From positions 1 to 49,749 of the forward strand of contig NZ_LMVP01000024.1 in NCBI RefSeq assembly GCF_002287235.1: a stretch of 49,749 bases of DNA, read 5' to 3'. Below are positions 1 through 49,749 of this stretch, piece after piece; the first letter of the stretch is position 1; the number at the start of each line of letters is the position of its first letter. The notes under the pieces were generated by a model. The model made no database searches. It was not told the DNA's origin and worked only from the letters and a program-made list of their open reading frames with translations. The position numbers and the translations under genes were made by a program. This stretch comes from Methanosarcina spelaei. GTDB lineage: Archaea > Halobacteriota > Methanosarcinia > Methanosarcinales > Methanosarcinaceae.

Positions 1-59
1 AAAAGATGTGAGAATAATTATATTAACTTATATGTTTACCTGCCGAATCTAGGATAAAA

Positions 60-1121
60 GCTGACGGAACCGGTAAAACTCAACTCACTTCAGATTCGGC
101 AAAAGATAACTATCCTATGTATTCACCTGATGGTAAAAAAATTATATATGTGTCAAACAGAGCTGGAAGTGAAGATATATGGATTATGGATGCCAATGGA
201 AAAAACAAAGTTCAGTTAACATCAGGTTCAGCAAAGGATTCGTTTCCGGTATGGAGTCCAGATGGCAAAAAAATTGCTTTTTGGTCTGATAGAGGAGGAG
301 AACGTGGTATATACCTTCTGACTCTAGAAAATGAAAAATCACCAACAGCTGATTTCTCTGTATCCCGAACTTCAGGAAACATTCCGCTGAAAGTTAATTT
401 TATAGATAAAAGTACAGGAACACCAACTTCATGGAAATGGAGCTTTGGAGATGGAAAAACTTCAACAGCAAAGAATCCTGCATACACGTACAGTAAAGCC
501 GGAAATTACACTGTCAGTTTAACAGTAAAAAGTGCAGCAGGAACAAGTACGAAAACAATAAAGAACCATATAATTGTGAAAACACCTGCACAAAAACCGA
601 TTGCCGCGTTTTCGGCTACTCCTACCTCAGGAAAAGTGCCATTAACAGTTGCCTTTACTGATACAAGCACAGGAACACCGACAAAATGGAAATGGAGTTT
701 TGGGGACGGAACAACTTCAGTCCAGCAGAATCCAAAGCATAAGTATTCCAAAGCAGGAAATTATACTGTGGCTCTTACAGCAGCAAATGCCGTAGGCAGT
801 AACACGGTAACAAAGACAAATTATATAGTAGTAGTATCAAAACCTGCTGCTGCATTTTCTGCATATCCAACTTCAGGAAAAACCCCGTTAACTGTTGCAT
901 TTACTGACAAGAGCTCAGGAAACCCCACGGCATACAAATGGAGTTTTGGAGACGGGACAATTTCAAGAGAAAAGAATCCAAAACATCAGTATTTACAGGC
1001 AGGAAAATATAAGATCACATTTACAGTAAGCAATGCAGCAGGCAGCAGTACTATAACGAAGACAAAATACATAACAGTGACAACAAATACAAGACCTGGT
1101 ATATACGCTGAAAGTAAGTAA
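60..1121 (+). pseudogene. 5'-truncated TolB-type propeller / PKD-domain surface protein
   Basis: The readable frame begins near base 60 with a partial TolB/WD40-like blade (ADGTGKTQLTS), followed by two more SPDGKKI-type blade segments up to about base 340. Three PKD domains follow, each with a WSFGDG core and an NP..KYSKAGNYTV-type strand. In-frame stops lie at 9, 15 and 24, and no signal peptide or start can be seen, so the N-terminal part appears lost; the first ATG in frame is at 117. Propeller/PKD proteins of this kind are normally secreted or displayed on the Methanosarcina surface. The last PKD domains and the C-terminus (NTRPGIYAESK) are almost identical to the subtilase at 3586-5775. 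It could instead be an intact gene with a start upstream of the window plus one frameshift; only 59 upstream bases are visible. Confidence 0.6.
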
Positions 1122-1169
1122 ACACTTAATTTGAAAAAGAAAAAAATCAAGATAAAGTAGTAGGGAAAT

Positions 1170-1284
1170 GTTTATGGCTCTTCGTCATTTCCTATAGATC
1201 AGATGATTTTCAATTCAAGACCGCATTGGTTTTTATGAAGACATTGTGAGGATAGCCACACAAAACGATGAAGAGCCCATGTTT
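1170..1284. mobile_element. MITE-like element with imperfect terminal inverted repeats
   Basis: The left end (1174-1190, ATGGCTCTTCGTCATTT) and the right end (1262-1280, whose reverse complement begins ATGGGCTCTTCATCGTTTT) form imperfect inverted repeats about 107 bp apart. Both ends are flanked by GTTT (1170-1173 and 1281-1284), a possible 4-bp target duplication. No coding capacity lies between the ends. It could be a MITE or an IS with its interior deleted. The family was not identified. Confidence 0.45.
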
Positions 1285-1301
1285 ATTATGTAACTATTCA
1301 G

Positions 1302-1344
1302 GTAGCCTTGTTAAGGCTACAATTTCCTCTTTTCGAGGAGAATT
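1302..1344. terminator. two adjacent hairpins between convergent genes
   Basis: A perfect 8-bp stem with a 3-nt loop (GTAGCCTT/AAGGCTAC) lies at 1302-1320. A second, weaker stem (TCCTC/GAGGA) follows at 1325-1339. They sit between the converging PKD fragment (plus) and phospholipase-like pseudogene (minus), so a transcription-end or RNA-processing role is plausible. No long T-run follows on the plus strand. The rest of 1122-1501 shows nothing else recognisable. Confidence 0.35.
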
Positions 1345-1501
1345 GGATATAAAATGAGTCATTTTCTCCTTGATGAAACGTGAAGAGATACATTTAAATT
1401 TATGTTACTTATCACATTTTCTGAAATTCCCATTTAAAAATATTGAAAAGCTTAACTTCTCATATATTTCACAAGCCCACTGTTAAATTTTTCACCAGCA
1501 A

Positions 1502-2490
1502 TCAGCAATTCCGCGTATACTTAATAAGATTAGAATCTGATTTAAATTTCGTTGGGTTATAGTATATTTTATTAAATATATACTTCGAATATTGATGAGT
1601 ATAAGTTGCCAAGCTTACTGCAGATTTTGAAGGGTCTGTTATTATATAATAGGTAGTAACGCTACTTACACTGTTATTAAATTTATAGCCTGAATTCCAG
1701 TTGTTAGACACATAATCTTCATAAGTAGAATGGATCCATCGGTTTTTAGGTTTAATTTGTTGATAAGCTTGACCTGTGTGCAACGGATTACTTAAATCTG
1801 CAAAAAAGTGGCTTGAGTAACCAAGATAAGTATATGCATTTTGGAGTTGTCTTTTACCATAATAGCTTTTTGCTTGTATTGCATAAGTATAAGCGTTAGC
1901 TGCACCTGATCCTTGCTTTGCTTCTGGATCGTAGTTAGTGATTATAAGAATGCCAGATCTGACTATTACTCCAAGTATTCAGGTACAACTGATGCATCCT
2001 TTGCAATATTCGCATAGGTATCTTTTATTTTCCAGTCCATTGCTGCAAGGTATATCATATCTTTATACTGTTTTCCATTCCATTGAATTGTAAAAATACT
2101 ATACTTGTTGCTAAGATATTCTCCCACTGTAGTATCAATGTATTCGAGTGTTTGATTGTCTTCTTCTGTAATATTATCAGGATATCGACTCCATATGTCT
2201 GTCATAGAGTGTTTCATAGATATTTTTTCTTGATCGGAAACGCTACAATTGTCAATGTACTGAAATAGGGTTTGTTTCTCATTCGTATTTGCTGCAAGCA
2301 AGTACCAATAAGGGCTATTTTCTGTAATTGGATCGTTATAGATATACAAGAGCTGCTCTGAGGTCAGATTAGCTTCTGATCCATTTACATCTTCACGGGG
2401 TTCTTCAGCATTTGCAGCCGGCACAGATGCCACGCTTATCAGTAGTACTACTAAAATTAGCGTCCCTATTCTAAATTTCTTTTTAAACAT
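1502..2490 (-). pseudogene. secreted zinc-dependent phospholipase C / S1-P1 nuclease-like protein, frameshifted
   Basis: Two minus-strand frames form one broken gene. The first (2490 to 1966) has a signal peptide (FRIGTLILVVLLISVASVPAANA) and a 174-residue N-terminal region. The second frame continues through NYDPEAKQGSGAANAY and YLGYSSHFFADLSNPLHTGQ to a stop at 1502. The HxxxDxxxPxH pattern, followed by H-x3-E (IHSTYEDY), resembles the zinc-binding residues of the phospholipase C/S1-P1 nuclease fold. The shift lies close to 1966-1985, where the first frame ends with EYLE-stop and the second becomes open. The catalytic half is therefore cut off from the signal peptide. The purine-rich AAAGGGGT preceding the ATG at 2490 suggests the gene was once translated. 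The family assignment rests on motif spacing only. Confidence 0.6.
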
Positions 2491-3585
2491 TATTTTTACC
2501 CCTTTATTTCCAGGAGACAGGACTAAGTAAGCTTAAATATACGCAAAGCTAACTTAGTCATGCCTTCTTAAGGTATTTACTATAGAGTTCAAAAGTATTT
2601 TCCAGATAATCCGAACTTCATAAACTCCTCTTTTCTAATTCTTTATAACTTTTATGCCCATACTCTCTAACAGTGCAATTTTCAAATAATTTTGAGTCTG
2701 GATTATTTTCCAATATTTTGACTGTTTAATAATTTGATGACAAATTATTTATTTGCGTATATGTCGTGACTCATATTCAAAGGAAAATATAAAAGTAACT
2801 ATTCAACTTGAATAAAAAACATCATGGCAACTCTGTTTTAGGAAGAAACTTCCTGGTTTATTCCTTTTTTCAGAACAAGTTCCAAGTCTTCCCCACACTC
2901 TATAGATGTCAGATAAATGAATAAATTTGGCTTTGAAGTAAGATTTTTGATATTGATTACAGTATTAATGTCAATATTAATACTTTGCTCCGCAATAGTG
3001 ATATTTCCGTTATCTAACATAGAAAATCAGATTATAGAAAATCAGATTCATACGTTTCCTATTAGTGAATAAATAAGATAAATTGTCCAACTTTCCATAA
3101 AAGTAGTTTTCTCGGATTATTTAGCTTTAGATTCTAACTTTCCGGCAAAACTACTCTAATTAGTCTTATTGGTTCCTATAATATGCAAAATTCTAATTTT
3201 TAGTTTCTCATGGAACCTTGATAGTAGCAATCTCACTTTCTCTCTATTTTCTGAATTTTTTTAATGTTAGTTATATTTACTGTTTATTGAAGAAGTTAAT
3301 ACGACTAATATTCGTAGTAATTCCTCTTTTAAGCATATTTCGAGATTAAATTAAATATTAGACCTTTGAACCTCATAAGTATTTTATATTTAGAACCAGA
3401 TCTCTATAGGGTTTTACATCCTAATAGAGTTGAACGCCTGCATATTAGTTACAAAAATTTAGTTACTTGATGCTTGTTTATTGCAATACTTTTGAATGCA
3501 GGGTCTGGAAAACACAAATATTTTGGTTACAGAAAAACGTGTCCCTTAATAATAAAGGAAGTAACTTTGAAAGGAGTGAGAATAA
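2491..3585. other. long AT-rich spacer with small tandem repeat
   Basis: This 1.1-kb stretch between the pseudogene and the divergently transcribed subtilase is very AT-rich. It holds a perfect 15-bp tandem duplication (ATAGAAAATCAGATT at 3019-3033 and 3034-3048). A 60-codon minus-strand frame (3020 to 2838, beginning MLDNGNITIAEQ) has no ribosome-binding site and no recognisable family; I do not call it a gene. The subtilase leader must start within it, but I cannot place a TATA box with confidence. Confidence 0.5.
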
Positions 3586-5775
3586 GTGGAAAAAAATGTC
3601 CGAAAGCCTTTAAGAAAAACAATTTCTGAACTGTTATGTTTCATATGTATATCATCGTTATTAGTATCTTTATTTTCGTTTACCGCCCTGGCTGAAGATA
3701 CAAACTCGTCTTCCAGTATAAGTTCAAATGATAAGATCTCAACGAGTTTATCTTCTAAACTTGGAGAAATCTCAGAAACTGAGAAAGTTCCGGTAATTAT
3801 AGAGTTACCAAATCAGAGTATTAAATTTAATACTGCTGCTGGAAAATCTCAAATAGAGAGTGAACAGAAAAATCTCGTAAAGTTTCTTGAGAGTGAAAAA
3901 TCAAAAAGCAACGCACAGGAAATAAAATCTATTAAACTAATTAATGCTATTGCTGTAAAAGTAACCCCTGGAGTTGCAGCTTCTCTTGCCAAAAGATCTG
4001 ATGTTGCGAGAATCGAGCCTGATGATGTTATCTCTCTGGTAGGGTCCGAAACTTCTTTGGAAAAAATAAAGACATTAACTACCCAGACTAATGCAGCATC
4101 CACAAATGCGTGGGGAGTCGATAAAATTGATGCGCCTGCAGTATGGCAACGGGGTATAACTGGGAAAGGAATAACTGTTGCTGTCGTGGACACAGGAATT
4201 GATGCGACACACCCCGATCTTGACGATCTTGATGACAGTTCCAGTACAAACGACCCGAAAGTTGTCGGCTGGATTGACTATGTAAGCTCAGAGTCATCTG
4301 CATATGATGACAACGGACACGGCACTCATGTATCCGGAACGATTTCAGGAACCGGAGCTAATGGCATACAAACCGGAGTTGCACCAGGCACTAAGCTGAT
4401 TGTAGCAAAAGTGTTTGATTCAGAAGGCTCTGGATATTTATCTGACAGTATTCTTGGCTTTGAGTGGGCGGTTAATAATAATGCCAATATTATAAGTTAT
4501 AGCGGGGGATCTTCAGAACATAGTTCATTATTTACAACTACAATAAACAAAGTTGTAGCAGCAGGTATAGTTCCTGTTATAGCGGCTGGTAATGATGGTT
4601 TGTATGGATCTGGCACAATCAACTGCCCAGGTGATGAGCTCAATTCAGTCACTGTCGGTGCAACAGATTCCTCCAATTCAATAGCATACTTTAGCAGCCG
4701 GGGTCCTGTCACTTTAAATGATCAGACATACATTAAACCTGATGTTTCTGCGCCTGGAGTGTCTGTTCCTTCAACATATCCAGGTGATGGATATGCATCT
4801 GGATCCGGAACTTCCATGGCAACACCGCATGTTTCCGGAACTGCAGCGTTAATACTTCAAAAGAACCCTACAATGAAGCCATCTGAGGTAAAAAAGAAAC
4901 TAGAAAGTACAGCTAAGGATCTTGGATCTACAGGAAAGGATAATGACTATGGATCAGGACTGGTCAATGCATACAAAGCAGTGTTTGGCAGCACTTCAAG
5001 CTCTCCAGTAGCAAACTTTTCTGCATCTCCTACCTCAGGAAAAGTGCCATTAACAGTTGCCTTTACTGATACAAGCACAGGAACACCGACGAAGTGGAAA
5101 TGGAGTTTTGGAGACGGAACAACCTCAGTCCAGCAGAACCCGATTCATAAGTATTCCAAAGCAGGGAATTATACTGTGGCTCTTACAGCAGCAAATACTG
5201 CCGGCAGTAATATGGTAACAAAGACAAATTATGTACTAGTAGTATCAAAACCTTCTGCTGCGTTTTCGGCTACCCCGACCTCAGGAAAAATGCCATTAAC
5301 AGTTGCCTTTACTGATACAAGCACAGGAACACCGACAAAGTGGAAATGGAGTTTTGGAGACGGAACAACTTCAGTCCAGCAGAATCCAAAGCATAAGTAT
5401 TCCAAAGCAGGGAATTATACTGTGGCTCTTACAGCAGCAAATGCTGTCGGCAGTAACACTGTAACAAAGACAAATTATATAGTAGTAGTATCAAAACCTG
5501 CTGCTGCGTTTTCTGCATATCCAACTTCAGGAAAAGCCCCGTTAACTGTTGCATTTACTGACAAGAGCTCAGGAAATCCAACTGCATACAAATGGAGTTT
5601 TGGAGACGGGACAGTTTCAAGAGAAAAGAATCCGAAACATCAGTATTTACAGGCAGGAAAATATAAGATCACATTTACAGTAAGCAATTCGGCAGGCAGC
5701 AGTACAATAACGAAGACAAATTACATAACAGTGACAACAAATACAAGACCTGGTATATACGCTGAAAGTAAGTAA
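3586..5775 (+). CDS. secreted subtilisin-like serine protease (S8) with three C-terminal PKD domains
   Basis: A 729-residue preproprotease. The start is GTG at 3586, chosen because AAAGGAGTGAG ends five bases upstream. A signal peptide (hydrophobic core SSLLVSLFSFTALA) is followed by an I9-like propeptide region (about residues 60-145) and the peptidase domain (about 170-465). The catalytic triad is visible: Asp202 in VVDTGID, His245 in NGHGTHVSG and Ser410 in GTSMATPH, with the oxyanion Asn336 in AAGND. Three PKD domains (about 474-557, 558-640, 641-720) should bind protein or polysaccharide, or act as spacers outside the cell. No C-terminal transmembrane anchor or sorting motif is present. 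Domains 1 and 2 are near-identical at DNA level, and the last two match the PKD fragment at 60-1121, which points to recent duplication or gene conversion. Confidence 0.93.
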   Translation: MEKNVRKPLRKTISELLCFICISSLLVSLFSFTALAEDTNSSSSISSNDKISTSLSSKLGEISETEKVPVIIELPNQSIKFNTAAGKSQIESEQKNLVKFLESEKSKSNAQEIKSIKLINAIAVKVTPGVAASLAKRSDVARIEPDDVISLVGSETSLEKIKTLTTQTNAASTNAWGVDKIDAPAVWQRGITGKGITVAVVDTGIDATHPDLDDLDDSSSTNDPKVVGWIDYVSSESSAYDDNGHGTHVSGTISGTGANGIQTGVAPGTKLIVAKVFDSEGSGYLSDSILGFEWAVNNNANIISYSGGSSEHSSLFTTTINKVVAAGIVPVIAAGNDGLYGSGTINCPGDELNSVTVGATDSSNSIAYFSSRGPVTLNDQTYIKPDVSAPGVSVPSTYPGDGYASGSGTSMATPHVSGTAALILQKNPTMKPSEVKKKLESTAKDLGSTGKDNDYGSGLVNAYKAVFGSTSSSPVANFSASPTSGKVPLTVAFTDTSTGTPTKWKWSFGDGTTSVQQNPIHKYSKAGNYTVALTAANTAGSNMVTKTNYVLVVSKPSAAFSATPTSGKMPLTVAFTDTSTGTPTKWKWSFGDGTTSVQQNPKHKYSKAGNYTVALTAANAVGSNTVTKTNYIVVVSKPAAAFSAYPTSGKAPLTVAFTDKSSGNPTAYKWSFGDGTVSREKNPKHQYLQAGKYKITFTVSNSAGSSTITKTNYITVTTNTRPGIYAESK

Positions 5776-5990
5776 GCCCTTAAATTGAAAAAAGAGAAAA
5801 AAATAAGAGCTGAAGGAGTGGGGGAATCATTTTTATCAAATCTGACAACAATATTATCTTTGCCTTATCTTACCAGATTTGAGAACAGACATATTTTTTA
5901 TTTTATGGAAAAACATAGATTATCCCTTAATTTAAAACTTTACAACATAGATTATTCACTTACTGTTTTCAATAACTCATCCTCACAACT

Positions 5991-6040
5991 AATTCAGATT
6001 AAGTTTAGGAAGTTTAATTCAGATTAAGTTTAGGAAGTTT
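5991..6040. repeat. perfect 25-bp tandem duplication
   Basis: AATTCAGATTAAGTTTAGG plus six further bases occurs twice head to tail (5991-6015 and 6016-6040). It lies in the 359-bp spacer (5776-6134) between the subtilase and herA, which converge here. An 80-codon frame over 5785-6027 owes its end to this repeat and has no family resemblance, so I do not call it. Confidence 0.85.
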
Positions 6041-6134
6041 CAGGCTTTCGTGTTGTTGATTCTCATTGTGCCTGAATCCTGCCTGAGCAGCCAAATTTTC
6101 TCAGTAAATTTGTTGATCGTCAAACCGATAAAGA

Positions 6135-8411
6135 TCATCGATGCCGGACTACACAGTTTGATAGCCCGATTATCTCGACAATATCACTGTTATCAGGAGA
6201 ATGAATTATCATCTGTCCTTTCTTGAGATAGGGAATTCTCCGTTCATATTCCTTCGGAACTTTCAAAGATGTAATAGCTGCGTCGTTGTTGAGATTAAGG
6301 ATCAGTTTCGTATTTATTTGCTTGAAAACCGTATCATCGATATCCTGAGGGTCCTGGGTGATTAAGAAAAGCCCCAGTCCTTCTTTTCGGCCCTGGCGAG
6401 CTGCATCTGCAAAACGTGAGATAATAAGGCGAGAGTGTTCTCCATTTGCATTTGAGAGATATCGATGAGCTTCATCCAGAGCGAGAATTATTGGAGTTTC
6501 TTTAATAGCTTCCTTTCCCGTTGTATTTAGTTTGTTGTCCACGATCAGGCTCATGATTGTGAGCACTATGAGATCGCGGATTCTCGGGGCACTTATATAT
6601 TCAGTCGGGAAGACTGAAATCTGCCCTGGCTTGAAGATCTATTCCACAAGGTCAATAATTGAAGTCGCATCCCGATCAAAGACCTTCGAAAAGAAGGGGT
6701 TTCTTACTCTTCTTACAATACCGTCATATGAAGACTCATGCAGCTTTCCGCTGTCAACATAGTAGGAACGTGTACCTTCATTATCAATATGGTTGACGAA
6801 ATTCTGGTAAGTATGGGGTACGCTTGATTTGAAGAAATCTCCAAGAAGCACTTCAAGCCCGATATACTGGAGTTCTGACATTCCGGCTGCTGCAATAAGC
6901 CAGGAATTATGTTCTACAAGCGAAAAAGGAATTGTAAATTCAATCTGCTCGGCTCTGGATTTATCCCCGGGGTATCTTTGACCGTCAACTTTCGCCACGA
7001 AAGCCCTTGTAGAGAGAACTCGACCATAAGTTACATTTTCGGATTCAAACTGGAATTTATCGTCCTCAGTCAAGGTCTCGTTGTCCTCAAAAAGCTGGGA
7101 ATATTCATCCTGAGGATCCATAATTACCAGGCAAGGGTTTTTCCGTGCCTTGTCAGGAGAACTTCGCAGCCTGTACCTGTTGTCTTCTCTCAGGAACTGA
7201 CGAAGAATATTTTTTGAGAGGAATGTTTTTCCTGTACCTGTGCTTCCGCAAATAAGCATATGTCTGAAAATAAGGGGGTCGCCCATAGAATAGTCGTTTC
7301 TCAGGTAATATGCAACCGTTTCTGGTTCGGAATTAGTTTTTAAAAGCTCACCCCCTACACTCAAGTGGCCGAGAAAGATTCCTTCTTCAGGAATATTAAG
7401 CCCTGTCTGGACTTCAAGCCTGTCAGTAACAGGCAGAATAGGAGTGTTAGGGTGAGGAATTCGGTCTGCCATCCGCCGCGTGAGTTTGCCGTCGGCCTTT
7501 CGGTACAGAATACAGAGTGGATCAAGACAGGCAAGGAACTTGTAATCGTCTTCATTTACGGGGTTTCCACCAGCACTGAGCATGCGCCTTGAGTGAATTT
7601 CAGTTGCGTCGTCTACCATAAACTCCTGCCTGTACTGAAGTTTTCCTACCCTGGCAAAGAGTTTTTCTCTGTTTTCGTAAGGCACAACAACGTATGTACC
7701 TAGCCTTATCTCACTTCGACGAGCTGATGTAATATAACCGGTAATTACAGCTCCTGAAGGAGTTAATTCAAGAGGTTCTATGCCTGTAGTGACAATCCCG
7801 AAAGCTTCTGAAACCGGAGCAGCCTTCAATACATTATCATCACATCCGGCAAAGCCTTCAAAGGGAAAAGCTTTATTTCCGGAACTCCCAAGAACTTCGG
7901 ATTCAAAAGAGAGGTCTGAAAGGGGCAGAGAAGCAGTCTTAGACACATGAGCGGTCGTAGATAGAGATGAAGATTTTAAAATTGCTTCGGCATGACCTGA
8001 AAGAATGTCAAATTCGAGATCAGATTCAATATCAGATTTGATATCAGATTCAATGCTAGATTTAGTTGGGGTTAAATCGGGTACATTCTCAAGACAATCT
8101 TTCCTCATATCCTCGAACAATGGGGGTTGCAGTGTTTCCTCAGTATCAGATGTGAGTATAGAGGTGACTAGATTAGATGTGACCAGATCGGGAGCATCTT
8201 CGATGGAATTTGCTGTCTTGCTCATATTTCTGTTTTCAGGACTTATCTCATCAGGACTGTCATTTCCAAGCTCAGCAAGACTTTCATTTTTTAGCTCAGC
8301 AGGGCTTTCCTTTGAACCTGCATTCTCTTCAGTTCCTGAATCCACAGAAGCCTGCTCCTTTTTCGGTTTGCAAGAGTTAAAAGTAAAAATGTCGACATTT
8401 TCATATTTCAT
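6135..8411 (-). CDS. herA: HerA-type DNA translocase/helicase (FtsK-HerA ATPase) with an in-frame UAG codon
   Basis: HerA is a hexameric DNA pump that works with the NurA nuclease in DNA end resection. The frame runs 758 codons from ATG 8411 to TGA 6135 and contains one TAG (6639-6641, codon 591). Codons 1-210 are a Ser/Asp/Glu-rich, probably disordered extension unusual for HerA. A HAS-like beta-barrel follows (about 225-330), then Walker A GSTGTGKT at 389-396. Walker B (ILALDEAH, D646/E647) and the following QGRKEGLG and LITQDPQ segments lie after the TAG, so a product ending there could not hydrolyse ATP. In Methanosarcina UAG can be decoded as pyrrolysine. The TAG sits in a linker before the conserved-looking KPGQISVF strand and both sides stay in one frame. 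The start is ATG 8411, overlapping the nurA stop by 11 bp; an ATG at 8435 is also possible. Confidence 0.8.
6639..6641 (-). other. in-frame amber (UAG) codon within herA
   Basis: CTA on the plus strand is TAG on the coding strand, between residues IIDLVE and IFKPGQISVF. The frame before and after it is continuous: codon phase is identical and no other lesion occurs over 758 codons. It is a candidate pyrrolysine codon. The alternative is a nonsense mutation giving a 590-residue truncated protein. Confidence 0.7.
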
Positions 8412-9735
8412 TAATCTTATTCCACCTGGTGTCATTATAAGTAGTATCGGGACTCATATTTTCAAAGAATTTATCAATCTCTTCCCTCTCTACTTTCCTG
8501 ATTTTTGCCAGATGGTCTGCTTTTGTGAGGGTAAGAGGAAAACCATACAAAGAAAGGTCAAAGAGCACTTTTTTGGTAATTTGCATACGGAGAGAGTCGT
8601 CTTTAACAAGCCCATACGGGGCCTCAACCTTGAAAACCACGTCTTTGTAGGGTACATAAAGCATGAAAAAGCAAAGAGCATAATCTTCAGACGGGAAAGT
8701 ATGTCTGAGTTCCTTCTGAAGCGGATCTGCGGCTGCAAGAGGCGAAGTCCCGTTAAGCAATTTTTCATAAAACCTGTTGGGCTGCAAAAACCAGTTAGTG
8801 TAAGTAATATAATCATTTTTGGAGCCGTTGTGCTTGCCGTTCTTCCCATTATTTTTAGAATTTTTTCCATTGTGCCCTGAAGCATTGTCAACTTTTTCCA
8901 GGGAGAGCAGATTCCTGAAAAACTGTGAATCCAGCATCCAGGGCAGGTCGAAAGCTTCCCTTTTTTTCCGGACGCTGTCCATGATCTGCACGTCAGTAGG
9001 GTTTTTTACAAAACCAACCACTGGCTGCCGGTTTTTCAGGAAATGATCCATGATATCGATGTAGTTCTGGAGAATTTTTTGGGCGTCGTTGTTCTGCCGG
9101 ACCCTTACGTCTTCGTCATCCAGTACCATCCAGTACATTAACTGTTTTGGATAAACCGGCCCGTCCATTATGAAAAAACTCTCAGGTTCAAGCCTGTCTT
9201 TCATGAAAAGAATATGTTCGGATTCTGCCAGGTACATTGCAAAACTGTGGACCATGTCAGAAACTTTTCTTTTTAACTCATCGGGCGCGATTGTAACCAG
9301 CTTTGCCCTTCCAAATCCTTCATCGAAGGTTTCCCAGCCTTGAGTAGCCTGCATGGATATCCTATGGGAAGAAGAATAAGCAGCGCATACGATTGTTCTG
9401 AATCTCTGAATATCAAGGCTAGTAGGCGTTGCAGCCAGCCCGCAGTGGCAGAAATCTACAAAAAGCCCGCTGTCATAAGTCCTTGGGTTTGTACTTCCGC
9501 TGTCGCAGGCGTAAGTAAGCGGATACGGGTCATCTCCCTGTGCCATCAGTTGAGTCCTTACAATCCCACGAAAGAGCCTGTCTATAGCTTTAAGAATGAC
9601 CCTACCATCAAGCCTTAGCTCCTCAAGCAAAGAATAGATATCCGAAGCCGTTTTTACCTCCTCAGATTCAAACGAACGGTCAATCTTTTTTGCAAGCTCC
9701 GAGATCTTATGCATATGCACGGGCTCAAGGGTCAT
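8401..9735 (-). CDS. nurA: NurA-domain nuclease, partner of HerA
   Basis: A 444-residue protein with the NurA signature: an N-terminal helical region, then ACDSGS with Asp78 as a likely metal ligand and MDGP with Asp191 as the second acidic motif. NurA enzymes are Mn-dependent 5'-3' exonucleases and endonucleases that sit on the HerA hexamer and resect DNA ends. The gene overlaps herA by 11 bp in the same orientation, so the two are translationally coupled and likely form one complex. Residues about 284-308 are an Asn/Gly/Lys-rich low-complexity insert (NGKNSKNNGKNGKHNG) not expected in the fold, probably a slippage-derived surface loop. Mre11 and Rad50 are not in the window. The start is the first ATG; a second ATG at codon 8 is possible. 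Confidence 0.85.
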   Translation of the reverse strand: MTLEPVHMHKISELAKKIDRSFESEEVKTASDIYSLLEELRLDGRVILKAIDRLFRGIVRTQLMAQGDDPYPLTYACDSGSTNPRTYDSGLFVDFCHCGLAATPTSLDIQRFRTIVCAAYSSSHRISMQATQGWETFDEGFGRAKLVTIAPDELKRKVSDMVHSFAMYLAESEHILFMKDRLEPESFFIMDGPVYPKQLMYWMVLDDEDVRVRQNNDAQKILQNYIDIMDHFLKNRQPVVGFVKNPTDVQIMDSVRKKREAFDLPWMLDSQFFRNLLSLEKVDNASGHNGKNSKNNGKNGKHNGSKNDYITYTNWFLQPNRFYEKLLNGTSPLAAADPLQKELRHTFPSEDYALCFFMLYVPYKDVVFKVEAPYGLVKDDSLRMQITKKVLFDLSLYGFPLTLTKADHLAKIRKVEREEIDKFFENMSPDTTYNDTRWNKINEI

Positions 9736-10204
9736 GGATAAAAGATACTTTGGGGAGTTTATATATTTGTTGAGTGGAAAAGACTTTGGTCCAAAATCCT
9801 AGTAATTTTTATGTTTTTTGATTGAAAATCTGAATTCGCAAGAAGAATCCAGTTTTCATCAAAATCAATATTCGATATCTAAAGACGTTATCATTTTCTA
9901 CCCCTAATCACGTTTAAGCCTTTGATGACAATTACTGATTAATTTAGCGACGATTTTAAAAAACAAACTCAAGACAACCCTACTGTCCAGGATAATGAAG
10001 AAAATCAATAGTCAAAAAGGGTAAGGTGAAAAGTACTTCCACTTCTTTGTGCCTGTTACTCAAAGAGTTTCATATGCGTTTAATTCTTAAACAATGTTTC
10101 TTCTTCTGGCTTTAAAGAGTTAAATCTAAAAATTCCCTTGAAAAAGGGAATTTCTTAAAATCAATTTTTCAGATCTGGTGCTTTACCAGGAGTTCCTCTG
10201 ATTC
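9736..10204. other. spacer between nurA and an exported-protein gene
   Basis: AT-rich region upstream of nurA and downstream of the next minus-strand gene. It contains a 35-bp sequence (10007-10041, beginning AATAGTCAAAAAGGG) that recurs in two other spacers (11531-11588, and inverted at 49278-49312), and the terminator hairpin listed separately. Confidence 0.5.
10130..10153 (-). terminator. hairpin terminator
   Basis: A perfect 10-bp stem (AAATTCCCTT/AAGGGAATTT) with a 4-nt loop lies 52 bases past the stop of the minus-strand gene at 10205. On the minus strand it runs directly into a T-rich tract, as expected for a terminator of that gene. Confidence 0.6.
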
Positions 10205-11305
10205 TTATCCTTTCTTCTGCTTCAAATTATGAACCGAAGCTTCTGATAAATCAGACCCTCCATGGAAATCATATTTTTTATTACATTTAACAAAACCGCG
10301 GATAAGTCCGGTTTCTGGAGAATACTCGATAAATGAATTGTCTCCCTTGGCAATGCCTATGACTGTTATGTTGTCGGAAGCAGAGGTCAGATTATACTGG
10401 CCTTTACTGTCATCAGTGACCGACAGCAACAGGGTCTGTTTTGAGGTATTTTTGGTAATCCCGCAACTATTCAGAACTGTGGCATATTTCTGGGTAACGT
10501 TGTACGACATATTAGTCTCAGGCCACTCAGTCTCGTGGGGTGAAGATGAAATTCTGCCATCAGCATAGAGAACATAGGGAATGGTTATATTATGCGTGCT
10601 TATGTTGGCATCGCCTAAGATGAAGTTGCCTTTCACACAGAGCATAACAATATCGGCTGTACCGTCCTCATCAACCTCGTCGATATATCCGGCAAATGGT
10701 GTGAATGTTGTTTTTCCGTTTGCGAAAATTTTACCGGAAAACACGTTTCCTTCCTGGCTGTTTATCTGGTAAACACTATTCTGAGCAGTCGTCCAGTTGC
10801 CGGTGAGATTAGGGCTTGCTATACTGTCAGTGGGAACTGTCGTTCTGTTACGAACTGCGAGAGCCGTCTGCACCATGACAACTCCACCTGAACTGGAGAT
10901 AGTTCCCGTTGAAAAAACATTTTTTGACTCGATGACACCACTTCGGAACAATGTTGCATTTCCATTCTTTATATGGCTGAAGAAATGCGTACCGTGTTTA
11001 TCGTCAATGACAAAGAACAAAGGAGAGCAGGAGTTATTCTCCACGATCTTAAACAGCCGATCATACTGAGTGACGTTGTAAACTTCTCCGGAGTTGTTTG
11101 TGACAAATCCACCGGATACGGAGTCGTAGGAAATACCCGACACGGTTGTAAAAACACCATTGATATTATATGGCACTTGCTTTAATCCGATATCTGTCAT
11201 CGGGGGTTCAGGACAAACACAACTCGCAGTGGCTGTTCCTGCAATTAAAAAAACAATTGCCAGGGAAAGACTCAACGCAATTGCTGTCTTCCGAATTGTT
11301 TTCAC
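10205..11305 (-). CDS. exported protein of unknown function
   Basis: A 366-residue protein. The start is GTG at 11305, chosen because GGAGG lies at 11314-11318, eight bases upstream. The N-terminus is a signal peptide (KTAIALSLSLAIVFLIAGTATA) followed by SCVCPEPP; the first Cys could be lipidated but the preceding residues are only a weak lipobox. The mature part is rich in Ser, Thr, Gly and Asn and has many N-glycosylation sequons (for example NNSG, NVTQ, NLTG, NWTT), fitting a surface protein. It looks all-beta, and a segment at about residues 205-225 has the acidic pattern YIDEVDEDGTAD. I recognise no catalytic motif or named family. The gene stands alone between long spacers and has its own terminator. 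Confidence 0.75.
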   Translation of the reverse strand: MKTIRKTAIALSLSLAIVFLIAGTATASCVCPEPPMTDIGLKQVPYNINGVFTTVSGISYDSVSGGFVTNNSGEVYNVTQYDRLFKIVENNSCSPLFFVIDDKHGTHFFSHIKNGNATLFRSGVIESKNVFSTGTISSSGGVVMVQTALAVRNRTTVPTDSIASPNLTGNWTTAQNSVYQINSQEGNVFSGKIFANGKTTFTPFAGYIDEVDEDGTADIVMLCVKGNFILGDANISTHNITIPYVLYADGRISSSPHETEWPETNMSYNVTQKYATVLNSCGITKNTSKQTLLLSVTDDSKGQYNLTSASDNITVIGIAKGDNSFIEYSPETGLIRGFVKCNKKYDFHGGSDLSEASVHNLKQKKG

Positions 11306-11939
11306 TTCTCATTCCTCCCTATATTTTATTACATTTTATAGTAATTTATTGATTTTAAATGTTAGTGTGTTGGGTTGTAATACTCATCGGATTATATTCT
11401 GGCTCTCGATTAGATTTTTCAGGGAAGGAATTGAGTTATTCTAACATCTTCAGAAATATATTGGAATTATTTAGTTTAGAAAAGCATACTAAAACATAAC
11501 CAGAGCATAACCAAAAATGTACATAAAAAAAATAGACAGTCAAAATAGGTAAAGATAATCAAAATAGATAAAGTAGAGTACTTTCATTTCAAACGACAGT
11601 ATATTTATATTAAATCATTCTTTTAATTGAGAAACTGCTTTCAGATTTGAATTACCTTTCTCTAAATAGGTATTTGTAGAATTTCATATTATGCAAATGT
11701 CATACAAAGATAAATCTTGGTTGAAATTTAAATGAAGTTCTCAAACTTCATGAAAAAAATATCCCTCATTTAAAACCTATCCGAAAAGTGGTTATCTACT
11801 GTAACTTTTAGAATAGCAGAATGAAAAACCAGCATGATATTCTGATATGAATGAATACCCTGATATCATAGGCTTATTGTAATTTTTCAACATACCTCAC
11901 AAACTTATCGGTAGGCTCTTAAAAACAGAAGGAAGTACA
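11306..11939. other. divergent spacer; first copy of a diverged duplication
   Basis: The 634-bp region separates the exported-protein gene (minus) and the Mrr-type gene (plus). Bases about 11605-11815 match 12920-13130 in order, as diverged direct copies (shared blocks include CGAAAAGTGGTTAT and TTCATGAAAAAA). The motif at 11531-11588 is related to those at 10007-10041 and 49278-49312. No gene seen. Confidence 0.5.
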
Positions 11940-12608
11940 TTGATGAAAATGTCAAAGAGAGGAAAACGAAGAAAACAACACAGCTTTGTTACTGGAACAT
12001 TTAAGATTTTGTTATATCTTTTTCTAAAATCAATAAAGCTGTTGTTTAGTTTTCCAATTTACTTACTGAAAGCAATGAGGCTATTGTTTAGTTTCTTGAT
12101 TCACTTACTGAAAGTAATGTGGCAGCTGTTTAGTTTATTAATGCATATACTGAAATCATTATGTCTATTTCTCAGTTTTTTAATTCACTTACCTTATAGA
12201 ATTGTAAAACGACTTCCCCAAAATTCATCAAAACCAGTACTACCTACATTAGCCGAAATTGATGAAATGGACGGATACAAATTTGAAGAATTTATGAAAT
12301 GTGTTTATGAATACTTAGGATATTCAGTCTATCATACTCCATTCTCAGGTGATCAGGGTGCAGATCTTATTCTAACATCAAAAGGAAAAACAAAAATCGC
12401 CGTCCAGGTTAAACGATATTCGAGTAAAGTCTCAAATAGTGCAGTACAGGAAGTTGTAGCTGCAAAAGGTTTTTACAAGTGCACTGAGGGCATGGTAGTT
12501 ACAAATAACTACTTTACCGATTCTGCCAAACAATTAGCTGAAGCGAATTTTATTGATTTAGTTGACAGAAATGAACTTGAAAAGCTGATTAATACTATCC
12601 ATAATTAA
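11940..12608 (+). CDS. membrane-anchored Mrr-type restriction endonuclease-like protein
   Basis: A 222-residue protein with two parts. Residues about 20-95 are a very hydrophobic region made of about four 15-residue repeats of the form LLFSFLIHLLKVM, encoded by diverged 45-bp tandem repeats, and probably form several membrane helices or re-entrant hairpins. Residues about 105-220 are an Mrr_cat/PD-(D/E)xK nuclease fold: MDGYKFEEFMKCVYEYLGY, then GDQGAD (metal-binding Asp) and AVQVKRY (the QxK catalytic pair). Soluble Mrr proteins cut methylated DNA; membrane-tethered relatives are widespread in prokaryotes but poorly understood, and incoming-DNA defence is one proposal. The gene is solitary, so no cognate methylase is next to it. 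An ATG one codon downstream is an equally good start; AGAAGGAAG lies just upstream. Confidence 0.8.
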   Translation: MMKMSKRGKRRKQHSFVTGTFKILLYLFLKSIKLLFSFPIYLLKAMRLLFSFLIHLLKVMWQLFSLLMHILKSLCLFLSFLIHLPYRIVKRLPQNSSKPVLPTLAEIDEMDGYKFEEFMKCVYEYLGYSVYHTPFSGDQGADLILTSKGKTKIAVQVKRYSSKVSNSAVQEVVAAKGFYKCTEGMVVTNNYFTDSAKQLAEANFIDLVDRNELEKLINTIHN

Positions 12609-13351
12609 GATTTGAAAGTAGGGCAGACTTTGAATGTCAACTACTTGCTTTTATGCAATCTCGTTAAGCTGGCTTAACTTGTTATCCTTCCAGCTTAACT
12701 AATTTCCAATTAAGTTTATCTGTTTTATAAGACCTTCAGTTCCTTACTTGATACCGAAAAATCGAATTTGGAAAAGTATAGATAGAAGAAAAATACTCAA
12801 AAAGTAAGGAGGCTATCAACTGAATATCTATTGCCAGAACTTTGTCATAAGCCAGAACTTTGTCATAACTTATCATTTTTTAGAATTATGTTGAGCATTG
12901 TAGTTTTAAATGATATGATACTTATATTAAATTGCTCATTTAATTATTGAATTACCCTTAGATCTGAGTAACTTTCGATAGAAAGATATATGCGTTGTTA
13001 GATTAGCAGATGACAAAATAAATAGAGATGAATATTGGTAGAAATTTAAGCAAAGTTCGAAAATTTCATGAAAAAAGAATACCCTGCAACTTAGATACTG
13101 TACGAAAAGTGGTTATTTAGTGTTGCTTTAAGAACGTGTAAGATGCAAAATCGGAAAGAATGTACGAATATTTAGACCGATTATAATTTTACACCGTTTG
13201 GTTACTGACTTTTCATACAGCTCTATTATCGGAAAGATCTAAATCAATACATTCTACCTTGCTAATGGTACTAGTATTCAATATAAGACATATAATTACG
13301 TAGCCAAAGATTTATGATTACGTAGCCAAAGATTTCGTGGAGCTGGACTAA
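12609..13351. other. spacer with second copy of a diverged duplication
   Basis: Bases about 12920-13130 repeat 11605-11815 in the same orientation, so related sequences flank the Mrr-type gene. CCAGAACTTTGTCATAA occurs twice around 12835-12870. ATTACGTAGCCAAAGATTT is duplicated at 13295-13313 and 13317-13335. No sizeable reading frame is present. Confidence 0.55.
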
Positions 13352-13489
13352 GTGAACCTGCTATGGCTAAAAAATAAGATAAACGTGCTCAAAAAAGCAA
13401 TAAATCCATTTACCATTATATTTTGGATATTTGCATCTGTGACTGTAGCCCTTACGTTTTTAGTGTTAAAACGAAAGAAGTCACCCTGA
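13352..13489 (+). CDS. possible 45-residue single-span membrane peptide
   Basis: GTG at 13352 preceded by GGAG at 13339-13342 (nine bases) opens a 45-codon frame beginning MNLLWLKNKINVLKKA, with one hydrophobic helix (FTIIFWIFASVTVALTFLVL) and a basic tail (KRKKSP) ending at TGA 13487-13489. The helix plus positive tail is the topology of a small membrane protein. It also resembles the C-terminal anchor of Methanosarcina surface proteins, so it could be the last fragment of a degraded gene; the duplicated sequence just upstream fits either reading. Function unknown. Confidence 0.35.
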   Translation: MNLLWLKNKINVLKKAINPFTIIFWIFASVTVALTFLVLKRKKSP

Positions 13490-13637
13490 TTAGAAAAGTA
13501 ATTTCATTTTTTCTTTCCTTTCCTTTTTGTCCTGAAAAATAATGTCCTGCAACCTTCAGGCGTGGCCTACTACCAGACTAAAATCAATGCATGAAGGCTT
13601 TTTTCCGTTTTATACTTTTTTGATAAAAATCCTTATA

Positions 13638-13661
13638 CAATTGTTCAGGTATGAACAATTG
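13638..13661 (-). terminator. perfect hairpin downstream of the coiled-coil gene
   Basis: CAATTGTTCA/TGAACAATTG forms a perfect 10-bp stem with loop GGTA. On the minus strand it follows the stop at 13735 by about 70 bases and is itself followed by an ATTTTTAT tract, consistent with termination of that gene. Confidence 0.5.
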
Positions 13662-13734
13662 AGTTCAGTCGTCAGTACTTTCATTCAGCCTTTATTACAG
13701 AAAAATTTCTTCAATTGCTGAAATTCCTGAGTGC

Positions 13735-14112
13735 TTAATCCGACTTACTCGATCTGCTTTTTCTTAATTCTTCCCGGAGCTCTGCCAGTTTACCGCGAGC
13801 AGAACTATATTCATTTTTTAGAGTTTCGATATCTGCTGGTACAGTTTTCATCCTTGCCTCTACCAGTTCCCTCATTTGTTCATTTTCGATCTCATCCGAT
13901 AATTTGCAGCTTAAGTCTTCTTTGATTTGCCCTACCTCCTCGATATATTTATCGAATTTATCTACCGATTCCATCAACTTTAATTCTCTAGCTACAGCCT
14001 CCAGACTCTCTAATTCGTCTATCAGGGCATCCACGCTCCTATCCAGGTCATTCATTTTTTGTTCCAGCCTGATTAACCTGGACATTACATCCTGCTCAGC
14101 TAACTCGGACAA
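13735..14112 (-). CDS. small coiled-coil protein of unknown function
   Basis: 125 residues, almost entirely charged heptad-like sequence (MSRLIRLEQKMNDLDRSVDA, then a long Glu/Lys-rich helix), with no membrane segment and no Cys or His cluster. The start is TTG at 14112 preceded by AAGGGGGAATATA; an internal ATG at codon 10 is the alternative. It is probably a cytoplasmic oligomerising or scaffold protein. Nothing in it indicates an enzyme. It is convergent with the possible small peptide at 13352 and about 400 bases from the nuclease-like gene at 14529, which has the same orientation. Confidence 0.65.
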   Translation of the reverse strand: MSELAEQDVMSRLIRLEQKMNDLDRSVDALIDELESLEAVARELKLMESVDKFDKYIEEVGQIKEDLSCKLSDEIENEQMRELVEARMKTVPADIETLKNEYSSARGKLAELREELRKSRSSKSD

Positions 14113-14528
14113 TATATTCCCCCTTACCTTAAATTTAGTATAATATAATCAGCAATATGTACCTTAAAGCCTCTGTTTATCTGTTAACAACAGTTTTATA
14201 TTCACAAATTCCCTGAGCCTATAATGTGAAAGTTCTCATCCCACTCCGGATTTATTTATCCGGCTAATAAGCAGCCTTGGATTTTTCAGTTCGTTCTATG
14301 CCCGATAGAAAAGGAATCCTACTCCCAGTTTACTTCTTCGGTATAAGAGTTAATGGACTTAAGTTTCATACTCTCCTCCAAAAAGAGTTATTAATAGTAT
14401 TAAGATTTCCATTGTTATGAATAAGGAGAAATAAAATTAGTAGAGAAATCTATAAAATTTAAAATGTAGATATTCGTTTTTGGGAGAAACTGAATGCCGA
14501 TTCAAATAACATATAAATCTATTACAGA
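14113..14528. other. spacer with no recognisable feature
   Basis: AT-rich region between two minus-strand genes. Apart from the leader of the coiled-coil gene I see no hairpin, repeat or reading frame that I can support. Confidence 0.4.
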
Positions 14529-15068
14529 TTATTTCAATACACCATTTTTCCAGAAAAAAGGCTTGCAAGGGTTTCTTTCGAATTTTTTAAACGCTTCTGG
14601 AAAAAGCCCAGGATACTTTGCTTCCTCAAGTGGAATACAGAACATCCTTTCTGGATAGGACGAATCTCCGCCAAATCCGATGACAACAAAGAAAGGAAGC
14701 TTCTTTTCCCTGGCAAAACCCTGATAACGTTTTAATTGTTGAGGATCGGACCACTGTAGTTTACCCTCAAACAGGCAGGATCTGAACTTACACTCAACGC
14801 AAAAAATCTCATCTTTCGGTAGATAACGGACAATAAGATCTGGACCGGCATCAGATTCCACAAATCTGTCGTGCTTCCGCGTAGTATCTGTGCTCCATTG
14901 CACAATCGAAAAGTACTTGTTGTCGAAAAGGTTCACAACATACTTTTCAAAATCGTTTCCCTTTTCTACGGACTCGTCTTCTTTCAAGACTTCAACTGCT
15001 CTTTTAAGTTTGCCAACAAGTCCCGTAATAAACCTCCAAATAGTGTATAATAATAGAATATCTTTCAT
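14529..15068 (-). CDS. PD-(D/E)xK-type nuclease-like protein
   Basis: 179 residues. After an N-terminal hydrophobic/amphipathic segment (ILLLYTIWRFITGLVGKL) there is a compact alpha/beta domain with the order expected of a restriction-endonuclease-like fold: a Glu in GNDFEKYVVNLF, then DAGPDLIVRY (metal-binding Asp), then EIFCVECKFR (the ExK pair). An Arg/Lys-rich helix (QLKRYQGFAREKK) and PFFVVIGFGG follow. The arrangement resembles archaeal PD-(D/E)xK proteins rather than a typed restriction enzyme, and no methylase or helicase is adjacent. The hydrophobic N-terminus might hold it at the membrane, as in the Mrr-like protein at 11940. The start is ATG 15068 without a strong Shine-Dalgarno. 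Confidence 0.7.
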   Translation of the reverse strand: MKDILLLYTIWRFITGLVGKLKRAVEVLKEDESVEKGNDFEKYVVNLFDNKYFSIVQWSTDTTRKHDRFVESDAGPDLIVRYLPKDEIFCVECKFRSCLFEGKLQWSDPQQLKRYQGFAREKKLPFFVVIGFGGDSSYPERMFCIPLEEAKYPGLFPEAFKKFERNPCKPFFWKNGVLK

Positions 15069-15450
15069 TAGTTTAAAATATATCGACTGTTGTTATCAAT
15101 TAAAATTATTTCGACATATATTTATCCAGATAATTTTTGAGCTATGTAGAAATTTCTCAACGATTTTTATAGGAAGTGAAGAACTTATCTCTTTAAAGGA
15201 AATGCAGAATATTTTTTTCAGTCATCTGGTTTTCTCACCGAGATCTATCCTCAAATTTTCTTATGATTTTCCACAATTATTACCACAATTCTCCTACAAA
15301 TATTTATGAAAATATTTTTATAAATATTTTTCATAAAGGTTTTCAGGAATTCTTTCGGAAAACCTTAATCTAAAAAAAGGATATACTATATTGGGGATAA
15401 ATTAAAAAGTTTATAAAAATAATTGAAATGAGATTAAACTGCAAGGTTTT
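15069..15450. other. divergent promoter spacer with two hairpins
   Basis: Between the nuclease-like gene (minus) and the PHP gene (plus). An AT-only inverted repeat at about 15303-15337 (TTTATGAAAATATTT and its near complement) is followed by a 9-bp stem AAGGTTTTC/GAAAACCTT (15336-15344 with 15358-15366). They could be leader structures of the PHP gene; function unknown. Confidence 0.4.
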
Positions 15451-16455
15451 ATGCCTATGGGGAGAAGGCCAAGAAACTACGAGGAGAAACTGATAACTCC
15501 GGAACAAGCAGTTGAGCTTATGGAAGAAGGCTGGAGGCGGGCAGACCTGCACGTTCATACAAGCTGTTCCTTTGACGTGCTTCCTGTAAGAGACCTGCAC
15601 CCGGAAAACCTTTATGAGAAGGCTCTAAAGATGGGAATGGATTACGTGACATTTACAGATCACGATACCATTGAGGCATACGAAATTCTAGGGTGGAACC
15701 GTGAAAAACTTGTCCCTGGAGTTGAAATAAATATCTATGATCCGGAATTTGTAGGGCATTCACTGCATATTAATATCTTCGAGTTTGACAGAGAACAGTT
15801 CTTTGAGCTTATGGAAATTGCGGAAATCGAACATGACCTGAGAAGCTTTATCAGATACCTCAAGCGGAATAAACTTCCTTTTATTTACAACCATCCTTTC
15901 TGGTTTGAGTTTCATAGTGACCCGAATCCGTCTTCAGTCCCAAGGCTAGCAAAACTTTTCCCTGTACTGGAGTACAATATGCACGAACTCAAGCAGAAAA
16001 ACGAACTTACAATTGCTCTTGCTGAGAGCTTTGGCAAAGGTATTGCCGCAACAACCGATACCCATACAGGCAGCCTGGGAAAGGTATATACTCTCGCGAA
16101 AGGAGAGAATTTCAAAGAGTTTTTCAGAAATATAGCAAAAGGAAAAAGTTACATAGTTCCTGAAGACCTTACCAGAGAGCTTCTGATCGACGAAATGAAT
16201 ACCTGGATAGATCTGATTTTTGAAAAAAGCCAGAAAAGCAGAAGCGCAGAAAATTACCTTACCGGAATAAAATCTCTGGATACGATGGTCAAAATCTCAA
16301 GAAGCACCCTATTGAGCTGTTTCCCTGGTCTTAACAGGACAACCATGAACCTGTTCTATATGATCTCAAATACAGGGCTTCCTGCATCATTTTACATTCA
16401 TTCTGCAGAAAATCTGGCAAAGGAAATAGAAAGACAGATTGAAATTGAGAAGTGA
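15451..16455 (+). CDS. PHP-domain metal-dependent phosphoesterase
   Basis: 334 residues with the PHP fold of trinuclear-metal phosphoesterases. The motifs are in order: ADLHVHTSCS (His34, His36), FTDHDT (Asp70, His71, Asp72), PGVEINIY, YNHPFW and TDTHTG near residue 205. These give the full set of metal ligands, so the enzyme is probably active on a phosphate ester; the substrate cannot be read from sequence, since relatives act on histidinol phosphate, nucleotides and sugar phosphates. The C-terminal about 110 residues are an extension without known motif. The gene is solitary. The start ATG follows GCAAGG; a second ATG two codons later is possible. Cytoplasmic, no signal peptide. Confidence 0.85.
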   Translation: MPMGRRPRNYEEKLITPEQAVELMEEGWRRADLHVHTSCSFDVLPVRDLHPENLYEKALKMGMDYVTFTDHDTIEAYEILGWNREKLVPGVEINIYDPEFVGHSLHINIFEFDREQFFELMEIAEIEHDLRSFIRYLKRNKLPFIYNHPFWFEFHSDPNPSSVPRLAKLFPVLEYNMHELKQKNELTIALAESFGKGIAATTDTHTGSLGKVYTLAKGENFKEFFRNIAKGKSYIVPEDLTRELLIDEMNTWIDLIFEKSQKSRSAENYLTGIKSLDTMVKISRSTLLSCFPGLNRTTMNLFYMISNTGLPASFYIHSAENLAKEIERQIEIEK

Positions 16456-16704
16456 AAGTAAAAGCGTATTTTTCAGTTTTTTTGTAACAGCTCCAATTAG
16501 CCTACATAAAAAGGGCTTTCCCCAGTCTATTTTTCGGATAAGAAAATATCAAAAAGTTTATATTATGAAATTGTTTAGATTATGTAGCATAAAAAATTCA
16601 GAATTCGTATTATTTTTAATTACAGTCTTGGGCATTACTGCTAACAATTTACTACGGTGAAAAAAGAATCTGATTCGGTTATGACTATGTTATTCTATAA
16701 TCAA
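16456..16704. other. spacer upstream of the repeat array
   Basis: AT-rich spacer after the PHP gene. A 73-codon frame overlapping the PHP stop has no family features and is not called. The promoter of the ABC importer should lie here or inside the array that follows. Confidence 0.35.
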
Positions 16705-16871
16705 TTAGGACTTGTAAGAATATTTTAGGACTGAACCAATTTTAGAACTATAAAATAGTTTAGACTTGTAAAATATTTTTGGGTATATAAGATATTTTGG
16801 ACCTGTAAAATATGTTGGACCTGTAAAATATGTTGGACCTGCAAAATATTTTGGATCTGCAAAATATGTTT
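16705..16871. repeat. degenerate 19-bp tandem array in the ABC-importer leader
   Basis: About eight copies of a unit close to GGACCTGTAAAATATGTTG, most regular from 16797 to 16871 and more diverged upstream. The array ends about 40 bases before the ATG of the substrate-binding protein, so it lies in the promoter or 5' leader. Each unit carries an AAAATAT segment that could mimic TATA-like spacing. Confidence 0.75.
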
Positions 16872-16912
16872 TAATCCGGATGATAAGAGCTCAAAACAGG
16901 GGAAAGAAGTAG

Positions 16913-18700
16913 ATGAAACAAATAAAACACCTAATGGGGCTGGAATTAAAAGCAAGACTAAAGCGAACGATTATCCTTGCAATACTTGTTCTTACCTTTT
17001 GCTTAACCATATTTTCTTCAGGAGCGGCAGGGCAGGAAGATACCGAAAACAATCAACCAGTTTCAGACGAAGGATTTTTTAACCGATTTATCACATACGT
17101 AAAAAACCTTTTCTCAGGGGAAGAAGGAAAACTGCATAGCTCAGGAGAAATTCCCAAAACCGGTGCTGCAGACATTCAACAGTCAGCTGAGCCTGAACAA
17201 GCAGTCCTGAAAATTGCAACTCCGGATGTAATAAAGTCTGCATCCCTGGTTGGAGATACAAGTCTGGGAATTTTTGCTCATCTTTCAAACCCACCACTCA
17301 TGAAAATGGATGCTGAAGGACATATTGTAGGGCAGCTCGCAGAAAATTATAGCGTATCGGAAAACAACACGCGATGGACCTTCTACATTAGAGACGACCT
17401 CTACTGGAGCGATGGAGAAAAAGTAACACCAGAAGATGTTGAGTTCTCAATCCGTTACTACGGAGAAAAAACCCCCTGGGCAAGTTGGATCAACGATACC
17501 CTGGAAAATTCAACGGTTTCGGATGCCGACAATTCCGTGACATTCAAGTTTAACAAGCCTTACACTCGAGTCAATATGGAGTTTGCAACCTATGATATCC
17601 TCCCTGCTCATGTGTGGAAAAAAATAGAGAACCCGGTAGAATACACAAGCAACGGCCCTTATGTCGGCTGCGGACCCTATTATCTCAAGTTGATAGACCT
17701 CAATGCCGGAAAACTCATTTTTGAAAAGAACCCCTACTGGAAAGGAAAGATGCCTGAGTTCGAAACTGTAGAAATCCATTTTTACTCAAATGTTGACGTT
17801 GCCACTCTGGCTCTTAAAAACGGGGAAGCTGACAGTTATTACAAGTACGCAGGGTCATACCCTTACTCCGGTATTGAGCAGCTTGAAAAAACAGGAAATT
17901 TCGACTTTCTGGAAAAGACTAACGTCGGGCTTGTTTTCCTTGCCCCGAATTTGAAAAAAGCCCCGTTTTCGGACCCGAAATTCAGGGAAGCACTGGCAGA
18001 TTCCATAAATTACGAAGAGCTTGCAAGGCTTGAAACTCTGGGGTATGGAGAAGTTCCAAATAGTGGCTTTGTGCCATCAGCCATGGAGAATTATAAGGAA
18101 ACCGAAAAACTGGAGTACAGTCCCGAAAAAGCTAGAGAGATCCTGAAAAAAGCCGGATACTCGGACAGCAACGGGAATGGAATACTTGAAGGAAAAGATG
18201 GAAAAGATATAAAGCTTGAAATCCTCATCCGACCTGATTACGCCCGAACAGGCGAACTTCTCGATGAATACTTTGAGCAGATTGGGCTTTCTGCAGACCT
18301 CAAAACTGTGGATTCGGACACCTGGATCACTCTTAAAGACAGTTACAATTATGACCTGACAGTAACACGTTCCACTCCCTGGGGTATGCTTATGCACTCA
18401 AGTTGGGGAAGCGGCTATTTTGATTCCAGACGGACAGGCCAGGGAGTTATGCATAATCTGGAAGATCCTGCGTTCCTGCAGCTCTGCGATAATATCCTTG
18501 CTACCACTGATTCTGCCGAACTCCAGAAGTATGCATATGAGTTACAGGACTACTATGCAGATAATCTGCCTGCAATTCCCCTCTACTGGAGCAAGTCGGT
18601 TACTCCTTTTAACAGGCATTTTGAAGGCTGGTACGCGGATCCCCTTTACGGGATATATAACCTGGATACTTTTACAAATGTAACGAAGGTGGAGGCGTAA
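16913..18700 (+). CDS. ABC importer substrate-binding protein, family 5 (peptide/nickel type)
   Basis: 595 residues. A basic N-terminus and hydrophobic stretch (RTIILAILVLTFCLTIFSSG) form a signal peptide or N-terminal anchor; about 80 residues of linker precede the binding lobe. SBP_bac_5 features include LAENYSVSENNTRWTFYIRD, YWSDGEKVTPEDV, GPYVGCGPYYL and the C-terminal LPAIPLYWSK. Proteins of this family capture oligopeptides or Ni(II) chelates outside the cell. It is the first gene of a five-gene operon with two permeases and two ATPases. GGGGAAAGAAG precedes the ATG. Nickel is a sensible substrate in a methanogen, because F430, CODH and hydrogenases need it, but the sequence does not separate nickel from peptide. 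A 26-bp duplication begins over the stop codon. Confidence 0.88.
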   Translation: MKQIKHLMGLELKARLKRTIILAILVLTFCLTIFSSGAAGQEDTENNQPVSDEGFFNRFITYVKNLFSGEEGKLHSSGEIPKTGAADIQQSAEPEQAVLKIATPDVIKSASLVGDTSLGIFAHLSNPPLMKMDAEGHIVGQLAENYSVSENNTRWTFYIRDDLYWSDGEKVTPEDVEFSIRYYGEKTPWASWINDTLENSTVSDADNSVTFKFNKPYTRVNMEFATYDILPAHVWKKIENPVEYTSNGPYVGCGPYYLKLIDLNAGKLIFEKNPYWKGKMPEFETVEIHFYSNVDVATLALKNGEADSYYKYAGSYPYSGIEQLEKTGNFDFLEKTNVGLVFLAPNLKKAPFSDPKFREALADSINYEELARLETLGYGEVPNSGFVPSAMENYKETEKLEYSPEKAREILKKAGYSDSNGNGILEGKDGKDIKLEILIRPDYARTGELLDEYFEQIGLSADLKTVDSDTWITLKDSYNYDLTVTRSTPWGMLMHSSWGSGYFDSRRTGQGVMHNLEDPAFLQLCDNILATTDSAELQKYAYELQDYYADNLPAIPLYWSKSVTPFNRHFEGWYADPLYGIYNLDTFTNVTKVEA

Positions 18701-18745
18701 AAACTAGTCTCTGAAGAAAGGCGTAAAAATTAGTCTCTGAAGAAA
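18694..18745. repeat. 26-bp tandem duplication across the stop codon of the binding-protein gene
   Basis: GGCGTAAAAACTAGTCTCTG and six more bases (18694-18719) are followed by an almost identical copy (18720-18745, one mismatch). The TAA stop of the substrate-binding protein lies in the first copy, so the duplication lengthened only the spacer to the permease. Confidence 0.85.
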
Positions 18746-18815
18746 TCAGACAGAAGAATAAGGTAGGAAAAATAAGGAAGATGTTAGAGACAGCAAGAAC
18801 AGAGTAGTAAGAACG

Positions 18816-19778
18816 ATGTCAGAAATAGCAAGAAAAGTAACCAGATATTTTACTTCACTGGTGCTGATAATCATCATCAACTTTATCCTCCCAAGGCTCA
18901 TGCCTGGAGACCCGGTAAAGAACCTGATTGGTGAAGACGCTTATGTTTCAGAAGAAGTAATGGAAGAACTGAGGGCGGAATTAGGGCTTAATCTGCCCTT
19001 TTCCGAGCAGTTCATTTCCTATACTTCAAACCTCCTGCACTTTGACCTGGGATATTCCTATCACCTCCATGCTCCTGTAGCAGAGATCCTTCTGAACAAG
19101 ATGAGCTGGACACTGATTTTCGTGGGAGTGTCAGTGGTTATTGGGACCTTGCTTGGATGTTTTCTCGGTGCCCTTGCAGGATGGAAACCGGAAAGAAAAG
19201 CGAGTCACTTCACCAGTTTCACTTTTGTGGTACTCTCCTGCATCCCACCTTACTTTCTTGCCCTCCTGACTCTCTATATCTTTTCTTTTAAACTGGGGCT
19301 CTTTCCCTCCAAAGGCTTTTATGATACCCCTGAAATAGGAAGTGTGCTGCATCACCTTTTCTTACCTGTCTGTGTAATGTCTGTGTTTTCAGCATCCAGA
19401 AACTTTCTGGTCATGCGAGGAAGCGTAATTCAGGAAAAGGAACAGCTCTACGCACTGTATGCCAGAGCAAAAGGCCTGTACAATACCGATATACTTTTCA
19501 GACATATCATAAAAAATGCCTCTCTTCCGATAATTACCCTGCTTGCCCTGGATTTCGGTTTTCTCTTCAGCGGAGCACTGTTCATAGAAATCATTTTTTC
19601 CTTAAACGGGATGGGGGTCATGATATACAATGCAATAATGGGAAAAGATTACCCTCTGCTTCAAGGAGCATTTCTGGTAATTGCCTTTACTGCCCTGCTA
19701 GCAAATATGTTTGCTGACCTGCTTTATATCTTAATTGACCCCAGAGTAAGAGGAGGAAGCATGGATGAATCAGTTTGA
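18816..19778 (+). CDS. ABC importer permease, DppB/OppB/NikB family
   Basis: 320 residues, integral membrane subunit. About six membrane segments are visible, starting with RYFTSLVLIIIINFILPRLM, the typical N-terminal helix followed by PGDPV. The BPD_transp_1 domain occupies the C-terminal two thirds. The cytoplasmic coupling loop is YALYARAKGL (the EAA-like motif contacting the ATPase), followed by RHIIKNASLPIITLL. It pairs with the downstream permease, and the genes overlap by 14 bp, which indicates coupled translation. The length is normal for the family. The substrate is the same as for the binding protein at 16913 (peptide or nickel complex). Confidence 0.9.
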   Translation: MSEIARKVTRYFTSLVLIIIINFILPRLMPGDPVKNLIGEDAYVSEEVMEELRAELGLNLPFSEQFISYTSNLLHFDLGYSYHLHAPVAEILLNKMSWTLIFVGVSVVIGTLLGCFLGALAGWKPERKASHFTSFTFVVLSCIPPYFLALLTLYIFSFKLGLFPSKGFYDTPEIGSVLHHLFLPVCVMSVFSASRNFLVMRGSVIQEKEQLYALYARAKGLYNTDILFRHIIKNASLPIITLLALDFGFLFSGALFIEIIFSLNGMGVMIYNAIMGKDYPLLQGAFLVIAFTALLANMFADLLYILIDPRVRGGSMDESV

Positions 19779-20724
19779 CTGTACCGATAATTCCTGCATG
19801 AAAGAAGCGGGCATTGAAGGTTTTTCTGAAAAAAAATCCGAAGGCTCGAACTTCGAATTTCCTGAAGAAACTTCGTACTGGATTTTTCAAAAACATAAAG
19901 GTTTCCAGGGACTGTTCAACCGGATAGGCGTTTTCCTCTTTATACTTTTTGTTCTTATGGCGCTTTTCCCATCCGTTTTTGCTCCTTATGCTCCGGAAGA
20001 ACGTTTCATACCCTACGAAGCCCCTTCGGAAGAACACCTGCTAGGGACAAACGACATAGGAAATGATATCCTTTCAGAACTGGCTTTTGGGGCACGGATC
20101 TCAATGACAGTAGGTTTTATGGCAGCCCTGATCTCAACTCTCATCGGGACTGCATTAGGTCTCTGTGCAGGCTATTTCAGGGGAGCCCTTGATGAGCTGT
20201 TAATGGGCTTTACTGATGTTGTCCTTGTTATCCCCAAAATCCCCCTTATCATAGTCATGGGAGCGTTTCTACGGCCGAGCATCTGGATCCTGATCTCTAT
20301 TCTAGGGCTTCTTTCCTGGGAATCCACTGCCAGAGTCACCCGTTCAAAGACCTTACAGCTAAGGGGAGCAGGTTACGTAAAAAGTGCCCAGTGCATGGGT
20401 TTTTCCTCTTACCACATTATGAAATCGGATATATTCCCAAACATCATCCACATCCTATTTCCAAAGTTCATGCTGGCAACTGCTTCGGCAATGATTTCTG
20501 AAGCATCTCTTTCTTTCCTGGGACTTGGTGATTTAAGCATGAAAAGCTGGGGAATGATGCTTTCTTTTGCTTTTTCTCAAGGCGGTTTTATTCGAGACAT
20601 GTGGTGGTGGTATATGCCTCCGGGGATCTGTATTACCTTATGCGTACTGTCTATCGCACTAATAGGATTCGGGCTTGAAGCAAAGGAAGGAGAACACTTT
20701 AAAGAAGGTGCAAATACACTATGA
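19765..20724 (+). CDS. ABC importer permease, DppC/OppC/NikC family
   Basis: 319 residues, second membrane subunit. An N-terminal cytoplasmic stretch of about 50 residues is longer than usual. It is followed by a first helix (IGVFLFILFVLMALFPSVFA), the family motif HLLGTNDIGNDILSELAFGA and a five-helix BPD_transp_1 domain. The coupling loop includes GAGYVKSAQCMGFS, and ASLSFLGLG is near the C-terminus, both typical of DppC. The gene overlaps the permease upstream by 14 bp and ends in an ATGA overlap with the ATPase gene that follows. The start ATG was accepted because the overlap is the same type seen in the rest of the operon; a later start would remove the unusual N-terminal stretch. Confidence 0.9.
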   Translation: MNQFDCTDNSCMKEAGIEGFSEKKSEGSNFEFPEETSYWIFQKHKGFQGLFNRIGVFLFILFVLMALFPSVFAPYAPEERFIPYEAPSEEHLLGTNDIGNDILSELAFGARISMTVGFMAALISTLIGTALGLCAGYFRGALDELLMGFTDVVLVIPKIPLIIVMGAFLRPSIWILISILGLLSWESTARVTRSKTLQLRGAGYVKSAQCMGFSSYHIMKSDIFPNIIHILFPKFMLATASAMISEASLSFLGLGDLSMKSWGMMLSFAFSQGGFIRDMWWWYMPPGICITLCVLSIALIGFGLEAKEGEHFKEGANTL

Positions 20725-21818
20725 AAATCCTTCCCAGGAACACATTACTTGAAAGGAACACATTACTTGAAAGGAACACATTACTTGAAAGGAACACATT
20801 ACTTGAAAGGAACACATTACTTGAAAGGAACACATTACTTGAAAGGAACACATTACTTGAAAGGAACACATTACTTGAAAGGAATACGTTGCTTGAAGTA
20901 AGGGACCTTGAGGTCTCATTTCAGGGAATGGAAACCGTAACCGTACTTTCGGGAATTTCGTTCTCGATAAAAGAAAGTGAAACTCTGGCCCTTGTAGGAG
21001 AGACCGGATGCGGGAAATCTGTCGTCGCACATGCAATTATGAACCTCCTGCCTCCTGAGTCAAGGGTGAAAGGGAACATAGAATTCAGGGGAAAAAGTCT
21101 GTCAGAGATGAACGAAAAAGAAATGGCAAAGATAAGAGGAAGAGAAATTGCTATTATTTTTCAGAACCCTTCTCTTGCCCTAAACCCTGTGTATTCCATA
21201 GGACACCAGCTTGTAGAACCTCTGTGTGTGCACCAGAAGGAAAAGAAAAAAACTGCTCTTTATAGAGTCGCATTAGCTCTGAAACGTATGGGTTTTGTAA
21301 ACTTCTCTGAATGCATGAACTACTATCCTTCATGGTGTTCAGGAGGAATGAACCAGCGCTTTTTGATTGCTGCTTCAACAATACTTAACCCTGCACTCCT
21401 TATAGCAGACGAACCCAGCAAAGGACTTGACAAAAAATGCATAACTGAACTGGAAGCTGAACTTAAGAATCTGAAAATGGAAAGTAAGAGTGCCCTACTT
21501 CTAATAAGCCACGACCTCGATTTTGTGCGGAGGCTTGCAGACAGAATTGCCGTTATGTATGCAGGGGAAATTGTTGAACTCGCTAATTCTTCAAGTCTAT
21601 TTGAGAATCCCCTACATCCCTACACAAGAGGTCTCCTCAACAGCTTACCTGAAAAGGGCTTTATTCCCATACCCGGATTTTCTCCGCCTCTTAATAGCCT
21701 TCCTTCGGGCTGCAGGTTCCATCCTAGATGCCCTTTAAGGGAAAAGCGCTGCATTCGGGTTCATCCCGAAATTAAAGAAACCGGTGAAAAGGCTGTGAGG
21801 TGTTTTCTATATCCCTGA
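20721..21818 (+). CDS. ABC importer ATPase, DppD/OppD/NikD family, with repeat-expanded N-terminus
   Basis: 365 residues. Residues 6-59 are nine copies of the hexapeptide RNTLLE encoded by an 18-bp array; the normal ATPase begins at LLEVRDLEVSFQG. Walker A is GETGCGKS (93-100), the Q-loop is in IIFQNPS, the ABC signature is CSGGMNQR (206-213) and Walker B is LLIADEPS (D230, E231), followed by KGLD. The C-terminus has the OppD/DppD Cys motif GCRFHPRCP...RC. Two positions are atypical: Cys replaces Leu in the signature LSGG, and DEPSKGLD replaces the usual DEPTTALD. The ATG overlaps the upstream TGA (ATGA). The repeat keeps the frame, so the protein should be made whatever the copy number. Confidence 0.9.
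   Translation: MKILPRNTLLERNTLLERNTLLERNTLLERNTLLERNTLLERNTLLERNTLLERNTLLEVRDLEVSFQGMETVTVLSGISFSIKESETLALVGETGCGKSVVAHAIMNLLPPESRVKGNIEFRGKSLSEMNEKEMAKIRGREIAIIFQNPSLALNPVYSIGHQLVEPLCVHQKEKKKTALYRVALALKRMGFVNFSECMNYYPSWCSGGMNQRFLIAASTILNPALLIADEPSKGLDKKCITELEAELKNLKMESKSALLLISHDLDFVRRLADRIAVMYAGEIVELANSSSLFENPLHPYTRGLLNSLPEKGFIPIPGFSPPLNSLPSGCRFHPRCPLREKRCIRVHPEIKETGEKAVRCFLYP
20736..20897 (+). repeat. nine-copy 18-bp coding minisatellite
   Basis: The unit AGGAACACATTACTTGAA occurs eight times without change, then once diverged (AGGAATACGTTGCTTGAA), filling 162 bp exactly. It encodes RNTLLE repeats at the N-terminus of the ATPase. The last, diverged unit is probably the ancestral one, because it runs straight into the conserved start of the domain. 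Confidence 0.97.
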
Positions 21819-22498
21819 GAGCAGACAGCATATCAAAGATATACGGAGCAGGCCTGTTAAGCGAAGGAAGATGTGTTTTTCAGAATGTTTCGTTTGAAAT
21901 CAGGCCAGGGGAGACCTTTGGATTGACGGGGCCTTCCGGAGAAGGAAAAAGCACACTGGGGAGAGTTATTGCAGGGATTGAGAAGCCCACATACGGCACT
22001 GTGTACTATGAGGATTCGTCGCTCTCCGAAATGAAAAAAACCAAATATATGGCTTTTCGCCGCAAGGTCCAGATAATGTTTCAAGACCCTACTGGCGCGT
22101 TTAACCCTCGAAAAAGAATAGGAAGCTCAGTTTTTGATGTTCTGAAACTTCTCAAAATTCCCAATATAGAACACGCTTCAAAAACAAAAGAGATGCTTAT
22201 AACCATAGGCCTTTCAGAAGAAGTGCTCTCTCGCTATCCTTCACAGCTTTCAGGAGGCCAGCTCCAGCGCCTTGCCATCGGCCGAATCCTTCTGCTCGAA
22301 CCCGAGTATATCATACTTGACGAGCCAACTTCAGCTCTTGACGTCTCGGTCCAGGCCCAGATCCTGCACATGCTTAAAAATGTTCAGACCGAGAAGAATA
22401 TAGGTTATATCCTGATCTCACATGATCAAGCTGTAATCCGTTTTATGTCAGATACCTGCGGACTGCTTGAGAGCGGGCAGTTAAGAGTAATTGAGTGA
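21800..22498 (+). CDS. ABC importer ATPase, DppF/OppF/NikE family
   Basis: 232 residues, second ATPase of the importer. Walker A is GPSGEGKST (44-52), the Q-loop is IMFQDPTGAFNPRK, the signature is LSGGQLQR, Walker B is YIILDEPTSALD and the H-loop is ISHD. All motifs are canonical. The protein is shorter than most DppF proteins and lacks the C-terminal Cys-containing extension found in the partner ATPase. The start is GTG 21800, overlapping the upstream gene by 19 bp; a slightly later start cannot be excluded. It is the last gene of the five-gene operon. Confidence 0.88.
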   Translation: MFSISLRADSISKIYGAGLLSEGRCVFQNVSFEIRPGETFGLTGPSGEGKSTLGRVIAGIEKPTYGTVYYEDSSLSEMKKTKYMAFRRKVQIMFQDPTGAFNPRKRIGSSVFDVLKLLKIPNIEHASKTKEMLITIGLSEEVLSRYPSQLSGGQLQRLAIGRILLLEPEYIILDEPTSALDVSVQAQILHMLKNVQTEKNIGYILISHDQAVIRFMSDTCGLLESGQLRVIE

Positions 22499-22581
22499 AA
22501 TATTTCAAAATCTGAATTATTTCTCATAACTACCAGTACAAACTTCCTTACAAACTCTAAAAAATACTGAATATTAATTAT

Positions 22582-23301
22582 TCAAAAGAGATCCAGAATT
22601 TTTTCAGGGCTTTCAAGTACTGTAATTCCCTGCAAGTTTTTTACGGTTTCAACATTGCGCATGTCCACATCCCGTACCAGGACTTCGACAGGCCCTCCTT
22701 TAATTGCTTTATAGGGACAGAGTTCCTTGCAGATTCCACAGCCTTTGCACTTCAGAAGGTCTATCTGGTCTGTGAAACCGTTTTTCGTAGTGATTGCTTC
22801 CTGAGGGCAGCTTTCTCTTGGAGGGCAGTCCTCGCAATGCTTACACTGTTTTCGGTCAATATTATAGGGCATCTCGGATATGATTGAACCTTCAATATCC
22901 ACGGGAACGACGTAAACAGGTACTCTTCCTTTTACAGCCTGGGCAACAGCATTGGTAACAAGGGAATCCGCAATTCCATAAGCGATTTTCGAAACCGTGT
23001 TTGAGGTTGCAGGCGTGACAAATAAGGCATCATATCGGTCAAGACCGAAGCGTCCGACTTTAGGAGAACTAGAACCCTGTTCGCTTTCCCGGAAAATTTC
23101 TTCGAGGTAGTCTCCGCCGGAGATTTTAACAAGCTTTTGCTCAAGCCCGTACATGCGCAGCACTTCCTCTGCAGCCCTGGAAATAAACGTGTTTACGGAA
23201 ACTTCAGGGTTTCTGAGCTTGATTTCCTTAAAGACCTGATAACTGCGGTCCAGGAAATGTCCGGCACCTGTAATACCCCACGCGATTCTCTGAAGACTCA
23301 T
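22582..23301 (-). CDS. dmrX: dihydromethanopterin reductase, flavin/iron-sulfur type (DmrX-like)
   Basis: 239 residues. Residues 1-150 are an FMN-binding flavoprotein domain of the archaeoflavoprotein type (IAWGITGAGHFL, FVTPATSNTVSKIAYGIADS). Residues 150-205 are a two-[4Fe-4S] ferredoxin-like domain with Cys153/156/159/165 and Cys185/188/191/195 (CKGCGICKELCP). The architecture matches DmrX, which in Methanosarcina mazei was shown to reduce dihydromethanopterin to tetrahydromethanopterin, the last step of synthesis of this C1 carrier. The minus-strand genes upstream (DUF447, CitG-like, marker 9) fit a cofactor module. A 296-bp repeat-filled gap separates it from them, so it may have its own promoter. 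Confidence 0.8.
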   Translation of the reverse strand: MSLQRIAWGITGAGHFLDRSYQVFKEIKLRNPEVSVNTFISRAAEEVLRMYGLEQKLVKISGGDYLEEIFRESEQGSSSPKVGRFGLDRYDALFVTPATSNTVSKIAYGIADSLVTNAVAQAVKGRVPVYVVPVDIEGSIISEMPYNIDRKQCKHCEDCPPRESCPQEAITTKNGFTDQIDLLKCKGCGICKELCPYKAIKGGPVEVLVRDVDMRNVETVKNLQGITVLESPEKILDLF

Positions 23302-23597
23302 GGAAAGAAGTCATGCCCAAGAGGATAATATAATTTTCTAAAAAAGACTCAGGACAATGAAAAAGAGAAGTCACAAACTTTAACTGAGGCCGAGAAGTTA
23401 AACTTTGTTTGGGAAGCCATCACAACTAAACAATCACAACTAAACAATCACGAGGACTTCGATAAACCTCTGATTTCAACATATTACTTATATACCCTTT
23501 ATAAGCAACTAGCCAAAAAGCTGGGTTTATCGAAGTCCTCCACAACTAAACATCACAACTAAACAATCACAACTAAACAATCACAACTAAACAAAAT
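23302..23597. repeat. 14-bp tandem array interrupted by a MITE-like insert
   Basis: Copies of AATCACAACTAAAC occur at about 23419-23451 and again at 23541-23596, on both sides of the 89-bp inverted-repeat element listed separately. The whole spacer between dmrX and the DUF447 gene consists of this array and the insert. Confidence 0.8.
23449..23543. mobile_element. 89-bp MITE-like element with perfect 17-bp terminal inverted repeats
   Basis: The ends are GAGGACTTCGATAAACC at 23452-23468 and its exact reverse complement at 23524-23540. CAC on each side (23449-23451, 23541-23543) may be a target duplication, or may simply come from the host array. The interior of 55 bp is AT-rich and non-coding. 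The element splits a tandem array, so it arrived after the array formed. Confidence 0.7.
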
Positions 23598-24242
23598 TCA
23601 CAGCCCCAGAACCTCATAAAGCAACTTCATAGCCTTTTTCTCATTTTCTCCCCCGCATTTGGAAGCCAGTGATTCATAGTGGCGTATCAGCTCGAGATAT
23701 TTTTCTTCTCCTGTAAGCTGGTAGCGAGTTGCATGGACAGTCGCCTCAAGCACTGCGTTGAATCCCCTGTTGGGTACAGGCAGGCTTTTCCAGTTAGCTT
23801 CGTTGAAACCTGCTTTTACAGGAATAAGGTCGGCCACAAGAGCGTGATCTGTGTTCTTAAGATCAACACATTCGAAAACGACCCAGGCGGAAGCTAATTT
23901 CAATATCGGAAGACTGAGTCCGTGAACAGGCACATAGTCAAATTCAGAGGGTTCAAGATCGAAAAAAGTTGAACGCACGAAAAGCAGGGGATCATACACT
24001 ACATTTGCGGCAAGATACTTTTCTTTATAGACATTTTCCCAGGTATGGGTACCTTTGAAAAGCCGGACAAAAATCCTTTCGTTTTTTACGATTATTCCGA
24101 TAGGGGCAGCATTGGGGGATTCCAGACCGGTGCTAATAATCGTTTCGGAAATGCCTTCCCTGATCCCAAATGAAGACAGATCGTCCTTGGAGAAATCGAA
24201 TTCATTCCCGTTTTTTCGGCATTTCGGAAGGAATTCGATCAA
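23598..24242 (-). CDS. DUF447-family flavin-binding-like protein
   Basis: 214 residues, DUF447 family (split beta-barrel of the FMN-binding type) with the characteristic N-terminal strand ISETIISTGLESPNAAPIGI, then RLFKGTHTWENV and DPLLFVRSTF, and a C-terminal helical part (NAVLEATVHATRYQL, ELIRHYESLASKCG). As far as I recall, this family occurs in methanogens and in tetrahydromethanopterin-using methylotrophs, and its biochemical role is not established. The start ATG overlaps the TGA of the CitG-like gene upstream by 4 bp, so the two proteins are produced together. Cytoplasmic, no Cys cluster. I infer a part in methanopterin metabolism from the neighbours. Confidence 0.8.
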   Translation of the reverse strand: MIEFLPKCRKNGNEFDFSKDDLSSFGIREGISETIISTGLESPNAAPIGIIVKNERIFVRLFKGTHTWENVYKEKYLAANVVYDPLLFVRSTFFDLEPSEFDYVPVHGLSLPILKLASAWVVFECVDLKNTDHALVADLIPVKAGFNEANWKSLPVPNRGFNAVLEATVHATRYQLTGEEKYLELIRHYESLASKCGGENEKKAMKLLYEVLGL

Positions 24243-25285
24243 AAGCGCAATCCCCCCAGAAGAGCAATGAAAAGACTGGCTATGATGATATCGGCTGTTG
24301 AACCCGGGTTTATTCTTTTCTTAAGAAGTTCGGAGTCAAATTCCTGTACAGCAGGAAGCAGATCTTCAAAGTCTCTAGTGATATTATCAGAAGATTCAAT
24401 ATTACCTGAAGCCCCCTCCCAGGCAGAAAGAATCTCACCCGCCCTTGCCGAAACGTAATCTGCAGTATCTTTATCGAATTTGGTCTCGATGAAAGTATCC
24501 CTGTGGCGGGACAGCAATCTCAAGAAAGTATACACAATAGCTTCGTTAATACCTGTGCCTGAGCAGTTCGAAACCGAATTCTCAGCTCCAGGACTTTGAG
24601 CCTGCATGAACTCAATTATACAATTTGCCCCCTCAAGGCAGCGTCTGAAGCCTGTTACCCATTCATTTGCAATCAGGTCATACCCTCTGGCAATATCCAT
24701 AAGCTCATAAAGGGTGACTTCTTTAGCCCTTAACTCAGATGTTGACTCTGGGTCTCCAAGGTTGAATTCATCCACACTGTTAACCCTCACCCCTGCCACT
24801 TCGAAAGCCCTGTAGAATTCGACAGCATCCTCACAGTCCGTTGCCTGAACAAAAGCGTGTGCATGCACAGCAAGGGCTTCGAATTCGTCAGGTAAGAGTT
24901 TATACTGGGTTTTTCCGCGTGAATTGAAGAGTTCCCCTGCAGCCATTGAAAGAGGAATAAGTAGTAGAAAGGCGCCGAAATGTGTGTTTCCTCCTTTCTG
25001 CCAGGCAGAACTCTCGCAAACTGCACTTCTGATAAGTGCACCTATCCCGTTTCTGCATCTTGCAGCCAGCTCAATGACAGGGTAAACGCTTACTGAAGAC
25101 GATATAAAATGCTCAAAGTAGGTATCAGGATAGTTATGCTCCCTATCGACGTTTCCTGGCTTTGGAGAGGCCGAGACCTCAAGTAGCATAGCAAGCTGGG
25201 CACAACGAGCAATAAGACTTGAAATCTGTGGGTTTTCTGCCAGTTCAGGAACCGGGCAGATAAAACCAGTATCAATGGGATTCAT
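24239..25285 (-). CDS. CitG-like (triphosphoribosyl-dephospho-CoA synthase family) protein
   Basis: 348 residues. The family motif is clear near the N-terminus: LLEVSASPKPGNVDREHNYP, followed by FEHFISSSVSVYPVIELAARC. Classical CitG/MdcB joins the triphosphoribosyl part of ATP to dephospho-CoA by an alpha-glycosidic bond to make the prosthetic group of citrate lyase. No citrate lyase genes are present here, so another acceptor is likely in a methanogen. The surroundings (DmrX, DUF447, marker 9) suggest tetrahydromethanopterin synthesis, which includes an alpha-linked ribose phosphate. The gene overlaps marker 9 by 14 bp upstream and DUF447 by 4 bp downstream, so the three form a tight operon. 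Confidence 0.8.
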   Translation of the reverse strand: MNPIDTGFICPVPELAENPQISSLIARCAQLAMLLEVSASPKPGNVDREHNYPDTYFEHFISSSVSVYPVIELAARCRNGIGALIRSAVCESSAWQKGGNTHFGAFLLLIPLSMAAGELFNSRGKTQYKLLPDEFEALAVHAHAFVQATDCEDAVEFYRAFEVAGVRVNSVDEFNLGDPESTSELRAKEVTLYELMDIARGYDLIANEWVTGFRRCLEGANCIIEFMQAQSPGAENSVSNCSGTGINEAIVYTFLRLLSRHRDTFIETKFDKDTADYVSARAGEILSAWEGASGNIESSDNITRDFEDLLPAVQEFDSELLKKRINPGSTADIIIASLFIALLGGLRF

Positions 25286-26411
25286 TTACCGGAACTCTGG
25301 CATGGTCCAGTACGTGATTTGCAAGTTGCTTTTTAAGCTTCATGTATTCTGCATCAGAGAGCTCAATTGTGTTTAACACTCCATCTCTGATCCAGCAGGG
25401 CTTGGTGATTTTACAACACCAGACAAGACTTCCGAAGCATGTATCTTCTCCATACTCCAGCATTGTACCTTTCGCAAAGTCAAGTTTTGTCCTGGCGAAC
25501 TCTTCTGCCGTATATCCCAGTTTTCGGAACTTTTCATGTACAGGACAGGGTTTTACAGGCAGGCAGCAGAAAGCTAGCCCCCTGAAGTCCCCATCGCTGC
25601 AAATGTGCTTGGGAGCATTATACCAGCCTATTGACTGCTGGTAAGAAGTAGCGTTTTCTACCAGTTCCTGTATAAGCCCGGAATTTTCAAGGACTCCTCT
25701 GGCAGCAGAGACCATATCGGCTCCTCGGGTAAACATCTCTTTTGCGGTCTCAAAGTCTTTGACCGAATTATTTCCGATAAGAAAGAGCCTTGTAGCGTCC
25801 CTGTAACTAAGGATTGCATCAAGATCGGTACCGAAGCCTTCAGTTCCGGCATCAACATGTATAATATCCGCACCTGCCTTATCGATAAGCCTTGCAAGTT
25901 CGATATCATCAACCACATTTGCCCTTACTTTTACTGAAAGCACAACTCCGGTTTCCTTTATCGCTCTGATCCACGCCGAAAGCCTTGGAAGATCATGGAG
26001 AAGAGCTTCCCCCAGCCCGGCTTCGAGCATTTCGGGCTGCCTGCAGTGAGCGTTTAACTCAAGGATTGCTCCTTCTTCTTTGACAATTTTTGCAGCTTCA
26101 ATAAGGGGGTCAAGTGTAGTACTCCTGACATTTACAGCTACGGCACTTCCGGATGTTACTGCCCTTATTTCCTTTTTTATAAGCTCCATAGATTCATCGG
26201 AAATAAACTCTTTTCTACCCCGGGCTACGAGGGCTGAAGCAACAGCTATTGAAGCCTTATCCAGATTGAAGGCTCCAAGAACTACCAGCCCGGCATTGCT
26301 TGCATACTGGTTGGCAAAAGCACTATCGACAATTCCTGCCATAGGCGCCAATGCAATAGGGTTTTTAAAACGGACATATCCAATATGCAAATCGAACAGA
26401 CAATCACTCAT
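25272..26411 (-). CDS. methanogenesis marker protein 9: FMN-type TIM barrel fused to marker-9 Cys domain
   Basis: 379 residues from ATG 26411, chosen because AAGAGGTTAAAC precedes it; a GTG at 26447 is an inferior alternative. Residues 1-265 resemble dihydroorotate dehydrogenase or tRNA-dihydrouridine synthase barrels (NPIALAPMAGIVDSAFA, then DIIHVDAGTEG and a GNNSV phosphate-binding turn). The C-terminal domain carries the marker-9 signature twice: CCLPVKPC (about 282-289) and CCKITKPC (about 332-339). This domain is recorded as exclusive to methanogens; its function is unknown and the Cys pairs suggest a metal cluster. It is the first gene of the operon with the CitG-like and DUF447 genes. 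Confidence 0.85.
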   Translation of the reverse strand: MSDCLFDLHIGYVRFKNPIALAPMAGIVDSAFANQYASNAGLVVLGAFNLDKASIAVASALVARGRKEFISDESMELIKKEIRAVTSGSAVAVNVRSTTLDPLIEAAKIVKEEGAILELNAHCRQPEMLEAGLGEALLHDLPRLSAWIRAIKETGVVLSVKVRANVVDDIELARLIDKAGADIIHVDAGTEGFGTDLDAILSYRDATRLFLIGNNSVKDFETAKEMFTRGADMVSAARGVLENSGLIQELVENATSYQQSIGWYNAPKHICSDGDFRGLAFCCLPVKPCPVHEKFRKLGYTAEEFARTKLDFAKGTMLEYGEDTCFGSLVWCCKITKPCWIRDGVLNTIELSDAEYMKLKKQLANHVLDHARVPVNESH

Positions 26412-26792
26412 GTTTAACCTCTTGAAAATAAGACTGCAAACCGACACAAATTATAGTCACTGCCCGAGATAAAGTATCAATAAGCTTTTTTCGGACAAGC
26501 CTTGAAGATGGAAAAAGTCCATCCATAACTTATGAATTATAATGCATATATATTAATATTTGGACGCAACTTAAACACATAAAATTTATATAAACTATAA
26601 GGAAAGGGCATATCTTTAATTGCCCGGAGAGGGAAATAAAATATGGTAATATTAATAAAAGTATTATACCGTTCCAGTAGAAAAACTTTTCTTCATAGTA
26701 AAACCCATTTCAATCTCAAAACTCTTCTTAACTCAAAACGCTTCTTAATCTCAAAACTCTTCTCAATCTCTTGCAGTAAGGCACCCCAAAAA
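26412..26792. other. spacer between the marker-9 operon and rnpB
   Basis: Divergent promoter region for the marker-9 operon and rnpB. A short imperfect tandem repeat (CTCAAAACTCTTCTTAA-like, about three units) lies at 26712-26770. The 26565-26610 stretch is AT-rich enough to hold the marker-9 operon promoter. No gene seen. Confidence 0.45.
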
Positions 26793-26802
26793 CATATATA
26801 AT
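26793..26802 (+). promoter_or_regulatory. TATA box of rnpB
   Basis: CATATATAAT lies about 40 bases upstream of the first P1 helix base of the RNase P RNA, with an A-rich stretch in front that could act as BRE. The position fits an archaeal promoter with a start near 26825. Confidence 0.55.
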
Positions 26803-26833
26803 TAGAAAAATATATGGTGGTCACAGAAGGTAA

Positions 26834-27201
26834 TATGCGAGAGAGGCTGGACGGCTGACGGGCCTTCTGGTCTGAGGAAAGTCTCCCCACCGCTCCGGAT
26901 ACACGAACATCTGTAAAGGATGTCGGGCGAGAGCCCGGGCCCTGGCACAGAAACGAGAACCATCTCCTGAAAATGCGATGATGCGGAAGCTGAGGTCTCA
27001 GGACAAATGGATGAAACGGCGAATCCTCGTGGGTGCAAGTTGGAAATCGGGAAAAAGATAATTCCGGAATCTCCCGGTTGTTTTTGGAAACGCATAGCCG
27101 AATGCCGTCACTGCAAGAGTCCTTAGGACCATTTTCTCCACTGATGAGTGGCAGAAAATCTTTGCAGGAACAGAAGGGAGCTTACGTGCCTCACTCGCAT
27201 A
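26834..27201 (+). ncRNA. rnpB: RNase P RNA (archaeal type A)
   Basis: Catalytic RNA that matures the 5' ends of tRNAs. The universal core near the 5' end is present: GGCTGGACGGCTG and GAGGAAAGTC. Further core segments include GCGAGAGCCCGGGCCC and the ACAGAAACGAG-type region, and the 3' half has GCAGGAACAGAAGG. The ends pair as helix P1: TATGCGAG-A-GAGG at 26834-26846 with CCTCACTCGCATA at 27189-27201. A T-rich tract follows at 27204-27230 and probably terminates transcription. The exact ends are inferred from P1. Reading frames over this stretch are chance. Confidence 0.93.
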
Positions 27202-27320
27202 AACTTACTTTTCTTTTTTCCTTTTTCTACCTGTTATTTCTTATCTCGATTTCTTTATTCTTTGTTTATGATTGTCATTTACTTATTCATTTTTTCGTTA
27301 TTCCCGTTTCTTTATTTTCG

Positions 27321-27439
27321 TCTCCGTTATTTCGTTTTCCCGTATTTGATTCCTGTTATTTCTTTTTCCTTTATTTGCATCTCCGTTATTTCGTTTTCCT
27401 GTGTTTGATTCCCTGTTACTTCTTTTTCCTTTACTTGCC
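27321..27439. repeat. two 59-60-bp tandem copies in a pyrimidine-rich tract
   Basis: TCTCCGTTATTTCGTTTTCC begins each copy (27321-27379 and 27380-27439). They belong to a strongly T/C-rich stretch from 27204 to 27460 between rnpB and the first reductase gene, which converge here. Shorter TTTCTTTTTCCT units recur inside. Confidence 0.75.
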
Positions 27440-27463
27440 TCTATTTTTTCTTTTATTTCTAAG

Positions 27464-28639
27464 TCAGTCCTTATCGTTTCCTTCCAGTGTAAGAGATTTT
27501 ATTCTGGAGACAGGTTCAGCCAGGCAGAAATTCAATAGTAACCAGCGGACATAGTCTTTATAATTCCTGTTGGTTACCACCTCATCAAGGTACTTATCCA
27601 GAATCTCCCTGTTGTTAACAGCCAGTTTAAAAGAGGTCTCAGGAAAACGATACATTATTTTCTCCAGCTTAAGAGAACTGGCAAGATAATTTCCGAATTC
27701 CTGCCTGCAACCGGACTCGTAGGCTTTAAGGCTGCTTAATTTCAGGCTGTACATTACAAGGTCAGCAACGCTCTCCGCAGCAAGCTGCCCTGATCGAATT
27801 GCATATGAAATGCCTTCTCCTGTGAAAGCATCTACAAATCCGGCAGCATCACCGCTAAGAAGCAGCCTTGAATTGAGGATTTTTCTCTTAATCCCGCCTT
27901 TGGGGATAATATGGGAATGAACCGGAAATTCTCCTGATAACCCGTTTTCCTTCAGAAAATCCATCAGTACTTTTTTTGGGTGCTCAAGATGTTGAGCTGT
28001 CCCTACAATTCCTGCAGAATAATATCCAGCATGGGGAAAGATCCAGCCATACCCTCCCTGTGCAACTCCGAAATGAATATCTATGGTGCCTGGAAACCGG
28101 TTCCTTATTACTTCATCGTCATCAGGAATTTCCGATACCAGTCCCAGCCTATGTTCTGTTTTTTTATCTCTCGGCCTTACTTTGTATTTAAGGGTCCCAC
28201 CTGAACCTTCGGAAATAAGAACGAACCTCCCCAGATAAGTATTATCCGTAGTTCTGACTTCAACGCAATCTTCTTTTTCAGTTAAGTCAAGAACCTCTTC
28301 TCCGGTATGAACTTCAATTCCGGTTTTTCTGGCTTTTTCAAGCAAAAAGTTATCAAAGACTTTTCTGGAAACCAGTATGGCTAAGTTATCTTCGTTCATT
28401 TCTTCTACAAACCGGTCCCTGAAATAAGCCCTTACCTTTGGAATATTTCTCTCGATTATGGACTCAGGCAATTTGAAGTCCAGGCAAGATAAACCATAGG
28501 AAGAAAGAGCTCCTCCACAGGGTTTATACCTTGGAAAATTTTCTTTCTCGATTAAAAGGGTTAAAAGTCCCCTTTTCCCAGCTGTCCTTCCTGCCGATGC
28601 TCCTGAAGGTCCTCCTCCTACTATGATCAGATCGTACAT
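27464..28639 (-). CDS. geranylgeranyl reductase-family FAD protein (copy 1)
   Basis: 391 residues from ATG 28639 (MYDLIIVGGGPSGASAGR); an upstream in-frame extension to 28747 has no domain and is left out. The N-terminal GGGPSG dinucleotide-binding motif, PRYKPCGGALS, and RLLLSGDAAGFVDAFTGEGI are the hallmarks of the geranylgeranyl reductase family, in which the Cys-containing PxxYxPCGG loop and the GDAAG FAD motif are conserved. In archaea these flavoproteins hydrogenate the double bonds of digeranylgeranylglycerol lipids to saturated phytanyl chains. It is the most diverged of three tandem copies, with CGGALS instead of the CGGGLS of the other two. Confidence 0.85.
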   Translation of the reverse strand: MYDLIIVGGGPSGASAGRTAGKRGLLTLLIEKENFPRYKPCGGALSSYGLSCLDFKLPESIIERNIPKVRAYFRDRFVEEMNEDNLAILVSRKVFDNFLLEKARKTGIEVHTGEEVLDLTEKEDCVEVRTTDNTYLGRFVLISEGSGGTLKYKVRPRDKKTEHRLGLVSEIPDDDEVIRNRFPGTIDIHFGVAQGGYGWIFPHAGYYSAGIVGTAQHLEHPKKVLMDFLKENGLSGEFPVHSHIIPKGGIKRKILNSRLLLSGDAAGFVDAFTGEGISYAIRSGQLAAESVADLVMYSLKLSSLKAYESGCRQEFGNYLASSLKLEKIMYRFPETSFKLAVNNREILDKYLDEVVTNRNYKDYVRWLLLNFCLAEPVSRIKSLTLEGNDKD

Positions 28640-28773
28640 GTTAAGACACCCGCTTACGGAATAAGTGCAATTGTATATAGACAGGAATAATCCATCCTTA
28701 AAATATATTAAGGCTGGAGCGATAAAAAGATAGGGGAAATAGCACAAAATCTAAAAAAAATTATCCAGTTAGC

Positions 28774-29904
28774 TTACCTGAGCTTGAAATTAAAGAGGGA
28801 CCAACGAAGATAATCTTTATAATCAATTGTGAAATCCACAACCTCAAGATACTTATCCAGAATCTCTCTATTGTCTATAAACATTTTAAAGGACCTCTCC
28901 GGGAAACTATGGATTAATCTGGAAAAAATAAGGGAATATTTAAGATGAGTCCCGAACTCTGCCTTACAAATAGATTCATACTTATGAAGGTCTTTTAGCT
29001 TTCCTCTCTGCTGACAAATCTCAGCAAGCACGTTGGCAGCAAATTGACCTGAGCCAATGGCATAGGCTAACCCTTCACCCGAAAAAGCGTCTACAAATCC
29101 GGCAGCATCTCCAACGAGAAGAACTCTGGAACCGGCAATTCTTCTTTTAATACCACCTAGAGGGATTTTATGCCCGGACAATTTGTAATCCCCGGTAAAA
29201 TCATTATTCTTCAGGAATTTAATCATTGTAGCCTTAGAATGAGGAAAATCTTTGACAATTCCAAAGACTCCGACGGAATAATAAGTTTTATGAGGGAAAA
29301 TCCAGCCGTATCCGCCACTTGCAACCCCTAACTGCAGTTCAACGCTTTTTCCCAGGCGCTCTTCAATTTCTCTTTCTTCAGCAGGAATTTCAGTAACTAC
29401 GGATATCCCGTACTCTTCCCTGGTATCTGCAGGCCTAACACAGGTTTTAAGGAGTCCATGTGCCCCTTCGGCAACAATAGCAAATTTTGCCTGATAAGTT
29501 TGTTCTTTTGTAATTACTTCCACAAATTCGGGTTTTTCCGTACAGCTCAGAACCATTTCTCCGGTATGAATTTCAATTCCGGTTTCTTCCGCCTTTTTGA
29601 GCAAGAAGTCATCAAAAACAGCTCGAGATAACAGCAAAGAGATATTATGATCCTTGTGTACCTCAGTCATTTGATTTTTGAAAACACCCCTTATGCCCGT
29701 GACTTCCCACTCTATAATATCCTGAGGAAGCTCGAAGTCAAGATAAGAAATAGCATGTGTTGAAAGTCCTCCTCCACAGGGTTTGTATCTGGGAAACTTG
29801 TCTTTCTCAAGCAGTAATGTGTTTAAGCCAAGCTTTCCTGCTCTTCTTCCAGCCGATGCTCCGGAAGGCCCTCCTCCAATTATTATTAGATCATACATGT
29901 CCAA
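28774..29904 (-). CDS. geranylgeranyl reductase-family FAD protein (copy 2)
   Basis: 376 residues. FAD-binding GGGPSGASAGR (residues 10-20), PRYKPCGGGLSTHAISYLDF, GGYGWIFPHKTYYSVG, and SRVLLVGDAAGFVDAFSGEG are all present, giving a complete reductase. The protein is collinear with, and much more similar to, the copy at 29917-31047 than to copy 1, down to the C-terminal KDYLRW motif. It lies 12 bp after copy 3, so the two are almost certainly one transcript. The expected role is saturation of archaeal membrane lipids. Which copy acts on which substrate (lipid or quinone-like side chain) cannot be told from sequence. Confidence 0.87.
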   Translation of the reverse strand: MDMYDLIIIGGGPSGASAGRRAGKLGLNTLLLEKDKFPRYKPCGGGLSTHAISYLDFELPQDIIEWEVTGIRGVFKNQMTEVHKDHNISLLLSRAVFDDFLLKKAEETGIEIHTGEMVLSCTEKPEFVEVITKEQTYQAKFAIVAEGAHGLLKTCVRPADTREEYGISVVTEIPAEEREIEERLGKSVELQLGVASGGYGWIFPHKTYYSVGVFGIVKDFPHSKATMIKFLKNNDFTGDYKLSGHKIPLGGIKRRIAGSRVLLVGDAAGFVDAFSGEGLAYAIGSGQFAANVLAEICQQRGKLKDLHKYESICKAEFGTHLKYSLIFSRLIHSFPERSFKMFIDNREILDKYLEVVDFTIDYKDYLRWSLFNFKLR

Positions 29905-29916
29905 CCACCTTCGAGA

Positions 29917-31047
29917 TTACCTGAGTTTGAAGTTCAAAAGAGCCCAGCGCAAGTAATCCTTATAATCAATCTTGAAATCCATAACCTCAAGATATTTGTC
30001 TAATATTTCTCTATTACCTGTAAGCAATTTGAAAGACCTTTCCGGGAAACTATGGATTAATCTGGAAAAAATAAGGGAATACTTAAGATGAGTTCCAAAC
30101 TCTGCCTGACAAAGAGCCTTATATTCGTTCAGGTCTGCAGGGTTTTTGCCTTGCAGACAAATTCCTGCAATTACCTCAGCCGCAATCTGCCCTGAACGAA
30201 TCGCATAGGCAAGTCCCTCACCTGAAAAAGCGTCTACAAATCCGGCAGCATCTCCACTTAGGAGAATCCTTGAACCCATCACTTTTCTTTTAATTCCTCC
30301 CCAGGGAATCTTGTGACCGTGAAGTCTATACTCTCCGAAAAAGCTATTTTCCTTGAGAAAGTTAAGCATTGACTCTTTAGGATGAGGGAAGTCTTTGACA
30401 ACTCCGCCTATTCCAACGGAATAATAGGTCTTATGAGGGAAAATCCAGCCATATCCACCACCTGCGACCCCAAAATGCAGTTCAACGGTTTTTCCCAGGC
30501 GTTTTTCAATTTCTCTTTCGTCTGCAGGAACTTCAGTAACAAGGCAGATTCCATATTCCTCTTTATTATCCACGGACCGCACACAGGTCTTGACAAATCC
30601 CTGGGCACCTTCTGCAATTATTGCAAACTTTGCCTGGTATGTCCCCTGACTAGTATCCACTTTAACAAAGTCGGACATTTCCCTGCAGCATAGAACTTTT
30701 TCTCCGGTATGAATTTCAATCCCTGTTTCTTTTGCTTTTTCAAGAAGGAAGTTGTCAAATTCGCTTCTGGATACGAGCGTAGATACTCGACGATCCTTGT
30801 GTACGTTGACTGACTGATCTTTGAAAATAACCTTTGCCCCTGTAACTTCCCATTCAATAATATCTTGAGGAAGTTCGAAATCGAGATAAGACATCGCATG
30901 CTCCGAAAGTCCACCTCCGCAGGGCTTATATCTGGGAAAATTTTCTTTCTCAAGCAGCAGTGTCTTTATTCCAAGTCTTCCTGCCCTTCTTCCGGCCGAA
31001 GTACCGGAAGGGCCACCACCGACAATAATTACGTCATACATAGGCAT
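29917..31047 (-). CDS. geranylgeranyl reductase-family FAD protein (copy 3, first in operon)
   Basis: 376 residues, start MPMYDVIIVGGGPSGTSAGR. It carries the same chain of motifs as copy 2: PRYKPCGGGLSEHAMSYLDF, GGGYGWIFPHKTYYSVG, SRILLSGDAAGFVDAFSGEG and the C-terminal KDYLRWALLNF. It is the promoter-proximal gene of the three. The strongest candidate for the main digeranylgeranylglycerophospholipid reductase is one of copies 2 and 3, because they are the two conserved in length and motif. Cytoplasmic face of the membrane, FAD cofactor, electron donor probably ferredoxin or reduced deazaflavin (known of the family, not visible here). Confidence 0.87.
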   Translation of the reverse strand: MPMYDVIIVGGGPSGTSAGRRAGRLGIKTLLLEKENFPRYKPCGGGLSEHAMSYLDFELPQDIIEWEVTGAKVIFKDQSVNVHKDRRVSTLVSRSEFDNFLLEKAKETGIEIHTGEKVLCCREMSDFVKVDTSQGTYQAKFAIIAEGAQGFVKTCVRSVDNKEEYGICLVTEVPADEREIEKRLGKTVELHFGVAGGGYGWIFPHKTYYSVGIGGVVKDFPHPKESMLNFLKENSFFGEYRLHGHKIPWGGIKRKVMGSRILLSGDAAGFVDAFSGEGLAYAIRSGQIAAEVIAGICLQGKNPADLNEYKALCQAEFGTHLKYSLIFSRLIHSFPERSFKLLTGNREILDKYLEVMDFKIDYKDYLRWALLNFKLR

Positions 31048-31356
31048 CCCAAGTTAAGGAAAAATAAACAGACTAAACGATTATAAATGATTGTCTGCAT
31101 TGTTTTTGAAAAATCAATGTTTTTATTGATAACATTTTCGGAATATCTTTAAATAAAGAAGACTGGTCATGCCATGTTAGATGCTTAGGTCCTGGTAGAC
31201 AAGTTCATTATATATAAAAAAATGTAAAAAGAAAACCATTATTCAAGGTAAGGTAAACTAATGAAGCTGTACTTCTGATCGAAAACTCATCCTTACATCA
31301 CTTATACCAAGTATTGAACAATTATGGCCATTGAAGTTGATTTTATACATCAGTAT
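31048..31356. other. promoter region of the reductase operon
   Basis: Spacer upstream of the three reductase genes, with AT-rich segments (for example around 31205) that could hold the TATA box. No gene is seen. Confidence 0.35.
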
Positions 31357-31478
31357 GTAAGTCCCAATAATAAAAAGAAGTAAGTAAGTCCCAATAATAA
31401 AAAAGAAATGCGTAAATCCCAATACTAAAAAGAAGTAAGTAAATCCCATAAAAAAGAAGTAAGTAAGTCCCAATAATT
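31357..31478. repeat. about 28-bp tandem array
   Basis: Roughly four to five imperfect copies of TAAGTCCCAATAATAAAAAG plus GAAG(TAAG), with small internal deletions and substitutions. A minus-strand frame across it is a by-product of the repeat. Confidence 0.75.
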
Positions 31479-31519
31479 GAAAAGGTTACAGTCTTGTATA
31501 ACGATAGAGAAGCTTTTAG

Positions 31520-32152
31520 TTATATCTTCTTCTTGTCGAAATATTCGAGCATTTCAATTACTTTCTCATAGTCCACTTTCGTATTATAACAACCATCGTT
31601 CAACAGAGGGACACCATAAGTCACAACTTTTTTCCCATTTAAAGCGCACATTCCTTTGTTTATTTCGTAATCACATGCTATTCCAAGTATACCATCTGCA
31701 GGTTTATGTTTAAGGATATTAGCAATAGCTGAAGAACCGGTAGTTATATATAAGTCGTATCCATATTTTTTGGCATCTTTTCTTAATTGAGATACAATGC
31801 ACTTCCCGCAGTCCCGGCATTGAATTCCTAAGACTGTTGACGACGCAGGGCAATCTAACGCACGCACACAATGCGGAACAATAATTATGCGATTTTTGGT
31901 TTTTGAGAAATCTGAGGCATTAGCTATGTTCTTCAAAGATACTATCCACTTATCCAGGATTCGTGGATCTGATAATTTACAGAAAAAGTATTTTAAGGGC
32001 AAATAAAAAAAGTCAAGTACATTTGAAAAGAAACCTGCAAGCCATACATTCCTTTTCAGGCTAATTCGACTCACTATGAGAGCAAACATCGAGATTAAAA
32101 TTGAAAAAGTTATGGTAAAAAGCAGAGCTTTTCCTATAAAACTATACATCAC
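31520..32152 (-). CDS. DUF116-family membrane protein (copy 2)
   Basis: 210 residues with an N-terminal membrane helix (FIGKALLFTITFSILISMFALI) and a C-terminal Cys-rich cytoplasmic domain: PHCVRALDCPAS, LGIQCRDCGKCIV, GILGIACDYE and GVPLLNDGCYNT. The spaced Cys residues of this family suggest a metal or Fe-S site; the function is unknown. It overlaps the related gene upstream by 11 bp and follows hdrD on the same strand, so it may be co-transcribed with the heterodisulfide reductase. Homologous with the protein at 32142 over the whole Cys-rich domain. Confidence 0.78.
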   Translation of the reverse strand: MMYSFIGKALLFTITFSILISMFALIVSRISLKRNVWLAGFFSNVLDFFYLPLKYFFCKLSDPRILDKWIVSLKNIANASDFSKTKNRIIIVPHCVRALDCPASSTVLGIQCRDCGKCIVSQLRKDAKKYGYDLYITTGSSAIANILKHKPADGILGIACDYEINKGMCALNGKKVVTYGVPLLNDGCYNTKVDYEKVIEMLEYFDKKKI

Positions 32153-32882
32153 ATATCTCCATTTTTCGGATAATTTCTTCTACATCAGCTTTGGTATTGA
32201 AACAACCATCCCGAAGGAGAAGAACGCCCTGAACAGGGATAAAAGATACTTCCTGCATATCTTCTGCAAGCTCATTGTAACAGGCAACACCCAGGCAAGA
32301 TTGAGGCCTGTATTCTTTGAAGATTTTTTTGACAAAGCTACTTCCAGGAATTATAAAAACCTTGAAATTGTACTTATCTGCAGCCTCATATATCTTTGAA
32401 ATATCACATTTCCCACAACGTTTGCATTCATAACCATGAATAGGGTCACACCTTGCCCTGCATTCCGGGTGTCTCATACACTGAGGAAGGAACACAACCC
32501 TGTTTTTTTTTGTGTGAACAAAACGATCCAACATTAAGGCATTTCTTAAATCTATAAGAATATCATCTACAAGATTTTCCCTGATTCTAAAAAATCTGCA
32601 TAATAATTTTGAAGGAGAATAGAAAAGATAAAGTGTAAACAGCACGAACCCCGGAAAGATTATCCTGCGTTTTTTAAAAGAATACGCCCCTAAGAGCAGA
32701 GCGATCCCTGTTCCTGCAAGAGCAAAAAGAACCAGATATGTGAATATTTTTCCTAGAAATTCGTAAGGAATATACATGTTCAAGGGGAAGTAACTATCGA
32801 TATTTAAGTTTTGCCATATAACAATAAAAAGAGAGAAAGAAAAAAAAAATAAGAAAGCTGGAAATCCAGCCTTCATTTTCAC
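32142..32882 (-). CDS. DUF116-family membrane protein (copy 1)
   Basis: 246 residues. Two to three N-terminal membrane segments (AFLFFFSFSLFIVIWQNL and FTYLVLFALAGTGIALLLGA) precede the DUF116 Cys domain: LPQCMRHPECRARCD, GYECKRCGKCDIS, CLGVACYNE and LLRDGCFNT. The Cys pattern is richer than in the copy that follows. The gene begins 3 bp after the hdrD stop, so translation is probably linked to hdrED. This suggests an accessory role (assembly or electron transfer) for heterodisulfide reductase, but no experiment that I know of shows this. Confidence 0.78.
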   Translation of the reverse strand: MKMKAGFPAFLFFFSFSLFIVIWQNLNIDSYFPLNMYIPYEFLGKIFTYLVLFALAGTGIALLLGAYSFKKRRIIFPGFVLFTLYLFYSPSKLLCRFFRIRENLVDDILIDLRNALMLDRFVHTKKNRVVFLPQCMRHPECRARCDPIHGYECKRCGKCDISKIYEAADKYNFKVFIIPGSSFVKKIFKEYRPQSCLGVACYNELAEDMQEVSFIPVQGVLLLRDGCFNTKADVEEIIRKMEICDV

Positions 32883-32884
32883 AC

Positions 32885-34114
32885 TTATGTAGTGCTAAGA
32901 CCCAGAGCCTCTGCAACCAGCTCGATGACGTCTTCTACAACAATATCAGATTTGAGGGCATCCCGACCATCCGAGAGGTTCCTCTTACAGAAGGGGCATG
33001 CACTCGATAGGATATCTGCATTGGTTTCAAGGGCGTCCTTAACTCTGGCTTCTCCCATTGCTACGGCAAGGTCAGGTATTCCTGCTTTTACACCACCGCC
33101 AGCTCCACAGCAACGCTGGAATTCCTTTGACCTGTCCATTTCAACGAACTTAATGCCAGGAATATGGGAAAGGACAAACCTGGGAGCATTAAAGACACCA
33201 ACATGACGGCCAAGGTGACAGGGGTCGTGATAGGTAACCGTCTTGTTGATCGGCTTCTCCCATTTGATTTTGTCCTCTTTTATCAGGTCTGCAAGGAATT
33301 GTGTAATATGAATAACCTCAAAAGGCAGTTCTTCACCAAGAAGCCTGGGCCAGTCGATCTTTGCAGCACGGAAACAGCCTGCACATGCAAACAGAACCTT
33401 TTTAGCACCTTTTTTCTTGAGTGCCTCGACGTTATGTCTTGCAAGTTCACGGGCCACATCATCGACATGCACCTGACCTGTCCTGATAAGAGCTGAGCCG
33501 CAGCACCATTCCTCTTCACCAAGCATGGCAAATTTAATGCCCAGCTTGTTGAGCACACGTGATGTTGCAAAGGCCAGAGCGAGCTGATTGTACCCTGCAG
33601 TACAGCCAGTGAAATAGACAATGTCTGCTTTATCTTCTATTTTCACGTCTGGGGGAACCCAGGCAAGTCTGTCTTTCTGGTCCTTCATGTAAGGGTTATG
33701 GTACTGCCCAACAAGTTTTGGGAACGCGCTCTGCTTCCCATAAGGGCCTATACCCTTCTTTACAAGGTTTGTCCTCATAGCTTCCCAGAGTTCCACAGTG
33801 TTAATACCTGCTTCACAGACTGTTGCACAGACACCGCATGTAGTACAGCCGTGGACATCATCTTTGAATTCTTCAAGCTCTGACTGAGGAATTTCCTCTG
33901 GACCAAAGAGTTTTGCTTTAAGTCCATAGGACTTGTTCATGTACTGTCTCCAGCGCAGGATCTTATCTCTTGGAGCCAAGCCTGGTTTCCCGCCGGAAGC
34001 AGCATAAGTCGGGCACCATTTTACACACTCACCGCAGCGAACGCAGGAATCAAGCTCCATGAGCTGGACTGCAGTAAGATTCTTCGTATCGATTGAAGGG
34101 GTACGTTTTGCCAT
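32885..34114 (-). CDS. hdrD: heterodisulfide reductase subunit D (membrane-type, catalytic)
   Basis: 409 residues from ATG 34114 ([10 protein letters not shown]); GGAGGCGAATAAAA just upstream fixes this start over the longer frame at 34150. HdrD reduces the CoM-S-S-CoB heterodisulfide made in the last step of methanogenesis. Two [4Fe-4S] motifs are at Cys24/27/30/34 and Cys90/93/96/100. Two CCG domains follow ([11 protein letters not shown], and [12 protein letters not shown] near residue 340), which hold the unusual active-site cluster. It acts on the inner face of the membrane with HdrE. The hdrE gene ends 4 bp upstream. Complete, with normal family length. Confidence 0.97.
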
Positions 34115-34118
34115 ATTT

Positions 34119-34898
34119 TTATTCGCCTCCTTTGTTTGCAAGAAGTGCAAGCGGTATGGCGATTACATGAATATATTTACTGTATGGTATAAATGCAATA
34201 CAGAAGAGCAGGGAAATTATGGAATGGAAGAGAGCGGCCGGTGGTGCTGCTGAGGGGTCAAGCCCAAAGCTCCATATAAAGCTTGTTCGGATTCCATCGG
34301 CGATGAAACCGGAAATAGTAACTAAGAAAACTACTCCGATCAAGACCCAATCATACATAATGGAAGCTTCCCTGACTTCAGAGACAAACAGTCTTCTTAC
34401 TAATGCTATAAGAATTCCGATAAGCAGGATATACCCGAAGATATAGTTCGGAATTGAGAGAAAATCTCTAAATTCTGCGGGGGTGAATGGGAGTTCAATT
34501 CCGATTTTTTCGGTCATTTCAACTGCAAACATCATTCCTGACAGAGCAAAGAGGGTCATCCAGCCCCCAAAAATAAATATGTGCATAAACCAGCGGAAAG
34601 GACTTCTCTTGAGAATTCTCCTCTGGAAGATGATATCAAGTATAAGAACCTCCAGAATAGGCTTTCCATGATGGTGAGATTCTGCTGTTACCTGATTCCA
34701 CCAGGTTTTTAAGAATGTGATTGCACTTCCTTTTTTTCCTTCCTGAGGTTCAAGACCATAGCCTGTGACTCCTGCCCCCCATTTCTGGAAGTTACCTATC
34801 AGACCATATAAGAAAATTAAAATAGCTATTGCGCTGAATATCATAATCTGGACAAACGTCAACCTTAGTGCATCCGAGAGCCCAGAAAAATAAAGCAT
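34119..34898 (-). CDS. hdrE: heterodisulfide reductase subunit E (cytochrome b)
   Basis: 259 residues with about five hydrophobic helices. HdrE is the b-type cytochrome that takes electrons from methanophenazine and passes them to HdrD while protons are moved, the terminal step of membrane electron transport in Methanosarcina. His residues in [17 protein letters not shown] and ALFHSI are candidate haem ligands. The start ATG follows GTGAGGAA. hdrE and hdrD form an operon, probably continuing into the two DUF116 genes. Confidence 0.96.
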
Positions 34899-35054
34899 TT
34901 CCTCACTAATAATTTATTCCTCCTATGTATGGATCAAAAACTGGGAACAATACTTCTTTTACAATTGTCACGTTACAGGACATCAATGATAGTAAAGACA
35001 GAATGATAGCCGCAGCGACTGTCTACATAAGGTTAGTATAGTCTGTTAGTGTTT

Positions 35055-35069
35055 GTATCTATTATATTT
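35055..35069 (-). promoter_or_regulatory. putative hdrED promoter (TATA)
   Basis: On the minus strand the segment reads GTTTAAATATAATAG, a good archaeal TATA box, about 160 bases upstream of the hdrE ATG. That would leave a leader of roughly 130 nt. No other TATA-like run of this quality lies between it and hdrE. Confidence 0.5.
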
Positions 35070-35348
35070 AAACATTATCTTTATTAAACGACATATTAAA
35101 AAGCCCACTGGGTTGCAAAAATGAGTTGAGTGAAAGCAATCAAACGAGAAAGAAAAAAGTGTAAGTATAAATAATAATAGTAAAATTATAATATAATGAA
35201 GATATTAAGATCTCATAAAATTCTTACGGACGGTAAAATAAGAAATTAAGTAACAAAAAAAGTAAAAAGTAAAAGTGCAGGAAAAGAAAAAGTAAAATAC
35301 AATTTTCAAACGAGATTTTTCTAACAATCCTTCTAAAAAACTGCTTGC

Positions 35349-35652
35349 CTGCAAGCCTTTTAAAAAAGCTTGAGCGAAAACAACTGCTAAATCTAAAACA
35401 TCGTGACGGTGTGATCACTACCCTTTTCAAAAAAGGCTTGACCGAAAATCAATGCTAAATCTAAAACATCGTGACGGTGTGATCACTACCCTTTTCAAAA
35501 AAGGCTTGACCGAAAATCAATGCTAAATCTAAAACATCGTGACGGCGTGATCAACCGGCGCAACGGTTGATCGAGAACCGTACTGACGTTTGAGTTTTAA
35601 ACCTTATCCCCAAACCCTATAGGCGTGATCAACCGGCGCAACGGTTGATCGA
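35349..35652. repeat. 68-bp tandem repeats followed by twin GATC-hairpins
   Basis: TGCTAAATCTAAAACATCGT starts at 35385, 35453 and 35521 (period 68), preceded by a partial, diverged unit at 35349-35384. The third unit diverges after GACGG into a perfect hairpin GATCAACCG-GCGCAA-CGGTTGATC (35549-35572), which is repeated 78 bp later (35627-35650). Each 68-bp unit also contains AAAAAAGGCTTGACC, so the block looks like a REP-type non-coding repeat. The rest of 34899-35729 is AT-rich spacer. Confidence 0.85.
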
Positions 35653-35729
35653 CAAATATAGGCCAAAATAAAAACAGGCCAAAATAAAAACGCCTTTGAA
35701 AATTAACCTTTGAAAATTAAGAGAGTTTT

Positions 35730-36416
35730 TTACAATCCTACTTCTTCTTTGAATTTCTCAAGCCCGATCTCTTCTATAACTTCTCCGATTCTTCTTGGCC
35801 TCGGATATTTTTTGTAGAAATTGATTATCCTTTCAACAAGATCCAGTGCCTGCTCTTCGGTGAGATCTTTTGCCACTATGCTACCTAGTCTCGGACGTGG
35901 GCCTGCGCTTCCCCCTACGGACAAAGTAAAGCCTTTTGCCGTACCTATTAGCCCTATATCCTTTATCATAGGTTCGGAACATGAATTCTGGCAGCCGGAA
36001 ACCCCCATTTTAAATTTGGAAGGAAGCTGCATCCCATGGTACTTTTCATCAAGTTTTAATCCAAGCCCGACTGAGTCCTGTTTACCTCTCTTGCAAAACG
36101 TAGTTCCGGGACAAATCTTAACGCTGCGGACACAAAGTCCTATAGCAGCTCCGGGTTGTAGGTTCAGCTCTCCCCAAGCTGCATCCAGATCTTCTTCTTT
36201 TAACCCTACAATTGCAATCCTCTGGGCCGAGGTAATTTTAAGGGCAGCAGCCCCATACTTTTCTGCAATGTCAGCTATTTTTCTAAGAGTTTCCGGATAT
36301 ACGATTCCTCCAGGAATATGGGGAGCAATCGCATACGTTTCACCATCTCTTTGTAGAATTGCAGCTTTTTCGGGAAGATCCCCTTTCACATACTCACGAC
36401 TTACCATACTATACAC
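35730..36416 (-). CDS. small siroheme-dependent sulfite/nitrite reductase-like protein
   Basis: 228 residues, the short stand-alone form of the assimilatory sulfite/nitrite reductase family. An N-terminal ferredoxin-like half-domain (GGIVYPETLRKIADIAEKYG, ITSAQRIAIVGL) is followed by the siroheme/[4Fe-4S] motif CPGTTFCKRG and SGCQNSCSEP, which give the four Cys ligands with one bridging to siroheme. Conventional enzymes are duplicated proteins about twice as long or carry extra ferredoxin domains; here there is one repeat and no ferredoxin. In methanogens such short proteins are known but their substrate is unclear. The start is ATG 36416 or 36407. Confidence 0.82.
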   Translation of the reverse strand: MYSMVSREYVKGDLPEKAAILQRDGETYAIAPHIPGGIVYPETLRKIADIAEKYGAAALKITSAQRIAIVGLKEEDLDAAWGELNLQPGAAIGLCVRSVKICPGTTFCKRGKQDSVGLGLKLDEKYHGMQLPSKFKMGVSGCQNSCSEPMIKDIGLIGTAKGFTLSVGGSAGPRPRLGSIVAKDLTEEQALDLVERIINFYKKYPRPRRIGEVIEEIGLEKFKEEVGL

Positions 36417-37144
36417 TCCTCTAACTTAGTTGACTCATATTTACTTCCAGATTGTTTAGTTTAATCTTTAATTTGAATTTTCTCGATTTAATAGTTATTT
36501 TTCAAAATTTACTTGATTTGAGGTCTTTTTTACAATTTTACTACTGCCCGTCTTAGATTTTAATACAATAACTTAACCTACTGGTATTGAAAATAGGAAG
36601 CAAAAGCTAAGTTCATAGATTAAAGCTGATAAATTACTGAATCAGTTAGCAGACACAGCAAGTTCTGGTTTAGTTCCCCCTAGTTCTAGTTCGGCTTCCC
36701 CTGAAATTAGACCCCAATGCAGAAGGTGAAGAATCTGATATTCAACCACTTTTCCTGATTAAAATACATCCAGAATCCAGGAAGAGTTTTCAGACCCAAA
36801 CTATATTTCTCGAAATAATATAAAATCGCATGCCTGAGAGAATTCAGCTTTTTATGTTTCTACAGAACTGTCATAACATTATAAATCAGGTATATTCTAC
36901 AGGCTGTCATAACATTATAAATCAGGTATTAACTACATAACTGGAAATTACATTTGGCGTAATACCTGAGTTTAATATAGTCCCATGAATTTTTAAAAAA
37001 TTGCAGGCTGTAATAAAATTTTAAATCTTTAGTGAATTAACCAGTTTAATTCGATAAGCATAGTAAGTAGCGATAAAAAATAGTTAGCAATCAAAAACGC
37101 CAGTTTAGTAACTTAAAACGGAAAAAGGATCAAAGGATCCTTTC
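36417..37144. other. long spacer with a 26-bp direct repeat
   Basis: 728 bp between two minus-strand genes. CTGTCATAACATTATAAATC plus AGGTAT occurs at 36868-36893 and 36904-36929 (period 36). The area 36417-36600 is AT-rich and presumably holds the promoter of the siroheme protein gene. No reading frame supported. Confidence 0.55.
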
Positions 37145-37528
37145 TTATTGCTGTTTTCTCATCCTTTCCAGAAATCCGTTAAGCCCTGCTTTATGCCTGG
37201 CTTCATCCAGAGATGCCTTCTCAAAGAAAAGAGCAGCTTTTGTATTACCTTCCTTTCTGGCTAATTCTGCAGCTTCAGCTTTCTCAATTTCGGCTTTACG
37301 CTCTCCTTCAAACATCATTTCCAGATTTTCAAGAGTTGTTTCTTTAACAAGTCCCAGGATTTCAGCTACCTCGGTGGCGTGCCAGGCTTCATCCATGGCG
37401 ACCTGACGAAGATAAACCGCAACATCCGGAAATCCTTCTCGCTCAGCGATCTTTGACATTGCAAGATACCAGCCAACTTCAGTAGTTTCTCCTTTAAATG
37501 TGTTTTTTAAGATTTCTTCAAGAGTCAT
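37145..37528 (-). CDS. rubrerythrin-like di-iron protein
   Basis: 127 residues from ATG 37528 (MTLEEILKNTFKGETTEVGW); a GTG start ten codons upstream is possible but GGTGATTT lies just before the ATG. It is a ferritin-like four-helix bundle with the carboxylate pattern E-x2-Y-x-MSKIAEREG, DEAWHATE and DEARHK, giving two E/D-x2-H metal motifs. Classical rubrerythrin has a C-terminal rubredoxin domain (two CxxC pairs), which is absent. The protein probably detoxifies peroxide or senses oxygen or iron, which are common roles for this family in anaerobes. It is a solitary gene. Confidence 0.85.
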   Translation of the reverse strand: MTLEEILKNTFKGETTEVGWYLAMSKIAEREGFPDVAVYLRQVAMDEAWHATEVAEILGLVKETTLENLEMMFEGERKAEIEKAEAAELARKEGNTKAALFFEKASLDEARHKAGLNGFLERMRKQQ

Positions 37529-37640
37529 TAAATCACCATTTCTTTTTAAAATAACCAATTTTATAGTTTAAACATAGAGTAGTCTTTGAATTTAAGTTTT
37601 AGCCACAGTTGATGTCAATACCAGAACTTGATCTTATTTC

Positions 37641-37724
37641 GATCTCATTTTTCTATCTCGTCTTTCTATCTCGTCTTTCTATCCGTCTTTCTATCTCATT
37701 TTAATCTCATCTTTCTATCTCGCC
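37641..37724. repeat. TCTATCTCGTCTT-type tandem repeat
   Basis: About six imperfect units of CTATCTCGTCTTT in the spacer upstream of the rubrerythrin-like gene (37529-38066). Another unrelated array follows at 37902. Confidence 0.75.
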
Positions 37725-37901
37725 AGCGACTTAAGACTAACATATCTGGGAGTAACGTGAGGAGGAATAAGATTTCTGAACTAGAACAATGAAGAAACTA
37801 CAAGGAAGAAAAACAAAAAGCAAAAGCTAAAACAGGAAGGACTGAAATGGGAAAAAGAAATGACAATAAAACCGAAATAAACCACAAAAAGACCGAAGTA
37901 T

Positions 37902-38018
37902 AATAAGAACGAAGCACAATAAGAACGAAGCATAATAAGAACGAAGCATAATAAGAATGAAGCACAATAAGAACGAAGCACAATAAGAACGAAGCATAAT
38001 AAGAATGAAGCATAATAA
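37902..38018. repeat. 16-bp tandem array (GAACGAAGCACAATAA type)
   Basis: About seven to eight copies of a 16-bp unit, GAACGAAGCAYAATAA, with C/T variation at two positions and one GAATGAAG variant. The array ends 49 bp before the broken ferredoxin gene. Frames across it are repetitive and not called. Confidence 0.85.
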
Positions 38019-38066
38019 AACCATTGCACACCACAATGAAGCCAGAACACACTAAAAATAATCTGC

Positions 38067-38261
38067 ATGAAAATATATATTGATGAGAAGAAATGTACAG
38101 GCTGTTGTAAATGAAAAGCTGCCTGCCCAAAAGATCCAGGTTTTATCCAATAGCAAAAAAGATAGAAGCAACGTCTGCGTTTTAAAGGACCATCTTATTA
38201 CCTGGGTTGCAGAATGTATGTAACTGTCTGCATGGAAGAAACAATCACCCTTGAAAACTGA
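38067..38261 (+). pseudogene. 2[4Fe-4S] ferredoxin, multiply inactivated
   Basis: ATG 38067 opens MKIYIDEKKCTGCCK, then a TGA replaces a Cys codon (expected CTGCGKCKAACP) and the frame resumes KAACPKDPG. Translation in three successive frames recovers FYPIAKK, DRSNVCVLKDHLIT, then GCRMYVTVC and METITLEN up to TGA 38259-38261. The pattern requires three single-base deletions (in a T-run at about 38137, an A-run at about 38152 and near 38205), whose sum restores the frame, plus one nonsense change and losses of Cys (MCVTVCP has become MYVTVCM). It is clearly a former ferredoxin of about 65 residues, now dead. It overlaps the region just upstream of trmJ. Confidence 0.75.
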
Positions 38262-38283
38262 TTTTAAAAAAGGATTGAGAAAT

Positions 38284-39042
38284 TTGTCACTTAAGATTCG
38301 TATAGTACTTGTAGAGCCCATGTATCAGGGAAATGTCGGATCTGTTGCACGAGCAATGAAAAACTTTGGATATACTGACCTGGTGCTTGTAAATCCCTGT
38401 AAACTAGAAGGAGAAGCAAGAGCCATGTCATCGCATGCAAGAGATATCCTTGAAGGAGCAAGAATTGCCTCAACGATTGAAGAGGCTGTAAAAGGCGCAA
38501 ACCTGATGATAGGAACTACAGGGGTGGCAAGCCTGAAAACCGGGGAACATATTCGTCTTCCGCTTTATACCTCCAGAGAACTAAAAGAGAGACTGAAAGA
38601 TTACAGCGGAACAATTGCAATCCTTTTCGGACGAGAAGATACCGGTTTCCGGAACGATGAGCTCAAAAGTTTTGATATGCTTTTTACAATCCCAGCTTCT
38701 GAGATATATCCGATTATGAATCTCTCACACGCTGTTGCAGTGGTGCTTTACGAACTCTCGGACCTGGAAGGAGGAAACAGTCCCCTTGCCGACGGACTTG
38801 ACCTCCAGCTTTTATACGAACATCTGGAGGAGCTGCTGGAGGAAATCGATTATCCTCCTCATAAAAAAGATAAAACTTTTCTGATGCTGCGGAGAATTTT
38901 TGGAAGGGCAGGGTTAACTCCCAGGGAAGTTCAGACTTTGAGGGGTATAATCAGAAAAACCGAGCGAAAAATGGGATATGCATTAAACGAGCCTGAGGGC
39001 CAGGAAACAGAAGCTTCGGCAAGTATAGAAAAGTTCATATGA
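38284..39042 (+). CDS. trmJ: TrmJ-type tRNA (nucleoside-2'-O-)-methyltransferase (SPOUT family)
   Basis: 252 residues from TTG 38284 (AGGA at 38271-38274, nine bases before); an in-frame TTG at 38251 is possible. SPOUT-fold RNA methylase: IRIVLVEPMYQGNVGSVARA (N-terminal motif), YTDLVLVNPC, MIGTTGV, ILFGREDTGF and the C-terminal knot motif IPASEIYPIMNLSHAVAVVLY. Archaeal TrmJ methylates the ribose of Cm32 in tRNA anticodon loops with S-adenosylmethionine. Residues 170-252 form a helical C-terminal extension typical of this family. The mcm gene follows on the same strand. Confidence 0.85.
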   Translation: MSLKIRIVLVEPMYQGNVGSVARAMKNFGYTDLVLVNPCKLEGEARAMSSHARDILEGARIASTIEEAVKGANLMIGTTGVASLKTGEHIRLPLYTSRELKERLKDYSGTIAILFGREDTGFRNDELKSFDMLFTIPASEIYPIMNLSHAVAVVLYELSDLEGGNSPLADGLDLQLLYEHLEELLEEIDYPPHKKDKTFLMLRRIFGRAGLTPREVQTLRGIIRKTERKMGYALNEPEGQETEASASIEKFI

Positions 39043-39162
39043 GAATAAACCTGTTTTTACATCAGAATTTGTGATACCTATTATTACTTTTTTTAAATCC
39101 TTTTTCAGACAAAAACCGTAACGACAAATGAAAGTTTTGCCTAAAGCCAGATAGAGAATGAT

Positions 39163-41265
39163 ATGACTGAAACAGAAAGCAAGTGGGATGAAAAGCTAAA
39201 GAGGTTTTTTAAAGACTATTACTGGAATGAAATCCTCCAGCTTGCAAATGAGTATCCGGATCAGCGAAGCCTTAGCGTGGATTTTACGGATATTGAAAAA
39301 TTTGATAGAGAGCTTTCAAAAGAATTTCTTGACCACCCAGAAGAACTTATAAAGGCGGCTGAAGCTGCCCTGATAGAAATTGACCTTCCTGTAGAAAAAA
39401 ACCTGGAAGAGGCTCATGTAAGGGTAATAAAAACTCCAAACCGAATATCTATAAGGGAGTTAAGGAGCAAGCACCTCTCACGCTTTATTGCAATCGAGGG
39501 TATGATAAGGAAAGCAACTGAGGTTAGACCGAGAATTACCAAAGCAGCTTTTGAATGCCTCAGGTGCGGATATCTTACTTTTGTGGACCAAAACAGCTTC
39601 AAGTTCGAGGAGCCATTTGCAGGTTGCGAAGGCGAGAACTGCGGAAAGAAAGGACCCTTTAAGGTAAGGATAGAGGACTCTACCTTTATAGATGCACAGA
39701 AACTGCAAATCCAGGAGTCACCCGAAAACCTGAAAGGAGGTTCCCAGCCCCAGAGTCTTGAGGTTGACTCGGAAGACGACCTGACAGGAGATGTCACACC
39801 AGGAGACAGGGTTATAATTAACGGAGTCCTTAAATCCAGACAGCGTACTCTCAAAGATGGAAAATCTACCTTTTATGACCTTGTGTTAGAAGCAAATTCC
39901 ATAGAGCACCTGGATAAGGACTATGACGAACTCGAAATAACTTCTGAAGATGAAGAAGATATCCTTGAACTTTCCCGTGATCCTGAAATCTATGGTAAAA
40001 TTGTTAGCTCTGTTGCACCTTCGATCTACGGATACGAGGACATAAAAGAGGCACTCGCCCTTCAACTGTTTTCTGGAGTTGTGAAAAACCTTCCTGACGG
40101 TTCCAGAATAAGGGGCGATATACATATTATGCTTGTAGGAGACCCTGGAATTGCAAAATCCCAGCTCCTGCGTTATGTGGTCAAACTCTCTCCCAGAGGC
40201 GTGTTTACTTCAGGGCGGAGTGCGTCAGCAAGCGGTTTGACTGCAGCAGCCGTAAAAGACGACCTTAACGACGGAAGATGGACAATCGAAGGCGGTGCCC
40301 TTGTCATGGCTGATATGGGAATTGCTGCTGTTGACGAAATGGACAAAATGAAAACCGAGGATAAAAGCGCCCTACACGAGGCAATGGAACAGCAGACGAT
40401 AAGTATTGCCAAAGCGGGAATTATTGCTACGCTTAAATCCAGATGTGCTCTTTTGGGAGCTGCAAATCCGAAATACGGGCGTTTTGACCGGTATGAAGGC
40501 CTTGCAGAGCAGATAAGTATGCCGCCTGCACTGCTTTCACGTTTTGACCTTATCTTTGTTTTGCTCGATACTCCTGACCATAACCTGGACACAAAAATTG
40601 CGAACCATATTATACAGTCTCATTATGCAGGAGAACTCTTTGAGCAGCGTGAAAAACTTCCTGGGTCCCGTATAAAGGAAGATTTTGTCAAAGCCGAAAT
40701 GGAGGTAATTGAACCCGTCATACAGCCTGAAATAATGAGAAAATACGTTGCATATGCCCGGAAAAACGTGTTTCCTGTAATGGAGGAAGATGCAAGGGCT
40801 CATCTTATAAAATTCTATACGGATCTCAGAAAAACCGGAGAGAGCAAAAACACTCCTGTACCCGTAACTGCCAGGCAGCTTGAAGCACTTGTTCGCCTCT
40901 CGGAAGCAAGCGCAAGAGTCCGCCTTAGCAATACAGTCACACTTGAAGACGCAAAAAGAACTATCCGAATTACTATGAACTGCCTGAAAAATGTAGGTGT
41001 TGACCCTGAGACCGGAGCCCTTGATGCGGATATACTTGCATCTGGCACAAGTATGAGCCAGAGAAACAAGATAAAAACCCTCAGAGATATAATTAAAAAG
41101 GTAAGTGAAAAACATCCGGGAGCTAAAGCCCCTCTCGAAGAGGTTTATGCAATAGCTGAAAGCGAACACGGGATTGATAGAGTTCATGCTGAAGAGAACA
41201 TTAAGAAAATGAAACAAAGGGGAGACCTGCTTTCTCCGGATCAAAATCATATAAGACTTGTTTAA
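39163..41265 (+). CDS. mcm: replicative DNA helicase MCM
   Basis: 700 residues, archaeal minichromosome maintenance helicase. Parts in order: an N-terminal helical and OB domain with a zinc site (Cys132, 135, 155, 160), a double-hexamer-forming region, the AAA+ core and a C-terminal winged helix. Walker A is GDPGIAKSQ with Lys332, Walker B is AAVDEMDKM with Asp391/Glu392, the sensor-1 region is AAANPKYGR and the arginine finger is LLSRFDLIF. It unwinds DNA at the replication fork as a homohexamer. Length and domain content are normal. The stop codon TAA forms the first bases of a tandem array that fills the following spacer. Confidence 0.96.
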   Translation: MTETESKWDEKLKRFFKDYYWNEILQLANEYPDQRSLSVDFTDIEKFDRELSKEFLDHPEELIKAAEAALIEIDLPVEKNLEEAHVRVIKTPNRISIRELRSKHLSRFIAIEGMIRKATEVRPRITKAAFECLRCGYLTFVDQNSFKFEEPFAGCEGENCGKKGPFKVRIEDSTFIDAQKLQIQESPENLKGGSQPQSLEVDSEDDLTGDVTPGDRVIINGVLKSRQRTLKDGKSTFYDLVLEANSIEHLDKDYDELEITSEDEEDILELSRDPEIYGKIVSSVAPSIYGYEDIKEALALQLFSGVVKNLPDGSRIRGDIHIMLVGDPGIAKSQLLRYVVKLSPRGVFTSGRSASASGLTAAAVKDDLNDGRWTIEGGALVMADMGIAAVDEMDKMKTEDKSALHEAMEQQTISIAKAGIIATLKSRCALLGAANPKYGRFDRYEGLAEQISMPPALLSRFDLIFVLLDTPDHNLDTKIANHIIQSHYAGELFEQREKLPGSRIKEDFVKAEMEVIEPVIQPEIMRKYVAYARKNVFPVMEEDARAHLIKFYTDLRKTGESKNTPVPVTARQLEALVRLSEASARVRLSNTVTLEDAKRTIRITMNCLKNVGVDPETGALDADILASGTSMSQRNKIKTLRDIIKKVSEKHPGAKAPLEEVYAIAESEHGIDRVHAEENIKKMKQRGDLLSPDQNHIRLV

Positions 41266-41398
41266 GTTTAAGGTTTGTTTAAGTTTAAGGTTTGTTTAAA
41301 TCTAAGATTTGCTTAAGTTTAAGGTTTGTTTAAATCTAAGATTTGCTTAAGTTTAAGGTTTGTTTAAATCTAAGATTTGCTTAAGTTTAAGGTTTGTT
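41263..41398. repeat. 17-bp/34-bp higher-order tandem array starting at the mcm stop codon
   Basis: Eight 17-bp units, alternating TAAGTTTAAGGTTTGTT and TAAATCTAAGATTTGCT after two copies of the first type. The 34-bp pairs begin at 41280, 41314, 41348 and 41382. The first unit supplies the TAA stop of mcm. The array is intergenic otherwise; each unit starts with TAA, so it blocks readthrough in several frames. Confidence 0.92.
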
Positions 41399-41426
41399 TA
41401 AACGAAACGAAGCAAAACGCTGAAAG

Positions 41427-41455
41427 TTCCAGGATCTTTTTTCCAGATCCTGGAA
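41427..41455 (+). terminator. hairpin downstream of mcm
   Basis: An 11-bp perfect stem (TTCCAGGATCT/AGATCCTGGAA) with a T-rich 7-nt loop. The T-run is in the loop rather than after the stem, so it is a structured element with a likely but not certain role in ending mcm transcripts. Confidence 0.4.
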
Positions 41456-41547
41456 AGTAAAAAAGCCTGCACAACACATACATAGCGATTATGTGAGAAC
41501 GGTTAAGCTGTAAATACTAAAAGGCAATACTATTTAAAAGGGAGAAT

Positions 41548-41838
41548 ATGTATATAAAGATATATAAAAATGGGGAGCATGTGCTTGTTGCAGCCTGCGA
41601 TAAGGAAGTGCTCGGTAAGACCCTGAAATGCGGCAAGACCGTAGTGGAGATCAGCAGGGCCTTTTATGAAGGGAAATACGTTTCCGAAGAAGAATTCAAA
41701 AAAGCTCTTGAGGGAGCTACGACTGCAAATCTCTTTGGAGAAAAAACAATCAATCTTGCTATAAAATGCGAGTTAATAGATCCGGACTCCGTAATAATAA
41801 TTGACGGCGTACCTCATGCCCAGATCTTCAGGGTTTAA
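41548..41838 (+). CDS. DUF424-family protein
   Basis: 96 residues, start MYIKIYKNGEHVLVAACDKE, matching the DUF424 family of small archaeal proteins (usual length about 95-100). Features: a charged helix (KTVVEISRAFYEGKYVSEE), ATTANLFGEKTINLAI and a C-terminal strand DSVIIIDGVPHAQIF. AAGGGAGA precedes the ATG by good distance and a TATA-like ACTATTTAAAA lies at about 41527. It is conserved in archaea without a defined activity; proposals link it to RNA or translation. It follows mcm after the tandem array and precedes two coiled-coil genes. Confidence 0.82.
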   Translation: MYIKIYKNGEHVLVAACDKEVLGKTLKCGKTVVEISRAFYEGKYVSEEEFKKALEGATTANLFGEKTINLAIKCELIDPDSVIIIDGVPHAQIFRV

Positions 41839-41962
41839 TCCAATTGCTTATTAATCCTTGAGAAATTATAAGTCAGCGAAAGCCAAACCACTGGCTTTCA
41901 GGGCTGATTATATACCGGAACAGAACAACATATGTATAAAATAAAATACAGATTGTGATACA

Positions 41963-42586
41963 GTGACTGAGAACATTGACGAAGCCGGAATCAGAGTGCT
42001 GACAGAAGAGGAACTGATCTCCGCAGTTGTGGAAAAACATAGACGGTTTCTGGAAGAAAATAAAAAGGAGTTTAGAGAACTGGACAGCAGTTTAAACCAG
42101 GTCGAAGAAAATATAAAAAATGCAAAGAATTTCAGAACCCGGATGGAAGAGAGAAAGGAAATCCTCAAGGAAAAACGCCAGCTATTCTACCATCAGACCG
42201 AAGCACTCCTTGAAAAAGAAATCTTCCCAAAACTGGACCCGATTACTGCAAGCAGACTCAGGGAAGAGCTTAAAAAACTCAAAGGGCAGATCGAACCTGA
42301 CGAGGAACAGAAACTTAAAGATTTATTTATGCAAAACCTGCGTGAAACTATTCTGGCAGCTGGACTTGGAGAAACTGTTCTCTTGCAAGCGAATGCCAGA
42401 ATGGAGGAAGCCAGGAACTCTAATGTTGAATTAAAAGAAATAAAAAATTCTGAAAAACAGCTTGTAGAGGATGACAGCAGCAAAAGTGAAGAGATTTCTA
42501 AAAGCAAATCCCAGCATAAGTGGCTTGGCACCAGAATAAAAAACCATGAAGAGGCACTGAGCTACTGGGAAAAATTAAAAGTATAA
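41963..42586 (+). CDS. coiled-coil protein of unknown function
   Basis: 207 residues starting GTG (MTENIDEAGIRVLTEEELIS). It is helical and charged from about residue 15 to 170, with heptad-like sequence (FREL.SSLNQVEENIKNAKNF, EALLEKEIFPKLDPITASRL), then a Ser/Lys-rich tail. No enzymatic motif. It is 31 bp upstream of the larger coiled-coil gene on the same strand, so the two are likely an operon and the proteins may interact. I do not recognise a named family; homologues, if any, are expected in related methanogens. Confidence 0.68.
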   Translation: MTENIDEAGIRVLTEEELISAVVEKHRRFLEENKKEFRELDSSLNQVEENIKNAKNFRTRMEERKEILKEKRQLFYHQTEALLEKEIFPKLDPITASRLREELKKLKGQIEPDEEQKLKDLFMQNLRETILAAGLGETVLLQANARMEEARNSNVELKEIKNSEKQLVEDDSSKSEEISKSKSQHKWLGTRIKNHEEALSYWEKLKV

Positions 42587-42617
42587 CCCTTTTTCGAAAA
42601 TATACGGGTGATAGTAC

Positions 42618-43577
42618 ATGACCAACGACGTTTCAAGCACAGAAATTGCAACGGCCGACCTTTCAAACCTTAACGAACGGGAGCTGAAGGGCAAGGTAAA
42701 CGAGCTCAGGAGCAGGATAGAGAAAAGCGAAAGGCAGTTGGCATCGATTTTTAGGGAACTGAAGATTAACAGGACCGATATCGACGAGCTGAAAGAAAAG
42801 AGAGACTCTCTGAACCAACAGGTTAAGGAAAAGGTTGCAAAAGCACAGGAACTAAGAGACAAGCGGGACGAGATTAACAAAGAAATCGGTGAGTACAAAG
42901 GAAAAAGAAGTAATGTGAACTTAAAGACGCAAGAACTGTTTTCAGGAATTGCTGGACTCAAGGAACAGCGGGACGAATACAATAAATGTTCCCATGGAAG
43001 TGTGGAATCTCTCACAAAGGCTTATGAAGCCGAACTTGACGCTTTTCTTAATAAAGAACTGCCTCTTGCAGTGGAAATCAAAATATTCCAGAAACTGACT
43101 GACATAAGTAAACGCCTGCAAGCTGCAAATAAGGCAAATGAACTGCATGCGCAAATCCAGGAAAGTTATAAAGAGTCAAAAGGAATACATAAGAGAGGAG
43201 ACGAACTCCATGAAAAAATCCAGACTCTTTCAGACCAATCTCAGGCTTGCCACCTGGAAATGCTAGAAAGTTTCAAATTGGCGGATGAGATCCGCAAAGA
43301 AGCAAATACATATCATGCCCAGCTTACGGATAAAATCACAAATATAAATACGATTAAAGAAAAAATTGACCCGCTTAAGACCAGTATTGCTAATAACCGG
43401 AAGGCACTCTCTTTATATTTAGAAAGGTTAAAAGATCTGCAACTTACCAAAGAAGAGCACAAAGTAAGCCAGAAACATAACGATGCCCGTGAAAAACTTC
43501 AGAAAAACGCTCGTATGAGCCTTGAAGATCTTAAGCTCCTTATCGAGAAAGGGGACGTTAAATTCTCCAATGATTAA
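42618..43577 (+). CDS. large coiled-coil protein (COG1340-like)
   Basis: 319 residues, nearly all coiled coil: an N-terminal KVNELRSRIEKSERQLASI segment, long heptad stretches (about 40-110 and 160-300), a break with CSHGSVESLTKAYEAELDAF at about 125-145, and a C-terminal ALSLYLERLKDLQL. The overall pattern agrees with the archaeal coiled-coil proteins grouped under COG1340, which are sometimes mis-annotated as phosphoserine phosphatase. GGGTGATAGTAC before the ATG is a good Shine-Dalgarno. The function is unknown; it may tie RNA- or DNA-linked factors together, since the neighbours are trmJ and mcm. Confidence 0.7.
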   Translation: MTNDVSSTEIATADLSNLNERELKGKVNELRSRIEKSERQLASIFRELKINRTDIDELKEKRDSLNQQVKEKVAKAQELRDKRDEINKEIGEYKGKRSNVNLKTQELFSGIAGLKEQRDEYNKCSHGSVESLTKAYEAELDAFLNKELPLAVEIKIFQKLTDISKRLQAANKANELHAQIQESYKESKGIHKRGDELHEKIQTLSDQSQACHLEMLESFKLADEIRKEANTYHAQLTDKITNINTIKEKIDPLKTSIANNRKALSLYLERLKDLQLTKEEHKVSQKHNDAREKLQKNARMSLEDLKLLIEKGDVKFSND

Positions 43578-43635
43578 AAATTCGTGAAATTCAGAGGCCG
43601 GAGACAAAAATCAGTTTCATTAAAAATATCCCCGG

Positions 43636-43860
43636 TTTACTCCATTTAAATAATTTTCCTTTATATCTACAAAAAATGACATTCTATTTACTCTATTTAA
43701 TATTTTTATTTGTATCTACAAAAAATGGCTTTCCATTTACTCTATTTAAATAATTTTATTTCATTACTTGATTAAAATCCTTTGTTATTTCATAAATCGA
43801 TTTTTCCTAAATCAATTTTTCCTAAATCAATTTTTCCATAAAGTCTTCCCATAAAGTCAC
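43636..43860. repeat. tandem repeats in the convergent spacer
   Basis: Three imperfect units of about 50 bp (starts at 43636, 43687 and 43736) with TTTACTCYATTTAA and ATCTACAAAAAATG in common, followed by ATTTTTCCTAAATCA repeats (about 43799-43840) and a TAAAGTC doublet. They lie between the converging coiled-coil operon and the S-layer-type gene. Confidence 0.75.
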
Positions 43861-43868
43861 TAAAAAAT

Positions 43869-44525
43869 TTATTTTCTCTTTACTTTTCCTGCAAAGAAAC
43901 CTGTTACCAGAATCATGGCTCCCATCCCAAGGAGGAAGAGAGGCATATCAAAACCTTCAGCTTGAGTTTCCAGTTCTGGGTCGGCGGAAGAGGAGGTATT
44001 ATTATTCGAAGAGTTGTCAATAGATTCGGTTGGTGTTTGAGGTACAGGAAGCCTGGGATCAATATACTGGTACACAGGTGAAAATTTCACAAGTACCCCA
44101 TCCGCTCCTTCATATATCGTATCTACGGTAAGGTTAAGAATTTTGGTAGAGTTCTGAGAATATACAAACTGAGATCCTTCAGTAACGATATCATCCTGAA
44201 GGGGAACTCCGTTTCTACTAAGTTCAATCCAGACTCTTTTGCCTTCGGTGTCCGCGCCTTTTACGTAAAGTTGATAATCCTGTAAAAAATTATGGGAATA
44301 TCCTGACCTGATATATATTTCCTCTCCATTGATAGCAATAATGGAAAGACTGGATTTATCGGCAGGAATAATGGAAAATTTTTTTTCGTTATCAGCAGCA
44401 GCTAAAACAGGTGTTATCGAGTAAAAGACTGAGAAGCATAAGGAAATAAGAAGGAAAAAAGAAAATATGGAAACAAGGTTTATCCTCTTAATTTCCTTTC
44501 TTCTCTTTTCATCTGGAACGCGCAT
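43869..44525 (-). CDS. single-domain S-layer-family surface protein with C-terminal anchor
   Basis: 218 residues from ATG 44525; TTG 44543 is the alternative. The gene overlaps the birA stop by 17 bp. A signal peptide (LVSIFSFFLLISLCFSVFYS) is followed by one Methanosarcina S-layer-type domain: GYSHNFLQDYQLYVKGADTE, KRVWIELSRNGVPL and TILNLTVDTIYEG, a pattern seen in the duplicated domain of the major S-layer protein. A Ser/Asn/Thr-rich linker (glycosylation sequons NNSS, NNTS) leads to a C-terminal membrane span, MPLFLLGMGAMILVTGFF, with a basic end KVKRK. Full S-layer proteins have two such domains, so this is a half-size relative, perhaps a minor envelope protein. Co-transcription with birA is likely. 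Confidence 0.78.
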   Translation of the reverse strand: MRVPDEKRRKEIKRINLVSIFSFFLLISLCFSVFYSITPVLAAADNEKKFSIIPADKSSLSIIAINGEEIYIRSGYSHNFLQDYQLYVKGADTEGKRVWIELSRNGVPLQDDIVTEGSQFVYSQNSTKILNLTVDTIYEGADGVLVKFSPVYQYIDPRLPVPQTPTESIDNSSNNNTSSSADPELETQAEGFDMPLFLLGMGAMILVTGFFAGKVKRK

Positions 44526-45486
44526 AAATGCATCTGCCTGCAATGATTTCTTCTTTGGTATCGTCGGCTTTTCTTATTACGAGAGCTCCGTCCGGGGTTA
44601 CTCCTACGGCTTTGCCTTCTATAATTCGTGAGGGCGTCGTGACCTTTACCTCTCTTCCTATGGTGTCGGAGAGAGCAAGCCAGTCATTGAGAATGTGTGA
44701 GAAAGGCTGGGTCTTAAAGAGTATATACTGTTGCTCAAGCTCAAAAAGGAAATCTTGCAGGAACGAAACCCTTTTTATATGCGTTCCAAGCTCGGCTTTC
44801 AAAGTTGTAGAGCCTGCACGGAAAGATTCAGGGATATCTTTCAAATCCATGTTTACATTAATTCCTATTCCCAGCACAACATAATCTACCCTATCCACTT
44901 CGGCCTTTGCTTCGGTAAGAATTCCACAAACTTTCTTCCCGTTAATACGGACATCATTTGGCCATTTAATACGTGAATCAAGGCCCATATTGCGAATAAC
45001 GTTTGCAACTGCAAGCCCTGCAACCAGAGTTAGCCTTGAGGCATGCCTTAGAGGAATTCCGGGTTTCAATATCACAGATATCCAGATCCCGCCATGAGGT
45101 GAGACCCATTCTCTGCCCATCCGACCTCTGCCTCCTTTCTGCACTTCAGCAATTACAAGCGCGCCTTCTTCTTCCGATGCCGCGATTTCTTTTGCAATAC
45201 TGTTTGTAGAAGTTACCTCTTCGAAATAGTGGATTTTTTTTCCTAGAAGAGTTGTTTTAAGCCCCATCTGGATTTCTTCCGGGTACAGAAGTTGAGGTAC
45301 GGATTTCAGGACATATCCTCTTTTCGGAGATGATTCTATCTCATAACCATCAGCCTGAAGGGACTTGATATATTTCCAGACCATTGTCCTCGAGATCCCT
45401 AACTTAAGCCCCAATTCCTCTCCGGAAACAGGACTTTCCTGTGCATCTTTAAGTGCCTTGATAATTCGAGATCTTTTATCTCCCAT
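44509..45486 (-). CDS. birA: BirA: biotin-protein ligase with N-terminal HTH repressor domain
   Basis: 325 residues. The N-terminal winged helix (GEELGLKLGISRTMVWKYIK) is followed by the ligase domain with the ATP/biotin motif GGRGRMGREW (118-127), SPHGGIWISVILKP, KWPNDV (174-179) and KVCGILTEA, and a C-terminal SH3-like domain. BirA forms biotinyl-AMP and biotinylates PycB Lys539; the HTH suggests that it also represses biotin-related genes. The setting in a pycB-pycA-birA cluster agrees with the gene order described in Methanosarcina barkeri. A promoter and operator-like palindrome precede it (45520-45558). Confidence 0.93.
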   Translation of the reverse strand: MGDKRSRIIKALKDAQESPVSGEELGLKLGISRTMVWKYIKSLQADGYEIESSPKRGYVLKSVPQLLYPEEIQMGLKTTLLGKKIHYFEEVTSTNSIAKEIAASEEEGALVIAEVQKGGRGRMGREWVSPHGGIWISVILKPGIPLRHASRLTLVAGLAVANVIRNMGLDSRIKWPNDVRINGKKVCGILTEAKAEVDRVDYVVLGIGINVNMDLKDIPESFRAGSTTLKAELGTHIKRVSFLQDFLFELEQQYILFKTQPFSHILNDWLALSDTIGREVKVTTPSRIIEGKAVGVTPDGALVIRKADDTKEEIIAGRCIYARSR

Positions 45487-45533
45487 CCTCGTACCCCATA
45501 CAGATGTATGCGTTACACCGTATATATTTTTTT

Positions 45534-45558
45534 AGTTTAAGTCGTTTCATATTAAACT
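45534..45558 (-). promoter_or_regulatory. candidate BirA operator next to the birA TATA box
   Basis: Perfect inverted repeat AGTTTAA-N11-TTAAACT. Reading toward birA it is followed within 10 bases by a TATA box (AAAATATATA at 45520-45530), with the birA ATG about 35 bases further on. Known biotin operators have two half-sites of similar size and spacing, and BirA here has an HTH domain. The location in the BRE region of the promoter would allow autorepression. Confidence 0.5.
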
Positions 45559-45596
45559 GACCTGAATCCTGTCCCTGTTTCCCAGGAGGACACATG

Positions 45597-47078
45597 TCAC
45601 CTCTGTGTATTCTGTGCCATGCTCACATAGGCGTGCACGGCAGCTGTAATGGCCGCAACTTTTTTGTCTTTTGCTTGAAGAGCCGAAGCCAGAGTAGCTC
45701 CTTTTTCAGCATCTGCTTTGACAACCTCTTCAACGGCTTCCAGAATATTATGGTCTTCAATAAAAGCCGTTGTAAGGTCGCCTCTACGGAAAGCAGGGTT
45801 GCGCATAACCGCTTTATGGAAGGGGATATTAGTTTTTACTCCAACGACCACATACTCGTAAAGAGCCCTTTCCATCCTGGCAATCGCTACATCTCTTGTC
45901 TTTGCCCAGACACAAAGTTTCGAAATCATTGAATCGTAGTAAGGTGAAATGGTGTAACCTGTATGTACTCCACTGTCCACTCGAACTCCAGGCCCACCTG
46001 CTGACCGGTATCCACGGATTTTTCCGGGGGAAGGAGCAAAATCATTTAACGGATCTTCTGCGTTGATCCTGCACTCAATAGAATGTCCATTGATAACGAT
46101 ATCTTCCTGATTAAATTCAAGCTTTTCTCCCCAGGCTATCCTGAGTTGCTCTCTTACAATATCAACACCTGTAACCATCTCAGTTATTCCGTGTTCGACC
46201 TGCAAGCGAGTATTGACTTCAAGGAAATAGAAGTTGCCCTTTGAATAAAGAAACTCCACTGTCCCTGCATTTACATAACCAATTGTCTTTGCTACCCTGA
46301 CCGCGGCTTCTCCCATCTGGGCCCTCAGTTCAGGAGTCATGATAGGGGAAGGCGCTTCTTCAATAAGTTTCTGATGCCTTCTTTGAATGGAGCATTCCCT
46401 ATCTGAGAGGTAAATTGTGTTTCCATATCCGTCTGCCAGAATCTGAATCTCTATGTGCCTGGGTTCCTCTACATACTTTTCAATGAAAACTGAGGAATCA
46501 CCAAACGCTGAGCCAGCCATTTGCCTGGTAGAGCTGAGTGCAGCAGCAAGTTCATCGCTGGAATCAACTACTTTCATCCCAATTCCGCCGCCGCCTGCCG
46601 AGGCTTTAATCAAAACAGGATAGCCGATCTCTTCTGCAATTTTTACAGCCTCAACAGGATCCTCAACCGCATCTTTCGTCCCGGGCACAACAGGAACGCC
46701 AGCCTTCATCATAAGGTTTCTGGCTCTGATCTTGCTTCCCATCTCGGCAATCACATGGCTTGGAGGACCTATGAAAACAATTCCTTCTTCCTCACAACGT
46801 TTTGCAAAGACAGGATTTTCGGAGAGGAAGCCATAACCCGGATGAATTGCTTCAGCTCCTGTGTTTTTTGCAACTGCAAGAATAGCCTCCATGTTCAGAT
46901 AGCTCTGGCTGGAAGGGGCCGGGCCTATCAGGTAGGCCTCATCTGCATACTTGGCAAAAAGGGCATTTTTATCAGCTTCCGAACAGACCGCAACCGTGGA
47001 AATTCCAAGTTCGCGGCAGGCACGCATAACCCTGATTGCAATCTCACCGCGGTTTGCAATGAGTACTTTTTTGAACAT
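45597..47078 (-). CDS. pycA: pyruvate carboxylase subunit A (biotin carboxylase)
   Basis: 493 residues from ATG 47078 ([16 protein letters not shown]); an upstream ATG at 47090 is weaker. It is an ATP-grasp biotin carboxylase: [24 protein letters not shown], the [16 protein letters not shown] segment and [20 protein letters not shown]. It carboxylates biotin on PycB using ATP and bicarbonate. Together PycA and PycB convert pyruvate to oxaloacetate, which feeds 2-oxoglutarate synthesis in methanogens. pycB lies upstream with a 21-bp gap, so both are co-transcribed. Full length. Confidence 0.95.
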
Positions 47079-47099
47079 AATGCCTTCCACCTCACTATA

Positions 47100-48821
47100 T
47101 TATTCGATTGACATGATTATGTCGCCAGGAGATACAGTGTCCCCTTCGGAAACAAAAATCTCTCTTACAACGCCTGAATGGGCAGCATGAACAGTGTTTT
47201 CCATTTTCATAGCTTCGATAACAGCAATTGTGTCGCCTTCTGCAACAGTATCTTCGACCTTGACCTTAAGAGAGAGAACCATGCCCTGCATTGAAACGCT
47301 CACAGCTCCTTTAACGGACTCGACACTCGGCTTTTTGGGAGAAGCTTCAGATATGGATACTTCCCCACCGAGAGGTTCAATCCTGACCTCATAGATTTCG
47401 TCATCCACTTCTACCTTGAAATGAGTTGGAACTTTGTGTTCCTGCTGGACTGCAGGTGCAGATGCAACTACTGCTAGAGCTTCTTCTTCCATTTCTCCCC
47501 TCAGGAACTTGGGAGCGATAGCCGGATACAGAATATAGGTAAGTATATCTTCTTCAGATTTAGCAATACCCATTTCTTCGGCTTCCTTCTTCCTTTTCTC
47601 ATATTCAGGTTTAAGGAGATCGGCAGGACGGCAGTGAATAGGCTCTTCGTCCCCGATCACCTTGCCTATTATTTCCGGGCTTATTGGAGCAGGAGGGCGC
47701 CCGTAAAGGCCGCGAACGTAATCCTTCACTTCTTTAGGAATAACTTTGTAGCGTTCGCCCATGAGCACGTTAAGAACTGATTGAGTGCCCACGATCTGGC
47801 TTGTAGGAGTGACAAGAGGCGGATATCCAAGCTCCTTTCTAACCCTGGGCATTTCAGCAAGTACCGCATCATATTTGTCAAGAGCGTTCTGTTCTTTTAG
47901 TTGAGATACAAGGTTAGAGAGCATTCCGCCCGGGATCTGGTAAATGAGCACATTAGTATCGATCTGTTCGGAAATAGGATCGAGTATGCCCCGGTATTTC
48001 TCTTTTAATGATTTGAAATATTTAACGGCTTCTTCAAAAGCATTCAGATCCAGCCCGGTATCATAAGGAGTATCTTTGAGAGCAGCTACTACTGTTTCGG
48101 TTGGAGGCTGAGAAGTTCCCCAGGCAAAGGGAGAAAGTGCAGTGTCCAGAATATCGACTCCTGCCTTACAGGCTGCCATATAGCTCATTGGAGCCATTCC
48201 AGAAGTGCAGTGGCAGTGCAGAGAAATCGGAATTGAGATTTCTTTTTTCATGGCACTTATTATATGTGCGGCACCATTTGGGGAAAGAAGGCCTGCCATA
48301 TCTTTGATACAGATGGAATCGCACTCCAATTCTTCAAGCTGTTTTGCAAGTTCAACATATTTCTCAACGGTATGTACCGGACTTATGGTGTAGCAGACCG
48401 TACCCTGTACGTGCGCACCAAGACCTTTTGCCACTTTGATAGAGAATTCCATGTTCCGGATATCATTGACAGCATCAAAAATCCGGAAAATGTCAATTCC
48501 ATTCTGGTAGGATTTAGTAACGAATTTCTCGACCACGTCATCCGAATAGTGCCTGTACCCTACAAGGTTCTGGCCCCTAAGCAACATCTGAGCGTAGGTG
48601 TCTTTCATTTCTTTCTTGATATCCTTCAGGCGCTGCCAGGGATCTTCGTTAAGGTAGCGGATACAGCTGTCAAAGGTGGCACCTCCCCACATTTCAAGGG
48701 AGAAATACCCTATCTGGTCCAGTTGTTCAACCACTTCGAGCATATCTCTTGTCCTCATTCTGGTTGCCAGGAGAGATTGATGTGCATCTCGGAGGATGGT
48801 TTCGGTAATTTTTACACTCAT
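47100..48821 (-). CDS. pycB: pyruvate carboxylase subunit B (carboxyltransferase plus biotin carrier)
   Basis: 573 residues from ATG 48821, preceded by AAGAGGTTC; a longer frame to 48962 lacks homology and is treated as leader. The N-terminal half is the carboxyltransferase TIM barrel (TETILRDAHQSLLATRMRTR, GGATFDSCIRYL, with HCHCTSGMA as metal-site His). The last about 80 residues are the biotinyl domain, with EAMKMEN placing the biotin on Lys539. It moves CO2 from biotin to pyruvate. It is the first gene of the pycB-pycA-birA cluster. Similar proteins are labelled oxaloacetate decarboxylase alpha, but the pycA partner and no membrane subunits favour pyruvate carboxylase. Confidence 0.95.
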   Translation of the reverse strand: MSVKITETILRDAHQSLLATRMRTRDMLEVVEQLDQIGYFSLEMWGGATFDSCIRYLNEDPWQRLKDIKKEMKDTYAQMLLRGQNLVGYRHYSDDVVEKFVTKSYQNGIDIFRIFDAVNDIRNMEFSIKVAKGLGAHVQGTVCYTISPVHTVEKYVELAKQLEELECDSICIKDMAGLLSPNGAAHIISAMKKEISIPISLHCHCTSGMAPMSYMAACKAGVDILDTALSPFAWGTSQPPTETVVAALKDTPYDTGLDLNAFEEAVKYFKSLKEKYRGILDPISEQIDTNVLIYQIPGGMLSNLVSQLKEQNALDKYDAVLAEMPRVRKELGYPPLVTPTSQIVGTQSVLNVLMGERYKVIPKEVKDYVRGLYGRPPAPISPEIIGKVIGDEEPIHCRPADLLKPEYEKRKKEAEEMGIAKSEEDILTYILYPAIAPKFLRGEMEEEALAVVASAPAVQQEHKVPTHFKVEVDDEIYEVRIEPLGGEVSISEASPKKPSVESVKGAVSVSMQGMVLSLKVKVEDTVAEGDTIAVIEAMKMENTVHAAHSGVVREIFVSEGDTVSPGDIIMSIE

Positions 48822-49326
48822 GGATGAACCTCTTAAAATCGAATCAAAATAACCGGGTTTACTATTCCTGATAGCAAACTTTGAACAGTCATTCCGGAGG
48901 GTTTCATTTGATATTCCGGAATTATCAGGGTTAAGATTTTGATCCGTTTGAGTAAAGTACATAAGTCCTCAGATTGCAGTTTTAATACGGTTTTCTATGC
49001 TTTTACCGGAAAGAGGGGGTTTTCGGTTATATTTGACTGATATTCCGGAACCGCAATCGGAGGAAACCAATATTACAGACGTAAATGAAGTACTCAATAT
49101 ATCTTCATTGATGAGAATTCTTTAATATACAATTGTTAACAAGTATATACTTTTCGCCTGTTAACATTAGAAGGGTAGTTTTTAAAAAGTTCCAGGCCCC
49201 AGATACAATTTAAACTTTATTTAAAAGTTATAAGTTAGAAAACGTACATGAAATTCTTCGAATAACATGCACAAATCAATGAAAGTACTCTACGCCCTCT
49301 TTTTTGACTATTAAGCCCTTATTACC
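48822..49326. other. pycB upstream region with repeated palindrome
   Basis: TGATATTCCGGAA occurs at 48909-48921 and 49038-49050 (palindromic core TTCCGGAA), and a third partial copy, ATTCCGGAG, lies at about 48891. The spacing and the location upstream of pycB suggest sites for a transcription factor, but the regulator is unknown. Bases 49278-49312 are the inverted version of the motif at 10007-10041. AT-rich tracts around 49130-49160 may hold the promoter. Confidence 0.45.
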
Positions 49327-49460
49327 TTGGGCAGTAAGGTTGTCCTTATTTTGGTTTCTCAAAACCGTCAGAAAACTAATCAGTGAATTGCCATCGAAGG
49401 CTCAAATGTGACTTTGATCACGGATGCTAAATTGGCCTTTTAGGCAATTCGACTGCCCAA
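49327..49460 (+). ncRNA. candidate bridge-RNA-like leader of an IS110 element
   Basis: TTGGGCAGT at 49327-49335 is perfectly complementary to ACTGCCCAA at 49452-49460, closing a domain of 134 nt just upstream of the transposase ATG at 49480. Inside are smaller stems, for example AGTAAGG with CCTTATT around loop TTGT, and ATTGGCC with GGCAAT around TTTTA. IS110-family elements are known to carry a structured bridge RNA in their left non-coding end. No match to a known bridge RNA could be tested, and the element boundary is not visible. Confidence 0.45.
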
Positions 49461-49479
49461 ATAAATTGGGTGATGTTAT

Positions 49480-49749
49480 ATGATTGAAGTCATAAACAAA
49501 GCTTGTGGTCTAGACATTCACAAAATCTTTTTCATTGCTACAATTCTCAGTAGATCTGGCGAAAAACAACAGCAACGTTTCAACAGAGATGACGAAGGAA
49601 TTTTAGCCCTTAAAAATTGGGTAATATCCGAAAAATGTAATGTTGTTGCATGTGAGTCAACAAGTGATTTCTGGGTTCCTATTTATGATTCTTTGATAAA
49701 GCATCTACCTGTAATAGTTGGAAATGCTCGAGATATGAAGGTATTTACC
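49480..49749 (+). CDS. IS110-family transposase, N-terminal part (cut by window end)
   Basis: 90 codons are visible from ATG 49480 to the end of the window, with no stop. The start MIEVINKACGLDIHKIFFIA has the IS110 DEDD-type first acidic motif (GLDIHK), and VVACESTSDFWVPIYDSL has the second Glu-containing motif. These serine-plus-RuvC-like recombinases move circular elements site-specifically. It is 19 bp after the closing stem of the structured leader. The rest of the gene, including the catalytic Ser domain, lies outside, so intactness cannot be judged. Confidence 0.88.
   Translation, partial: MIEVINKACGLDIHKIFFIATILSRSGEKQQQRFNRDDEGILALKNWVISEKCNVVACESTSDFWVPIYDSLIKHLPVIVGNARDMKVFT

Follow-up and report, generated by a model that had tools for sequence, protein, structure and literature searches.

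A private in-frame amber codon in herA of Methanosarcina spelaei as a candidate for neutral pyrrolysine read-through

The gene for the HerA-type ATPase of Methanosarcina spelaei is interrupted by a single in-frame TAG, which sequence comparison indicates is likely to be read through as pyrrolysine and to be of neutral origin. This reading is favoured because the genome holds a complete pyl cassette, a TAG-bearing mttB and other private TAGs, and because no non-synonymous change has accumulated downstream of the codon. If the codon is read through, HerA would add a DNA-repair motor to the natural pyrrolysine proteins outside methylamine metabolism, and would make it possible to test directly to what extent amber codons can drift into conserved genes in the presence of a suppressor tRNA. 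A limited literature search found no earlier report of HerA with pyrrolysine.

A single amber codon interrupts herA

The window (the whole stretch of DNA analysed, 49,749 nucleotides) contains herA next to nurA on the minus strand (Table 1). The herA frame, from ATG 8435 or ATG 8411 to 6135, is interrupted solely by the TAG at 6639-6641, which is found in the context ...GTG GAA TAG ATC TTC AAG.... The codon divides the frame into 598 aa from ATG 8435 (590 codons from ATG 8411) and 167 aa. Because a stop lies between the two ATGs in six relatives, ATG 8411 is the likely start and ATG 8435 probably is not. Counted from ATG 8411, the TAG is codon 591 of 758, in agreement with a preliminary description of this DNA. 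That description had also placed both sides of the TAG in one frame and Walker B after it and had taken NurA to be intact, and all three points were confirmed, with a single HerA/DUF87 ATPase spanning the site.

When the TAG is read as K, the Pfam DUF87 and HerA_C domains match across the site, while the 598-aa product by itself retains only the first part of DUF87. A stop at the TAG would retain Walker A and lose Walker B; the RQGRK motif (680), like Walker B, is located past the TAG. The explanation that the frame is open by chance was rejected, since the part after the TAG is conserved in all relatives and since this is the sole clean mid-gene nonsense codon among 117 genes.

The combination of a DUF87 ATPase carrying both Walker motifs with a gene adjoining nurA is characteristic of the HerA-NurA system; the HerA scores fall under the NCBIfam equivalog cut-offs for the described HerA types. 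As in the HerA-NurA DNA-end resection system, nurA and herA are adjacent and overlapping here, and the protein aligns to Sulfolobus HerA (4d2i). Unlike the described systems, the M. spelaei herA is interrupted by UAG. A plasmid search with the herA-nurA DNA gave no match.

Table 1. Coordinates of herA, its neighbours and the other TAG-bearing frames. Plain positions refer to the window; the remainder are given by locus or contig.
Feature	Position	Strand	Description	Basis
herA	6135..8411	-	HerA/DUF87-family ATPase, 758 codons with in-frame TAG	ORF reading, domain matches
In-frame TAG	6639..6641	-	codon 591 from ATG 8411 (599 from ATG 8435)	
Adjoining codon	6642..6644	-	GAA (Glu); GAT (Asp) in the nearest relative, G004	
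Walker A	7224..7247	-	GSTGTGKT, upstream of TAG	sequence; residues 397-404 in P0001 numbering
Walker B	6465..6488	-	ILALDEAH, downstream of TAG	sequence; residues 650-657 in P0001 numbering
nurA	8401..9735	-	intact nuclease partner, overlaps herA start	
246-aa ORF	32142..32882	-	TAG as apparent ordinary stop; read-through adds only 26 residues	
TPR protein	L141:5285-6541	-	private TAG; AAG (K) in nearest relatives, preceding codon changed too	
FilR1-type regulator	L175:10523-11413	+	private TAG; TGG (W) in all relatives read	
ADP-ribosylglycohydrolase	L177:710-1672	+	private TAG at codon 82	
Transposase-like ORF	L134:13784-15076	+	in-frame TAG common to copies in several other Methanosarcina genomes	
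DNA ligase paralogue, G004	L065:13794-15539	-	TAG at codon 32, inside DNA_ligase_A_N domain	
DNA ligase paralogue, M. spelaei	G000:C109:497-2242		in-frame TAG	

The genome encodes UAG decoding and seldom uses TAG as a stop

A complete pylTSBCD cassette is present on contig C368 of M. spelaei. It encodes a tRNA-Pyl with the anticodon CUA, and its PylS, PylB, PylC and PylD all exceed curated cut-offs. The mttB gene carries its canonical in-frame TAG. In the same genome mtmB was not found, and mtbB was recovered as fragments only, at contig ends, as expected if the assembly is broken by repeated genes.

M. spelaei does use UAG as a stop, though rarely: 24 of the 522 coding-like ORF ends in 1.17 Mb are TAG (∼4.6%). 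The rarity had been anticipated from the window alone, but the accompanying claim that no gene there ends in TAG was wrong, as the 246-aa ORF does so.

RNA folding after the herA TAG is better than that of shuffled sequences (z -2.5). A dedicated RNA element was nevertheless rejected, because the main hairpin is also present in the AAG-bearing G004 and the fold differs among relatives. In M. acetivorans, neither a PYLIS nor another special element is required for UAG reading, and a foreign uidA with an amber codon yielded 20-30% full-length protein with pyrrolysine, most of the product being terminated (PMC2933860). By analogy, HerA would fit ordinary Pyl-tRNA suppression with partial termination and no dedicated signal.

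The amber codon is private and occupies a tolerant position

HerA is present in 31 of the 31 Methanosarcina genomes searched, and only the M. spelaei gene contains an internal TAG; other stops inside full-length HerA matches, where read, precede the true start. The alignment of Methanosarcina HerA at codon 591 that the preliminary description proposed, naming a sense codon in all close relatives as favouring a nonsense mutation, returned exactly that: a sense codon occupies the site in the other 30 genomes and in the more distant relatives read. It follows that the site has been neither conserved nor selected for pyrrolysine, but a sense codon in relatives does not alone show that herA is dead.

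Most of the loci read have K at the site, several Methanosarcina have R and Methanimicrococcus-type relatives have T, and the family tolerates K, R, T and D. Sulfolobus HerA aligns across the site with a lysine at the equivalent position. In G004, whose HerA shares 97% protein identity, the two codons read GAT AAG, compared with GAA TAG in M. spelaei. The private AAG to TAG change thus stands beside a D to E change, and the two adjacent base differences look like one TA to AT event.

An AlphaFold model of the HerA core, of which only the locally confident stretch was used because mean pLDDT is low (51), places the site at the C-end of a short helix, ahead of a conserved strand. Given this position and the tolerance for K, R, T and D, a lysine derivative appears plausible at the site.

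Substitutions downstream of the amber codon

Compared with G004, all 31 codon differences past the TAG are synonymous. When the changes are polarised with outgroups, 15 synonymous changes past the TAG, and 0 non-synonymous ones, fall on the M. spelaei branch itself, although a very recent stop would look alike. The mutational opportunity N/S of this region is 2.43. If selection had been absent there for a fraction f of the branch, one would expect ∼36f non-synonymous changes. As none is seen, the unselected fraction f is at most ∼0.08 of the branch. Three readings fit the absence of non-synonymous changes: the TAG arose very recently, it is an error in the sequence, or it is read through.

Other private amber codons in the genome

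In-frame TAGs were surveyed in a 1.17-Mb sample (23% of the M. spelaei genome) by a reference-free coding-potential scan. Strict thresholds missed HerA and MttB and were therefore loosened; many TAA and TGA hits of the loosened scan were judged by eye to be ordinary neighbouring genes in one frame. Within the sample, four conserved genes carry a private in-frame TAG; their products are HerA, a TPR protein, a FilR1-type regulator and an ADP-ribosylglycohydrolase. Pfam domains span the TAG sites of the latter two, and the best matches of the ADP-ribosylglycohydrolase are stop-free in every other genome where they were found. In the same sample no TGA interruption was seen, and those by TAA were confined to an IS remnant, a multi-copy PKD repeat protein and a degenerate peptidase-like cluster.

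TAG is expected to account for 0.32-0.39 of nonsense mutations. The share of TAG among private interruptions (4 of 6) gives p ∼0.07-0.18, depending on the mutation spectrum assumed, while the share in conserved genes (4 of 4) gives p ∼0.015, with "conserved" judged after the fact. The first of these shares is suggestive but not significant, and the numbers behind the bias toward TAG are small. The wider sample nonetheless suggests a countable process, in which private TAGs enter conserved genes without matching TAA or TGA.

Competing explanations

The codon could be a true recent nonsense mutation, ending the protein at codon 590 with Walker A but without Walker B, so that HerA would be dead and NurA left without its motor. 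The change is private, with a sense codon in all relatives, and could represent a very young null allele; UAG also serves as a stop in this organism, and the UAG reporter in M. acetivorans was mostly terminated (PMC2933860). Against this, the lack of relaxed constraint downstream (15 synonymous to 0 non-synonymous changes) would place the mutation in the very recent past, three further conserved genes share the TAG-only state, no conserved single-copy gene in the 1.17-Mb sample was seen to be broken by TGA or TAA, and NurA is intact. Loss of HerA by this route is therefore considered unlikely.

A sequencing or assembly error, with GAT AAG as the true sequence, would make the difference vanish altogether. 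The genome is a draft of 559 contigs and, compared with G004, two neighbouring bases have in effect changed places. Adjacent double differences of this kind are, however, common and moderately in excess when the two genomes are compared (387 runs of two, 264 expected, 51 of the runs being swaps), and errors arising at random would have no preference for TAG in other genes. Among the 117 genes (126 kb) shared with the G004 sample, no other clean mid-gene nonsense codon was found; frameshifts are few, mostly short, at gene ends or in doubtful ORFs, and the reverse comparison is similar. A poor assembly with many frameshifts is unsupported by this comparison. An error in the sequence is thus possible, without special support, and appears quite improbable. 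It is also conceivable that the TAG ends a first chain and that a second chain of HerA is started at a GTG or ATG close by, as a GTG-started ORF of 143 aa follows the TAG (6135-6566). The FKPGQISVF strand would be missing from the second chain, inspection by eye of the sequence after the TAG showed no obvious Shine-Dalgarno motif, and the residues from the TAG to the GTG differ from G004 only synonymously, which makes a split gene very improbable.

A proposed model of neutral read-through

The preliminary description had offered two outcomes, pyrrolysine in HerA or a nonsense mutation. Of these, pyrrolysine read-through is favoured by the pyl cassette, mttB, the other private TAGs, the tolerance of the site, a DNA ligase paralogue with its TAG at one and the same codon in several species and the 15 to 0 ratio of changes downstream, whereas the idea of a conserved or selected pyrrolysine site is contradicted by the sense codons of the relatives. 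Nothing supports a special function of pyrrolysine in HerA, where it is most likely neutral. In the proposed mechanism, a recent private mutation from GAT AAG to GAA TAG would have placed the amber codon in a still functional herA, and the ordinary Pyl-tRNA(Pyl) pool would partly decode it. Two products would result side by side, a truncated protein lacking Walker B and a full-length HerA with pyrrolysine instead of lysine at a tolerant position. By analogy with M. acetivorans, herA probably still gives a full-length product, at reduced efficiency; we infer that the codon is read through, and efficiently enough for the HerA made to serve NurA.

The closest parallel is the tRNA-His guanylyltransferase Thg1 of M. 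acetivorans, which also has a private in-frame amber codon that is sense in relatives and lies outside methylamine metabolism. Its pyrrolysine, gained through this codon, is not essential for activity (PMC2933860). The Thg1 codon has been attributed to neutral evolution in the presence of UAG suppression (PMC2933860, PMC3639795), a neutral origin having been argued for some UAG sites (PMC3639795), and the same reading is proposed for HerA. HerA shares the defining features of this case: a private in-frame TAG in an intact conserved gene, in a genome with tRNA-Pyl, PylS and PylBCD. The two differ in that pyrrolysine was physically observed in Thg1, while in HerA it is predicted from sequence.

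The methylamine methyltransferases MtmB, MtbB and MttB, of which MttB is found with its TAG in M. spelaei, likewise contain a sense UAG that the pyl system decodes. In these enzymes the TAG is catalytic and conserved, in contrast to that of HerA, which is private, not conserved among orthologues, located at a variable position and not followed by a dedicated RNA element. Methanosarcina transposases resemble HerA in having in-frame TAGs in genes unrelated to methylamines (PMC2933860), but these are common across species and copies, unlike that of HerA. The transposase-like ORF of Table 1 agrees with the published transposase cases.

A DNA ligase paralogue with a shared amber codon

A DNA ligase paralogue presents a more striking case than HerA. 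A near full-length ligase match with one or two internal TAGs is found in ten genomes including M. spelaei, and a pattern search located the TAG at this ligase sequence in twelve genomes, ten of them within the ligase match. The site is stop-free in several other genomes, including G001, and in most genomes a second, uninterrupted ligase (∼37% identity) is reported as well. Around the TAG, most base differences are synonymous, which is the pattern that translation on both sides would produce. These sequence patterns make the paralogue a candidate for a conserved, long-kept pyrrolysine site outside methylamine metabolism.

More speculatively, this Methanosarcina clade may tolerate UAG widely as a sense codon. 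Pyrrolysine would then be present in several proteins of DNA repair and housekeeping (HerA and the ligase paralogue among them), their full-length amounts would follow pyrrolysine supply, and DNA repair would be tied to growth on methylamines. We hold this broader proposal to be doubtful.

As a separate observation, a protein-isoaspartate methyltransferase-like gene of G004 (L088, around 4780, minus strand) also contains an in-frame TAG (DGSMGYS[TAG]YAPYDRI).
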